Made by a program: the position numbers and the translations under genes
Part shown: positions 1 to 64,000 of the stretch, piece by piece
How the letters are laid out: the number at the start of each line of letters is the position of its first letter
Position numbering within the stretch: the first letter of the stretch is position 1
The notes under the pieces: model-generated
Database searches by the model: none
The model's input: the letters and a program-made list of their open reading frames with translations, nothing else
Told to the model about the DNA's origin: nothing
Assembly: GCF_005239225.2 (NCBI RefSeq)
Contig: NC_133300.1
Coordinates: 12,181,875 to 12,245,874, forward strand
DNA: 64,000 nucleotides
DNA from: Populus alba
Lineage: Eukaryota > Streptophyta > Magnoliopsida > Malpighiales > Salicaceae
Direction: 5' to 3'

Positions 1-1230
1 TGAACATCAATAATTAAAATCACATATACGAATTCAAAAGGAATGTATTTTCAAAATGTAGGAGGTTTGGCGATGTACAAAACTAGCATTTACCAAAAGA
101 GAAGAGCAGGCATTATTTATTTTATCACACAAAGCTAAAGCACATTTATCCGGAGAAGAGCATGCCATTATTTATTTTATCACACAAAGCTAAAGCATGC
201 AGCGTGGTCGAGAGGTTGTTTGGCACTAGAAAGAAAACTAGGCAACCATGTCTTTTTCTAAAAAATATCCATGCTAAAATCATAAAAAGGCAGCAAGGAT
301 GAAGACATGCACATGGCCATGCACATGGCCATGCACTTACAGGGAAACAAATGCATCCTAGTGAAATTGACCCATAACCATGCTAAGAAACCACAAGTTC
401 AAAATAGAGTGTGAATGGTAAAATGGAAACGAAACACGTCAAAGCCACTTGTTGTCAAACATGTTTGACAAGGTTATGAATGAAAGCTGGATATGAGAGT
501 TATATATTAAAGCCAGTGGCTTAAACTAAACAAATAGATGTGATAAAATAAAAAAAGAAAGACATTATCAAGACTCTAACAAAATGAAGCATAATAAAGG
601 ATCTCACAAATCATTACAATAAGGTAAGCTATGAAGGAAATGGATTATACCTGCATTTCTTCAATTCCTTAGCTAAGAATTTATTGCTGCTATGCCACCA
701 CAAAGGTTGTTCCTAAGGCAAGAAGAATGTGTTCCTGACTATGGCTTCAAAACTAAGATAGTCCTTTTCCCTCTCCTCTTCTTCATTCTTCTTCCTCTCT
801 TTTCTTGCTCATTTTCCTTGTTGTGTGTAACTCTTGTTGCTTTCGTACTCTCGATTTTTTTTTTTCTCTCTTTTTTCTTGAGATAGGTTTTGAAGAGCCT
901 TTTATAGATAAGGATGGGTCCTTTTGGGTCTTTGAGGTGGCAGGATAAATTCCCTTGATTTATAGGAAGCAATCACAACCATTCCTTACAGCTCATGCTC
1001 CTCTTTTGTTTGATTTGCAAGCTGGCCGAGAGTACTATCTCATTTATTGGAAGTTTTGGCTGATTGGGCTGTGTTTTGTAGGGTTTTTTAGGAGGTCAGG
1101 TGTGAGGCTTGTGGTGTTATTTATCCTTATTGCTAAGGGACGATAGGCATGGGGAGGGCATGAAATCGGGTGCGAGGTGAGGTTCTCACGGGCTGGCTGG
1201 GCAGAGTTGAAGTAGATAAAGTGGTTCTTC
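1..1230. other. Intergenic DNA, no gene recognised
   Basis: I find no open frame with recognisable protein similarity here. The stretch includes a short tandem duplication near 99-200 (two copies of a ~44 bp segment containing TTTATCACACAAAGCTAAAG) and a CATGGCCATGCA-type short repeat near 307-336. Small open frames around 692-886 and 955-1146 are low-complexity (pyrimidine-rich) and have no family signature. Confidence 0.5.
99..200. repeat. Short tandem duplication (~44 bp unit, two copies)
   Basis: The segment GAGAAGAGCAGGCATTATTT... at about 99-143 is repeated almost exactly at about 153-200 with a few bases between the copies. It is a simple local duplication with no visible coding role. 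Confidence 0.75.
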
Positions 1231-2130
1231 GTTTAGGTTCACTAAAGTGAACGACATGTCACCTTGGATTTGGGCAAAATTAGAGTTTCGTTTGACACAT
1301 CGTTCCTACTTAGGGTCTTCTAACAACATGTCGTCTCTAGCTCTTAAATTAAGATTCTTTCTAATTAAATGAAACGTTTTAAAAAATCCAGAATAATCCC
1401 TGAATTACTGTTTCCTTCCAATTTTAGTTTGTGATTTATCAAAGTTGCAATTCAGTTTCCAATTAGGTTTTATTTTTTAAAAATCCTTTCATTGATTTAT
1501 CAAAGTTGCAATTCAGTTTCCAGTTAGGTTTTATTTTTTAAAAATCCTTTCATTTTAACCCTTGATCATTATTAATTGGGTTCTCAAATTTGAGCTCACT
1601 TTGTGATATGGCCCTTGGCTCTTTCAATTATATAATTTCAATCCAAATTGGCTCAAGATTCAAAAATTATTTTCAATTAAGTCCTTGATTAAATCAATTT
1701 TGCCTTTCTAACTTTGACGCCTTTTCATTTCATTCTTAGACTTTTAATTCGTTGATTTTTGGCTAAATCGGCTTTCTGTTTTAATTTTTTTTTCTTCAAT
1801 TAAGCCCTAATTGAACCATGTTTTATACCTTCCAAGTTTCCAACAACTTCATTTTCATCCTCTACTTTTTAATTTATGCAATTTAGCCCTAAAATTTAAA
1901 CTCTCTTCAATTAAACCTTTAATTGACTGACCTGGAATTCAAACTTTGCCAACTTATTCATTTTGATCCCTACTCTTTCCATTTGTGCAATCATAACTGA
2001 TTTCACCCCCTTTTTCCAATTCTCTTTAGTAAAATTCAAGATTATATATCCATATAAATTTTACTGTGTAACACCTAATACCATTTTCTACTATGATTGA
2101 ATACATTGCATGTTCAATTCTTGATGATTT
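1230..2130. other. LTR/UTR-like non-coding DNA with a 61-bp tandem duplication
   Basis: AT-rich sequence built of short sentences such as CAATTAAGTCCTTGATTAAA, a texture typical of non-coding parts of plant LTR retrotransposons. At 1432-1492 and 1493-1553 a 61-bp unit starting TGATTTATCAAAGTTGCAAT is duplicated in tandem with two or so changes. No LTR boundaries, primer-binding site or coding domain could be fixed, so the retrotransposon origin is only an inference. Confidence 0.35.
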
Positions 2131-3087
2131 TTTTTTTTTTTTGTATACTATACTCTATCATGTTCAATTGGTAATCTACCAAAAATCCAAAAAAATCTCC
2201 CCTTTTCATTATCAATCCTTAGTGTCAACATTAAACAATCCCACATAATCCAAAGCAATCATCGAGGTCCATCCATTTTGAACCATTTTTGATTTCACTA
2301 GACATTATAATTTGGAATATTAACAATTTATTTTATCCATGCAAATGATATATATTTCAAAAATTAATATTCATAGAATTCTTATGAGAAATGAATAAGA
2401 CGTAACTTCCTTTAACTTAATTAAATTAGAACTAAAGTCTAAAGTATAACTTAAAGATTCAAATAAAATAATCTAATTAAGTTTGATTAACATCTGCTAC
2501 TTAGCCATCCAAATTAGTAGCCTTGAGAAGACATTAGTTACAAAATATAACATATGTTTAATTTACAAACATCCTAGTACAAAATGAGATACATATTCAA
2601 AATATATCTTATAGCTAGACTACGTAAGACATCTACTCAACTTGGTCTTGTGGTATAAGATGGCCTTGCAAAATATTTACAGTCATTAATCTTTTAAACT
2701 AGTTATAGATGGAACGCGTGGATTCCACACCTCTATCACTTAACAAGTACTTCAATCAATTCATGATCCATTTTGATGTGTTATAAGTAAGTGATGAAAT
2801 ATATAAACTCGTTGACATGATATTTAGTGTGACATAATCACCTTATATTGTTGAGTATAAATCTTAATGTTAGCCTCTAAAACAAGCAAAAAGGATAAAT
2901 ATTAGTATGATTGTGAAAAGGTGAATACTATAGACTACTAATATAGTTAAATGTAATTATTCCCACCTATAATTGTATAACTGTATAACTAACTTATTAA
3001 TAGGACTAAATATAAAATTATAGTCTTCAACTTATCGACTATGGGATACACCCTACTAGTGGATTACTTGTGAACTTGATGCAATAT

Positions 3088-3248
3088 GAGATGTTTTTTT
3101 AGTATTGTTTTAAAAAAAATTGTGTTTTTTTTTCGCATTTTTTTATTTACAATAAGTTTGTAAATTTCCTTAAGGATTTGACAAATATTTTAGTAACTTA
3201 ATTTTTTTTTCTCTGGAAATTAATGGTTAGCATTATGGTATAAATGTT
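3088..3248 (+). repeat. Direct repeat, left copy (partner at 5293-5437)
   Basis: About 155 bp running from a T-rich start (TTTTTTAGTATTGTTTTA) through CCTTAAGGATTTGACAAATA to AAATTAATGG and ATAAATGT. The same sequence recurs in direct orientation about 2.2 kb downstream with around 85-90 % identity by eye. It could be the ends of a short decayed LTR-type element or a local duplication. Confidence 0.6.
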
Positions 3249-5292
3249 GGCCCTATAAGTAGCCTGATATTTAAATATCAAGAGTTTACTAGAAAATTCT
3301 CAAAATTATTTGGAATATTCATTAATTTTAATTAAGAGTATTTTTCACCACAATATACTAGTTGTGGAAAACATTTTCGCATTCTAGGATAGGTGAACCC
3401 TGTTAAGACACCCCCTTTATTAAGATTAAGTGGTCTTTAAAGATGATGACATTAAATTCGCTCCAACAAAGCCTAAAAGATTGTTAACTCAATCATCAAT
3501 GACGATACTTATTTCATAAAACCACTAATCTTTTTTATGTGTTCACACTTTAAGCCTTATCAGTGGGTTCTTATCAAAAGTTGGCCACATTTCTCTCAAG
3601 ATCAAAATGCTAGAAATAAGCTCTTTGGTCTCCAAGTTTGAGAAAACCACCAAAACCTTTAAAAACAAAGTTTGTTGCAAAATCACCATTGAAAAACCAA
3701 CATAGGTAAAGAACTTACAACTATAAAACATACTTCAGAATCCTCTCATTTTGATTAAAGGGTTAAGCTTTGATCAATCTATGTTTGAACCCATAAAAAA
3801 CCCTAGCAAAACCCTATAAATACCCCTTTGAAAAATTAGAGCAGGGAGGTGAAGAAAAAGGAGAAATGGTTGATAAAGAAATTCTAAGTGTGAAGGTTTA
3901 AGAGCCTACTATAAGGATTTCTTAAGCTTTGAAAGGGCAGCAAGCTTGTGGAAGAAATGATTTACAAGGAAAGCAAATAGGGTAGTAGCTATTCTAGAAG
4001 CTTGAAAGTATACTTTCCAACCTAAAGATGGAGTCTAATTGACTGCTTGAATGATTTTTTTTAGTGTCATCTGGTCTGTATTTATGTTTACAAACATGAA
4101 GATGAGATTTATAATGTTTGGCAATTAGTGTTATGATTTCCCCTTTTGGTACTATGATAGTTTGATTTTGTTTTCTAAAGTTTTTTTTTTTTTTGATGTT
4201 TTAGATGTAATAAAATTCTTCTATTCAAGTTGTATTTTTTTTTTATAAAATAATGTTGTTTTAGTTTAACTTAAGTAATGCATGTTGAAGCAATGATATT
4301 CATCCTGGATTTGCTAGGTCTGTTCATGATCAAAATGAGTCTAGAGAAACCCATTTTGAATCCATATTGAATGAACATCTAAGCAATTTTAAGTTGATAA
4401 TTTTTGGATGTGAAACATCTTGTATAATCTGGATGATTTGATATTGTTTGTTGGTTCTTTGATTCAAATATGCTTGGTTATGGTAATGTGATTTATTGGA
4501 ACTAAAAAAGCATGCTTTAGATGCTTAAAATGTTAGTTATGGGTTTGACAGTGGCTAGTTTTATATATAAGCATTTTCTAGGTTCTAGGGCAGTGTTCCT
4601 CGTGTTATTGGGAAGAACATTGCCTTAACTCTATGATTTAGACTAATTTTGGTCTAATTTTTTGCACAGAATCAATTCTTCGGGCAACTTTATTAGTCAA
4701 TAGTGTACGGTTTATTTGCATCAATAACCTATTTTGACAAATTATAGTTTTTAAGTAATAATTGAAGTGCATGGATGTTAAATTATTGATCCTTGCATGA
4801 TTTCTAACATGTTTGTGTCCTTGGTTTGTCCATATCTAGTCTGATTTCAAATCTACGTTGTTAGGTTCATGTTGAATGTTTTTCATGTTCTTTGTTTTTA
4901 TGGGTTTTGATCCGTTTTAATGAAACATTTTGAGTTTTTTGTGTTTTTTTAAGTTTGATTTCATTTTGGATTCTGGATTTTTTTTTTTTTTTTTTCAAGT
5001 CAAAATAGTAGACTTTGGTTTGGTTTATGGTTGAACCAAAAGTTTCAAGTCAACCTGGTTAGATAAAAATCGGGTCAAAGGTTAAAACTCTGTTTGGCTG
5101 ACAATGGTTTTACTAAAGGTTTTCTTTGGTATAATAGTGTGTTTAGCAAACGCCCCTTAAATTTATTTTGATAGTTTTGGTTTTAGGGAAAAATAGGTGT
5201 TTGCCAAACATGACCTTAAAAAATTGATTTATGCTTTTTGTATATGACTTAATCCTTATAAAAAATACATTTTTATTTATAAGAGAGAGATA

Positions 5293-5437
5293 TGTTTTTT
5301 TAGCATTGTTTTATAAATTTTTTGTGTTTTTTTTTTTTTACAATAAATTTGTAACATTCCTTAAGAATTTGACAAATATTTTAGTAACTCAATTTTTTTT
5401 TCTCTAGAAATTAATGGTCAACATTATGTTATAAATG
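5293..5437 (+). repeat. Direct repeat, right copy (partner at 3088-3248)
   Basis: Contains CCTTAAGAATTTGACAAATA and TCTCTAGAAATTAATGG, matching the left copy. The enclosed ~2 kb carries a TATA-like CCCTATAAATACCCC near 3812 but no recognisable retroelement protein. Confidence 0.6.
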
Positions 5438-6370
5438 TGCTGGGCTGCTCATCTTGCTTAAGCATGCTAGGCTTAAGGCCTTGAAGTCAAGGCCTATTCT
5501 TTTCTAAAAGAAAGAAAAAAACTAAATAAGAAAATTCCAAAACCACAAACCTACCCACACTATAAATAGGCACCCTTTCTTAGACAGCGAACACATGAAC
5601 AAATCATACAACAAACCCTACTCAAATTATGATTCAACCACTTACTGTTCACCTGCTTTGTTTGCTCAAAGCATGTTTCTCATATTCCACCATTATTGAT
5701 GACTCAGTGTCAATTTCAATGAGATATTAAAACATCAAATATATCATCAATAAACTTTCAATCTTATCCATCAACTAATAGTAATCATATATCTCACATC
5801 CAACTAGAGAGGGATATCGACAACAATGAAGTTTGATTTTCCCATTCGATTTCCTTGTTGTTTTGTCATAGTGAATAATGGTGTTTATGTTAGGGACTCC
5901 TAAAGATTTAGTTAGAGAGAAGAGAAGCATCTTTCTATAATGGAAAATAAATGTATGGTGGTCAAATGAAGGAGAAACAACGGTTGGATTCACCATCATT
6001 AAGGAGAGAGAAGAAGAAGAGAGTTAGAAGAAGAAGTGAGCTTAATTTATTGGATAGTTTATATAATGTCTAATTTGTTTTTTTATTTACCAATTTTGAA
6101 TTGGCAAACTCTAATTTCACCATAAAATGACTCTTTTTTTTATGTTATGGGAAACTTGCTTTTTACATGGTAGTTGAGTTTTTCCTCTTAATTAATTTTT
6201 TTCTAAAAAATCATTATTTGATCTAAAAATATCATTTTTGATTTTTTTTTTGTCACAGAGCCAAAAACATGTAATGAAATATGCTTTCTTTTTTATAATG
6301 CTTATAAAGCAACGTCATTGAAAAATATATATATTTTTAGTTTTTTTATAGTAAGGTTGTAAAGTAAAAA

Positions 6371-6401
<31 letters not shown>

Positions 6402-6955
6402 AAGAAATAGACACAAAAGCATTTATGTTAGGACATACCAAGCATATCAACAAGTAAATTATCACAAGAAAAAACAAGTTGAATGGCATGAATCTTATAG
6501 CTCGGACATGTTACAAGTCTAATTATATCACATTGTTACAAAATCATAATCTTTTCAAGAGAAATCATTTTAATCATGACATTAAAGCAAAATTAATTTA
6601 TTCCAATAATTTAAACATAATTTAATTTAAAGCAAATAATGCAAGTTAGTTAATTATTGAAATAAGGTGTTAATTAATATAAAAACAAATTATGAGTTTT
6701 ATTTAAATAATAATAATTAAAAAATATTTATTCATAAAACAAAAAAATTAAATTTTTAGATTAAAATATATATAATAATCTACACTGAAAATAATTGATA
6801 AGATTTACAATATGTTCTATTTTATCTAACGTCTAACAGACACGAAACAAAATCGATACACATTAAATACAAAATATGGAGTCCGGCCCATGTCTAATTC
6901 AGTCCAGTAATATTAACTACCTCCTTAACCATCTAACTAAAAGAATCTAACATCA

Positions 6956-6961
6956 CACGTG
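6956..6961 (+). promoter_or_regulatory. G-box/ABRE-like element upstream of BPA1-like gene 1
   Basis: CACGTG within ACACGTGGTG, about 150 bp upstream of the putative leader exon end. The same element is kept in copy 2 at 16380-16385. G-boxes bind bZIP and bHLH factors; ACACGTGG is the usual ABA-response core. The position is suggestive only; no transcription start was mapped. Confidence 0.4.
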
Positions 6962-7775
6962 GTGTTGGTGGCGCGTGGGGGTAACAGCTTGATTATAACT
7001 CTGTCGGTTTGCACTTATTAGCTACTTCTAGACGTTAGTTACTCTGTCACCTCAACCTCTTTCTCTGCGCTTAATTCCTCTCTCCCTGGTTAACTAGCTA
7101 TTCATCTCAGGTATGCAGACCTAATCCAATATTTTTATTTTCATTTTTTTGATAATCACTTGATTCTTTCTGATTACACATAAATTTCGAGTTCATTATT
7201 TTTTAATGTTTTCTGATGAATCAATGAATTGTTGTCTTCTTTTTGTATTACAAATAATCCCCCAAGTATCAAGAAATGCATGTTGATCAATTCTTTTCAT
7301 GGGTTATTTCCACTTATTATATAGCCTGGTAATATGGGCGTTTCTTTAGCTTGGAAATATGTTTTGAAGATTTGAAGAGCTTTGAAGATTATGCATGACT
7401 GTAGACTAATCTATTCTAGAAATTCATGTTAACAGTCCAAGGAAGAGCATCTAATGATTTTTTGTTGTACTATGAGGGGGATGTGAGGGAGGGACCGCTG
7501 GAGGTTATGGACCTTAGGATTGCAAGATATGGCTAGGCTGAGTGGAAATGATAATGCATATTGTCTTATTCTGACATTTTTCTTATCTTAACTATCCTTT
7601 TAAAACATCCTTTTCTGTGTATATAATTGCATTATCTCTATCAGGTGTTGAAGGGAGCAATGATGATTTCTAGAAACAAAAATTGGCCGTGTTAGAATAT
7701 GCTGCTAAGATTTTATATATATACCTCCTTAATCAGGTCAACTTATATCTAGCTTGCACATTGTAAAACTTCACC

Positions 7776-10700
7776 ATGTATCCTGGTGGTTACACTGCTG
7801 AGGTTACAAGCTTATCTCCTAAAGCAGAAGAGAAGGATGTGTACGAATTTTTTTCTCACTGTGGTGCTATTGAGCATGTTGAAATCATCAGGTAATATGC
7901 GTCTGCAAATTATGAATTTACTCCTAAGATCAATTTCCATCCGAGTATATTTACAAATCATCAGTATATTTATGCCATTATATACTTGAAAAACTGATTA
8001 GTGAATGCTTCTTTTGTAAAAGGTCAAAAAATGAAATGCATATGTTTTACCCTTTCAATTATGTGGGAATCAGTGCTTTTGATAGATAGATTCATATTAT
8101 TAATTTATGACATGTTTGGAGTCTAACTCCATCCCTAAAATAATTGCAATTCTTTTGCTGGAGGATTCCAATAATTGTCCTTTCCATTGAACCAAGATTG
8201 GTATGTTTAAAGACCTCTAATGCAGTCTCTGAAACTGAATTGCTTCTTGAATAAAAATTGAAATTAAGGTTTGAATTCCTCATGTGTTTCTCATAAAAGC
8301 TTTTCCATTATTCATTATTCATTCCTCTGCATTTCTTTATTTATTCGGTATTGTCAATTTCCATTATTTGGTAATCGTTGCATTTCTTTATTCATCTGAT
8401 AAACTAGGAATGTATTTTCCCATGCTTTTTCTCACAAAATGAGGTTGAACATTACTATCTACAATCATTTAGGGTATTCTTAGTTGCTCACTTATTTTTC
8501 TATATCTAAGTATAAAATATTATGGAAAAGAGGCATTTGATGAGATGTCAACATTATGTTCTGGTAACAATTAGAAATAACAGGAACTTGCACATATCAA
8601 GAGATGAGTCAAAGGGTGTTGATAGGCTAGTGTTGAATGATATCCCTCTGTTTCTTGGATTGTTTTTCTCTTGCCTGGCAGCTTTTGGTTCTGGAGCCTC
8701 CATTATGTTTGCACAATCAAATCACACACATCTATTCATTGTTATTTTCCATGGTCATAAACTGTATTTGACTCGAGTAATGCTTATTCTGAAAACAGAT
8801 CCGGCGAATATGCTTGTACCGCATACGTAACATTTAAAGATGCCTACGGTCTTCAAACTGCTATCCTGCTCAGTGCAAGTTTCTGCTCTCACTTCTGCCA
8901 AGAAAAATAGTTACTTGATATAGTTGGGAAAAAAAAAAGTTTGTGAACCATTTTGTTTAAGCTACCCTCATAGCTATTTTCCTCACCAAGTTACTTTCTT
9001 AGACTTCAAGATAGAAAATTCAACTTTCCTCTGCTATTATTGTGATAAAGAATTTTTTTTTTTTTTTTTCCAATGGATATGACGACAATGTCACTCTACC
9101 CATGTCTGAACTCTGAATAAGTTGGAAGTTTTGACCCCAAATAAGTTATCTCAATATCTTAATATTTGGATTTGAACAACCAGCTCAAAGATCGCCTGAC
9201 ATAAGTTGGAAGTTCACAGTTCTGCTTCAAAGTATGACCTTATGTGGAATCATAAATCTGAATGACCATTCAACTAGAAGTTCATCATTACCTCTTAAGA
9301 AAACATTTTTGGATTGCCTGTATATTTGAATCACTTAAAACTGTTTATAATTCTCTTTTAATTGGTGTTTATGAGATCATCATTAGGATTTCAGCTAATG
9401 ATTTCACATGCTTACTGATGGCAAATTGCTCGTTAGTTTTCCTTTTCTGAGAAAAATTCATTTTGAAGGCTACCTTTTAGCTACAGATTAAACTTGAATG
9501 AAAAATTCATTTTGAAGGCTACCTTTTAGCTACAGATTAAACTTGAATGAATTTCTTTTGTTTTGTATTGTATCGAACTTCAGCTTTCAGCTGAATGATC
9601 CAATAGCCATCATGAAACACCTACTTGGTTCTTTGGTCCTGCTATCTGACATTTTCTTAGTGGTTAATAGATTTATTTTTCTCTAATTTTATGTTTTAGG
9701 GAGCCACCATTGTAGATCAACGTGTTTGCATAACACACTGGGGAACTTTTGTGGATGAATTTGATGCTTGGGGCAGTTCATCAAAGGATGAAGGGAACAC
9801 CAGCTCAGCGGTAATATCTTTACTTGTGGTAGCATGCCGAGTGCTCTTTTTACTGTCCCATTTATCTTGTATATAAGTTTACAAATTCTTAATCTCATCG
9901 GTTTAAGTTGAGTATGGCAAAATTTATCTAATCTCAAAATTTGAAATATTTCTTCAAAAACTCAATAAGAGGTAAAGGATAGCCGTTTCCTCTTGCAACC
10001 TATTGGACAGAAAATCAAAAGTACAGTAGTATGTTTTGGATGTATCAACACTCGATACATCCAGAGTTCAACAAGCATGTTTTGGTCAATGTCCAGTTAA
10101 AACATACCTGCAAGATACTAAGCAACCCGACCAGGTGATTTTAAAAAACACTTGATGTTTATCATACTAGTGGAGGGGTTGAAGTGCATCTCAATGATGC
10201 AACCAAGCCAAATCACATCTTTATATGGGTAATGATACCCTGTGTCTAAGAAGTCATAAATTGGGTGCGTAGTTTTGGAATTGGATGCCACCATGCTGTA
10301 CAGCTTGTGCTCTTCCTTGGATGCACTGTCTATTATTTTTAACACTGATTGTGAACATTGCACCCTGCATAATAATTGTTCATAGCAAGTGAAATGACAC
10401 GGTACCTAATAGCTTTCTATTAGTCTACCTTCCCTTTTGAACCAACTCTTGTACATTCTTGGCAGGGAATTCCCTTCGACCAGTTTGTTTCTACCCCTGG
10501 AGAAGCAGTAACTGTTGCTCAGGAAGTTGTTAAAACAATGTTATCCAAGGGATACATTTTGGGAAAAGATGCAATGGTCAAGGCCAAAGCTTTTGACGAA
10601 TCTCATCAAGTCTTAGCTACCGCAGCTGCCAAGGTGTCGGAGCTAAGCAATAGAATTGGGCTCACTGACAAGATTTATGCAGGAATGGAAACTGTGAAAG

Positions 10701-10924
10701 GCGTGGATGAGAAGTACCATGTTTCAGAATTCACCAAATCGGCTGCATCAGTTACTGGTACAGCAGCTGTTTCTGCAGCAACTTTTACCGGGAAAACAGC
10801 TGTAGCAGCAGCTAATGCTGTAGTCAACAGCACCTACTTTGCTAAGGGAGCTCTTTGGGTTTCAGGTGTCTTGACACAGGCAGCCGAAGCTGCAGCTGAT
10901 TTGGGCAAGAAAGCTAGCACTTGA
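7776..10924 (+). CDS. BPA1-like RRM protein (copy 1), spliced CDS of 253 aa
   Basis: Four coding exons: 7776-7891, 8799-8874, 9700-9810, 10466-10924 (762 nt, 253 aa); phases join correctly. A non-coding leader exon probably ends at 7110 (CTCAG/GTATGC). The ATG at 7776 gives MYPGGYTAEVTSLSPKAEEK, the usual start of this subfamily. Residues ~3-79 form an RRM-type fold ending in ATIVDQRVCITHWG; the rest is helical and Ala-rich (SKGYILGKDAMVKAKAFDES, then FAKGALWVSGVLTQAAEAA). Family knowledge: BPA1 binds ACD11, a sphingolipid-transfer-type regulator of cell death, and relatives (At4g17720, At5g46870 type) are implicated in defence and ROS control; canonical RNA-binding residues are poorly conserved. 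Intron 2 of the coding region uses a GC donor (AGT/GCAAGT), the only choice that keeps LLSGATIV in frame. A tandem paralogue lies at 17197-20109. Confidence 0.92.
10037..10063. other. Perfect intronic hairpin, copy 1
   Basis: TGGATGTATC, 7-nt loop AACACTC, GATACATCCA: a perfect 10-bp inverted repeat in the last intron of the BPA1-like gene. It is retained without change in copy 2 (19254-19280). Confidence 0.7.
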
Positions 10925-11018
10925 GTGAAGTTTTTCTTTCAAACAACAGTAAAGGTCTTTTACTTTTGTTATTGTATAAAAATAAATATTAGTCCTTTTA
11001 GATGCAGCTACTCTTACA

Positions 11019-11166
11019 CAGATTAGCTTCTAATGCCTTAATGAATAGCGGCTACTATGCTAAGGGAGCACTTTGTGTTTTTGGCCTTTTGACATGCGAA
11101 ACTTATAAGTTGTTTTTTAGCTACTGGAGTTCAATGCCAAGGATTGTGCACAGTTTTGGACTTTAG
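11019..11166 (+). pseudogene. Relic or alternative terminal exon downstream of BPA1-like gene 1
   Basis: About 100 bp after the stop codon, a frame reads ASNALMNSGYYAKGALCVFG LLT, closely resembling the end of the gene's own last exon (ANAVVNSTYFAKGALWVSGV LT). It is preceded by TTACACAG, a plausible acceptor, and stays open to a TAG at about 11164-11166. It looks like a degenerate duplicate of the last exon; use as an alternative 3' exon is possible but unproven. Confidence 0.55.
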
Positions 11167-11559
11167 GCTCAAGATACATCTTATGGATCATTGATGTTTA
11201 TACCTGACATTTTCAGCTGTCGGTTTTTTTATTTTGTTATGGTGGTTGATATCACAATTCTTCAACTGCATGATTTAGACGGGCTGCTGTTGATACATCT
11301 TATTCACTGAAAGTCTTTACATGCATTGCAACTTTCTTAGAGGTTGTTTCTTTGGTAAATGGAAACTAAGCGGTAGGATGCAGATTGATTCTGTTGGATT
11401 CTTATGGTTGGCAGCCATGTGACGTTGCATTTTACAGCTTGCAGGTTCTGAATACAGTTCCTTGACAAATAAATTGTCAAATCTCTTGAATAATTGACCT
11501 TCGTTGCTATATGCTTGGAGTTGCGTTTGTTTATAGTGATCATAAGCTGGGCAGTCACT

Positions 11560-12070
11560 ATTCCTGATGTGTTGGATAGTTTGTGTGATGATGCAATCTG
11601 GTTCCTTTCCGAGGACCACAAAGCTGAACCATCATTTATGCTGGTCGGTCAGCAAAAGTTTTGAGCATTCGACGCCCAGGACTGGTCTTGCAAGGCAAAG
11701 TATACCGGAAAATAAGTTCCTCTATACTTGGCTTCTTGACGTTTGTGAATTATAATGCCTACTTTTCTAGTCTTTGGTCACGCGTTTTCTTGTCTGCGAG
11801 CCACTTGATGATATCGTTCTTTACCCTACGAAAATGCAGACCCACTGTCTCTCTTTAGTCCCCACAGCCTAATAGCTCCCTTAATCCGCCAAAAATTGTG
11901 CCTCAAGAAGCAACCTTTATCTTCTACCATCCATCATTAATGCCTCGTTTTGCGAAACTTGCCCAAAAAAAGCATGAATCATCTTCCAAAATGCCACCTG
12001 TAAAATACTTTCTGTAATTAAGCCATACATTTTGCATCACAGTAACCACTTTCCGAACCCAATAATTGAG
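11560..12070 (+). other. Conserved block downstream of BPA1-like gene 1, function unknown
   Basis: GC content rises and the sequence is well conserved with 20795-21380 in copy 2. Reading frames include CDDAIWFLSEDHKAEPSFML, which looks protein-like, but stops follow. It may be a decayed exon of another gene or part of a long 3' transcript. No family was recognised. Confidence 0.3.
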
Positions 12071-12930
12071 TGATTATTGATAGAGAAATCTTACGCAAGG
12101 GCCCTTGTTTCTCACAACAAGACAAGCAGAACCATGGCCAGTTAATATATGGATCAGTGGGATTATAGAGCCTTGTTCAAAACGTTTAAACACATCGTGC
12201 ATTTGTTGCCTTTAGCCTCAGCTTGATTGGAATTGTTTTGAGGAACAGTTATGGCACAGGTAGCTGATAAAAAGTAGTTTGTTCTCTACTTGTGTTTCTT
12301 TTGCTCACTGATTGCCCTTTGCCTGTGACCGGCCAAACTGAAGTCAACTTGATTAGACAGAGCTGTGTCATGTAGCCAGTGTTGTGATTTTGTGGTTGGA
12401 CTGTAAAGGATACTTGTGAACTTGGATTCAGCGACAGGATTTGAAATGAGACGATGAGCAGGTATAGAAGGCTGTTTGGATCCCTTCGGCTGGTTTATTC
12501 ATGTGGTCTTCTTTTTTTTTTAATGAAATCTCCATTCTTTAATTTGGCATTGCATGAATATAATTATAATACACCGGAGGAGTTTGAAAGTGTGATAAAG
12601 ATTGTTTTTTAAAGTGTTTTTCAGAGATATATTCAAAATAAATATTTTTATTTTTTTAAAATTATATTTAATATAAAAATATCTAAAAACATAAAAAAAA
12701 TTAATTTTAAATAAAAAAATTTGCAAACTTTAACCAACCACTTTTAGAACACAATACAATACTAAACAGGAAATTAGTAACTCATGGGATCTGTCGCCAG
12801 AGGCGATGCTCCGAGTTGCCGACCTCCACAAATGATTTGGGAAGAATTTTGGAATAGAATCTTTCATGTCATGAGTCCATTTCTATTTCAATTTTTTATG
12901 GTCTCCGCAGCTTGGATAATCAGGTCACCT

Positions 12931-13261
12931 TCTTGAGGAGATGAAAGCATATTGAGTGAAAAAAGACACACCATGATGATCCCATGAAATATTTTTTGCA
13001 CTATTTGACGCAGCTTGTTTTACTTGGATGCACATTTTATTCCAGCACCCTTCATCTTCACTAAGGTTGAGCCTGTTCTGTCTCTCAGCTGGTTGCTGCA
13101 ATCTTGAAATGCTTAAAGCTGCTTTAATTTTAGTGATTATGCGTACAGTGCTGCATTGCTGCTGTAGCTGAGTCTGTGACAACGAAACTCCAACCCCTAT
13201 TTCATTGTAAAACAACTTAGGACTACAATCTCTATATGTTATTTCACTTGCTTATTTAACA
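12931..13261. other. Single-copy spacer between the two duplication units
   Basis: This ~330 bp lies after the homology of copy 1 ends and before the (AT)n tract that begins copy 2. No gene was recognised. Confidence 0.5.
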
Positions 13262-13262
13262 G

Positions 13263-13294
<32 letters not shown>

Positions 13295-13506
13295 CAATTT
13301 ATAAGTTAATTTAAAGCAATTACAAGTGTATGCAAGTCAATTAATTATTGAAATAAGGTTTTAATTAACATAAAAAACAAATTATGTGTTTTATTTAAAT
13401 AAATACTAATAATTAAAAAACTATTTATTCATAAAACAAAATAAACTACATTTTTAGATTAAAATATATAATAATCTACATTGAAAATATTTGATAAGAT
13501 TTACAA

Positions 13507-16055
13507 TTACAATATAGCTAAAACATGTGGGGAAAATACTATAGTTTCCCTCACATGTTACTATGAATTGCTACAATGTTTTTTTTTTTTCCTTCATGTT
13601 TTGGTTTTTTATTTGGTTTTTTTTTATTTTTCCTAATTTTTTTTTTTCATTTGTTTTTAATTTTTTTTTTCAAAATTATCTTTGTCAATTTTTTTTTAAT
13701 ATTGAGTTGGTTAAGAATTTAGCTTTATCATTTTTTTTTCTTTAAAACATTGTGGATTACTACAGTGTTTCCCCACAAGGTTTTATTCATTTTTTTTTTT
13801 TTATGATTTTTTTTAAATTATCTTTGTGATTTTATTTTTTAATATTAAGTTGAATGAGAATTACAATTACAATATATAGGGAAAACACTATAGCTTTACT
13901 CACAAATTACTGTGGATTGTTATAGTGTTTTCCCCACATGATTTTTTTTTTTTTTTTAATATTTTTTTAAATTGTCTTCGTCGATTTTTTTTAATATTAA
14001 GCTAATTGAGAATTACAATTACAAGTAATTACAAATAAGGTTAAATCATGTGGGGAAGCACTGTAGTTTTCTTCATAAAACACTGTATATTGCTATAGTG
14101 TTTCCAACATTGTTTTTTTTTTTTTTGTTATGATTTTTTTCAAAATTATCTTTGTTTATTTTTTTTTTTTTTAATATTAAGTTGATTGAGAATTTAGCTT
14201 TGTAATTTTTTTTATTTAAAACACTATGGATTGCTGTGGTGTTTCCCCACATGATTTTTTTTTTATTTTTGTTTTTTTTAAGTGATTTTTTTTTAAAATT
14301 ATCTTTATCGATTTTATTTTAATATTAAGCTGGTTGTCACAATTACAAAATGTGAGGAAAGCACTGTAGCTTTCCTCACAAATTACTATAGGACTGATAC
14401 AGTGTTTTCCCAGCATAGTTTTTTTTTTTGTTTTTTTAATGTTTTTTTTTTAAATTATCTTTATCGATTTTATTGTTTTAATATTAAGCTGGTTGAGAAT
14501 TACAATTACAAGTAAGACTAAATCATGTGGGGAAAGCACTATAGCTTTTCTCACAAAACATTGTGGATTGCTATAGTGTTTCCCCATATTATTTTTTCTT
14601 CCCTCTTATTGAGTTTTCTTTTTTGTTATGATTTTTTAAAAAATTATATTTGTCGATTTTATTATTTTAATATTGAGCTAGTTAGAATTTAGCATTGTAA
14701 TTTTTTTCTTTAAAACATTGTGGATTTCTACAGTGTTTTCCCCACATGGTTTTTTTTTGTTATGATTTTTTTTTAAATTATCTTTTTCAATTTTATTTTT
14801 TTTAATATTGAGCTGGTCGAGAATTACAATTACAAGTAAGGCTAAATCATGTGGAGAAAACACTATAACTGTTCTCACAAAACATTGTAGATTGCTATAG
14901 TGTTTCTCCACATGGTTTCCCCCTTTTTTTTTGTTATGATTTTTTTTTAAATAATATTTGTTGATTTTTTTTATTTTTTATTATTGAGATGGTTAAAAAT
15001 TTAGCTTTATAATTTTTTTTCTTTAAAACATTGTGGAATTAGTATAGTGTTTCCCCACAAGATTTTTTTTTTATATATAATTTTTTTCAAATTTACTTTT
15101 GTTGATTTTATTTTTTAATATTAAGTTAGTCGTTACAATTATAATATGTGGGGAAAACATTGTAACTTTCCTCACAAATTACTATGTATTGCTATAGTGT
15201 TTTCTCTACATGGTTTTTTTAATATTTTTTCTAAAATTATCTTTGTCGATTTTATTTTTTTAATATTAAATTGGTTGAGAATTATAATTACAGGTAATTA
15301 TAACTAAGGCTAAATCATGTGGAAAAAACATTGTAGCTTTTCTCACAAATGATTGCTATAGTATTTCCCCACATGGTTTTTTTCCCCTTTTTTGTGTTTT
15401 CTTTTTTATTATGATTTTTTTAAAACAATTATCTTTGTTGATTTTATTATTTTAATATTGAGTTGGTTATAATTTAGCTTTGTATTTTTTTTTCTTTAAA
15501 ACACTATGGATTGCTATAGTGTTTCCCTACATGATTTTTTTTTTGTTATTGTTTTTTCCAAAATTGTATTTGTCGATTTTATTTTTTTAATATTGAGTTG
15601 GTTGAGAATTATAATTACAATAAAGCTAAATCATGTGGAGAAAAACACTATAGCTTTTCTCATAAAACACTGTGGATTACTACAGTATCTCCCCACATGG
15701 TGTTTTTTTTACTTATAATTTTTTTAAAATTATCTTTGTCGATTTTATTTTTTAAATATTGAGCTGGTTGAGAATTACAATTACAAGTAAGGCTAAATCA
15801 TGTGGGGAAACACTGTAGCTTTCCTCACAAAACATTATGAATTGCTATAGTATTTCCCGACATGATTTTTTTTTGTTATGATTATTTTCAAAATTATTTT
15901 TATCAATTGTTTTTTAATATTGAACTGGTAGAAAATTTAGCTTTGTAATTTTTTTTCTTTTTATTAACAAAAAAGTTAAATCATATAATAAAAAACAAAA
16001 TTATATGAGGAAAACACTATAATTTTCCTTACAAAATATTATGAATTGCTACAAA
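13507..16055. repeat. Satellite-like array of ~160-bp hairpin monomers (about 15-16 units)
   Basis: Monomers share a core ending GCTATAGTGTTTCCCCACATG (written here as GCTATAGTG + TTTCCCCACATG), then a T tract, TTATGATTTTTT, AAATTATCTTTGTCGATTTT, TTTAATATTGAGCTGGTTGA and GAATTACAATTACAAG. The core recurs near 13762, 13925, 14095, 14235, 14398, 14570, 14728, 14895, 15040, 15195, 15355, 15515, 15680 and 15845. In A-type monomers a left arm such as CATGTGGGGAAAGCACTATAG pairs with the core to form a ~20-bp stem with a ~27-nt loop. In B-type monomers the left arm is replaced by TTTAGCTTTGTAATTTTTTT. B units recur about every third monomer. Confidence 0.85.
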
Positions 16056-16379
16056 ATTATTCTATTTAGTTTCTAAATTTTTTATTACCAACATAACTTT
16101 TTTTTTTTTGGTCATAACATATTGACTCTATTACACTATTAATTTTTATTACTAATTTAACATTGATTCATAATTACAACACTGTAAAGCATACTTATAT
16201 CATAAATATGCGGGAGCGCATAGCATAGATGTTCAATTTTATAATGTCTAACAGCCACAAAAAAAAAAAAAAAAAATCAATGCACGTTAAATATAAAATA
16301 TGGAGTCCGGCCCATGTCTAATTCAGTCCAGAAATATTAACTACCTCATTAACCATTTAACTAAAACTATCTAACATCA

Positions 16380-16385
16380 CACGTG
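16380..16385 (+). promoter_or_regulatory. G-box/ABRE-like element upstream of BPA1-like gene 2
   Basis: CACGTG in ACACGTGGTG, the counterpart of 6956-6961. Conservation may simply reflect recent duplication. Confidence 0.4.
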
Positions 16386-17196
16386 GTGTTGATGGCGCGT
16401 GGGGGTAACATTTTGATTATAGCTCTGTCGGTTGGCACTTAGCAACTTCTAGACGTTAGTTACTCGGTTAGCTCTACCTCTTTCCCTGCACTTAATTTCT
16501 CTCTCGCTGGTAACTAGCTAATCATCTCAGGTATGCAAACCTAATCCAATGTTTTTATTTTCATTTCTTTGATAATCACTTGATTCTTTCTGATTACACA
16601 TAAATTTCGAGTTCATTATTTTTTTAATGTTTTCTGATGAATTAATGAATTGTTGTCTTCTTTTTGTGATTACAAATAATCCCCCAAGTATCAAGAAATG
16701 CATGTTGATCAATTCTTTTCATGGGTTATTTCCACTTATTATATAGCCTGGTAATATGGGCGTTTCTTTAGCTTGGAAATATGTTTTGAAGATTTGAAGA
16801 GCTTGAAGATTATGCATGACTGTAGACTAATCTATTCTAGAAATTCATGTTAACAGTCCAAGGAAGAGCATCTAATGATTTTTTGTTGTACTATGAGGGG
16901 GATGTGAGGGAGGGACCGCTGGAGGTTATGGACCTTAGGATTGCAAGATATGGCTAGGCTGAGTGGAAATGATAATGCATATTGTCTTATTCTGACATTT
17001 TTCTTATCTTAATTATCCTTTTAAAACATGCCTTTTCTGTGTATATAATTGCATTATCTCTATCAGTTGTTGAAGGGAGCAATGATGATTTCTAGAAACA
17101 AAATTGGCCGTGTTAGAATATGCTGCTAATATTTTATATATATACCTCCTCAATCAGGTCAACTTATATATAGCTTGCACATTGTAAAACTTCACC

Positions 17197-20109
17197 ATGT
17201 GTCCTGGTGGTTACACTGCTGAGGTTACAAGCTTATCTCCTAAAGCAGAAGAGAAGGACGTGTACGAATTTTTTTCTCACTGTGGTGCTATTGAGCATGT
17301 TGAAATCATCAGGTAATATGCGTCCACTGAGCTTCTTGCTTGCAAATTATGAATTTACTCCTAAGAGCAATTTCCATCAGAGTATATTTACAAATCATCA
17401 GTATATTTATGCCATTATATACTTGAAAAACTGATTAGTGAATGCTTCTTTTGTAAAAGGTCAAAAAATGAAATGCATATGTTTTACCATTTCAATTATG
17501 GGGAATCAGTGGTTTAGATAGATAGATTGATAGTATTAATTTATGACGTGTTTGGAGTCTAACTCCATCCCTAAAATAATTGCAATTCTTTTGCTAGAGG
17601 ATTCCAATAATTGTCCTTTCCATTGAACCAAGATTGGTATGTTTAAAGACCTCTAATGCAGTCTCTGAAATTGAATTGCTTCCTGAACAAAAATTGAAAT
17701 TAAGGTTTGAATTCCTCAGGTGTTTCTCATAAAAGCTTTTCCATTATTCAGTATTCATTCCTCTGCATTTCTTTATTTATTCGGTATTGTCCATTTCCAT
17801 TATTTGGTAATCGTTCCTCTGCATTTCTTTATTCATCTGATAAACTAGGAATGTATATGAGGTTGAACATTACCATCTACAATCATTAAGTGTATTCTTA
17901 GTTGCTCACTTATTTTTCTATATTTAAGTATAAAATATTATGGAAAAGAGGCATTTGATGAGATGTCAACATTATGTTCTGGTAACAATTATAAATAACA
18001 GGAACTTGCACATATCAAGAGATGAGTCAAAGGGTGTTGATAGGCCAGATGTCAACATTATGTTTGCACAATCAAATCACACACATCTATTCATTTTTAT
18101 TTTTCCATGGTCATAAACTGTATTTGACTCGAGGAATGCTTACTCTGAAAACAGATCTGGTGAATATGCTTGTACTGCATATGTAACATTTAAAGATGCC
18201 TACGGTCTTCGAACTGCTATCCTGCTCAGTGCAAGTTTCTGCTCTCACTTCTGGCAATAAAAATATTTACTTGATATAGTTGGGAAAAAAAAAAAAAAAA
18301 TTTGTGAGCCGTTTTGTTGAAGCTACCCTCATAGCTATTTTCCTCATCAAGTTACTTTCTAAGACTTCAAGATGGAAAATTCAACTTTCCTCTGCTATTA
18401 TTGTGATAAAGATTTTTTTTTCAATGGATATGATGACAATGTCACTCTACCCATGTCTGAACTCTGAATAAGTTGGAAGTTCACAGTTCTGCTTCAAAGT
18501 ATGACCTTATGTGGAATCATAAATCTGAATGACCATTCAACTAGAAGTTCATCATTACCTCTTAAGAAAACATTTTTGGATTGCCTGTATATTTGAATCA
18601 CTTAAAACTGTTTATAATTCTCTTTTAATTGGTGTTTATGAGATCATCATTAGGATTTCAGCTAATGATTTCACATGCTTACTGATGGCAAATTGCTCGT
18701 TAGTTTTCCTTTTCTGAGAAAAATTCATTTTGAAGGCTACCTTTTAGCTACAGATTAAACTTGAATGAATTTCTTTTGTTTTGTATTGTATCGAACTTCA
18801 GCTTTCGGCTGAATGATCCAATAGCCATCATGAACACCTACTTGGTTCTTTGGTCCTGCTATCTGACATTTTCTTAGTGGTTAATAGATTTATTTTTCTC
18901 TAATTTTATGTTTTAGGGAGCCACCATTGTAGATCAACGTGTTTGCATAACACACTGGGGAACTTTTGTGGATGAATTTGATGCTTGGGGCAGTTCATCA
19001 AAGGATGAAGGGAACACCAGCTCAGCGGTAATATCTTTACTTGTGGTAGCATGCCGAGTGCTCTTTTTACTGTCCCATTTATCTTGTATATAAGTTTACA
19101 AATTCTTAATCTCATCGGTTTAAGTTGAGTATGGAAAAATTTATCTAATCTCAAAATTTGAAATATTTCTTCAAAAACTCAATAAGAGGTAAAGGATAGC
19201 CGTTTCCTCTTGCAACCTATTGGACAGAAAATCAAAAGTACAGTAGTATGTTTTGGATGTATCAACACTCGATACATCCAGAGTTCAACAAGCATGTTTT
19301 GGTCACTGTCCAGTTAAAACAGACCTGCAAGTTGCTAAGACAATACGATTGATACTAATTGCCAAGATAAGCTACCCGACTGGGTGATTTGATAAAACAC
19401 TTGATATTTATCATACAAGTGAAGGGGTTGAAGTGCATCTCAATGATGCAACCAAGCCAAATCACATCTTTATATGGGTAATGATACCCTGTGTCTAAGA
19501 AGTCCTAAATTGGGTGCGTAGTTTTGGAATTGGATGCCACCATGCTGTACAGAGCTTGTGCTCTTCCTTGGATGCACTATCTATTATTTTTAACACTGAT
19601 TGTGAACATTGCACCCTGCTTAATAATTGTTCATACCAAGTGAAATGACACGGTACCTAATAGCTTTCTATTAGTCTACCTTCCCTTTTGAACCAACACT
19701 TCTACATTCTTGGCAGGGAATTCCCTTCGACCAGTTTGTTTCTACCCCTGGAGAAGCAGTAACTGTTGCTCAGGAAGTTGTAAAAACAATGTTATCCAAG
19801 GGATACATTTTGGGAAAAGATGCAATGGTCAAGGCCAAAGCTTTTGATGAATCTCATCAAGTCTTTGCTACCGCAGCTGCCAAGGTGTCTGAGCTAAGCA
19901 ATAGAATTGGGCTCGCTGACAAGATTTTTGCAGGAATGGAAACTGTGAAAGGCGTGGATGAGAAGTACCATGTTTCAGAATTCACCAAATCAGCTGCTAA
20001 TGCTGTAGTCAACAGCCCCTACTTTGCTAAGGGAGCTCTTTGGGTTTCAGGTGTTTTGACACAGGCAGCCGAAGCTGCAGGTGATTTGGGCAAGAAGGCT
20101 AGCACATGA
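17197..20109 (+). CDS. BPA1-like RRM protein (copy 2), spliced CDS of 231 aa
   Basis: Four coding exons: 17197-17312, 18155-18230, 18917-19027, 19717-20109 (696 nt, 231 aa). The same splice sites as copy 1 are intact, including the GC donor at 18231 (AGT/GCAAGT). Changes in the RRM part are few: Tyr2 becomes Cys (MCPGGYTAEV) and a Gln becomes Arg in the AYGLRTAILL segment. The last exon has lost 22 codons in frame, the stretch between KSAA and NAVVNS that in copy 1 reads SVTGTAAVSAATFTGKTAVA plus flanking alanines, so the C-terminal Ala/Thr-rich helix is shorter. No stop or frameshift is present, so it may be functional; the role is presumably that of copy 1 (ACD11-partner family). The 5' leader and promoter are also duplicated, but ~2.7 kb of satellite sits just upstream. 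Confidence 0.88.
19254..19280. other. Perfect intronic hairpin, copy 2
   Basis: Same 10-bp stem and 7-nt loop as 10037-10063, unchanged. Confidence 0.7.
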
Positions 20110-20209
20110 GTGAAGTTTTTCTTTCAAACAGCAGCAAGGGTCTTTTACTTCTGTTCTTGTATAAAAATAAATTTTAGTCCTTTTAAATGCAGCTACTCGT
20201 ACACAGATT

Positions 20210-20372
20210 AGCTTCTAGTGCTTTAATGAATAGCAGCTACTATGCTAAGGGAGCACTTTGTGTTTTTGGCCTATTGACATGTGAAGCTTAAAAGTTGTTT
20301 TTTAGCTACTATGCTAAGGGAGCACTATGTGTTTTTGGCCTTTTGACATGTGAAGCTTAAAGGTTGTATTTT
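20210..20372 (+). pseudogene. Relic terminal exon downstream of copy 2, itself tandemly duplicated
   Basis: Counterpart of 11019-11166. Here the relic reads ASSALMNSSYYAKGALCVFG LLTCEA then stop, and a ~70-bp part (TAGCTACTATGCTAAGGGAG...) is repeated immediately downstream (about 20236-20305 and 20306-20372). Copy 1 has only one such unit. Confidence 0.55.
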
Positions 20373-20794
20373 AGCTACTGGAGTTCAATGCCCAGGATTG
20401 TGCGCAGTTTTGGACTTTAGGCTCAAGATACATCTTATGGATCATTGATGTTTATACCTAACATTTTCAGCTGTCGGTTTTTTTTTTTTAATTATTTTTA
20501 TTATGGTGGTTGATATCACAATTCTTCAACTGCATGGTTTAGTTGGGCTGCTGTTGATACATCTTATTCACTGAAAGTCTTTACATGTGTAAATGGAAAC
20601 TAAGCGGTAGGATGCAGATTGATTCTCTTGGATTTTTATGGTTGGCAGCCATGTGACGGTTCATTTTACAGCTTGCAGGTTCTGAATATAGTTCCTGGAC
20701 AAACAAATTGTCAAATCTCTTGAATAATTGACCTTCGTTGCTATACGCTTGGAGTTGCGTTTATGTGTAGTGATCATAAGCTGGGCAGTCACTA

Positions 20795-21400
20795 TTCCTG
20801 ATGTTTTGGATAGTTTGTGTGATGATGCAGTCTGGTTCCTTTCCGAGGACCGCAAAGCTGAACCATCATTTATGCTGGTCGGTCAGCAAAAGTTTTGAGC
20901 ATTCGACGCCCAGAACTGGTCTTGCAAGGCAAAGTATACCGGAAAATAAGTTTATCTATACAATTGACTGCCAAGTGTTTCAACATCAGTTCTTTGTATT
21001 GCCACCGTCGTATGAGCACATCGGAGGAGGGTTGGCTACTTGGCTTCTTGACGTTTGTGAATTATAATGCCTACTTTTCTAGTCTTTGGTCACGCGTTTT
21101 CTTGTCTGCGAGCCACTTGATGATATCGTTCTTTACCCTACGAAAATGCAGACCCACTATGTCTCTCTTCAGTCCTCACAGCCTAATAGCTCCTTTAATC
21201 CGCCGAAAATTGTGCCTCAAGAAGCAACCCTTGTCTTCTACCATCCATCATTAGTGCCTCGTTTTGCGAAACTTGCCCTAAGAAAGCATGAATCATCTTC
21301 CAAAATGCCACCTGTAAAATACTTTCTGTAATTAAGCTATACATTTTGCATCACATTAACCACTTTCCGAACCCAATAATTGAGTGATTATGGACAGAGA
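20795..21400 (+). other. Conserved block downstream of BPA1-like gene 2, function unknown
   Basis: Matches 11560-12070 but keeps an ~80-bp segment missing in copy 1. Frames contain protein-like pieces (SEDRKAEPSFMLVGQQKF; FVLPPSYEHIGGGLATWLLD; VFYHPSLVPRFAKLALRKHE) broken by stops and frame changes, consistent with a decayed exon. Not identified. Confidence 0.3.
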
Positions 21401-22100
21401 AATCTTACGCAAGGGCCCTTGTTTCTCACAATAAGACAAGCACAACCATGGCCAATTAATATATGGATCAGTGGGATTATAGAGCCTTGTTCAAAACATT
21501 TCAACACAGTGCATTTGTTGCCATTAGCCTCAGCTAGATGGAATTGTTATGGCACAGGTAGCTGATAAAAAGTAGTTTGTTCTCTACTTGTGTTTCTTTT
21601 GCTCGCTAATCGCGCTTTGCTTGTGACCAACCAAACTGAAGTCAACTTGATTAGACAGAGCTGTGTCATGTAGCCATTGTTGTGATTTTGTGGCTGGACT
21701 GTAAAGGATACTTGTGAACTTGGATTCAGCGACAGGATTTGAAATGAGATGATGAGCAGGTATACAAGGCTGTTTGGATCCCTTCGGCTAATTTATGTTG
21801 TTCTATTCACGTGTTTTTTTATGAAATCTCAGCTCTTTAATTTGGCATTGCATGAATATAATCATAATACATATCTTAGAATATAAAAAAATATAATAAA
21901 AAAAAAATCCAAACTTTACCAACCTAACGCATATACAAAACAGAGGCTTAATAACTTATGGGATCTGGCGCCGCAGGCTATATGCATCTAGTGGCCGACC
22001 TCCACAAATTATGTGGGAAAAATTTTAGAATAGAATCTTTGATTTCATGAGTCAATTTCTGTTTCCATTTTTTATGGTCTCTGGATAATCAGTTGCTTCC

Positions 22101-22805
22101 AAGCATTTTTTTTATGTTATTAATAAACTAAAACAAGAAAGTTTCAGACAAAGTTTAATTATTGTAAACTGAGTAAATAAGAACAACAATGAAAAAAATA
22201 TTCTGGGAATTGCGGTCGTGTTCATAAGTAAAAGCTGGTTTTTCTTCGATTGCGTTTATTTCAAAGGAAGTGCTTATTTATTAAAGAGCAGAAGTTGAAA
22301 CTTTGAAAGGACTGTGAGGGCAACCACTCCTTGCCTTGTCTTCTTGGACCTCATGAGTCCAAACAAGCAGCATTGACCTTGTCCCTCTTCTTAAGGGAAC
22401 CTGGCCTCACTCTGACCGCCCATAAATCTTCACCTACTTTGTTATTATATAGAAAAAGCAACAATTAACAATTCACGCGGCTTCGTTCTATTGAGATTAA
22501 TATAATTCCATAGTGGAATAAACATTTATTAGAAGAGCGGGCAATTATTTTTTGAAATATTATTTTTGTTTGAAAATATATTAAAATAATATGAAAACAC
22601 TAAATAAATATTAATTTAAAGTAAAGAAAAATATAAATTTTTTTTATTTTTTTCAAAAACACTCTTGAAAACACAAAAACAAACATTCTAATTCCTTTTA
22701 TGTCAACAAGAAAATTAAAGCAAGACCACCATCTTAAAAAAACATTAATGAACATTTAAGTGTAGCAAGATCATTGTCTTAAGAAAACATTAATGAACAT
22801 TTAAG
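22101..22805. other. Intergenic DNA; short tandem duplication
   Basis: No gene recognised. ACATTAATGAACATTTAAGT occurs twice (about 22742 and 22790) within a ~50-bp tandem duplication. A TTTGAAAATATATTAAAATA-type AT-rich relic near 22540-22690 may be an old MITE. Confidence 0.4.
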
Positions 22806-23227
22806 TTGTTCAGGATGTATTTGGGAATATAGTGCAAACTGTATTTCTAAAAATTTTAAATTTTTTTTACTTAAAATAATTTTTTTTTATGTTTTTAGAT
22901 TTTTTTTATATGTTGATATCAAAAATAATTTTTTAAAAATAAAAAAAATTATTTTAATATATTTTTAAATAAAAAGCATTTTAAATCACAATCACTACCA
23001 CAATTTCAAATAGATTTTTTTTTTATAACCAAGGGTGTTCAGGCTAGCTTACGTGCACAACGACTAATCCCATGTCCACTGAACACCCTGTAAACCTAGT
23101 TGGCAGGTAAGACACTGTGGTGATGACATGCATACATAAAAAGAATTGAACCCGGATGCAAAGAAAGGAAACAAATCTCTTCCTCCATTAGACCACGATC
23201 TAAAGCGCAATTTCAAACACACTCTTA
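22806..23227. mobile_element. hAT-like MITE interrupted by a SINE
   Basis: Left end GGATGTATTTGGGAATATAGTG (about 22812) and right end, read in reverse complement, GAGTGTGTTTGAAATTGTGG are imperfect terminal inverted repeats of a common plant GTGTTTG-type element. The inside is AT-rich and non-coding. The element is cut at 23011-23207 by a SINE, so its right end is only the last few bases after the SINE target duplication. Confidence 0.6.
23011..23207 (-). mobile_element. tRNA-derived SINE with 10-bp target-site duplication
   Basis: On the minus strand the element opens with an A-box-like GATCGTGGTCTAATGGAGG, followed by a B-box-like GGGTTCAATTC, a tRNA-unrelated body, and a 3' end AAGCTAGCCTGAACACCC before an A-rich tail. 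CAATTTCAAA at 23001-23010 is repeated at 23208-23217, a perfect target duplication. SINEs are short non-coding retroposons transcribed by Pol III and mobilised by LINE proteins. The 3' part resembles the SINEs at 26263 and 29323. Confidence 0.85.
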
Positions 23228-23877
23228 ATCTACTAATGAGATGCCATAGTTTTGCTTTCAAAGTCACTCACAATTGAGTGCAAATGTAATGATCACATGA
23301 ATACTTGCATTTTGGGACCTAGGTAAAGAGTCCTAATAATGTTTGCCAAGAAATGATTTTCTTCACCAAAAAAGTTACAAGAGCTCTCATTACACTCGGA
23401 TAACAATAGAAGCACATAAAATTCAAAATTATAGCTAAAGCAAGCACTCAATAGCCCTCGTCTGTAATTCTGTTTACTTTTATAACACTTCAATAAGCTC
23501 GGAAAAGGAAAATCTTGATATAAATTAGGAGAGCATAAGAGGAAGAAAGTGAAAATATTGCTCTTATAAGTATTCAGAACTTCCTATAAAGGAAAAAAGG
23601 AAGTATACAATATAATTTTTCTCCGTAACACACACAAAGTAAGTATACAACATCACAATACATGACTGACTGAGGATTTTTTGATGAACATGCTTGTAGG
23701 ATTCATTATTCCCAATTTCTTCTATTGCATTTTTCCATATGAACCTCACTTCAAACGTACCAAAAACAAACCACTGTACAACAAACAACTTACAAGGAAA
23801 AACCCAGAAAAAAAATAAAAAAGAAACCACAAAAGAAGATAGGAGAAACAAAAATCTTGATTACCCATCGATCAAAA

Positions 23878-25206
23878 CTAGTCACAGCAACTGGGGCAGC
23901 GTATTAGTCCATTCTCATTGCAATCAGGGCAACGTTGAAACCCATATTCATTGCTCTCTTCACTTTCTTCTAACTCTTCTAGTTCTTCATCGTCACCTTC
24001 ACAATATATCTTACAACTCCCTGAACATGTCTCGCAAGGCACAAACCTGATATCCCCACAAGCCTCACAAGCCCCTCCAACTCCACCTCCACCTCCACCA
24101 CCATCATCCAACATTTCACACCCTTCAACCATTTTCTCTAGCAGACCTTCCTCGTGCATTCGCCGAATTTCCTCTGCTCCGCCAATGTATTTTCTCCCGA
24201 TAAACACTCTCGGTAGCCCTCCCCCGCTAAACCCTTCTTTCATAAGCTCTCTCAACTCTTCCTTGAACCCTGAATGCATTGATACATCTCGTTCATCAAC
24301 GCGAACTCCTAAGCTTTTTAAAATCACCCTCACATGGCAACAAGCCTCGTATGTTTTGCGCACCCCTCGCAAGCTTGTAAAATAAACAATTAACTTATCC
24401 TTACTGCGCTTGCAATCTTTTGCAACAAAATCTACCTCCGTAGCATCATTCACAGGCAACGACGAATCGTCGCTGTCAAAATGAGGTTGTCTTTCACTAT
24501 CAATTGGCTTAATGTAAAATGGATGTGTGGGAGAGAGCTCTTCCAATGATTTTCTAAATGTAGAGATGACTTCAGGATCGAATTCCAGACATTTGGAAGT
24601 AGCATCCTCGTCTACAACTTGAAGCCACCCGGACTTAATATTATCAGGAGAAAGTTTGCCATTCTGCAGAAAATTACTTTTGTGACAATCAGATATTGGA
24701 CTTGGATCACGGGAAATATCAAAAGAGAAACTGCGAAACCGATGAGATGAACAAGGATTCATCACATCTTCAAGCCCTGCCATCAACTCCCAAGTATTGA
24801 TAGTTTCTGGCTCTCCAGGTGGTGTCATAATCGGAGTCCTTGGAACAACTTTTGGGATTTTTTCTTGGATCATATTAGACCAAGTCCTGGCTTCAATCAG
24901 TCCCGTTGAAAACTCCTCCTTGCTATTCAATTCTTTACTCTTCTTTACAAGCCCATTTGATCCATTGACATCACCAACATTCTTCCATTGATCATCGCCT
25001 TTTACAATAACATCAATAGTCCCATTCTGATTCGCAGAATCAAGCGCGAGTGTACCTAATGTGGTGGAGGTGAGTGCCACCACATGGTAGCTATCGCCCT
25101 TTTGCTGTGGTGGATGAACAACATGCATTGAGTAGCTTCGAGGCAGCGGTGAGTACGGTGACCGGCAATGCTTGCATCGCTTTTGCTTCGAACTCCCGCA
25201 GCCCAT
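23878..25206 (-). CDS. Glutaredoxin-domain protein with C-terminal CxxC zinc-finger-like repeats (442 aa)
   Basis: Intronless. I start at 25206 rather than an in-frame upstream Met at 25266 because MGCGSSKQKRC is the conserved N-terminus of this family and fits N-myristoylation (Gly2) with a nearby Cys, implying membrane association. A conserved motif near residue ~125 (TPPGEPETINTWELMAGLED) precedes a glutaredoxin-like domain at ~271-366 (KLIVYFTSLRGVRKT ... LPRVFIGRKYIGGAEEI). The usual CxxC/CxxS active site at the end of the first strand is replaced by SLRG, so classical thiol transfer is unlikely. Residues 377-442 hold CEAC, CETC, CPDC and CPSC, resembling a zinc-binding or DnaJ-type cysteine knuckle, split by a poly-Glu stretch. 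Arabidopsis relatives are At3g57070 and At5g39865 type; their function is poorly known. A poly-Gly run separates the domains. Confidence 0.93.
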   Translation of the reverse strand: MGCGSSKQKRCKHCRSPYSPLPRSYSMHVVHPPQQKGDSYHVVALTSTTLGTLALDSANQNGTIDVIVKGDDQWKNVGDVNGSNGLVKKSKELNSKEEFSTGLIEARTWSNMIQEKIPKVVPRTPIMTPPGEPETINTWELMAGLEDVMNPCSSHRFRSFSFDISRDPSPISDCHKSNFLQNGKLSPDNIKSGWLQVVDEDATSKCLEFDPEVISTFRKSLEELSPTHPFYIKPIDSERQPHFDSDDSSLPVNDATEVDFVAKDCKRSKDKLIVYFTSLRGVRKTYEACCHVRVILKSLGVRVDERDVSMHSGFKEELRELMKEGFSGGGLPRVFIGRKYIGGAEEIRRMHEEGLLEKMVEGCEMLDDGGGGGGGVGGACEACGDIRFVPCETCSGSCKIYCEGDDEELEELEESEESNEYGFQRCPDCNENGLIRCPSCCD

Positions 25207-25269
25207 TTTTTTTTTTTCACAATTCAAAATCAATTGAATTTCAAAACAATCAAACTCAAAAATCAAATG

Positions 25270-26250
25270 ACATGAAAACCAGTGAAATAATTCCCCCTAT
25301 CAGGAGGATGAGTTGGATTAAACGGTCTGTTTGGTAGAGATTGTGATGAAAAAACAAGCAACAAAAAGGATGATTACGAAAAGATTAGATGATTAAGAAA
25401 TTGCTTAAAATTGAAGGGAGAATGAGAAAGGAAGCTTCTTTCTTGTTTTGGGGATGTGACAGAGGAGAACAATAGTAATAATAGATCATCACCTGCATTT
25501 ACCTGTATCATAAATAAGGGAAAACTGCAAGGACAAGATTCACCAAAACAGGTTAAACAACATTAAAAACATCAACAGACAACTAACTGCCTTGTTGGAT
25601 TTCTTAATTGATGATTATAGGGGGGAGGGGGGGGTGTTAACAGAGTTCCAATCTAATCCAAGAAAGACTTGTGTGAATGTAAATGAATGTATTATCCCCT
25701 TAAAAAAGCAAAAGTCTGGAACTTGAAGGAATGCTGGAGAAGGGAACAGGAATTGAATGAAGAAGGAGAGGGTTTTTCTTTTTTTTTATGAAGATATCTG
25801 GGGGTTTCCAAAAATTAATGATATGATTGGATAGAAAAAAAAGAAAAAGGGAAGGGAAATTATGGAAGGAATGATGGAAAGGAAAGAAAGAAACCAAGAA
25901 AGTTTCTTGGTTACGAAAGAGATGGGAAATGAATGAAGAATTCTTGAATTCTTCAAAGTCAAAATACAAAGGCGCACCCACCTTTTCTTATAATAATATT
26001 TGTCTTTCTAGAATTTGAAAGGTTTTGTTCCCATTTCCATGTTTGTTTCCTCTTTTTTCTTTTTGGTTGGTAAGCACTTGTATGTTTATTTTGCTGCGTC
26101 GTTACCTAGTAACTTTTTATTAATTATTTTTTATATTTTTAGAGCTCATTTAAAAAAAAAAAACACTTATTTCCATTTATTATTACTCTCTTTTAATTAT
26201 ATCTTTATATTTAAAAAAAATATAAAAAATTAATAAGATATCACTCATTA
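25270..26250. other. Upstream region of the glutaredoxin-like gene
   Basis: Likely promoter and leader of the minus-strand gene, about 25207-25500, then intergenic. A G-run (about 25619-25634, GGGGGGAGGGGGGGG-type) lies here. No other gene was recognised; small open frames near 25700-25981 are low-complexity. Confidence 0.4.
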
Positions 26251-26262
26251 ATTTTTAAATAT

Positions 26263-26463
26263 AACTATCTAGTAGGTGGCTCAGTGGTAAAAGTTTGGGA
26301 CCAAAGAGTTTATTTCTTTATAGTTTTAGATTCGAGTCATGTAGTTGCTAATATGATGGTCACTAGAAGTTTATATAATCATTAATTTTAGAATCCGTGA
26401 GATTAGTTAAGGTACGTGTAAGCTGACTCAGACATTCATGTTAATAATTTTAATAAAAAAATA
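26263..26463 (+). mobile_element. tRNA-derived SINE (older copy)
   Basis: Opens CTATCTAGTAGGTGGCTCAG with an A-box-like GTGGCTCAGTGGTAAAAG and a B-box-like GATTCGAGTC, ends GTGTAAGCTGACTCAGACAT and an A-rich tail. TTTAAATAT flanks it on both sides (26254-26262 and 26464-26472) as a likely target duplication. Same family as 29323-29521. Confidence 0.8.
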
Positions 26464-26479
26464 TTTAAATATTATAAAA

Positions 26480-28540
26480 TATATGTGGTTCAAAGAGAGA
26501 AATTTAATTATTTCTTGAATGACTCTCACTCCATAGTTATCCTAAGACTTGGCTAGTAGGTCAAGGAGATTGCTTGCATATAAGCGAATTAACCCAAGTT
26601 TTGATTAAAAAATTTAAATCACATCATATAAAAGAATTTTTTTTTTAAATGAAACCATGTTATTTTAATAAAATAAAATTAGTTTTTTCATCAATTTAAC
26701 CCAAGTTAAATCCTAAATTGACAGATTATTAATTTGATCTACTAGAACCGACAAGGTCTTTTACTAGGAAGAGAAAAGGTAGCTGAGGCCAATGCCAGTT
26801 TCTCATTGGATCGTGTGATAATGAAAGGCAGATGGGGTTGTGGGGCAAGTTGCCAGGAAGAGAGCTTGTGAGTTTATTGCGGTGTTTTCATTTTAAGTGT
26901 GGGAGGTGATCAATTTTCAAGAGTTTGATCACCTGTCATGCCTTGAGTAATTATAACAAAAGCTCATTATAGCTTCGGAGTTAAATCATTGTTTATTAGA
27001 ATTGTGATTTTATGGTAAAAATTTAATATTGGCTATTAAAAGTATTTAGAGTTTTTTATAAGATTTATTAGTTATTATCAAAGTAATAAAGAAAAATATG
27101 TTTTTTTTTTTATTTCTAATTCATATGAAATTATCAAAATACTCTTAGAAGCAAAAAAAAATTAAGTCAAGAGGCAATATTGTGTTTTCACAATGATTTT
27201 TTTTTTATTATTATTATTATCAATTTAGTTGAGGGGCATTTTGGTGTTTTATCAAATATAAAAAAATTTACAGTGAAACAATCTAAATACAATTAAAAAC
27301 AAAAGATTTAAAATTATTATTCTCAAGTCAGTTTAGGAGAAATTTAGTATTTGATCAAATATATAAAAAAAAACAAAAATTAAAAAGGTCGAAGCATGTG
27401 AGAGGTGGATGTGCCCTTCGAGCAGCGCGTGCAATACTACCTTTCAGCATTAAAAAAATATCATTATGTAGTGTCATTGGAAGCATTGTTGCATCCTTTC
27501 CGTGGTGTTACGACTGGTGGTTTGATTTGTCACTAATAAACTGTTTTTTATTTTTTTTCTTTATCTTTAAATTTTTTATTTTTGATGATTTTATAAGGTC
27601 AAAATCAAGAGAGTCACTATGATGCAACATTGGGATATTCAGACTCATTTTTAGTTCAAGAGAGACCTAGGGATGTAACGTGGGTACCAACTAGTTCAAG
27701 TCTAAACGAGTCTAAATATATTAAGGATGACTTTGTTTATTAAAAAGTAATTTTTTAAAAATTAATTTTTATTTTGTATTTTATTGTATTATAAAATATA
27801 AATTGAAAACCTTTTTTATTGTATGATCATGTAAGTAGAAAATAAGATGAAAACTAATATTTTTTGAGTTTGAGTTATATTGTTTTTATATATATAAAAA
27901 AATACTATCAAACTCTTTAAAGTATTTGTTGAAAACTGAAAATAATAGAATTACATGATCCAATATGCATGATTATTGTGTAAGATAATATATTGTGTAT
28001 TATAATATATCTTCTAGTAATATTATATAAATTAAAAAAATACATTCCTTAATGTATTAAAATAGGATATTTTTTATATATAACATACTGATATATTTTA
28101 ATATATTATTCTATGTATTATTAGTTATTTATTATTTTTAAAGTATTTTTATTAAACTTTCTATTTTTTAATCTATTTTTTTTTATTTGATTGAAAAGTG
28201 AATCTCATTAATCAAGATTTTAAATTACATCTAAATATGGAAAATTCAAGCTCAAAAGTCCCTCTATTTTTATAATTCGCTTAATATATGGTCCCTTATC
28301 AATGAATTTTTAATATGACCCTTTTAACCTCCAGTACTCAAATAAGTTTTTATGTTCAAATCCACAAGTTAAATGATGAGATGACCTGACAAATAGAACT
28401 CACTGCTCGTTTTCTCTTCTAATCCATGAATTGTTTATTGAAAGAATCTAAACTTCGTGACCAAAGTACTGTATAATAGGTATAAATCACTGTGATTATA
28501 ATATGGATTTACTTTCTTGCACTTAAAAAAAAAAAAAAAA
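26480..28540. other. Intergenic DNA
   Basis: AT-rich. No protein family recognised. The open frame near 27398-27622 is short and without signature. Confidence 0.4.
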
Positions 28541-28545
28541 ATCCT

Positions 28546-28742
28546 TTTAGAGCGTGTTTGATAGTGTGGTAGCGGTTGCTTTTAAAATAATTTTTTGTGC
28601 CGAAATGCATGTCAATGATGTTTTTTTTTATTTTTTAAAAAATTATTTTTAACATCAGCACATCAAAACGATTCAAAAAGTATAAACCACATTTAATTTT
28701 AACAAAAAATAAATTCAAAAATTTTCCCAAACATGCTCTTAC
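28546..28742. mobile_element. MITE with ~16-bp terminal inverted repeats
   Basis: Left end TTTAGAGCGTGTTTGATAGT and right end CCCAAACATGCTCTTA are inverted repeats (AGAGCRTGTTTG). Length ~197 bp, AT-rich, no coding capacity. The inner TAGTGTGGTAGCGG resembles the right end of the MITE at 22806-23227 (hAT-like). Confidence 0.75.
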
Positions 28743-29322
28743 AATGTTAGAATTATATTTTTACATGATTCATTTGTCTTTCTAAAATTATTGAGGGCAT
28801 ATCTTTTTCTTTTTATAAATTTTTTGAACAATAAATTTAGTTTGGTACCCTTCAAAACAAAAAAAACAACTTAATTATAGCTACATAAATTTTTTATTTT
28901 TCCTTATAAATGTACAGTGTAATAACTCAATTACTTTTAAAATCAAAATTCTCAAAACATATTAATAAGAGCTAATTCATCATTTCATTATAGCTTTTCG
29001 CAATAACTATTTGGTCCTAAAAGGAATGTTGTCTTTTGATACATAAAATATAAAAATACAAAAAGCTATTTACAAGTTCATGGCACATATCAACGTGTTA
29101 GCCTGCACTATCGCCTACGAGCAGTCTATGTACTAACTTTAGTGGTTGAAAAATTTGTTCCACCCCATCATTTAATGTATCTCGGCATTTTTTTTTCTAC
29201 TTGAATGGTGCATGTATGATGAATTTGTTCGGTTTGGCACCAGTTGTTTTTTTCCTTTTGTTTCGCTCTTCTCCACCTTGATTTACACGCTGCCAGTAGA
29301 AATAAGAATAACAACATTTCAA

Positions 29323-29521
29323 CTATCTAGGTGGTGGCCTAGTGGCCAGTGGTAAAAACTTGAGATCAAGAGATTTGTTTTTTCTGTGGTTTCAAATTCG
29401 AGCTCTAGGTTGCTCATATAATGATCACTAGAGGCTTACATAGTCGTTAATTTCAGGGCCCGTGGAATTAGTCGAGGTGCGTGCAAGCTGGCCCGGACAT
29501 ACACGTTAAACTAAAAAAAAA
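29323..29521 (+). mobile_element. tRNA-derived SINE with perfect 19-bp target-site duplication
   Basis: Begins CTATCTAGGTGGTGGCCTAG, contains an A-box-like GTGGCCAGTGGTAAAAAC and a B-box-like AAATTCGAGCTC, ends GTGCAAGCTGGCCCGGACAT and an A tract. AAGAATAACAACATTTCAA is present on both sides (29304-29322 and 29522-29540). The unblemished target duplication indicates a fairly recent insertion. Confidence 0.9.
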
Positions 29522-29544
29522 AAGAATAACAACATTTCAATTTA

Positions 29545-31070
29545 TTAACCCTTCAGAATTAGTCCCTGTTACTTGAATTACAATTGTTTTATTTGAAAAA
29601 ATCACTTCAAATTGGAATTTTATTTTCTTAATTTTATCCTCTTTTAGCTTCTCATATATCAAATTTAAACTTCAATTTTTTATTGTCATTTTTTTAGATG
29701 GTTTTAGATTATTTTTTTGCGATTTCATCCTCATTCTTTTTTTTTTTTTTTCATGTTTGGTCTTCATTTCTTAATTTTATTGCTATTTTCTTCTAATATT
29801 ATCCTTCATTATCAAATTGATTGGCATTTAAGCTTTTTAATTAAGTCCGAGTATAAGATTTTACAAGTTATGATTTTGCAAGATTAACCTTGATTTACAA
29901 AATTCACATGGATTTGTTTTTTTTCTTTTCAATATTTTTTAGGTTAACCAAACTTATTAAACTCAATCAACTCAATGACCCAAGTCTCATATTTCTTTTA
30001 CTTTTATGAAAATCCTAGCAATGACCACTAATATAGGTTTGCTCATGTCATTTTTTTTTAAATTGATTTTTTTCCACTTTTGATCTTTAATAAATAGTTA
30101 ATTATTATTGTACTTTTTATTTTGTTTCGATATAGATTCCATGGTTTTATCACAATCTCATCATATACACATTGCGGGTTTTGTATGGTAATCATAGTTG
30201 ACTCAAGTTAATTGAGGGTGATGCCGTTTCAATAATTTTGTTTTTTAAAAAATATATAATATTATGTGTCACTATTTAAGTATTTAATAAGTATTTTAGT
30301 TAGTATAAATAAAAAATTTGACTTTATAATATTTTATATATATATATATATATATTTATTTTTTAAAAAAATAATTCGACCAGTGGCGCAACAAGAGAGA
30401 AAAATACTAGTATACATTACAACTAAATTATAAATTCTTGATAGATATTAATATTATAATGTTGATGATTAATTAATATTATTTTATTTTATCACAATTT
30501 TATATTTGAATTATAGTGTGAATAGATAGCTCAAGTAAACTTAGTACTATATTATTAAGAAGAAAATAAAGTGACTAATGGATCTCATTTGTCATGATAA
30601 CTCAGCATTTAAAATATAGATTTGGACATAAAGACATATTTTAGTATGAGGATTTGTACGTAGTAGGGTCACATTAAGAAAATTAATTGATAGAGGACTA
30701 AATTAAAAAAAATATATAAAAGGAGATGGACTTTTAAGTTTATTAACCAGTGAAAAACACTATTTGGCACCATTTTTCTATTCAAGGCAAGCAAGCAAAA
30801 AAAAAAAAAAAAAGGCATTCAAATTATTTTAACAATGTAAATCTTATAGCAAGGAGGAGGAGTAATCAAGGTAATTTGTTCTAAATCATTTTAAATTTTA
30901 TAACATGTTTTCTTTTGATGATTTTATTCTTTCATTAAGGTTATAATTAGGACAGTTTCTCTTTTGAAAAGTAAAATTAAAATGGTTTTTTTTTTAGTTT
31001 ATTCTAGTAAAGATAAGCAAAGTAATCTCTTTTTATTTATTTATTGATTCTTTCATGCTCATAATTATCA
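29545..31070. other. Intergenic DNA, LTR-like texture
   Basis: AT-rich non-coding sequence of the kind found in LTR retrotransposon leaders, with a (TA)n microsatellite near 30338-30357 and an A-rich tract near 30797. No boundaries or proteins recognised. Confidence 0.3.
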
Positions 31071-31076
31071 TTAGGA

Positions 31077-31226
31077 GATGCTTTTACCACGTACCAATGG
31101 TTAGTGAGTTCAATGACTCTAACCCATCAAGGTACAAAATTAAATTTAATTAGTTGAGGTGCTTGAGATTAATCCAGATGTATATAAGCTAGCCCAAACA
31201 CTCACATTAATTAAAAATATAAAAAT
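31077..31226 (+). mobile_element. Decayed SINE fragment
   Basis: Ends GTATATAAGCTAGCCCAAAC ACTCACATTAA, the same 3' signature as the SINEs at 23011, 26263 and 29323, preceded by AATTAGTTGAGGTGC. The tRNA-like 5' half is barely recognisable. Confidence 0.5.
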
Positions 31227-32387
31227 TTATATTGATACATCATATAAGATGCCTTTTTTTTATTGAAAAAACCTATTTACAAACTAATTCCACCCTCTAA
31301 AATTGTAAGCGAGAAACAAAATATTTGTTGAAACTTAAAATTTTAAAATTTTGAATTTATATTATTTAACTTTTAAAACGTAGTTTCATTAAGAACTTTA
31401 TTCCAAACTTATAGTATTGATAGATTCATATTTAATTTAAATACTAATTTTGCATATGAAACAAACAAAAAAAATCTACATCTCTCACTTTCTAGGGATT
31501 AAATTTATATTTAAAGATACAATTTTTTTTTTTTAACTTGAACATTATAATCAAATCCAGATTTTCACCAACAAGCTAAAAAATAATAATTTTTGAAACA
31601 CAAACCCATTTTTAAAATCATTATAAAAATAAAAGAAAAAACACTAAAAATAAGACAATTATTCTTGCAAATTGTACCTATAAACAAAAAAACTCACTCA
31701 ATTATTGAAATAATCCCAACCACTACCACCACCATTAGCATCAACAAGCAACAATTACAACAAAACAATAAGAATTTCACAGTACAAACCAAGCTGAAGC
31801 CTAATTCAATATATTCCTACATACTCACCAAATTATTTTCCTTGGCTTACCCTTTTGATCTGATTTACAGTCAATTCAAATAACCCAACCCATATCCTTG
31901 TAGTGAATGCATATGGTGTTACTGCAAAGTCTATGATTATCATGACAACAAAGAAAGATAATGTAATTGATTTATTTGGGGTTTTCGGTTTATGTTTCTT
32001 GCACGGATTAGTGTTTTTTTTTTTTTTTTTTTTTATGATTTGTAAAGAGAGAGATGAAGAGAGAACAACATATAAGATAAAGATGAGTTTTGTTTGTAGT
32101 TTATCCTTCTTGTTTTTCTTTTTAATTATGAGAGAATCACAGAGACACATAATGCTACATGAAATAAATAACAAAACCATAACCTGCACTAAATGGGTAT
32201 ATTCAAAGAAATGATTTTGTTCAAGATGAAAAATTTTGATTTCTTTTTGTTCGTGAGACTATTTTATTTTTCATCCAAGTTCAGGAGAGCTTTCTACAAA
32301 TTTAATACTACCTTAGTTTATTTTACACCTTGTTCTTTAAACATCGAAGAGTCGTCTGTTTGTACAGTAAACTTGTCTGTTTTGCAG

Positions 32388-32630
32388 GATTACCAGCATC
32401 CAAATCAGCCAGTACCAGAGTGAATCAAGCAACGGGAATTTCCAGCCTCCTAACTCCTAAGGTCTATGGGGAGCATTATTGCTCGTATGCTTTTTCTACT
32501 CCCTAAAGTGGCATCAGATGTGTGGCAGAGGGCCCACTTCATCACTTGCAATGAGCAAGCAACTTTCTGGTGGATCGATGGAAAACTTGCTAATAAATGG
32601 GGTCCGGACGGGAACTTCTATTTTGTGCAG
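32388..32630 (+). other. Exon-like, GC-richer island; unidentified
   Basis: Between a good acceptor (TTTTGCAG) and a good donor (GTGCAG/GTAGTC) base composition is clearly less AT-rich than around it. One frame within it reads WQRAHFITCNEQATFWWIDG KLANKWGPDG. This looks like a captured or leftover exon of a cellular gene, but I do not recognise the family and no partner exon was found. Confidence 0.3.
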
Positions 32631-33586
32631 GTAGTCATCAGTCGATCCTCGCTGTATTATGTTTTTGGATCAAAATCAAATCGACTTTTCTCATGCGACG
32701 GTTAAAAGGAAAAATAAAAATACGGGGAACATGAGACATAAATTTCAAAATGCCATTGATTACAAGTCTTTCACCAATGGTAAAGGGTGAGCAAGGAAAA
32801 CACGTATTGGATTATGACCTTTTTGATGATGCATTGGGATTGGGTTTTGCTCATTATTATGGCCACTCGATCATCAACATATCTATGGTTTAACCATCAT
32901 TTCCATGAATGAGCTTGTTTATAGCATTTAGGGCATGAGGTAGGGTAGACAAGATAGGTCTAAGTCAACCCCAACTTGGGATTATGGTTGGTGGCATGAT
33001 TGGGCAGGTTTAACAACTTTTCATATACTTGACGACAATTAATCAAACATTACAATGATATTTTGCAAAATATTTTGGTAAAGATACTTAATGGTGAAGC
33101 TATGGTTTTCAAATTAAAGCAGCAACACATAGAAATAATTGTCTTCACATTTTTTTTTCCATGTTTTGCAAGGATTTCATAATCTAAAAGGTAAGTCAAT
33201 GAGCTACAAATTCAAGAACAAATCTCCTAGCATATTGGGATTTTTAAAGTCAACAATTATATCCTAAGCTACTTTGGATACCTAATTCTATTATATGTCT
33301 ATTTAAGCTTGATATTTTATCTAACTTACTTTTTTCTTTCATGATTAATTTTGGCAGCATAACATGATTTTTACTTGGATATTTATTTATTTCTAATATG
33401 TTTTGGGTTTACTTGTAAGTGAATTCATATCAACCCACAAGTTTTAGGTCTAATAAGGTTGCTTGGAGAGTATAACTACTTTGTAAAAATAAATTTCAGT
33501 TTGGTTAATAATAATTTTTGTTTGTTTGTTGTAACCTTATGTGCTTGTAAGGATACTTGTTTTTTGGTTCTTGAAAGAATTAAAAT

Positions 33587-33779
33587 TAACTTATCGAAGA
33601 ACAATTATCTTGTGGCTTCTTCATTATACTTATCATTCACGATTCATTAATCATTGGGTGGGGGTTTGAACTCCAATAGTATTAAATCTAATTTTTATAT
33701 CAAATCTAATTTTTAGCTTTCTAGGACTGTGTTCGAACTCCCTTGTGGGTTTCTAGATCTTATATTTACGGGGTTCGCA
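33587..33779 (+). mobile_element. Right end of the 5' LTR of a decayed Ty3/gypsy element
   Basis: This segment (from ATTAACTTATCGAAGAACAA to GGGGTTCGCA) is repeated at 35328-35548 in the same orientation, as expected for LTRs. TAGTATCAGAGC at 33785-33796 follows almost at once and differs by one base from the tRNA-Met primer-binding site TGGTATCAGAGC. The outer LTR edge upstream of 33587 could not be fixed. Confidence 0.7.
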
Positions 33780-34109
33780 TTAGTTAGTATCAGAGCTTGA
33801 CTCTAAAAATCAGGTTATATATTTTTGAATTTTTCAAGTTTTCACATTTAAATTTGTGTTTTTTATTCTCCTACTTTGTCTATAGTTACGTCATTGAAAA
33901 ATAAAAGTTTCATTGATTTTGTTATTGTCATAAGAAATCAATTACCACAAGTACAAAAAAACAAGTTGTTAAATTACAAATTTTAATTCTAGCCGCTAGT
34001 TACTTTTACAAGGGGGATTGAATCAAAACTTGATAAAAACATCTATAAAATGATATTCTTAGGGTTTTGAGTACCATAATATCATATATTAGGCTATACT
34101 GAGAAAGAG

Positions 34110-35180
34110 ATCTATTCCTATTCACTACTACAAGGAGTTGTTTCAAAAATTATGAAGCATAAATCAAGGGTCTAAGAGTGTGGATGATTACCACAAGAAG
34201 ATAAAATTGTTATGATTCAGGCTAATATAGTAGAGGACAAAGAGGCAACCATGATAAGGTTTTTTAATGGGTTAAACCGAGATTTAGCAAATATAGTAAA
34301 GTTGCAGTATTATATAAAGTTAAAGGACATGTTATATATAGCTATAAAAGTGGAGAGACAACTTAACATAGAACACAAAAAGGATCTTCATCTTTATAGA
34401 GGTCAAACATAAGGATAGAGGAGGGACCCAAACTAAGTTTTTTGTTGGTGCTAAGGTTGAACTATATAAAGACAAGAAAAAGGTCATCATGAAATCTAAA
34501 CGTAAATCTAATACTCAACTTACTTGTAATCATGATATTAAATATTTTAGGTGTTTAGGGGTTAGAAACATTGCTTCTCAATGTTCAAATAAGAGGGTTA
34601 TGATTTTGAATGATCATGCTAAGATTAAATCCAAAAGTGATAGATCTGAAGAGGATAAGATGTCATCACTTGAAGATTATAGTGATGAGAATGTTAAGTA
34701 CTCAATTAAGGGTGAATATTTGGTTATTAGACATACACTTAACATTCATATTAAAAAAGATAATGTTGAGCAATAAAGAGAGAGCACCTTTCATACACGA
34801 TGTCATATTCATACCAATGCATGTAGTATGATCATAAATAATGATAGTTATGCATGTGAGTCAATTATTATGATAATAAATAATAATATTGTAGGTACTA
34901 CTATTGTTAGGAAATTAAATTTAAACAATGTTAAACATTATAAACCTTATATATATCACAATTGTTGAATGAATACGGTGAAGATAAAGTTACAAAACAA
35001 GTCTTGGTTTCATTTTTTTTATTGAAAGGTATTATGATAAAGTGTTGTGCGATGTGCTTCCTATGCATGTGAGTCAATTATTGGTGGGCCGTCTATGGTA
35101 ATTCAATAGAATAGAAATGCATGATAGTTTTAGAAATAAGTATTCTATTATGAAAGACGGTAAATCATCACACTTGTATC
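34110..35180 (+). pseudogene. Degenerate Ty3/gypsy gag and protease remains
   Basis: Order: a gag segment at 34212-34412 (EATMIRFFNGLNRDLANIVK), a CCHC-type knuckle remnant at ~34545-34600 (FRCLGVRNIASQCSNKR, the first Cys of the motif lost), then out-of-frame pieces resembling the aspartic-protease region to about 35180. Many stops break the frame. No reverse transcriptase or integrase follows, so the element is internally deleted and cannot be autonomous. Confidence 0.8.
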
Positions 35181-35327
35181 ATTATCACCTAAACAAGTTT
35201 ATAAAAATCAAATAAAATTGAAAAAGGAAAGCGAGGTAAAGGGGAGATAAAACTAAAATTGACTTATCACCTAAACAGGTTTATCAAGGTTGTGCACTTG
35301 ATGTTTTTTCATACTTGGAAAAACTAA

Positions 35328-35548
35328 AATTGACTTATTAAAGAACAATTATTTTCGTGATATCTTTCTTATACTTCCCATTCACGATTCATTAATTGTT
35401 GGCTGGGGCCTTGAATTTCAATAGTGTTAGTGTCTCGGTTCAAGATAAATATTATGTCACACTTTTTATCTCAAATTTTATTTTTAGCTTTAAGATTGTG
35501 TTCAAGCTTGTTTGTGGGTTTTTGGATCTAATATTCATGAGGTTTGCA
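35328..35548 (+). mobile_element. 3' LTR remnant of the same Ty3/gypsy element
   Basis: Matches 33587-33779 (CATTCACGATTCATTAAT, TTTTTAGCTTT, GTGGGTTT) and ends GAGGTTTGCA. It contains a small extra segment and is truncated at its 5' side. Confidence 0.65.
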
Positions 35549-35559
35549 TCATGATCTTT

Positions 35560-37500
35560 TTTATGATATTAATAATGTTATAACCGAAGTTTCGGTGTGC
35601 CTATCAAATTTTTTTATTTCATTCTTTATTTTTTCTACCTCATTTTTTTTCTTCAGATTTGTGTCAGCTTATTTTAATAATTTCTTTGTCCCCAACCTTG
35701 ACTTCTTATAAATTTTTTATTCTCAACTTTGACAACTTATGCTACTTTGTCAAAAAAAAATTCAGATTGTATCATTTTGCTATTTAAAAAAACAGTGCTA
35801 CTTTTTTATTAAAAAATATCAAAGTAGGAAGACAATTCAATATGCTAAGTTAATAACAATATAATCACGTATATCGAGTATTCGTTTTTTCTAAGCTTAT
35901 TGAGTAGTGCTAATTTTACAACTAGGGACAGTCCCACTGAAATTTCGTGTTGCTTCACAAGGTGCGGTGACAAGGATGGACTTTGGGAACCCAAAAGTGC
36001 AATTTTGATATTTCGAGGGGATGTGGAGGTAAACACATGGACTTTCTAACAATTAAAAACTTATTTTAGGGATGAAAATGAAAATACTTTCTCTTTTCAA
36101 GGGTAAAACTTAAAATATGTGGATGATGAAAGAAAGTGTTGGTTTGGGTTTGCTAAGAAAGCTAAACAAATCGTTAGACAGAGAAAAGGGGAGGATAGAT
36201 GGATTTGTTAACTTAAAAACATTATAAATATAAAAAGATTCTCAAAATATTTAATTTTACTTCTTTCATGTTTTTACTTGTCAAAAGGTTATTATAATCA
36301 TTTATATTAAAAAATCTAAAAAACTCTAACAATACAGAATAAAAAAAATAAACTAGTAAAAATATTTTCTTCAAATAAAAAATAAATAAATAGAAAAGCA
36401 TCATAATAAAAGATAGAAAAATAAAAGTAGAAAAATATCTATTTTCTTAAACAAGCTCTTGCTCTTGCAATGGTCTCGCCGGGTTGGAAGAAAGTCATCA
36501 TCGAGTTTAGTTATCAGTTAAAAATTATATCCCATCAAGAATATTGTTTTTTGTGTGTTAATCACTTTATCATGGTTCTCTAACATCTTTATATGAGTCA
36601 CTTTATAATAAGTTCTCACTACAATATTTTTATGTGAGGCGTCTTGTCGTGGATCCCACCATTAGAAAGGGAAGGGTAAAAAGATTTATTAAATGTGAAA
36701 ATGCTCAGATAAAAAATGCCACAAGTATAGGGATATTATCAAAGAAAGTTGTATAGAAAAAATAAACTAGAAAACCCTAATAATATTAAATAGAAAAAAA
36801 TAAATTAGGAAATATAATCTATTCAAATAATAAAAGAACATCATAATAAAAAATAAAAGCAGGAAAATATTTATTTTTCTAAAAACATTCCTACATACAA
36901 TTAAATTTTAACTTTCTTTTGATGTTGGTGACATTAGAAGTAATATAAAATCAATATAAATTTTAACCATGAAATTAAAATTTTGAATAGCTTACATGAT
37001 ATGATATTAAATTTTTAATAACTAAACAATCATAAGTTTAAATTATACTATTATGATATTTTTAATTAATTAAAATAATTTCATTATATAGTATTGATTG
37101 CGCAATCTAATTAAGAAGTTCTTATTCAAGGGGACATGGAAAAAATAATATAAACCATTCATGACTCTGATAAATGAATTCCTTTCCTGGAACAACAAAT
37201 CTATTCACTTTCTTTCTTGAGCTGCGTTATCACAATTATTCATGTTTTAGTCCAATATAATCTGTTTATCATGTGAATATGCAGTATTTATAGATGTTTT
37301 TGAATATAGTAGATTATGAAAATTAAAAAACTCTCCATTTACCGTAATTACAATATATATACTAATTATTTTTTTTAAGTTGACAGATACATTTTTGGAC
37401 GACTCAAAATAATATGATGCATGATCTATAACGAAAATAAATGGTACGATGCATGGACAATATTTGTTGGGAAGGGAGAGTTAATTATATTTAAGTCATC
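35560..37500. other. Intergenic DNA with a diverged direct repeat
   Basis: Two diverged direct copies of a ~130-bp segment (about 36315-36460 and 36755-36895; shared CATCATAATAAAA and AAAATAAAAG) lie here. No gene recognised. Confidence 0.35.
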
Positions 37501-37504
37501 AGTT

Positions 37505-37505
<1 letters not shown>

Positions 37506-37591
<86 letters not shown>
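37506..37591. repeat. Compound microsatellite (CA)n(TA)n
   Basis: About 22 CA units pass directly into about 20 TA units. Translated frames over it are artefacts. Such tracts are usually length-variable. Confidence 0.97.
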
Positions 37592-37596
<5 letters not shown>

Positions 37597-37599
37597 TCT

Positions 37600-40010
37600 T
37601 TGAGTTTTCTTTAGCTTTTTATAAATCATACAACCTTTTTGTATAAGCACTTGTTGTATGGACTAATAAGAATATGTAATGTACTTCGGGCACCTTTTTT
37701 AACTTGTTTTTCTCTAAAATACTAGTTCAAATATTTCAACTACTAAAAGACTGTAGCAACCAAATGAACAATTAAACCCTAAATATCAAGAATTAGTTTT
37801 AATATGATAGATGCTTAGCTTATGAAAGCATGATAGACACTTGTATATTGGGAAATCATGCAACAAGCACACATGTAAGGTGGATGTGACCAACATGCAT
37901 TGTCTTTAAATAGAAGCTGCAAATTAAGTGTAGAATATGGATTAAATAGGGAGCTACTATGGGTCAAATTAATTTTTTTTAAAATATATAAAAACATGTC
38001 TAGGCTATAGGAATTTTTCTTGCATGGTCATTAAACCTAGCTGAGGGAGTCAAGTCAACATTCAAAGCTTCTAATCCGACTATTTATTTAGTTTGAGTTT
38101 TAAAATAAAAAATATAGGAGTTATTCTAATATAACTTAATCAACTTGACGGGTTCAAAGACAATCGGATGACATTTAAAAACATAGTTTGACTTTGAAAT
38201 TTTTTTTAAGATGATATCATTTAAAAAAAAAAATTATTAAGATTGTGACATGCTAGATCACCCAAGCTTCACGGCTTATTTGGCTAAAGTCATGATCCAT
38301 GTTAATAATTTCATTAGATTTAATAATCTTTTTTTAAAAGACTAATTTCTACTTAATTATATAATAAAAAAATAGATGATCGCAAAATCAAGTATCAATA
38401 TAATGTTGTGATATTTGTTTGAGATTACAGTAGCTCTATAAAAAGTAAATAAAAACCAATTATGAAGGTTAATTCTCATTTAACCCAAGTTAACATGTCA
38501 AATATATAGTCCAGCTAATGGACTCATTAAGCTTTAATAATTTTATATATTTTAAACATTTTTTTATTTCATTATATGATAATAAACTAAACGCTCGTAA
38601 AATTAAGCGCTAATCACACACTAAAATATGCTCTTAAGACTGTGATAATCTCCTAAAAAAAAAACTAAAATAAATCATGAAGACCAATTTAAAATCTATT
38701 AAATATTCAAGGATAAAATTAGAAAAAAAAAGCTAAAATAAATAAAAGTAAAAAAAGGGAGGTGCTTCGCTATTCATGTTTAATATTTTTATTTTTAGTA
38801 ATGGTTAGTTGATTTTAAATAAATTTTCTTTTTTATTTTTTCTTTTGTATTTCTTTCTTCTATAAAACATAGAAAAAAAGGTCAATAGCCTCACAAAAAG
38901 GCCAAATCTTTTAGGCTCCGTTTGTTTTTATAGAAAGTGATTTACTTGAAACACTTTTAAACTTTTTCATGTTTATTTACCATTAGAAAAAATAATTAAT
39001 AAAAAACACTTTTCAGTTAAAGAAAAATTTGATATGGTTTACAAAAAAGTACTTTTCTTTTATTCTATGTGAAAACACTTTCTAGAAGTTGTGAAAAATT
39101 AAAAAATATCTATTATTTGTCGATTATACCAAATTTGATTTTCAATCTTTTAATTGCTATATATTTTGTTTTGAATCTTTTTTTTTCTTTTCTAATTTTA
39201 TCTCTTAAAATTTGATTTTTATATCAACTTTGGACTATAATATTCTTTTTATTATTTTTTTTATTAATTTTTTAATTGAAAGTTTTTTTTTATATATCAA
39301 ATTTGGTGATCATTCTTTTTATTATTATTTATTTTATCTGAAATAATTTATGAAATTAGATTTTTTTAAATTTTTTATATATCAATTTGATCCTTATTTT
39401 TCTAATAAACTTGAAATAAAATTAAAAAATTATTTTTTATATAATTTTGAAACACTATAATTTTTTTTTCTTACCCTTAGTGTTTCTAGGTAATAGATTA
39501 GCTTACGGCGCCTTAACCACTGCATGCAACGTGATAGCCACTTCCACTAAGCCTAAAACTAGGAAAAAGGGGATCTGTGTGTGTATATATATATATAAGC
39601 ATGGAAGATCAATTATTTCGTGTGAAGGCGATATTATATAAAATTAATTATCAATTACAGACAGAATAGCAAGTTTGACCACAGTTGATAAAGGGCATTG
39701 CTGCTCTGAATGGCTTCTTGGGTGGAATGTCCGTCTGCCCTTTGCTTGTTATTTAATTAAGTTCATGGTGTCCACTAAATTTGGTTTTCAATTTATTTAT
39801 TTATTTATTATCTGCTCCATGTAAATGTTTGGAAAACTAGGGTTTGCTAGGGCTGATTAGTTCAAGTGCATTTGTTGTCTGTGTATAGAGGAGACTCTTA
39901 CCTGACTGTATCATGTGTGCTTAAAAAAAACATTGTTGCTTCATATATAGAGGAATTACATGGGCTTGTCCTTACCCAAATAACAGATCCCACTTGAAAA
40001 CAGAGGTAAG
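37600..40010. other. Intergenic AT-rich DNA
   Basis: No gene recognised. A MITE-like piece starts GGCTCCGTTTGTTTTTATAG at about 38924 with repeated CACTTT motifs to about 39090. The rest is low complexity. Confidence 0.35.
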
Positions 40011-40015
40011 AGGTT

Positions 40016-41134
40016 AGCTAAGTGTGTGTTGGATATTGTGGTAGTTGTTGTGGTTGTGATTTTAAAAAAAATATTTTATAAAAAAATATTTTTAGTTAAG
40101 GTTGGTTTGGAAAAATACATGTTTGGTTAAAACTATAGTTAAAATTGAGGTTGAACAAAAAGTAGTTTAATGTGTTTAGTTAAAAAATGCATTTCAAATT
40201 GAAGTTATAAAATAATTAAAAAAAAACATATATTAATATTGATGGTTTTTAATTGAAATATTAGTGATTTAACTAATGCTATTACATCATAAAATAAACA
40301 ATATTTTATATAAAGTATTTTTTATTGTTGCATTAAACTATGTACAATTTCATCACGTATAAAATCTATTTAACAAGGATTACAGTTTCCATGGTTTCCT
40401 GAGCATGCAACAACATCATATAAAATATCATTAGGAATAAAATTGGAATTGCGATCAAATTCTACAAATACTATGTCATCATATGATCTTCTTCAAATGT
40501 AGTTATGTAGTGCCATTGAATCATGTTAAATATTAGTTTTTCAAATAAAACACAATATCTGAGAAATTTTTCTGAATTTTTTTTATTTTACTTGGTCAAA
40601 CCCAGTTCAATGCATTTAGATTTGGGATAGATCCAGTCAGACCCATTAACAATGAAGCTGCTCTCCACTGTTCACGTATCAGAACAGTGGAGACATGGTG
40701 TAGAAGAAGAAGGGGAAGGGGAAGGGGAAGGGGAAGGGGAAGGGGAAGACAATGTCGCCATTGTTCTAGGGAAAGGGAAAGGGGAAGGGGAAGGGGAAGA
40801 CAATGTCGCCATTGTTCTTCAACGTGAACAATGGAGTCTCCAGTGTTCACGTTGCAGAATAGTGGAGACATGGTGCAAAAGAAGAAGGAGAAGGAGAAGA
40901 GCTAGTTGAATCCTTCCTCTGTGTTTCTGCAAGGCGTGCCATTATTTACTATGTTGTAACACAGTTGCAAAAAAAAACAGCGGGAAGCTACTTCGATCAC
41001 TTTGCGTTCCAAACGCAGTAAAAGGCGAGGCCCATGAACAGTAAACCCTGTTTTTTTCTTTATCAAACATGTAGGAGTTGCATTTTGTTTGAAACGCTGC
41101 CGCAGCCGTGTAAACAAACAACACCATAAAGCCA
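40016..41134. mobile_element. hAT-like non-autonomous element, copy A
   Basis: Starts AGCTAAGTGTGTGTTGGATA and ends GTGTAAACAAACAACACCAT. The left ~550 bp matches the element at 48359-49188 (for example GGTTGAACAAAAAGT and TTGAAGTTATAAAATAATTA). No transposase is encoded. Copy A carries a unique ~250-bp insert-like island at 40660-40905 with GGGGAA repeats and hairpins. Confidence 0.65.
40660..40905. repeat. GGGGAA repeats and hairpins inside hAT-like copy A
   Basis: Six GGGGAA units (about 40712-40747) and a second run (about 40772-40799), each followed by GACAATGTCGCCATTGTTCT, so the block is internally duplicated. Inverted repeats: CTCCACTGTTC/GAACAGTGGAG at 40663-40692; ACAATG/CATTGT around TCGC in each duplicate; CAACGTGAACA/TGTTCACGTTG at about 40820-40854. 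The G runs satisfy the usual G-quadruplex pattern. Confidence 0.8.
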
Positions 41135-41289
41135 CACTTTCATTTTAGATTGTGGTTTAGTTTATTGTTTTTAGTAAACAATATAATATAATTATAATAA
41201 TTTTTAATTTAAATAAAATAAAAATTTATTCTTGTGTTCCAGCTCTCCACCCTTCATGCTTGCTTTCTTCCTTCTAAATTGGTTCTAAC

Positions 41290-43673
41290 ATAGCATTACT
41301 CTCTATAGATTTTACAGAGAGGCCTGGTACCGCTCGGTGAAAAGTCATCATCATCATCATTAGTTGTTTGTTTAACGTCAAGAACTTTAATTTCTACATT
41401 TCAATCTCATGAATCTAAACCCCTTCTGAATTTTGTCTTTCTCAATTCTAGGTGGCTTCTTGATCAAATACTACAGCTCTAGTAATGAAAATACTCTTAG
41501 CTCTCAAGAGGTTATAGAGTCTATAACCTTTGGCTTGGCTGCTATACCTGATAAACACAGCTTCTTCTACCTTTTCATCAAGCTTACCCCTCCTCATTTT
41601 TGGTACGTGAGCATAAAAAATGCAACCTAAAACCCTTAAATGCTTGAGTGTTGGTCTGGTTCCATTCCAAGCTTCAATTGGACTTCTATCTTTTACTGCT
41701 ATGGTTGGCAATTTGTTGAGCAAATGCACACCCGTGTTTGTAGTTTTAGCCCAAAAATACTTGGGTATCTTCTTCTCAGCTAACAAACGTCTTGCATCTC
41801 CATGATTATTATATTCTTCCTTTCTACAACTTCATTTCATCGAGGAAAATAGCTCACAGTGTACTGATGTTGCATTCTAAAATCTGCACAAAAATCATCA
41901 AATTTTGCAGAGGAGTGCTCCCTCTTGTTATCAATTCTCAAAGACTTCAAAGATAAACTACTTTGAGTTTCAACCAGTTCTTTGAAGCTTTTAAAGAATC
42001 CAAGCACTGAAGATCTTTATTTTAGGAAGTAAATCCATGTCATTGGCTCTCTAGGATGCGAAACTAGTAAATGACAGCCTATGTTATTTCCCGAGTTGAG
42101 AACTCTCACACACAATTTGCAAACTTTAATGGATGGTAAGCCATTCACCATTTCTTGAATAAAATTGAGTAAAATTGAGGTTGTTGTGACAAAGCCATAA
42201 TTTTTCTTCTTGTTTTCTACTACTTAAAGCATTGTGTTATGTAGAACTCCAATTTAGAGGAAAGCTTCTATCTTGCATAGGAACACACATGAATTCTTCA
42301 CCATTTGCATATTTAATTATGCATGATCATCACGAAATACTAACACATAGCCCTTTTGCATCATTTGGCCAGCACTCATCAAGTTTTGATCAAGATCAGG
42401 CACCAAAAATACATAAAAAAAATAGTTTGGTATATGAATCAACTGGTATTGCTACAAGGTCCTTTCCTGTTATTGAAACCTTGTCTCCATTTTGAATTCT
42501 AACCATTCTTCTTATATCTTCAAGTTGAGTGAAGAACTCCACTTTATTTGTCATATGCTACATACAACCACTATGAATGAGCCAATAACCATTTTGTTCC
42601 TGATTGCTCATTGTCATGGCCACAAACAAATGTTAGTTTTCTTTTCTTTTTTCTGTGGTGTTTTCTTGCTGTTGCTGCTAAACATGATTTGATTGTTGTT
42701 GTTTCCTCTGCTTCTAATTACAAAACTTCTCCATATGGCCAATTTTATTGCAATATCTGCGTTTCAGGGGTGGTAGAGTCTTCTCCTTATACTAGCATTC
42801 AATTTTGGTGTGTTAATCCTCTTGCAATGGTTGCGAGGCTGAAATCTTTCTTTCTTCTTGTAGTTCTTATATCCCTCTCCAAACATTCTTTTTCCTATAA
42901 CACATACATGTGCTATACTCTTTTTTGAAGAGCGTGGCTTTATCGTAGCCTTGACTTGTAGAACAGCCTCAACACTACTTTCATTTCTCATCTTCCTTCC
43001 TTATTCTTGTGCCTCAATAACACTCATAAGTTTTGTATGTGAAATCTTTATAATGTGTCTAGAATTCTCGAGAGAGGAGATCTTTGATTCAAACTTCTTA
43101 GGCAAGCTTAAAATTATTTTCTCAACAATTTTTTCTTGTGGGAGATTCTCTTCTAAAATTCTAATTTTATTCATCAACTTGTCTGTGTATTGCTTTGCAC
43201 TCTTAGTTTCCTCCATTCTCAGGTTTTCAAGCTATCTTTTTAGTTTGATGATCTTTATAGTTCTTGTCTTCTCTAAGCCTTGGTATTCTGCTTGCAACTT
43301 CTCCCGGAGTGGTGTAAGCCATGATCTTAACATAAACAACATGCAGATGGGTTAATGCCTTGGTTTTTTTTCTTGTTCTCAGCTTTGAATATCTGCATTT
43401 GGGCAACAGTCGAATTCTCAGGCAATTCATTAGGATCTCTTATGGTTGCTTCCTATAAATTTGTAGTTTGAGAAAAAGCTCTCATCTTCACTACTCATAT
43501 GTGGTAGTTCTGTCCTGTGAATACAGGAACAAGGGGCAAGGAAGAACTTGATGAAGACATACTTTACTCTCCAAGCTTTATTCTCACATTGTTCTCATGT
43601 ATAGATTCCCTCACGTGTTTACACTCTCAGATTCTCATAGATCCTTCAATAAAAACCAGCTATGATACCAATT
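41290..43673 (-). mobile_element. Truncated, degenerate Ty1/copia element
   Basis: Read on the minus strand: primer-binding site TGGTATCATAGC just inside the LTR edge (about 43650-43665), gag starting at 43560 (MSSSSSSLPLVPVFTGQNYH), gag middle at 43001-43216 (EKIILSLPKKFESKISSLEN), zinc-knuckle remnant near 42740 (KIGHMEKFC), protease site at ~42550-42595 reading WLIHSGCM then stop (the catalytic Asp of DSG is now His), and integrase at 41448-41786 (EKKIPKYFWAKTTNTGVHLL; LRVLGCIFYAHVP). Sequence ends near 41290 within the spacer before reverse transcriptase, which is missing. Several stops and frameshifts: not autonomous. Confidence 0.85.
41448..41786 (-). pseudogene. Copia integrase C-terminal fragment
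   Basis: A 112-residue open frame carries the typical copia integrase end: PKYFWAKTTNTGVHLLNKLP, then SPIEAWNGTRPTLKHLRVLG and the KLDEKVEEAVFIRYSSQAKG YRLYN stretch. Upstream catalytic-core sequence (to about 42050) is broken. It continues into an acidic spacer remnant (about 41300-41440) that normally leads to reverse transcriptase. Confidence 0.88.
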
Positions 43674-43880
43674 GTTAAAGTTTAAAATCAATCAATTGCT
43701 CAAGCTTCTAACTCTTTCAAAAAAGGGAGAGATATGTGGAGGAAAGAAGTTGTTTTTATTCATTAACTTGTGTTCACTACATTAATCTCATGTGCCTTTT
43801 ACAGGGATAAAAGATTACAAAGTATTAAAAGAAACATAAAGTCATTTTCACTATTCATAAACTTATTCAAGGAACTCAAC
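43674..43880 (-). mobile_element. Probable 5' LTR part of the copia element
   Basis: Follows the primer-binding site on the minus strand; the LTR edge reads AACA/ATTGGTATCATAGC. Its outer edge is unclear because LINE-like sequence begins close by. No second LTR was found. Confidence 0.4.
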
Positions 43881-46800
43881 ATCTTTCCCAGAAGCTTCAA
43901 TGTTAAACCTCATTCATCTTCCAAGAAAGGTTCAATGTTCAAGAGTTACCTGGTGAAGCAGTTTTGGTTAGATATTTCGGGTATACCTCTTAGAGCATGG
44001 ACTGAACCTTAGTATTGAACGTGTGCTGATATCTATGGGTTATAAGAATTCTATTACTAACATTCGAGTCAATCCCTCTCATTCCAGGCAAGTCAGTGAA
44101 GAAACTAGGCTCCTTTGCGATTCCGGCCTGATTTCTTGGCCCTGTCATTATAGTAGCTGAGGCCTTTCGCAATTTAAACCAAAAGGTGAATATTAGGATT
44201 GATGATGCAATGTTGAAGGCTTCTCTTGGTGATGTTCTTCATAAAGAAAATAATTTTAAAGGGAAGTGGTGTTTTTCTCTATGCGGATGCCTGATAATTC
44301 AGCTGCAAAGACCAATATTGTAGATCCATTAGATGATGTTGGATTGATTCTTCGAGATTCTATCACTAGACTGGAATGAGGTGATCCTCTCCAAACCATG
44401 AGTTGTTGTTATAAATTTGTTCCTGTAAGCTGATCTTTTAAGGCAGAAGCACTGGAATGATTCTCATGAAGGTTGGGATCAGCGTTGAGATGAAATTTGT
44501 CGTACAGGAAACTAGTTCCAGTGCTAAAGATGGTTATTGGGAAGATAGGAATATTTGAAGAATCATGATGGAAGCCCGGAAGCCAGTTTCATTACTTAGA
44601 GGAAGAAGACCAGAAGCTAAAACATAAGGTCAAAAGTACCATACAGAGTTATCTATAGATTTCAGGTATGTTAGTTATGTGGAATCATTATGGAATGAGC
44701 CGCGTATAAATGGGAAATCTACGATGTCAGAGGAGCAATCTGAGGGTATGTTAGTTATGTGGAATGATAATAGATTTCAGGTTTCCTTAGTAGAGTCTGG
44801 TGCTATTGATAACTCTGTATGGTACTTATTTGGAGGCCGATTTTGCTTGTAATATTGCTAGTATGTACGCGAATTGTGATCTTGATAACCCAGTTACCTC
44901 TACATCGATTCTACTGAAATCTGCGTTTATGTCTCCGTCGGTTCTTACTGCAGACTTTAATGAGACTTTGCAGCCTGGTGAGAGAAGGGGTGGTTATCTA
45001 AATAGAAGGGGTTTTAGTCGATTTCAATCTTTCTTAGATATTTGTAACTTATTAAATTTCCTCTACAGCCTCACCATTTCACATGGTATAGAAATGGTTC
45101 AGTGAGATGTATTGATAGAGCTTTTTCAAGCTCAGAATAGTTGCTGGCTTTTCCTCATGTTAAGTTTCTCCGGTTAAAGAGAGGTTTATCAGATCATTGT
45201 CCTCTCCTTCAAGGTTCTGAGTCAGTTCAATGGGGTTTGAAGCCTTTCCGTGTCCTGGATTGTTGGTGTTTCGATTCTTGTTTCAGTTTTCTACAGCAAA
45301 ATATACGGGAACATTTGCACTCCTGAACATCATCGTTTCAAAGTGGTTGCGAAATTAAGCAGTCCTAGAATCAAGCTTAGGAAAAGGAATGCTACCACTT
45401 TTGGAAACCTGGAGAGTAAGCTGAAGAATACAGAACTTCGTACTATCAGATACTCTTTAATCTTTCAATGAGACAAGGGTGTTAGATGACTCGGTGAAGG
45501 ATGGATTGCATTTCTTGAATTTGAGTTGTGGTCACTTTGCAGGAAACTGGAGTCTCTTCGGTGTCAGAAATCTCTCACCAATTGGCGCGAGCTAGAAGAT
45601 CGAAATAATAAGTATTTTCTTTTCTCTCGGCATCTTTAAGAGGTAGGAGCAATTCAATCATAAAGTTATGTCAGGGGCATTGATTGTTTAGTCCTTCGGA
45701 TATAAAGCTAGAAGTCGTTTCCTTTTACTCTAGGCTCTTCTCTGTGCAAAAGTGGGTTCGACCAGATATGGGTGGTTTGGGTTTCAAACAGTTAAGTGCT
45801 GCTTCTGTATCTTCGCTTGATATGGAGGTGTCTTTGGAGGAGCTTAGGGAGGCGGTGTGGGGTTGTGATGGTTCAAAAGCTCCTGAACCTCACGGCTTCA
45901 ACTTCATTTTCTACAAGAAGGATTGGCATTTATTTGGTGAGGAGATATTTTATATGGTTTCGAAATTTTTTTTCTCAGGGGTTATGTCAAAAGGCATCAA
46001 CAGCACCTACATGACTTTGATTCCTAAAATCAAAGGAGCTACTAGCTTTATCGATTTTAGGCCTACAAGTCTTGTCAATAGATTATACAAGATTCTACTA
46101 AAGGTGTTTTCAATTAGGCTGAAGGACGTCATTCTACTAAAGGCGTAATATCCTTGACAATGCTCTCCTAGCCAATTAAGTAATTCATTGTGTGAAGAAG
46201 TTCAAATCTGATGGTTTTATTCTCAAGGTAGATTTCCAAAAGCTTTTGATGAAGTATTATGGAGCTAACTTGAAAGGGTTATGGAATATTTGGGCTTTAG
46301 TCAAGAGTGAAGGAGCTTGATCTTAAAGTGTGTTAGTAGTGCAAGACTTTCAGTTTTGATTAATGGATCTCCTATAGAGGAATTCTGCATGGCGCATGGT
46401 GTTCGGCAAGGGGTTCTTTTGTCTCCTTTTTTTTGTTTAATTTAGTGTTAGAAGGGCAGTCGGTGTTGCTTCAGCATGCTCAGAACAATGGATTACCTTA
46501 TGGTATCAATCTGGGAGAAAGTGGACAGGCTAGTCATCTTCAGAAGGCAGATGACAATATTTTTCACAAAAATTCTCTAATTTCTTTGCTGGATATTTAC
46601 TGATTTTTGAGATGGTTCGAACTTGTTTCTAGTTTAAAGATAATTTTCTAGTTTAAAGTTCGCTTATGCGGTATTAATATTGATGATGATTATAGCTTCT
46701 CTGTGGCTGATACTGTGAGGTGCATCACCGGTTCTCTTCCCAGAATGTGTCTTGGTTTGCCTCTTGGTGCAAATCCTAGAAGGTTGGAAACATGGAGATC

Positions 46801-46985
46801 GGTGATTGATAAGATGTCTTGTAGATTGCACACACGGAAAGGAAAGCTATTAACTTTAGGGGGGCGACTCTGCTTTGCAAAAGAGAAAAAGTTTTGATGG
46901 AGTGATATTGAAGATGTGCAAAGTTGGTTGGAGTTTTCTTGCTTGCTCTGAGGCTAGAGGTGGTCGGGGGTGTGGGATCCATTAT
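43880..46985 (+). mobile_element. Degenerate L1-type LINE (ORF1 remnant, endonuclease, reverse transcriptase)
   Basis: ORF1 remnant near 43950-44020 reads FWLDISGIPLRAWTE, the usual plant L1 ORF1 (DUF4283-type) signature. Endonuclease remains at 44740-45330 include TADFNETLQPGERRGG and LKRGLSDHCPLL. Reverse transcriptase at 45684-46960: DGSKAPEPHGFNFIFYKKDW, then YMTLIPKIKGATSFIDFRPT, VDFQKAFDEVLW, MAHGVRQGVLLSPF and a LQKADDNIFF catalytic remnant (normally FADD). Many stops and frameshifts; no intact ORF2 and no clear poly(A) tail or target duplication. Confidence 0.88.
45684..46148 (+). pseudogene. LINE reverse transcriptase N-terminal part, open over 154 codons
   Basis: The longest uninterrupted piece of the LINE. 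It carries the conserved KAPxPDGF (here KAPEPHGF), TLIPK and DFRPTSLVN segments, and stops at a TAA just before the finger/palm part with QKAFDEV, which continues in another frame. Confidence 0.85.
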
Positions 46986-47294
46986 TGCAAAAAATAAAAT
47001 TATCTTGTTCAAATGGATTTGATGGTTTTGTTGTAGTGGTAGGCAAGACTTTATTAGAAACAAATACAAGTAAAAAGTTAGATTTGAAAAGAATTTTAGA
47101 TTTTATTTAAAGAATTAATGATTATAGTATTAAAAATAGAAATAATTTAATACAACAAATATACTTCATGCTATAATATTTAAATTAGAATATTTTTTAT
47201 AAAAAAAATAATAATTATACCGAGAAACTGCTCATTAAAAAGTTAATTCAAACCTTTTATGATTTTTTTTAATATGTAGGGGATCGTGACAAGT

Positions 47295-48031
47295 TGTCAA
47301 ATATTGTACTTTATTTTCAAATATAAATAAATCAATTATTGATTTGATAATAAATTAAATTGGTTAATTTATTTAATTATTTTTTATTTAGAATTATGAT
47401 TTATATTTGGATCAAGTTATTAGAAAACCTAATGGGTCACACAAATAAAAACTATTGGTAAGAAATAGAAATGAAATGATTAATAAGTTTGACTTGATTG
47501 TAAATAAGTTTTAGAAATTAAGGACTAAAACATAATTAATGCAAGGGATTACAATTCTAGACCTAGAAAAAAATCAAATAGGAACTGATTGAATAATTTT
47601 TTAAAATTATCCTAAAATAATACATGTGATATTATTTTGGGGAAAATTAATATTTATAAGGCTTTTAGGTTTTCATATAAATAAAATATCGTGTCTCTTA
47701 TTTTTTGTACAATACATTACAAAAATAATTGAAACATAAAAGAAAGAGTTATCACTTAAAGATATATCAATTTCTCTCTCCTAAAAGGGTTTTAGAGATT
47801 TCTTACTAGTAGTTCGTGTGAATTATTATTAGAGGCCAGATATTTCGAAGTCATATGATTTGTGACAACCCAACGCTGAAGTAATTATTCAAAGCTGAAA
47901 GAACTTATGATCTTCAGGTAATCTTTGTATAAACTCTAAACAACTCTAGATCTGTCTAACTGGATCATTGGGACTCCAAAAAAAAATTAATATCATTTTT
48001 GTTGCTTATATATCATTTGGGAAACCCAACA
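47295..48031 (+). mobile_element. Possible LTR with primer-binding-like site
   Basis: Candidate LTR from TGTCAAATATTG to AACCCAACA, with a TATA-like region in TTTCATATAAATAAAATATC. TGGTAGCAAAGTC follows at 48033, matching the tRNA-Met primer site loosely (about 9 of 12). Inner sequence has no recognisable protein before the hAT-like copy B at 48359. Weak but plausible. Confidence 0.4.
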
Positions 48032-48358
48032 ATGGTAGCAAAGTCTTTGTTAGACAATTAGAGTTGTTGATTGCATGTTTTGATTGTTGTTGTTATTAGC
48101 ATTACGTACAAATTAATTTTATGTGCAAACATTAATTTTCCTAAAATTATTTTTCTCTAATTATTTTTTAAAATAAAAAATTCATTATTGTTCTAGTCAG
48201 CTATGGTTAAATTTTTTAGATCTGCCAAAATTCTCATGAAAATTTTAAAAAATAAAGTTTGGGTGGTAGTGCACCACTAGCGGCGATGCTAACACTGCTA
48301 GCATGCCTGGCCTATGCCTGATACACCGGGCTAAGTCATTGTTTGCAGCAAAGGTAGT

Positions 48359-48554
48359 AGCTAAGTGTGTTTGGTGTTGTGGTAGTTGTTGTGGTTTTGG
48401 TTTGAAAAAAATTATTTTATAAAAAATATTTTTAGTTGAGGTTGGTTTGAAAAAATAGATGTTTGGTTAAAATTGTGGATGAAATTGAGGTTGAACAAAA
48501 AGTTGTTTAATGTGTTTGGTTAAAAGAATGCTTTTAAATTGAAGTTATAAAATA

Positions 48555-48585
<31 letters not shown>

Positions 48586-49188
48586 GTTTTCAATTTAAAT
48601 ATTATAGATTTAACTACTGTTATTACATCAAGAAATAAATAATATTGAATCAAATATTTTGTATTATTCCATTAAACTATGTGCAATTTTATCGCATAAA
48701 AAATTTATCCAACAAGGACTATATTTTCATGGTTTTTTAAGCGTGCAACAACAAAAACTGAATTTTTTTATGTCATCAAACGATCTCCTTCTAATTTTTT
48801 GAATAAAACACAATTACAAATAAAAATAAAAACTGAATTTTTTTTAACTGAGTCGGACCCAACAACAACATAATTAGGCTTGCGATCAAATTTTGTAAAT
48901 GTTACGTCATCAAGATATTTTCTTCTAATTTATGTAGTGTATTAAATAATATTAAACACTAGTTTTTCGAGTAAAATATAATTTTAAAAAAATAATTTTT
49001 TTTTAATATAAGTGTTATTCAGCTGTTTCTCACGAAATGAAGAGTTGCTTCTCATGAAATAGTGTTTCATCAAAAATATATATGGGTCCCACATGAAAAG
49101 CAGTTGAATTTTTATGTTACCAAACTTGATGTTTACACGGTGAGCTTTAAAAGTAAAAGCTATTGCGTAAACAAACACCCACAAAAGC
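48359..49188. mobile_element. hAT-like non-autonomous element, copy B
   Basis: AGCTAAGTGTGTTTGGTGTT at the left and GCGTAAACAAACACCCACAA at the right form imperfect inverted ends. The left half aligns with copy A at 40016. A (TA)n tract lies near 48560-48584. No coding capacity. Confidence 0.65.
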
Positions 49189-49404
49189 ATCAATGTGTCT
49201 AGAGCTATTGCCATCTAGCACAATGATTCTACCTTGTGCTAGAGGTGGCGTAGAGCAAAGGAAGCCTATCATGCTATAGCAAACCCATCGGTAGCCTTTG
49301 TTGCCACTGTTAAGGTGGCTATTGGTGGTGAGCAGTGTGCTCACTATTAGAACACTTTGTCAAATTATGATTGCATCAATGTCATTTCATCCAACCAAAA
49401 TGCT

Positions 49405-50309
49405 TGAGTGCTACTGTCCACCAAGTTCACTAAATCAATAGTTGGTCACTACACCAATAATTAATTACCAAATGAATAGTTTTGAATTTTAGCCTATAAA
49501 AGGAGGCATTTCCATTCATTTAGGCATCTTGTTTTTTAGATTAAGATCATGTTCTTGCTCTCTCTTTTTATATTTTTGTAATGCTTAAGTTTTGCTTTCA
49601 TTAATCTTTTGTTCATGCTTTTCATTTCCTTTACTATACTTAGTTAACTTATATCATGTTTATGTTCTTATATTATTTATTTATGTTTTTCTTCTTCATA
49701 ATGTCTACCTAAGTTAATTATGTCAAGGTGAAAAGGTTTCTCTAATGGTGTTAGGATAAATAAACAATTTGCTATTAACATGTCTTATCATTTTTATCTT
49801 ATTAATTCTTAATACCTTGCTTGTTAAATGGTTAATCTAGATTTGTGTTATATAACACTTGGTACATCAAATACTTGATCCTTCATAGTCTTCGACCGAC
49901 ATCGTTGTTATGAGAGGAACTTGATTTGTTGTCAACATAAGTTAGTATCATGAATACTTGATAAAATTTATAAGTATGGTGTTACATAAATAAGATGATT
50001 AATATGATCATGTTGATAATTTATAAAGAGTTTATACGTTACTTATCTCTAATACTATTAGTGGATCCTCTAACCTTGACATTTATTTTTATCATTGTTT
50101 AATCTTCACACTTATCTTACATCTCAAAGTCCTCTTTAACTCATCATCAACACCACCACCACCATCATCATTGTTGTTGTTGTTGTTGTTCTTCTTCTTC
50201 TTATTATTATTTATAATTTATATAGTTCACCTCCATGTGGTTCGACCCCGGTCTTGCTGGGTTATTTATTGCTTTGGCACTCCTGCACTTGGGATAAGAC
50301 ATCAACTCT
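49405..50309 (+). repeat. Inverted-repeat arm, left (partner 55337-56305)
   Basis: About 0.9 kb running from GAGTGCTACTGTCCACCAAG through a TATA box (CCTATAAAAGGAGGCATTT, about 49494) to CACTTGGGATAAGACATCA. The same sequence occurs on the opposite strand at 55337-56305. A compound trinucleotide tract (CAC/CAT/TTG/TTC/TTA) near 50146-50210 corresponds to an (AAT)n tract in the partner. Promoter-like start and TG...CA-like ends would fit an LTR-type or other retroelement end; the family is not identified. Confidence 0.75.
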
Positions 50310-50397
50310 TTGATCGTGTCAGGAGGTGCTGCTAAAATTTTCTAAAAATAAGATATAATGATAATGTTATTACCTTTTTTATACTTAATTTATTTAT

Positions 50398-50612
50398 ATG
50401 ATGAAGAAAAGGTCATCAGAGAGTAATACGGACATGAGTGTTGTTGGTTCTTCTAATAGCGCTTCTGATGACCATGACCAAACACCTCAGGCACAAACAT
50501 CCTTTCTCCATGCAGGCTCATCGAGTACAAAGTCGACTCATAAAAAGGGTGTTCATTCTAAGAAAGATGTATACACCATAGTTATTACACTTGGTCTGGA
50601 GGTTGATCCAAC
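50398..50612 (+). pseudogene. Possible N-terminal piece of the En/Spm-type relic
   Basis: Open, polar, Ser-rich frame (MMKKRSSESNTDMSVVGSSN ... STKSTHKKGVHSKKDVYTI) that runs into the following MITE-like element. Ser/Thr-rich starts are common in plant Ptta/En/Spm proteins, and the relic resumes at 53541 after two later insertions. The link is an inference from position. Confidence 0.35.
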
Positions 50613-50614
50613 CA

Positions 50615-51608
50615 AGGGGTCGGGTCCTAGGTTTCATGAGTCAACCCGGATCAACTCGAGTCCACCCGGAAAAAAATTAAAAAATATATATATATAATAT
50701 TTCATATGAAAAAATCCATGTAAATATAGGTTACACATATTGTAAACAATGAAGTTTAAAAGAATATTTTAAAAAAGTTTTTTATCCCACATTAAAAAAA
50801 TATTATGTTAAGCTTTTAAGTTGAAGAATTTAAACAAAAAAAGTTTTTTATCCCACATTGAAAAACATAATTTCTTTCATGGCAGCATCGAGTATATATC
50901 CGAAAGGGCTTCAAATCCCACATTAAAAAGATATTATGTTATCCTTTTAAGTTGAAGTATTTAAACCAAAATGTTTTTTATTCCACATTGAAAATACATG
51001 ATTTTTTTTTTCTTGGGAACATAGTATATATACTAATGGGTTTTAAATTCCACATTTAGAAAACATAACTTTTTTCATTGGAATATATAGTATATATATG
51101 AAAGGGCTTCAAATCCCACATTGAAAAGATATTATATTATCCTTTTACGTTGAAGTATTTAAATCAAAAGGTTTTTTTATCCCACATTGAAAAAACATGA
51201 TTGTTTTCTTGGGAACATAGAGTATATATACTAATGGGTTTCAAATCCCACATTGAAAAAACATAATTTTTTTCATGGAAACATAGAATATATATACGAA
51301 AGGGCTTCAAATCTCACATTGAAAAGATATTATGTTATCATTTTAAGTTGTAGTATTTAAACCAAAAGGTTTTTTATCCCACATTGAAAAAACATAATTT
51401 TTTTCTTGGGAGCATAGAGTATATATACGAAAGGTGTTATCTTTTTAAGTTGAAGTATTTAAATCAAAAGGATTTTTATCCCACATTGAAAAAATATGAC
51501 TTTTTTCATAGGAACATAGAGTATATATACTAATGAGTTTCAAATCCCTCATTTGAAAAACAAACAAACGAACAAGTCTCGTCCGGGTTCACCTGGGTCA
51601 TGGGTCTA
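50615..51608. mobile_element. MITE-like element with CCCGG-rich ends and an internal phased array
   Basis: Left end CATGAGTCAACCCGGATCAA and right end, read in reverse complement, GACCCATGACCCAGGTGAACCCGG, are imperfect inverted repeats rich in ACCCGG. The interior is a tandem array described separately. No protein is encoded. Target duplication was not clear. Confidence 0.55.
50784..51554 (+). promoter_or_regulatory. 66-bp-phased array of snRNA-USE-like motifs, seven with TATA at fixed distance
   Basis: ATCCCACATTG or a close variant begins at 50784, 50850, 50915, 50980, 51047, 51113, 51179, 51245, 51311, 51376, 51478 and 51544: spacing 65-67 bp except one gap of 102 bp. The plant U-snRNA upstream sequence element is RTCCCACATCG, so the common form here differs at one base. 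Copies at 50850, 50980, 51047, 51179, 51245, 51376 and 51478 are followed after 32-34 bp by TATATATA-type boxes (starting 50893, 51025, 51091, 51223, 51289, 51420, 51522). That gap matches the Pol II-type spacing of plant snRNA promoters rather than the shorter Pol III-type spacing. No snRNA-like transcript body is evident downstream. Confidence 0.6.
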
Positions 51609-51695
51609 TTTTCCTTTCATGTACAATAAAAAAATAAACAACAATGGGTAATTCTTGAATAATTAATTTCAATGAATGAATGAAATTTCAGGTTT

Positions 51696-53545
51696 ACAAA
51701 TGTAAGACCCAAACTTTTGGCTCAACCCCAACCTATTTTAACCTAGGTATATAAGAAAAAATTGTAAGAGAATTACTTTTCTCTCTTTTAATTCTTGTAG
51801 CTGACGTGACTCTCCTATCCTCAAACCAAGAATTTCAGTTTTTGTTCTTGAGTTTTGAGTTCAATAAAGGTGGAAGTAATAAGTGAATGGTTTTCTCTCA
51901 TGTTACTTTCGATTATGGTTTGTTTGTAGAAGGATTAAAGAAGGGATTAGGGTTTATAAGGATTTGAAGTTTATGTTTTTAAGATTGATTTATGATTATT
52001 TTGGGTTTAATGATTACTTTTTTGTATGTTGTTAGAAATAAGGATTTGTGAGTTGATTAGTTTAAATTGATATTTATGGGTTAAGAAATTCATTTCAACC
52101 TTGCTAGGAAATCTATAAAAAAATGGACTTGAGATTGAAGATAATTAAATTTTATTTTGGTCCTTGATTTATGAAAAATTACAATTTAGTCCTTAAACTT
52201 TGAAAAAAAAATTATAATTTGACCCCTAAATGTATTTTGAGATTCTGGACAATTTTATTATTAGGTGAAGGATGATGAATCTCAGTTTAATAATTGATAT
52301 GGAATATTTTTAGTTTGGTCCCTCAATTTTAGAAATTTATATTTTAGTCCTTGAACTTTTAAAAAAAATTATAGTTTGGTCCCTGGTTCGTTCTGGACAG
52401 AATTTAGGATGGTTTATGGGTGAAATTTTAGTCTGGTTATTTATTTACATTTTGGTCCTCCAATTTTGGTAAAATTATGTTTTGGTTCATTTTTTGAAAA
52501 ATTATTGTTTTAGTCCCTAAACTTAGTAGACTAAACCTGGTTTTCTTTTATGCATTTGAATCTTTAAATTGTGTTGTTTTGGGTTGTTTTTTTTAGTATA
52601 TTTTATATATTTGTTATAAGTTCTTCTAACAATTCTCAATAGGATTTTCAGGTCTTTAATCTGATATTTCTTTTAGTTCTATATTTTTCAAGTGAGTGGG
52701 ATAATTTTTATTTTCTGTGTATTCATTTATTCTTGAATTTGCACTCACGATCTATCAAACTAAATTCTATTCGATATAATATATATTTCATTGATGATTC
52801 TGTGAATATCTATTATACCTTAAGATAGGACTTGTCAGTAACTCCATGCTAATAGAAAGTAGTTAACCTATATGCATATAGATAGTATTTTGTATACCTA
52901 GCTGGTGAGAGAAACATTAGCTTGTGGTTACTGATCCTCCCACAGTTTATCTGGTCACCTTCAAGTGGCATTTGATCTCTAACATGTATTCTACTACTTT
53001 ATGATAATATGCTTAGTATATATATTTATATTAAGATAAATCAACTTGCAAACTATTAATATCTAAAATGTATATTAAATGTTATTCTCTCACTAAGTTG
53101 TTTGAACTCATCCCTCATTCTTAACATTATTTCAGTTTTTTAGTTTCTAATAGCAGGTGGACTTTGTTGAGTGTTCCTACTTCTTCTGTTTTGGTCGATA
53201 TGCTTGACTTGTTTTGCGAGGCTTTCCTTTTAGTTTTGATTCAATATCTTAGATGCTCCATTGTTACCTTGTGTTTAATTAAGTTTGGATTTTGATAATG
53301 TAATGAGTATTATGGATTATTGTTTTTGTTTTAATTACTGATGAGAAATTTTGAACTATTATTTGGTTTTATTAGTTTTGAATAATATAATATTTCTGAA
53401 GATTATGAAATACTGTGTATTTTTAAATAACTTGTTTTTTTTTTTTATATATGTCCATTCTTAGGCTTAGTGTAGATGAGATGTCCTTTTGACACCGCTC
53501 ATGTGTTGCCGGTCATGAACCCGAGATTCGGGTCGTGACAACAAA
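51696..53545. mobile_element. Solo LTR (51701-53540) with 5-bp target duplication ACAAA
   Basis: Starts TGTAAGACCCAAAC and ends GGGTCGTGACA (TG...CA), 1840 bp, flanked on both sides by ACAAA (51696-51700 and 53541-53545). A TATA box TATATAA lies at 51748. The interior has the usual LTR sentences (TTTAGTCCTTAAACTTTG). No internal retroelement sequence or second LTR follows, so unequal recombination between LTRs is the likely history. Length is typical of Ty3/gypsy LTRs in plants. Confidence 0.85.
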
Positions 53546-54910
53546 TGTGGAGGCTACTTGCACGATAAAATTACTGATGAAATCATTGATGAAAATACCT
53601 TTGATTAAGAGGAGTCAGGTTTTCAAAAACCTTAAATGGAAACTTATGATTGATACTTGGTTCGGAAAATTTAGGGTTAGTATATACATAAATATTTTTT
53701 TTAATATTTAATTTGGTTTGTTTTTATATATATTTTCATAAACTAATTGATTTATGAAATTGATGTGTACAAAAAGTTTTTACTAGGAGGGGGCTTATAA
53801 CGATGATGCTATGAGAATGTGAGAAAATCACAACGCTATTATGAAAGATTGAATTCAAATTGTGAACCTTTTTTTAATGTTAAAATTTTATTTTCCATAA
53901 TCTTAACATAATTTTTTTTTTCTATCAGGTTCAGTTATTTCTACTACAAGGCCCATAGAAAATCAAAAAATATGTAAAAGAAAAAAGTCTTCTAGGACAA
54001 GAATAGAAGACATGGCTATGTAGAGGTGTTTTAGCATGTCTCGAAAGGTATCTAGGATGTTTATATCTAACACGTGATGTCCGAGCGTCTCTTGTGGTGG
54101 TCATAGTCTAGTGCGGTGAACTAAACTATGGAGATTCATGGTTTCATTACTACATACATCGGTGGGTCTATTTCATTTATTTTGCATGCAAAGCATATGG
54201 TAAGATTCAGTTTTACAAAATATTTTTTTTTAATAAAAATATTGTCTTATTTTTTTTTTAAACTAATAGTAGCTTCCTTTTACAGGTTACAATGCTTATG
54301 CAATATAAGATCAATGAAGCTTTTTGTTAAAACCCATATGTGAAAAGAGGATCGTCGGAAAGGGATGTAGCAGGTCGTGAATACCTAAGTTCAGAAGTTA
54401 GTGCCAGGTTGGATTTCAACATTTTTTTCTTAAGTTATTTTTTTAATTTGCTAACTTGTTTGTTCTTTCAGAAAACATATAACACTCGATTTTATGAGAG
54501 ATACAATGATGATCTTTCGACTCATCCAGAACTCGATCTGGATTTTTGGTAAGATGCTACATTGTGCAGTGAACTGGATAAAAATCAAGTTTACAGTATC
54601 TCCAATACTATAGCCAAAGATATCCGAATGGGCCGTAGTGTATCAACCATTAGTTCCTCTTAATCGAGATCAATCCATCAATATCCAACCATCTTGGCAA
54701 TTATACGAGAACAAGTTTAAGCTTAGAAGGCCTAACCTAATGTTAAGACACCCAACTTAGGTTTAAGATGGCCAATTAGAAGGATAAAATGAATGCTTTC
54801 AAGAAGTTGTTAGCAACCCGCACTGGTACATATGGTCAACCTCATCGCCCTCCTAGTTTCAGCGAAGATCAGCCTTCGCCTTCTCCAGCTTTGTTCCACT
54901 AGATAAATTG
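53546..54910 (+). pseudogene. Degenerate plant En/Spm (CACTA) Ptta-type transposon protein
   Basis: Scattered frames in order: WKLMIDTWFGKFR (about 53630), IGGSISFILHAKHM (54152-54198; family form HTGGSISFxEHxxRM), YNTRFYERYNDDLSTHPELD (about 54477), and KNQVYSISNTIAKDIRMGRS (about 54582), the typical conserved C-terminal part that continues into a Ser-rich tail. Frames are broken by stops and intron-like AT-rich stretches. Part of a dead CACTA element whose 5' part was interrupted by the solo LTR. Confidence 0.75.
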
Positions 54911-54999
54911 TAATGAATAATATTTTTTTAAATTAATAAAAAAAATTGGGTTTTTTTTTCTTTCAATTCTTTTTATTGTTTATTTTAATTTTTTTAAAA

Positions 55000-55335
55000 T
55001 ATGAAATACAATACTAACCGAATTACCGATGAAGTTTTAACGACCAACGGACTAAGTCTCTTAGAAAAAAATTATAGGACTTTGCCACTAACAATTACAG
55101 GTGGAATTACTGACGGACTAAGTCCCTCAGAAAGTTCTGAAGAGTTGAAAAAAATTACAAAACTTGCCACTATTAGATGTAATTCTCTAACAATTTAATT
55201 TTATCGATAATATACATATGATCACCAATGGACTTATCAATGGTTTATTCTGCTAGTAATATGCCATAATCACCGATGAATTTATCGATGAAATTAATGC
55301 CAATAATTCTTTTTTATTTGGTGACATTACCAAAA
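55000..55335 (+). mobile_element. CACTA-type subterminal repeat region
   Basis: Repeated short motifs ACCGATGAA, GACGGACTAAGTC, ATCGATGAAATTA, typical of CACTA subterminal arrays to which transposase binds. Similar motifs reappear after the right inverted arm (about 56930-57010: ATCACCGATGATATG). No terminal CACTA or TAGTG end was fixed. Confidence 0.5.
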
Positions 55336-55336
55336 G

Positions 55337-56305
55337 ATTGATGTCTTATCCCAAGTGCAAGAATGTCGAAGTAATAAATAACCCAGCAAGACTGGGGTCG
55401 AACCATAGGGAGGTTAACTATATAAATTACAAATAATAATAATAATAATAATAATAATAAGTTAAAAAAAGACTTTGAAATGTAAGATTAATGTGAGGAT
55501 TAATCAAAGATAAAAGTAATTTGTCAAGGTTAGAGGATCCACTAATAATATTGGAAAATAAGTATAATTTAAACTTTTTTTATTAATCAACTGGAAACCA
55601 TACACAAAGGAGGTTTCAATCACGGATGATTTATCCTTAATAGTTCATTCTAAATTTTTAATATATTCATATTAATTATTTTATTTTAGTAACATCATAC
55701 TTTTAAATATTGTCAGGAATTCATGATGTTAACTTATGTTAACAACAAATCAAGCTTCTTTTCATAGCACAGGTGTAGGTTATACCATACGGTTGGTTAT
55801 GAAAGTACCAAGCATTTGTTGTACCAAGTGTTATACAGCACAAATCTAGATTAACCATTTAACAAGTTAGGTATTAAAAATTAGTAAGATGAAAAGATAA
55901 GACATGTTAATAACAAACGTTCTTGGATATAAACATTAAAGTCCATGTTGAGTTTATATTATACATATTCTAACACCATTAGTGAAACCTTTTCACCTTG
56001 ACATAATAAACTTAGCTAAACATAATAAAGAAGAGAAACATAAATAAACAACATAAGAACATAAGTATAGTAAACAATATGAAAAGCATAAATAAGAGAT
56101 TAAGGAAAATATAACATAAAATAAAACTTAAACATTACAAAAATATAATGAAAAAAACAAAGAGCATGATCTTGATCTGAACAACCAAGATGCCTAAATG
56201 CATGGCAAATGCCTCCTTTTATAGGTCAGAATTTTGAACTATTGACTTGATGACTAATTGTTGAGTGGGTGGCCACATCTTAACTTGGTGACAATCCTTA
56301 TCTTC
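55337..56305 (-). repeat. Inverted-repeat arm, right (partner 49405-50309)
   Basis: TTGATGTCTTATCCCAAGTG opens it and ATGCCTCCTTTTATAGG (about 56210) is the reverse of the TATA region in the left arm. It includes (AAT)n near 55430-55460 at the position matching the trinucleotide tract of the left arm. It splits the CACTA subterminal region, so it is a later insertion. Confidence 0.75.
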
Positions 56306-57009
56306 TTGTCTGAACAAAACATCATTGATAACATCCAAATTTAAACCACTTGTACTCATGAAAGTTTTAGGAAATTGTCTCATCTATCTAGGGGGGAAAA
56401 AAAATTGAGGTCATTTGGATTTCTAAAACTCGAGATACGGGTTGAACACTGAGCAATGTCTGGGCTATAAGACAAATTCAAACTTCTCTATTGTTGCTAT
56501 AATTTAGACTTGAAAACAGCCTTTTTAAATCTTGGACTCCTATAAAAGTTTTAGGCCTATGTCTTATCTTTCCATCCATATAAAGGAGACCTAAATCCGA
56601 GATATACAGCTCCAGATATGACTCAATTACCGAACAATGTTTCAGTTTGGACTGAACCAGTATCTCTTTTCTAAGTTTGGCCCTCTCTTTATCCTTTCAA
56701 TTTCAGTATTTATACTCATCAATCAATCATTTCATTTATGTGATAAGCATGCATTTAAGATGAACATTTACCATAAATTAAAGGTATCTTGTATTATTAG
56801 ATATGTTATTATAAAAACATGTTTTAGTTAAGGAGTTATTGATACTTCAAGTGCAAAATGATAATATAAAACCTTGATAAAAATACACTTTTAAGTACTA
56901 ATCATTTGGCATGCTATTTCTATCTATAAATCTATTGATGATTATATTACTGAAGAACTTATAGAAAAAATATAAATCACCGATGATATGTTTTCTGATA
57001 ACATATTTT

Positions 57010-60000
57010 CGTCCGTGATTCAATCAGTAAAGTTTTTTTTAACTGAATCAAAGCATTTCTTCAAAGTTATGCAATATTCGTGAAGTGTATGAAACAAATA
57101 TAATGATGCAAATTTTACAATTTAAAGTTATTGTAGTAAAAAAGAGAAAGAAAGAAAGCCAAGGTATTCTTCGATCCAAGAAAGAAGAACAAAGCAGCTT
57201 AAGCACTCAATTAGTTACCAAGATGAAGTAGATCTTTAACGGATGTTCCACTTATAATTCAATGGAGAATACATAATCTGCCATGGAAATAATGAAGTAA
57301 AATGGACATATTATCGAAATCATGTTCATCCCTTTGCCTAGGCCACCTCGAACACTTTAGTCCCAACAACCCAACACGATATAAAAAAACCCTTTATTTA
57401 TCAGGACTTTCGTATAGCAGGTCCCAGATTAGAAGGGTTGATAAGTGAATATGAAATTTTCTTCGCACTAAGATTAAAAAACCCTACAAGCGAAGAATAG
57501 AAGGAGAACAACATGACATAAAAGAACATTTTCTGGTTGAAGAATCCTATCAGAGAGAGAGAGGGGATAAGCAGGGCACATGGGAACAGGAGGGCATGTG
57601 GAGAAGATTCAGAATAGCCTTCTTCTTTAATGAAAACTGAGGTGAGCAACAAGGAATAACATGGATCCACCCTATTCCAAAGGTGTGTACCCCTAAACTT
57701 CCAATAAAAGCATGTGAGCAGCTTGTTGTAGGCCAGGCAATGGCAGTAGTTTGTAGGACCCACGCCCTCAAAAACCCACCCCCACTATCTGCTCCGCAAC
57801 AAAAATATGAAAAAAATATGTAGAGTGGTGGGGTTCTAAAATTCCCTTAGAGACACTTAACACTAGAAAAGTGAAAGCAAGAAATTATTTCTCCGTGGAT
57901 GGTTAAATGACACACGACTTCTTGAAGACCCATACGTTTTCCTCTTAGGTCCCCATCAGGTGCCCCTTGTAGAGGTGCTGATGAGACATGAGAGAGGTCT
58001 CCGATGGAGTGGGCGCCAAAACGTGAAGATGCTCCCTTAAATTAGGTTTTAATTAGAAAAGCTGTTTGCAGGTAATGAGCAGTATCAAGCATCAGCTTTT
58101 ATGCATGTAATAACACTTGCCCCATTTTTATTTTATTTTTTAAATTCGGGTTTGACTCCTCCAGTAATTAATTTTCCTTTCATTTAGCACCAACTATTCT
58201 ATCTATACAAGGTAATATGTCACACCATCTTTATATATAGAGGTGTAGGTGTTGAAATTGGTTTACACATTCCTTAATTAATTTTTAAAGGTCCTGAAAT
58301 TAATGATTATATAAGTTTTTAATAATTCTAAGATTTATGGAACTTAAACTAGGGATCTTTGGGAAGCAAATTCATTATCTATTAATAATTATTATATCCT
58401 TAATAATTATCAAACCCTCCATTTTTATTTTGCTCTTCAGCGTTTGTTTTCTTTGTTTCTTTCTGTTTTTCAATAATTTTCTATAGCAAGCGGATGAACT
58501 GTCTCAAGTTAATGGAGATATTGTAAAGCCAGATTGAATCTTGATCATTAAAATAAATTTTAGACAGCAACAAACATGCATTTAAGCTTTCCTATTGCTA
58601 GCCATATGCCAACAATATTCGCGGAGGCAATGCATCCATAAACTCTTCCTACTTAGCCTTACTTTGCTTAAATCTTTAAATTGATTTCTTGAAAATGCAA
58701 AGTGCTTCAAATAAAATATATATTAATAGGTTTTATGCCAGACTCAGCAGTAATAAATTAACTTATAGTGCTATGTCCAACGACATGGATATATGCATAT
58801 TCAATATTTATTGAATGACTTTAAGGCATACAAATTACTTGTCTATTATTTCTCTCCATGGATTCTAGGCTTTCATGTTGCCAAGTTTCCTCGTCACACA
58901 TGGCCTGGCTTGTGTGAAAACGATCTAATCCATTGACAATCTAAGAATCAGCAAAAAAAAAAAAAAACTAATAATAATAATGTACTTAATTACTTTCTTT
59001 ACCTTGTCATTCATTCTTTCTTGTTTCAAATTAGTTTCTTTAAAACTTGTACGAGTAAATCGGGCTTGATTGGTAACTTTGTCACTCATTTGATTTTTCT
59101 AATAATTGCTGAAAACCTAAGAATAATTAACTCGTCCCACCTCAATTCTAAATGATTTTTTTAAAGTGTTAGGATTTTTATTTAGATAACTTCATCAAAC
59201 ATTTCTTAAAACCAACAACATTAACTTTCTTCTTTATAAAGAAATCCCAGGGAAAGTTTTTCCCCGCCATATTTATCTTATCTTTCCTCAAACTTTTCTC
59301 TTATTTCAAAAATGGTAGAAGAGATTAATAATTGGTGAAAAAAGTTACTAAATCCCGTTTAACCTTATCAATACATAATTAAGTGATTCCAGGTTAAGTT
59401 GGTGTATGAGATTTAGGTTTCATTTGTTTGTTTTTATGGTGTGATGTGGTGAAGTTTGTGTTTTATCTCAATTATAAATTTAAAAATATTTTGTTAATTA
59501 ATACATAATATAATTTTAAGTGGATTTTACTGAAAATTCTCTTTTAAAATTTTATTTTTAAAAAAGCTATAATTTATAGATTTTGTAAAAGAAAATTATT
59601 CAACCGCAAAAACTATCTCAATTACCAACATCCACTTAATCAGCTTTTAGGTCTGGTATAGAAAAGAAAGCATTCACATCGGAACTACATTATCCATGAG
59701 AAAGAAATTGCAATTATATGACATGATCTTGGAGTTAAAAAACGTAAATAATTAAATAATTAAAAAAAAAAAACAACCCACGAATTGTGTGTCATCGATA
59801 TGGGTATAGATACTTTAAACTTTGAGGTACCTAGCTGGCTGTTGCTTTATTTCTTTGAATTTTATCATTGAATCTAGATGTTAGCTAGATTCACTTGGAG
59901 TGATAAAAACAATAATTGTTAAATAAACTCCAGTAGTTACGAAGGAGAAACATGGATAAGCTTTAGAAGTCACCCGAAAGCTCAACATTACCTTACATAT

Positions 60001-60300
60001 TTTACAGGAGAAGTTTCAAGATGATAAAAAATAAAAAAAAATAAAAAATAAAACTAGTAGCAATATCAGTTTTGATCTCTAATGTCAGAATGAGATATTA
60101 TTTACTTTTTTAATAGTAGAAGGATCACTGGCTAACAAGGTAGCAAAGGTTTAACCGAGCAATGACAACGTTTTTTGGGAATATAAAAGTTCAAATGATT
60201 AGTTGATTATATAATAATACAATTTGTATACTAAACATGTGCTTCTGTAGGTGCGAGAGACAGAGAGTGACCCATATCCGAGGATGGGTCCATGAAAGCT
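57010..60300. other. Intergenic region upstream of the HD-Zip gene
   Basis: No gene recognised on either strand. The 57,150-58,050 part is less AT-rich than its surroundings and has a 120-codon open frame on the minus strand (57401-57763) with hydrophobic segments but no family signature; a non-coding transcript cannot be excluded. The rest is AT-rich. Confidence 0.4.
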
Positions 60301-60342
60301 CTCGCATTTGTGCTATATTACACAATATACGCCTCTCATTCC

Positions 60343-60361
60343 ATCTCTCTCTCTCTCTCTC
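60343..60361. promoter_or_regulatory. (CT)n tract at the leader of the HD-Zip gene
   Basis: A CTCTCTCTCT run about 205 bp upstream of the start codon. Pyrimidine (Y-patch or GAGA-type) tracts are common near plant transcription starts; the exact start is not visible. Confidence 0.4.
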
Positions 60362-60408
60362 GACCTGAAAATCGCTGTCCTTCAGTCTCTGAACCCATCA
60401 CCATCCCC

Positions 60409-60543
60409 ATGTCCTCTTCCCAGCTATAACCTGTCACACCTTGAATTACTCATGAAGATCAGTCAGACCGCATAATCCACTTCACTTCCCCTTAAATTCT
60501 TGCATCGAAAAATTCACGGTAACGAATGAAGTTGTATCTGTAA
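60409..60543 (+). promoter_or_regulatory. Three short uORFs in the HD-Zip leader
   Basis: ATG...stop units at 60409-60429 (MSSSQL), 60452-60475 (MKISQTA) and 60526-60543 (MKLYL) precede the main ATG at 60564. If the leader is unspliced they would reduce main-ORF translation. ATHB1, another HD-Zip I gene, is known to have a regulatory conserved-peptide uORF, but these peptides do not obviously match it. Confidence 0.4.
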
Positions 60544-60563
60544 ATTTATATATATAATATCTA

Positions 60564-62361
60564 ATGAATGAAAGATCTTTTGCGCCGAGTGATCATCATC
60601 ATCATATGGCATTTCCTCCCCATCACGGTTTTATGTTCCATTCCCATGAAGACAATGACCACCATCCCTCTCCTTCTTCTCTCAACTCTCTTCCCTCCTG
60701 CCCTCCTCAGCTTTTTCCCGGTCTCTCTCTCTCTCTCTTTCTGCTTTAAATTCTCTATCTATATTAGTAATTGTTTATGCATATTTGATTGTGGAAAAAT
60801 AATATGGAGTTCTATTCTTTACCATGAATGATACGAGCTTGATGTTTTTAATTTGTGTTGTGAGATTGGTGCAGGAGGTGGAGGGCAGTTCTTGATGAAG
60901 AGATCGATGTCGTTTTCTGGAATGGAAAAGTGTGAAGAAGTAGGGCATGGAGAAGATGACTTGTCTGATGATGGATCACAGATAGGGGAGAAAAAGAAGA
61001 GGCTCAACTTGGAGCAAGTTAAGGCACTTGAGAAGAGCTTTGAGTTAGGAAACAAGCTTGAACCTGAGAGGAAAATGCAGCTGGCCAAGGCTTTGGGTTT
61101 GCAGCCAAGGCAGATAGCTATTTGGTTTCAAAACAGGAGGGCTAGATGGAAGACTAAGCAGTTGGAGAAAGACTATGATGTCTTAAAGAAACAGTTTGAT
61201 GCACTTAAGGCTGATAATGATGCCCTTCAAGCCCAGAACAAGAAACTTCATGCAGAGGTAATCATTTCTAGTCTGCAAAAACAAAGTACTGATCAAATTA
61301 ATTACATCGTATCTGTGTTAGTTCTGCTTGATCAGCTAGGTGACATAGAATTTTCCTACCCATCTGGTTTATATTGGGAAATTAAGGATAATTATTTCTT
61401 ACGATACATATTTGATCTGAGGATTTTTATTGATTTTTTCCCCAGCTAAGATTTTCGTGATATTGCACAGAAGTTAAAACTACAAAAGCAATCTTTCTTA
61501 ACTGCTCTCTTTTCATGGAGTTTTTGTACATCGATCCATTCTCCAGTTGATAGGAGTTTGAGAGTGTCACAGTACTAGCCACTGACAACGCATTTATGTT
61601 CATGTTCTGAGAGATATAAGTTTACATTTCTAGGAATTGATTGATCATGTTACCTCGGCAATTCCATTATTCTATTTTTTTCTTACAAAAAATTAATAAT
61701 GACTTTCAGAAAAGTCATAGCATTTCCTTACTTTAGTACTAGATTAGGTCATGATGAATAGCTTTTTAGGTGCCAGTAGTATATCTATATATCAAGCACT
61801 TGGCAAAAGTTAAAGCTAATTTCAATTATACTATTAGCTTTCCAGTTGATAGCCATATTGGTTTATAGATTGAATCAAAGTATTTTCATGCTCTCATGGA
61901 TCATGCATCAAGCTGTATTTTTTATGGTTTCCATATCTCCATGTGCATCTTCTCAAGTCTTGACTGTTTCCATGCTGCAGCTACTGTCTCTAAAAGGTAG
62001 AGAATCAAATGAAGTTAACCTCAAGAAAGAAACTGAGGGTTCTTGGAGCAATGGAAGTGAGAACAGTTGTGATGTCAACTTAGATATCTCAAGAAATCCA
62101 GCAGCATCAAGTCCCGTATCATCCCAGCTAACCACTAAACATCTCTTCTCCGCACCCATCAGGCCTGCAACCATCACTCAACTTCTCCAAGGTTCATCAA
62201 GATCAGACCTTCAATGTTTGAAGGTTGATCAGTTGATTCATCAAGATGAAAACTTCTGCAGCATGTTCAATGGCATAGAGGAGCAGCAAGGATTTTGGCC
62301 ATGGCCTGAGCAGCAGCATGCTACATTTTCATTGAACCAAGCTCAGTTCTCCAACAATTAG
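60564..62361 (+). CDS. HAT7/ATHB20-like: HD-Zip class I transcription factor (HAT7/ATHB20/ATHB13 group), 306 aa
   Basis: Three exons: 60564-60720, 60875-61257, 61981-62361 (921 nt, 306 aa), joined at GT/AG sites in phase. The start gives [20 protein letters not shown]; Met15 ([11 protein letters not shown]) matches the start region of ATHB20-like proteins and is an alternative start. [14 protein letters not shown] and [19 protein letters not shown] lead into a homeodomain at about 91-147 (helix 3 [10 protein letters not shown], the DNA-contact helix) followed at once by a leucine zipper at about 148-183. The C-terminus has [20 protein letters not shown] and an AHA-like activation end [22 protein letters not shown]-Zip I proteins dimerise through the zipper and bind CAATNATTG in the nucleus, controlling growth and stress responses. 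The last intron falls in the zipper, as usual for this group. Confidence 0.96.
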
Positions 62362-64000
62362 CTTACACCCATATCCTATGGCTTTGGTTATGGCTAATTG
62401 AGACCAAGAAGAAAAGTAGGAATTTTTTCCCACCAATTTAAGCTCATCATCCCTTGCTTGTAGATTGGCATATAGATGTGGAACAAATTTGCTTCAATAT
62501 CAGTTTGGTCTTAAAATCAGTATGGGGAATTTGATAGTTCTGAATGATATATTTTCCTTCCAATACTTTTTTTTTCCCCTTAAATTTTTCATATATTTTC
62601 AATTTGTTAAGTTGGATCATAGTAGAAAAAAGAAAAAACATATGTTAGTTAAGGTACATGTGGCATGTGCTAGTGAGTGGTTTCCAGCTCTGGCATGTAA
62701 GCATGGGTCATGAAATAAAATTGGATTCTCTGTTGTTTTTTTTTTTTTTTTTCACTTTTTAATTGCTGCTGGTGTTTTGCTCTCATCAAGTAAAATAATA
62801 ATTGACTGTCTATAACCATTCATTCTTCAGAATCAACGGTGGTTCTTTCTTGAAAATACCAAAGAACTCATACATTCCTTTCAATTATCATACAGTCAAG
62901 AGGATAAAATAAAATAAAATTGGTGACTACCGAGCACCTTATTAACAGATATTTAACAGAGAAACTAGGTTAATTTTTAAAACTGAAGGGACTAACTAAT
63001 TATTTTGCTATATATAAGGGACTAAATAAATAATCTATTGGCTTGGATTTCTGATGGGGACGTTTGTATATTTTCATCTGACAAGAGAAAGTATCTAAAA
63101 TGGCATCCTCTCCTGTACCTATCCATGTGACCTACTGTCACCGCTTCCATATCATTCAGCACTGGAACAGCACCAACCCACCCTCTCTCTCGATGTTATT
63201 TTAAATTTTTCTCATCTAAATTAATCATGGTTCTTCATCTTATTGTAACCAAATTGAGCATGGCTCTAATTTGAGGAACGAAGAAAATTAATGGTGAACT
63301 TGTAGATATTCTAAAAGTTTTAGTTTTAAGTAGACTCGGTGCATTCACTTCGCTGCTGGGTGGGAATTTTTTTTTTTTTATGCTTAGAAAATAATGTTAA
63401 GAGCCACAAACATTTTTTAAAAAGAAAGAAAAAATTGTGGCTTAGGTCATAGAACCAACTAGATCAAATAAGTTTAAAAAATATCAAAGAAGGTTTAAAC
63501 ATTAAGAAAGCATAAATAGAAAAGTCACATGGATTCCACTTTTGAGTTGTTACAGGGTTATACCTTCTCTAAGCTTATTGACTATACATTATTGTTTTTT
63601 CTTCTCTTTTCCTTCCTTCTTTCCCTTTTTTTCTTTTTTTTCCAAAAAAAAAAATTTTGGATTTTTTTTTATTTTTTGTGGGGTCAAAAGTGGATAACAA
63701 CAAAAACCAAAGATAAAAAGTAAAGTGTGAAGCTTTTTAGGGTGCTTGAATTAAATATCTTGATTCATTTCTTAGTTGATTGCAACTTGTGAGCTAGTTT
63801 TTCAACTGCTTCGTTAAAAGAATCTGATAATATAGGATGTTGGTTGTCAAAAGACATTCGATAAAATAAAACAGTATTTATATAATCCACCTCTCTCAGT
63901 ACCATTTGTATCATGAAAGTCATTGATTTTGTATTTGACTATGAATGAGGTTGTTATAGGGTGTGTTTTGGGGCATCATGATGATAATAGGAGGAAGGAG
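62362..64000. other. 3' region of the HD-Zip gene and intergenic DNA
   Basis: The first ~350 bp are probably 3' UTR (AATAAAATTGG near 62714 could be a poly(A) signal). No further gene recognised to the end of the window. Confidence 0.4.

Follow-up and report, generated by a model that had tools for sequence, protein, structure and literature searches.

The window, that is, the whole stretch of 64,000 nucleotides of Populus alba DNA analysed here, lies on contig C17 of the genome and contains, at positions 50784-51562 of the + strand, a tandem array of 11 complete modules of 65-67 bp, followed by a partial twelfth (Table 1). Between 50784 and 51554, the motif search recovered 12 copies of a motif resembling the upstream sequence element (USE) of snRNA promoters, all 12 on the + strand (6 exact, 4 with one mismatch and 2 with two), and the steps from motif to motif measured 66, 65, 65, 67, 66, 66, 66, 66, 65, 102 and 66 bp. 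The twelve motif copies in a phase of 65-67 bp with a single 102-bp step, as described in the initial annotation, are thereby borne out. Its further statement that the motif lies one base from RTCCCACATCG, the plant snRNA USE consensus given in excerpts of PMC9845283, is true for the commonest module motif, the differing base being position 10. In the module alignment, a TATA-like box is located at a gap of 32-34 bp 3' of the USE-like motif in all 11 complete modules. Seven of them carry a box of the TATATA(TA) type, the number already reported, which was correct for this type but was an undercount of TATA-like boxes as a whole; the four class B modules carry TATTTAAA or AATTTAAA at the corresponding position, and module 5 has an additional TATATA at a gap of 26. 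Two module classes were distinguished by alignment, A (TATATATA box, with subtypes A and A') and B (TATTTAAA box), which are arranged in a higher-order repeat of approximately 198 bp with the order B-A'-A; the two consecutive trimers compared were 90% identical, and periods of 66, 131 and 198 were among those found by Tandem Repeats Finder. At the 102-bp step, a class A module is joined to a class B module with 29 bp deleted, one USE included.

Table 1. Features of the element copy in the window (positions in the window; gap, distance in bp between USE-like motif and TATA-like box)
Feature	Position	Strand	Details
Candidate left target-site duplication GTATACAC	50569..50576		without right partner; 8-mer single on window + strand
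Left terminal inverted repeat, CATAGTTATTACACTTGG	50577..50594	+	2 mismatches against search pattern
MITE left flank: GC-rich end, then AT-rich stretch	50577..50783	+	alignment with 9 other copies
Module 1, class B	50784..50849	+	USE-like ATCCCACATTA; TATA-like AATTTAAA, gap 32
Module 2, class A	50850..50914	+	ATCCCACATTG; TATATA, gap 32
Module 3, class B	50915..50979	+	ATCCCACATTA; TATTTAAA, gap 32
Module 4, class A'	50980..51046	+	ATTCCACATTG; TATATATA, gap 34
Module 5, class A	51047..51112	+	ATTCCACATTT; TATATATA, gap 33
Module 6, class B	51113..51178	+	ATCCCACATTG; TATTTAAA, gap 32
Module 7, class A'	51179..51244	+	ATCCCACATTG; TATATATA, gap 33
Module 8, class A	51245..51310	+	ATCCCACATTG; TATATATA, gap 33
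Module 9, class B	51311..51375	+	ATCTCACATTG; TATTTAAA, gap 32
Module 10, class A plus 3' part of class B, 29-bp deletion	51376..51477	+	TATATATA, gap 33; TATTTAAA, gap 69
Module 11, class A'	51478..51543	+	ATCCCACATTG; TATATATA, gap 33; predicted start ~51552, inside partial module 12
Partial module 12, array end	51544..51562	+	USE-like ATCCCTCATTT; without TATA box
MITE right-flank remnant (GTCTCGTCCGGGTT...)	51563..51606	+	right end approximate; without right TIR or TSD

The genome, 416 Mb in 96 contigs, was searched with a 271-bp probe from the array, which gave at least 195 matches, often several per copy, and with a left-flank probe, which gave at least 42. Copies are dispersed over at least 17 of the contigs C1-C19; among the matches listed, none lies on C8 or C15. 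Alignment of 10 one-directional copies, that of the window included, defined the terminal inverted repeats (TIRs) as CATAGTTATTAAACCCGG (left) and CCGGGTTTAATAACTATG (right), and with up to 3 substitutions tolerated in the search these repeats, variants included, were located at both ends of 24 of the 26 copies analysed, a set that leaves out L003 and L006/L007 (the latter two being a single copy). An 8-bp target-site duplication (TSD) was exact in 17 of the 26, had one mismatch in 5 and two mismatches in 1, and was without a match in 1; L014 and L023, each with one element end missing in the search, fall outside this scoring. Among the first 20 copies, 18 had both ends, with the TSD exact in 13 and bearing one mismatch in 5. 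The six extra copies, found with the left-flank probe at sites outside the listed array matches, all had both ends (TSD exact in 4/6, with two mismatches in one and absent in one), and all six had one-directional arrays, a form that may be favoured by this probe, its source being one-directional. The array was present in 26/26 copies with 5-25 module hits per copy, both A and B modules occurred in each of them, mostly in the order B-A'-A, and element length between the matched ends ranged from 682 to 1741 bp.

Thus the copies are short, non-coding, dispersed and numerous, as MITEs are, and possess the 8-bp TSD and the TIRs of hAT elements; coding was examined through the open reading frame that overlaps the window copy (50389-50697), and a coding reading was rejected, as the frame has no Pfam match and its final part lies inside the MITE. 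In this non-autonomous family of hAT-type MITEs, the array forms the internal tandem domain. The earlier description of the element as MITE-like is confirmed by the TIRs and TSDs of the other copies, the window copy being without its right end, and the genome scan with a count of units per copy that was proposed there yields this dispersed family. By the alignment with other copies, the element begins at 50577, farther left than the start of 50784 given there, and at this position the left TIR is preserved in the window copy. It is because the right end of this copy is lost that no flanking inverted repeat is visible locally: within the window, the array has no significant inverted repeat on its flanks, the longest 25 of 107 candidates being AT-rich pairs at approximately 70-84%. 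Copies of the MITE were absent from the bacterial/archaeal, viral and plasmid sequence collections searched. As in plant hAT-type MITEs generally, the elements are short and non-coding with 8-bp TSDs, TIRs starting with CA and many dispersed copies; unlike them, this element consists mostly of a tandem promoter-like array of 5-25 module hits and includes an inverted subfamily.

Several further repeats were observed in the window. A solo-LTR-like element of 1.84 kb (51701-53540, TG...CA) with the 5-bp duplication ACAAA on both sides lies 3' of the MITE remnant at a distance of approximately 95 bp, and next to it, at 53541-54903, are decayed multi-exon-like pieces, six of which are without a Pfam match and which, we presume, recall a CACTA accessory gene. 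An inverted pair of repeats of approximately 1 kb (49329-50370 and 55288-56382, blast pieces 72-73% identical) surrounds the MITE region, each copy containing a TATAAAAGGAGGCATTT stretch, and the right copy is adjoined at 56422-56576 by an Rfam match to MIR2912 (108 bits), a family that may be transposon-derived here. Elsewhere, a direct duplication of approximately 6 kb (6812-12923 and 16229-22092) has pieces 89-93% identical, the last 75%, and contains the same open reading frame in both copies, that at 10424-10924 without a Pfam match.

In the window outside the array, 13 motif matches were obtained at up to 2 mismatches, each with exactly two, and the whole-window count of 25 compares with a mean of 19.3 in shuffles (at least 25 in 15 of 100), so that the total is not above chance. 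It is the clustering and phase of the motif, rather than its total in the window, that are non-random. Beyond the array, the window contains no site within 1 mismatch of RTCCCACATCG. On a matrix built from 22 native USEs, the module consensus scored 15.8 bits compared with 14.4-22.0 for the natives, and none of 127,980 background positions of the window scored as high, the best reaching 15.2. By this score, the module USE is comparable to the weakest native USEs.

The modules were compared with the U5, U6 and U2 loci of the same genome. A USE-like element was located at -78 to -82 in all 12 of the U5 loci examined (of 19 found; 8 exact), followed by a TATA box at a gap of 31-33 bp in 12/12; one of them, L038, carries TATATATA at gap 33, as class A modules do. 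Twenty of 21 U6 loci were examined, 11 of which score above 110 bits; within these 11, a USE at no more than 1 mismatch was present in 10 (none in L044) and the gap was 21-28 bp in 10/10, measured after the TATA pattern had been widened by eye for U6 and for L035. Of the nine weak U6 matches, L059 only (37.7 bits, below the cut-off) has a motif resembling the USE, CTCCCACATTG, in which base 10 is T. TATTTAA, a box of class B modules, is also present in four of the native U6 loci. All 18 U2 loci were examined, and a USE-like motif was found in the four best, 13 partial matches being without one, while the below-cut-off locus L078 has ATCCCACACCA; the U2 gaps were 34 in L061, 22 in L062 (USE with 3 mismatches) and 33 in L064, and L063 (C6:16341977-16342169, a gene or pseudogene) has the USE TTCCCACATTG with T at base 10 and no TATA box by the pattern used. 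Native clusters were also observed, four U6 copies at C5:3936919-3946270 and five U5 copies at C5:3492837-3538417.

In the 369 modules of 27 elements (the 26 and the window copy), the gap between USE and TATA box was 31-34 in 348 (32-33 in 301), 11 of the remainder having no exact TATA-like box and 10 having other gaps. Between the centres of USE and TATA box, the modules have a distance of 41.5-43.5 bp, equal to 3.95-4.14 turns. Excerpts of PMC9841428 describe the choice of polymerase in land plants as set by the distance between USE and TATA box. Given the gaps of native U5 and U6 loci, the spacing and TATA box of the modules are therefore of the Pol II/U5 type, which supports the assignment of the spacing to Pol II put forward in the initial annotation. 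At position 10 of the USE, the comparison with native genes that had been suggested came out divided: C is present in 25 of the 26 native loci above the cut-off that have a USE-like element (12 U5, 10 U6 and 4 U2), whereas T is present in the single exception, U2 locus L063. T is found there in 369/369 modules (compare module ATCCCACATTG with ATCCCACATCG), which is a point against a working USE. Decay of a CpG as the source of this T was considered and is not demonstrable, modules with C at this base numbering 0/369.

Arabidopsis snRNA genes are described, in excerpts of PMC545797 and PMC5079582, as having a USE, a TATA box and a 3' box, the USE being one C shorter in PMC545797. No Rfam match to a spliceosomal snRNA was obtained in the window, nor in 49500-53000 at a loose threshold. 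One 3'-box match lies within 50701-52600, at 50747 and thus upstream of module 1, while matches of this kind number 56 on one strand of the whole window and 54 on the other; no snRNA gene with a 3' box was found downstream of the array. Like the native U5 Pol II promoter, then, the modules have a USE-like 11-mer and a TATA box at nearly the same gap (31-33 compared with mostly 32-33); unlike it, they have T at base 10, are laid out in tandem and are followed by no snRNA gene.

Conservation within the module was analysed in 292 aligned modules, 19 of 311 having been left out (11 for their unclear class and 8 for their unusual length). The TATA columns deviate in 0.5, 0.1 and 0.4% of cases in A, A' and B, compared with 6.0, 4.6 and 6.3% for the other columns, and the column test, in which the columns are non-independent as the copies are related, gave p values of 0.048, 0.0008 and 0.011, respectively. 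For the USE, which is favoured by the gathering of modules on motif similarity (up to 3 substitutions), deviation was 1.8% in A, 1.4% in A' and 9.1% in B, with p values of 0.57, 0.026 and 0.80 in the column test and ranks of 18/56, 4/56 and 46/55. These values suggest that the best-kept part of the module is the TATA box in all three classes, and that the USE is kept in A and A' and decayed in B. Within the window copy, constraint on the USE was not significant (6/121 changes compared with 45/528 elsewhere, p = 0.26; binomial P = 0.10), and USE and TATA box pooled gave P = 0.005.

Tandem duplication in steps of one trimer accounts for the phasing of 65-67 bp, and arrays would lengthen and shorten through unequal exchange in B-A'-A steps. 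Eleven copies (L009-L019) contain two arrays back-to-back, pointing outward from the centre; they were selected for inverted hit pairs, so their proportion is no estimate of frequency. One junction (TATATATACTCTATG/TTTTTTATCCCACATTG) is common to all 11, and in the 6 of the 11 whose ends were inspected, the sequence immediately internal to the TIR is not the same at the two ends. Therefore, a single internal inversion probably founded this subfamily, which was amplified by transposition, one inverted version of the array presumably having itself been multiplied. FoldBack-type transposons have long inverted arms of tandem repeats, which the inverted copies resemble. Unlike in FoldBack-type elements, the inversion here is internal with a single junction (11/11), the inspected ends differ inside the TIR, and the six copies found with the left-flank probe (6/6) are not inverted.

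As judged from the sequence, the modules were probably derived from a promoter and amplified within the MITE. Our main reading, to which we assign a probability of roughly 55%, is that the array consists of 66-bp modules derived from a U5-type snRNA promoter and, if active, would act as a weak composite promoter directed outward; its descent from an snRNA promoter and its present action are the parts that we infer. Each module would descend from a Pol II (U5-type) promoter, retaining a USE-like 11-mer that a spacer of fixed length separates from a TATA box. If the array is read at all, TBP and a SNAPc-like factor would direct Pol II chiefly to the outermost module, as internal start sites would be overlaid by the USE of the next module and neighbours would exclude each other. 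The predicted start, approximately 30 bp past the TATA box, falls, in 269/301 modules, on base 8-9 of the USE that follows, and independent firing of internal modules is therefore hardly possible. Only a USE-like remnant lacking a TATA box comes after the outermost module (51544 in the window), and the same motif closes the other aligned arrays. By its predicted position, the outermost module is the least hindered, though it is not free: its own predicted start at 51552 falls in that remnant, which weakens the argument for an unhindered outermost module. Runs of at least six T occur in 288/311 modules and would be expected to end Pol III transcription early. Overlaid internal starts together with these T-runs therefore favour one outward Pol II promoter over a dozen, if the array is active. 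The whole array would then behave as a single composite promoter that directs transcription outward, into the DNA beside the insertion, rendered weak by the T at base 10 of the USE; most copies are probably silent. A more specific version, in which the terminal modules of a captured U5-type promoter would seed capped non-coding RNA in the DNA next to insertions, at both ends if inverted, and the universal T would damp the USE or mark a variant site for SNAPc, is considered unlikely, slightly more so in view of the remnant beyond the outermost module.

The most serious rival is that of an inert minisatellite, in which the 66-bp unit would resemble an snRNA promoter by accident or through old origin, tandem exchange alone would homogenise the units, and no transcriptional role would exist. 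This reading is doubtful. It draws on the amplification in trimer steps, which accounts for the phasing, on the base-10 T that is universal in modules and found in 1/26 native loci, on the unconserved USE of class B, and on the lack of significant USE constraint within the window copy. It is opposed by the module architecture: among 200,000 random 66-bp units of the window's dinucleotide composition, 96 had a USE match at no more than 1 mismatch and one of these 96 a TATA-like box at gap 31-35, so that the joint arrangement at the U5 gap arises once in 200,000 units; moreover, the gap agrees with that of U5 genes in this genome, and in each of the three classes conservation is highest in the TATA box.

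It is improbable that the repeated 11-mer is instead a site that aids recruitment of the hAT transposase or transposition. hAT transposases bind short repeated subterminal motifs, which such a role would fit, as would the location of the array inside the element in 26/26 copies. Nevertheless, the array is internal rather than confined to the element ends, the best-conserved part is the TATA box while the 11-mer decays in class B, and both TIRs with an exact TSD are found alike in L081 with 5 modules and L018 with 21. Least probable of all is that the arrays titrate SNAPc-like factors as decoys or that back-to-back copies give hairpin RNA for siRNA: the 27 copies counted contain at least 369 modules, and this number would suit it, as would the existence of inverted copies, but the non-native base 10 speaks against strong binding and the modules of inverted copies face outward, so that their own transcription would miss the hairpin.

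Use of a USE outside snRNA genes, as in this MITE, has a parallel in the interface-induced MIRNA loci of Cuscuta campestris, where a motif of 10 nt that matches the snRNA USE exactly occurs with Pol III features and the loci were tested in leaves (commentary, PMC10226582). Unlike in those loci, the array here is inside a MITE, has Pol II spacing, and is read from sequence alone. Plant telomerase RNA genes also have a USE and a TATA box, according to excerpts of PMC6765143 and PMC12133305; the excerpts of PMC7917103 and PMC8843856 hold nothing further about the motif. A larch U6 paper matched by the motif was set aside, as the motif there is a PCR primer sequence. In the titles and abstract openings of the open-licence literature, among the matches listed, no report of snRNA-promoter arrays in a transposon was found.

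If the composite promoter is active, promoters of the snRNA type, which normally belong to a small set of genes, would be spread by transposition to new places, and array length would constitute a natural dosage series. Even if the array is inert, the family illustrates the multiplication of a promoter-like module by transposition and tandem exchange, with its spacing and TATA box preserved, and the hundreds of natural module variants are a resource on which bases of the USE are needed by SNAPc.
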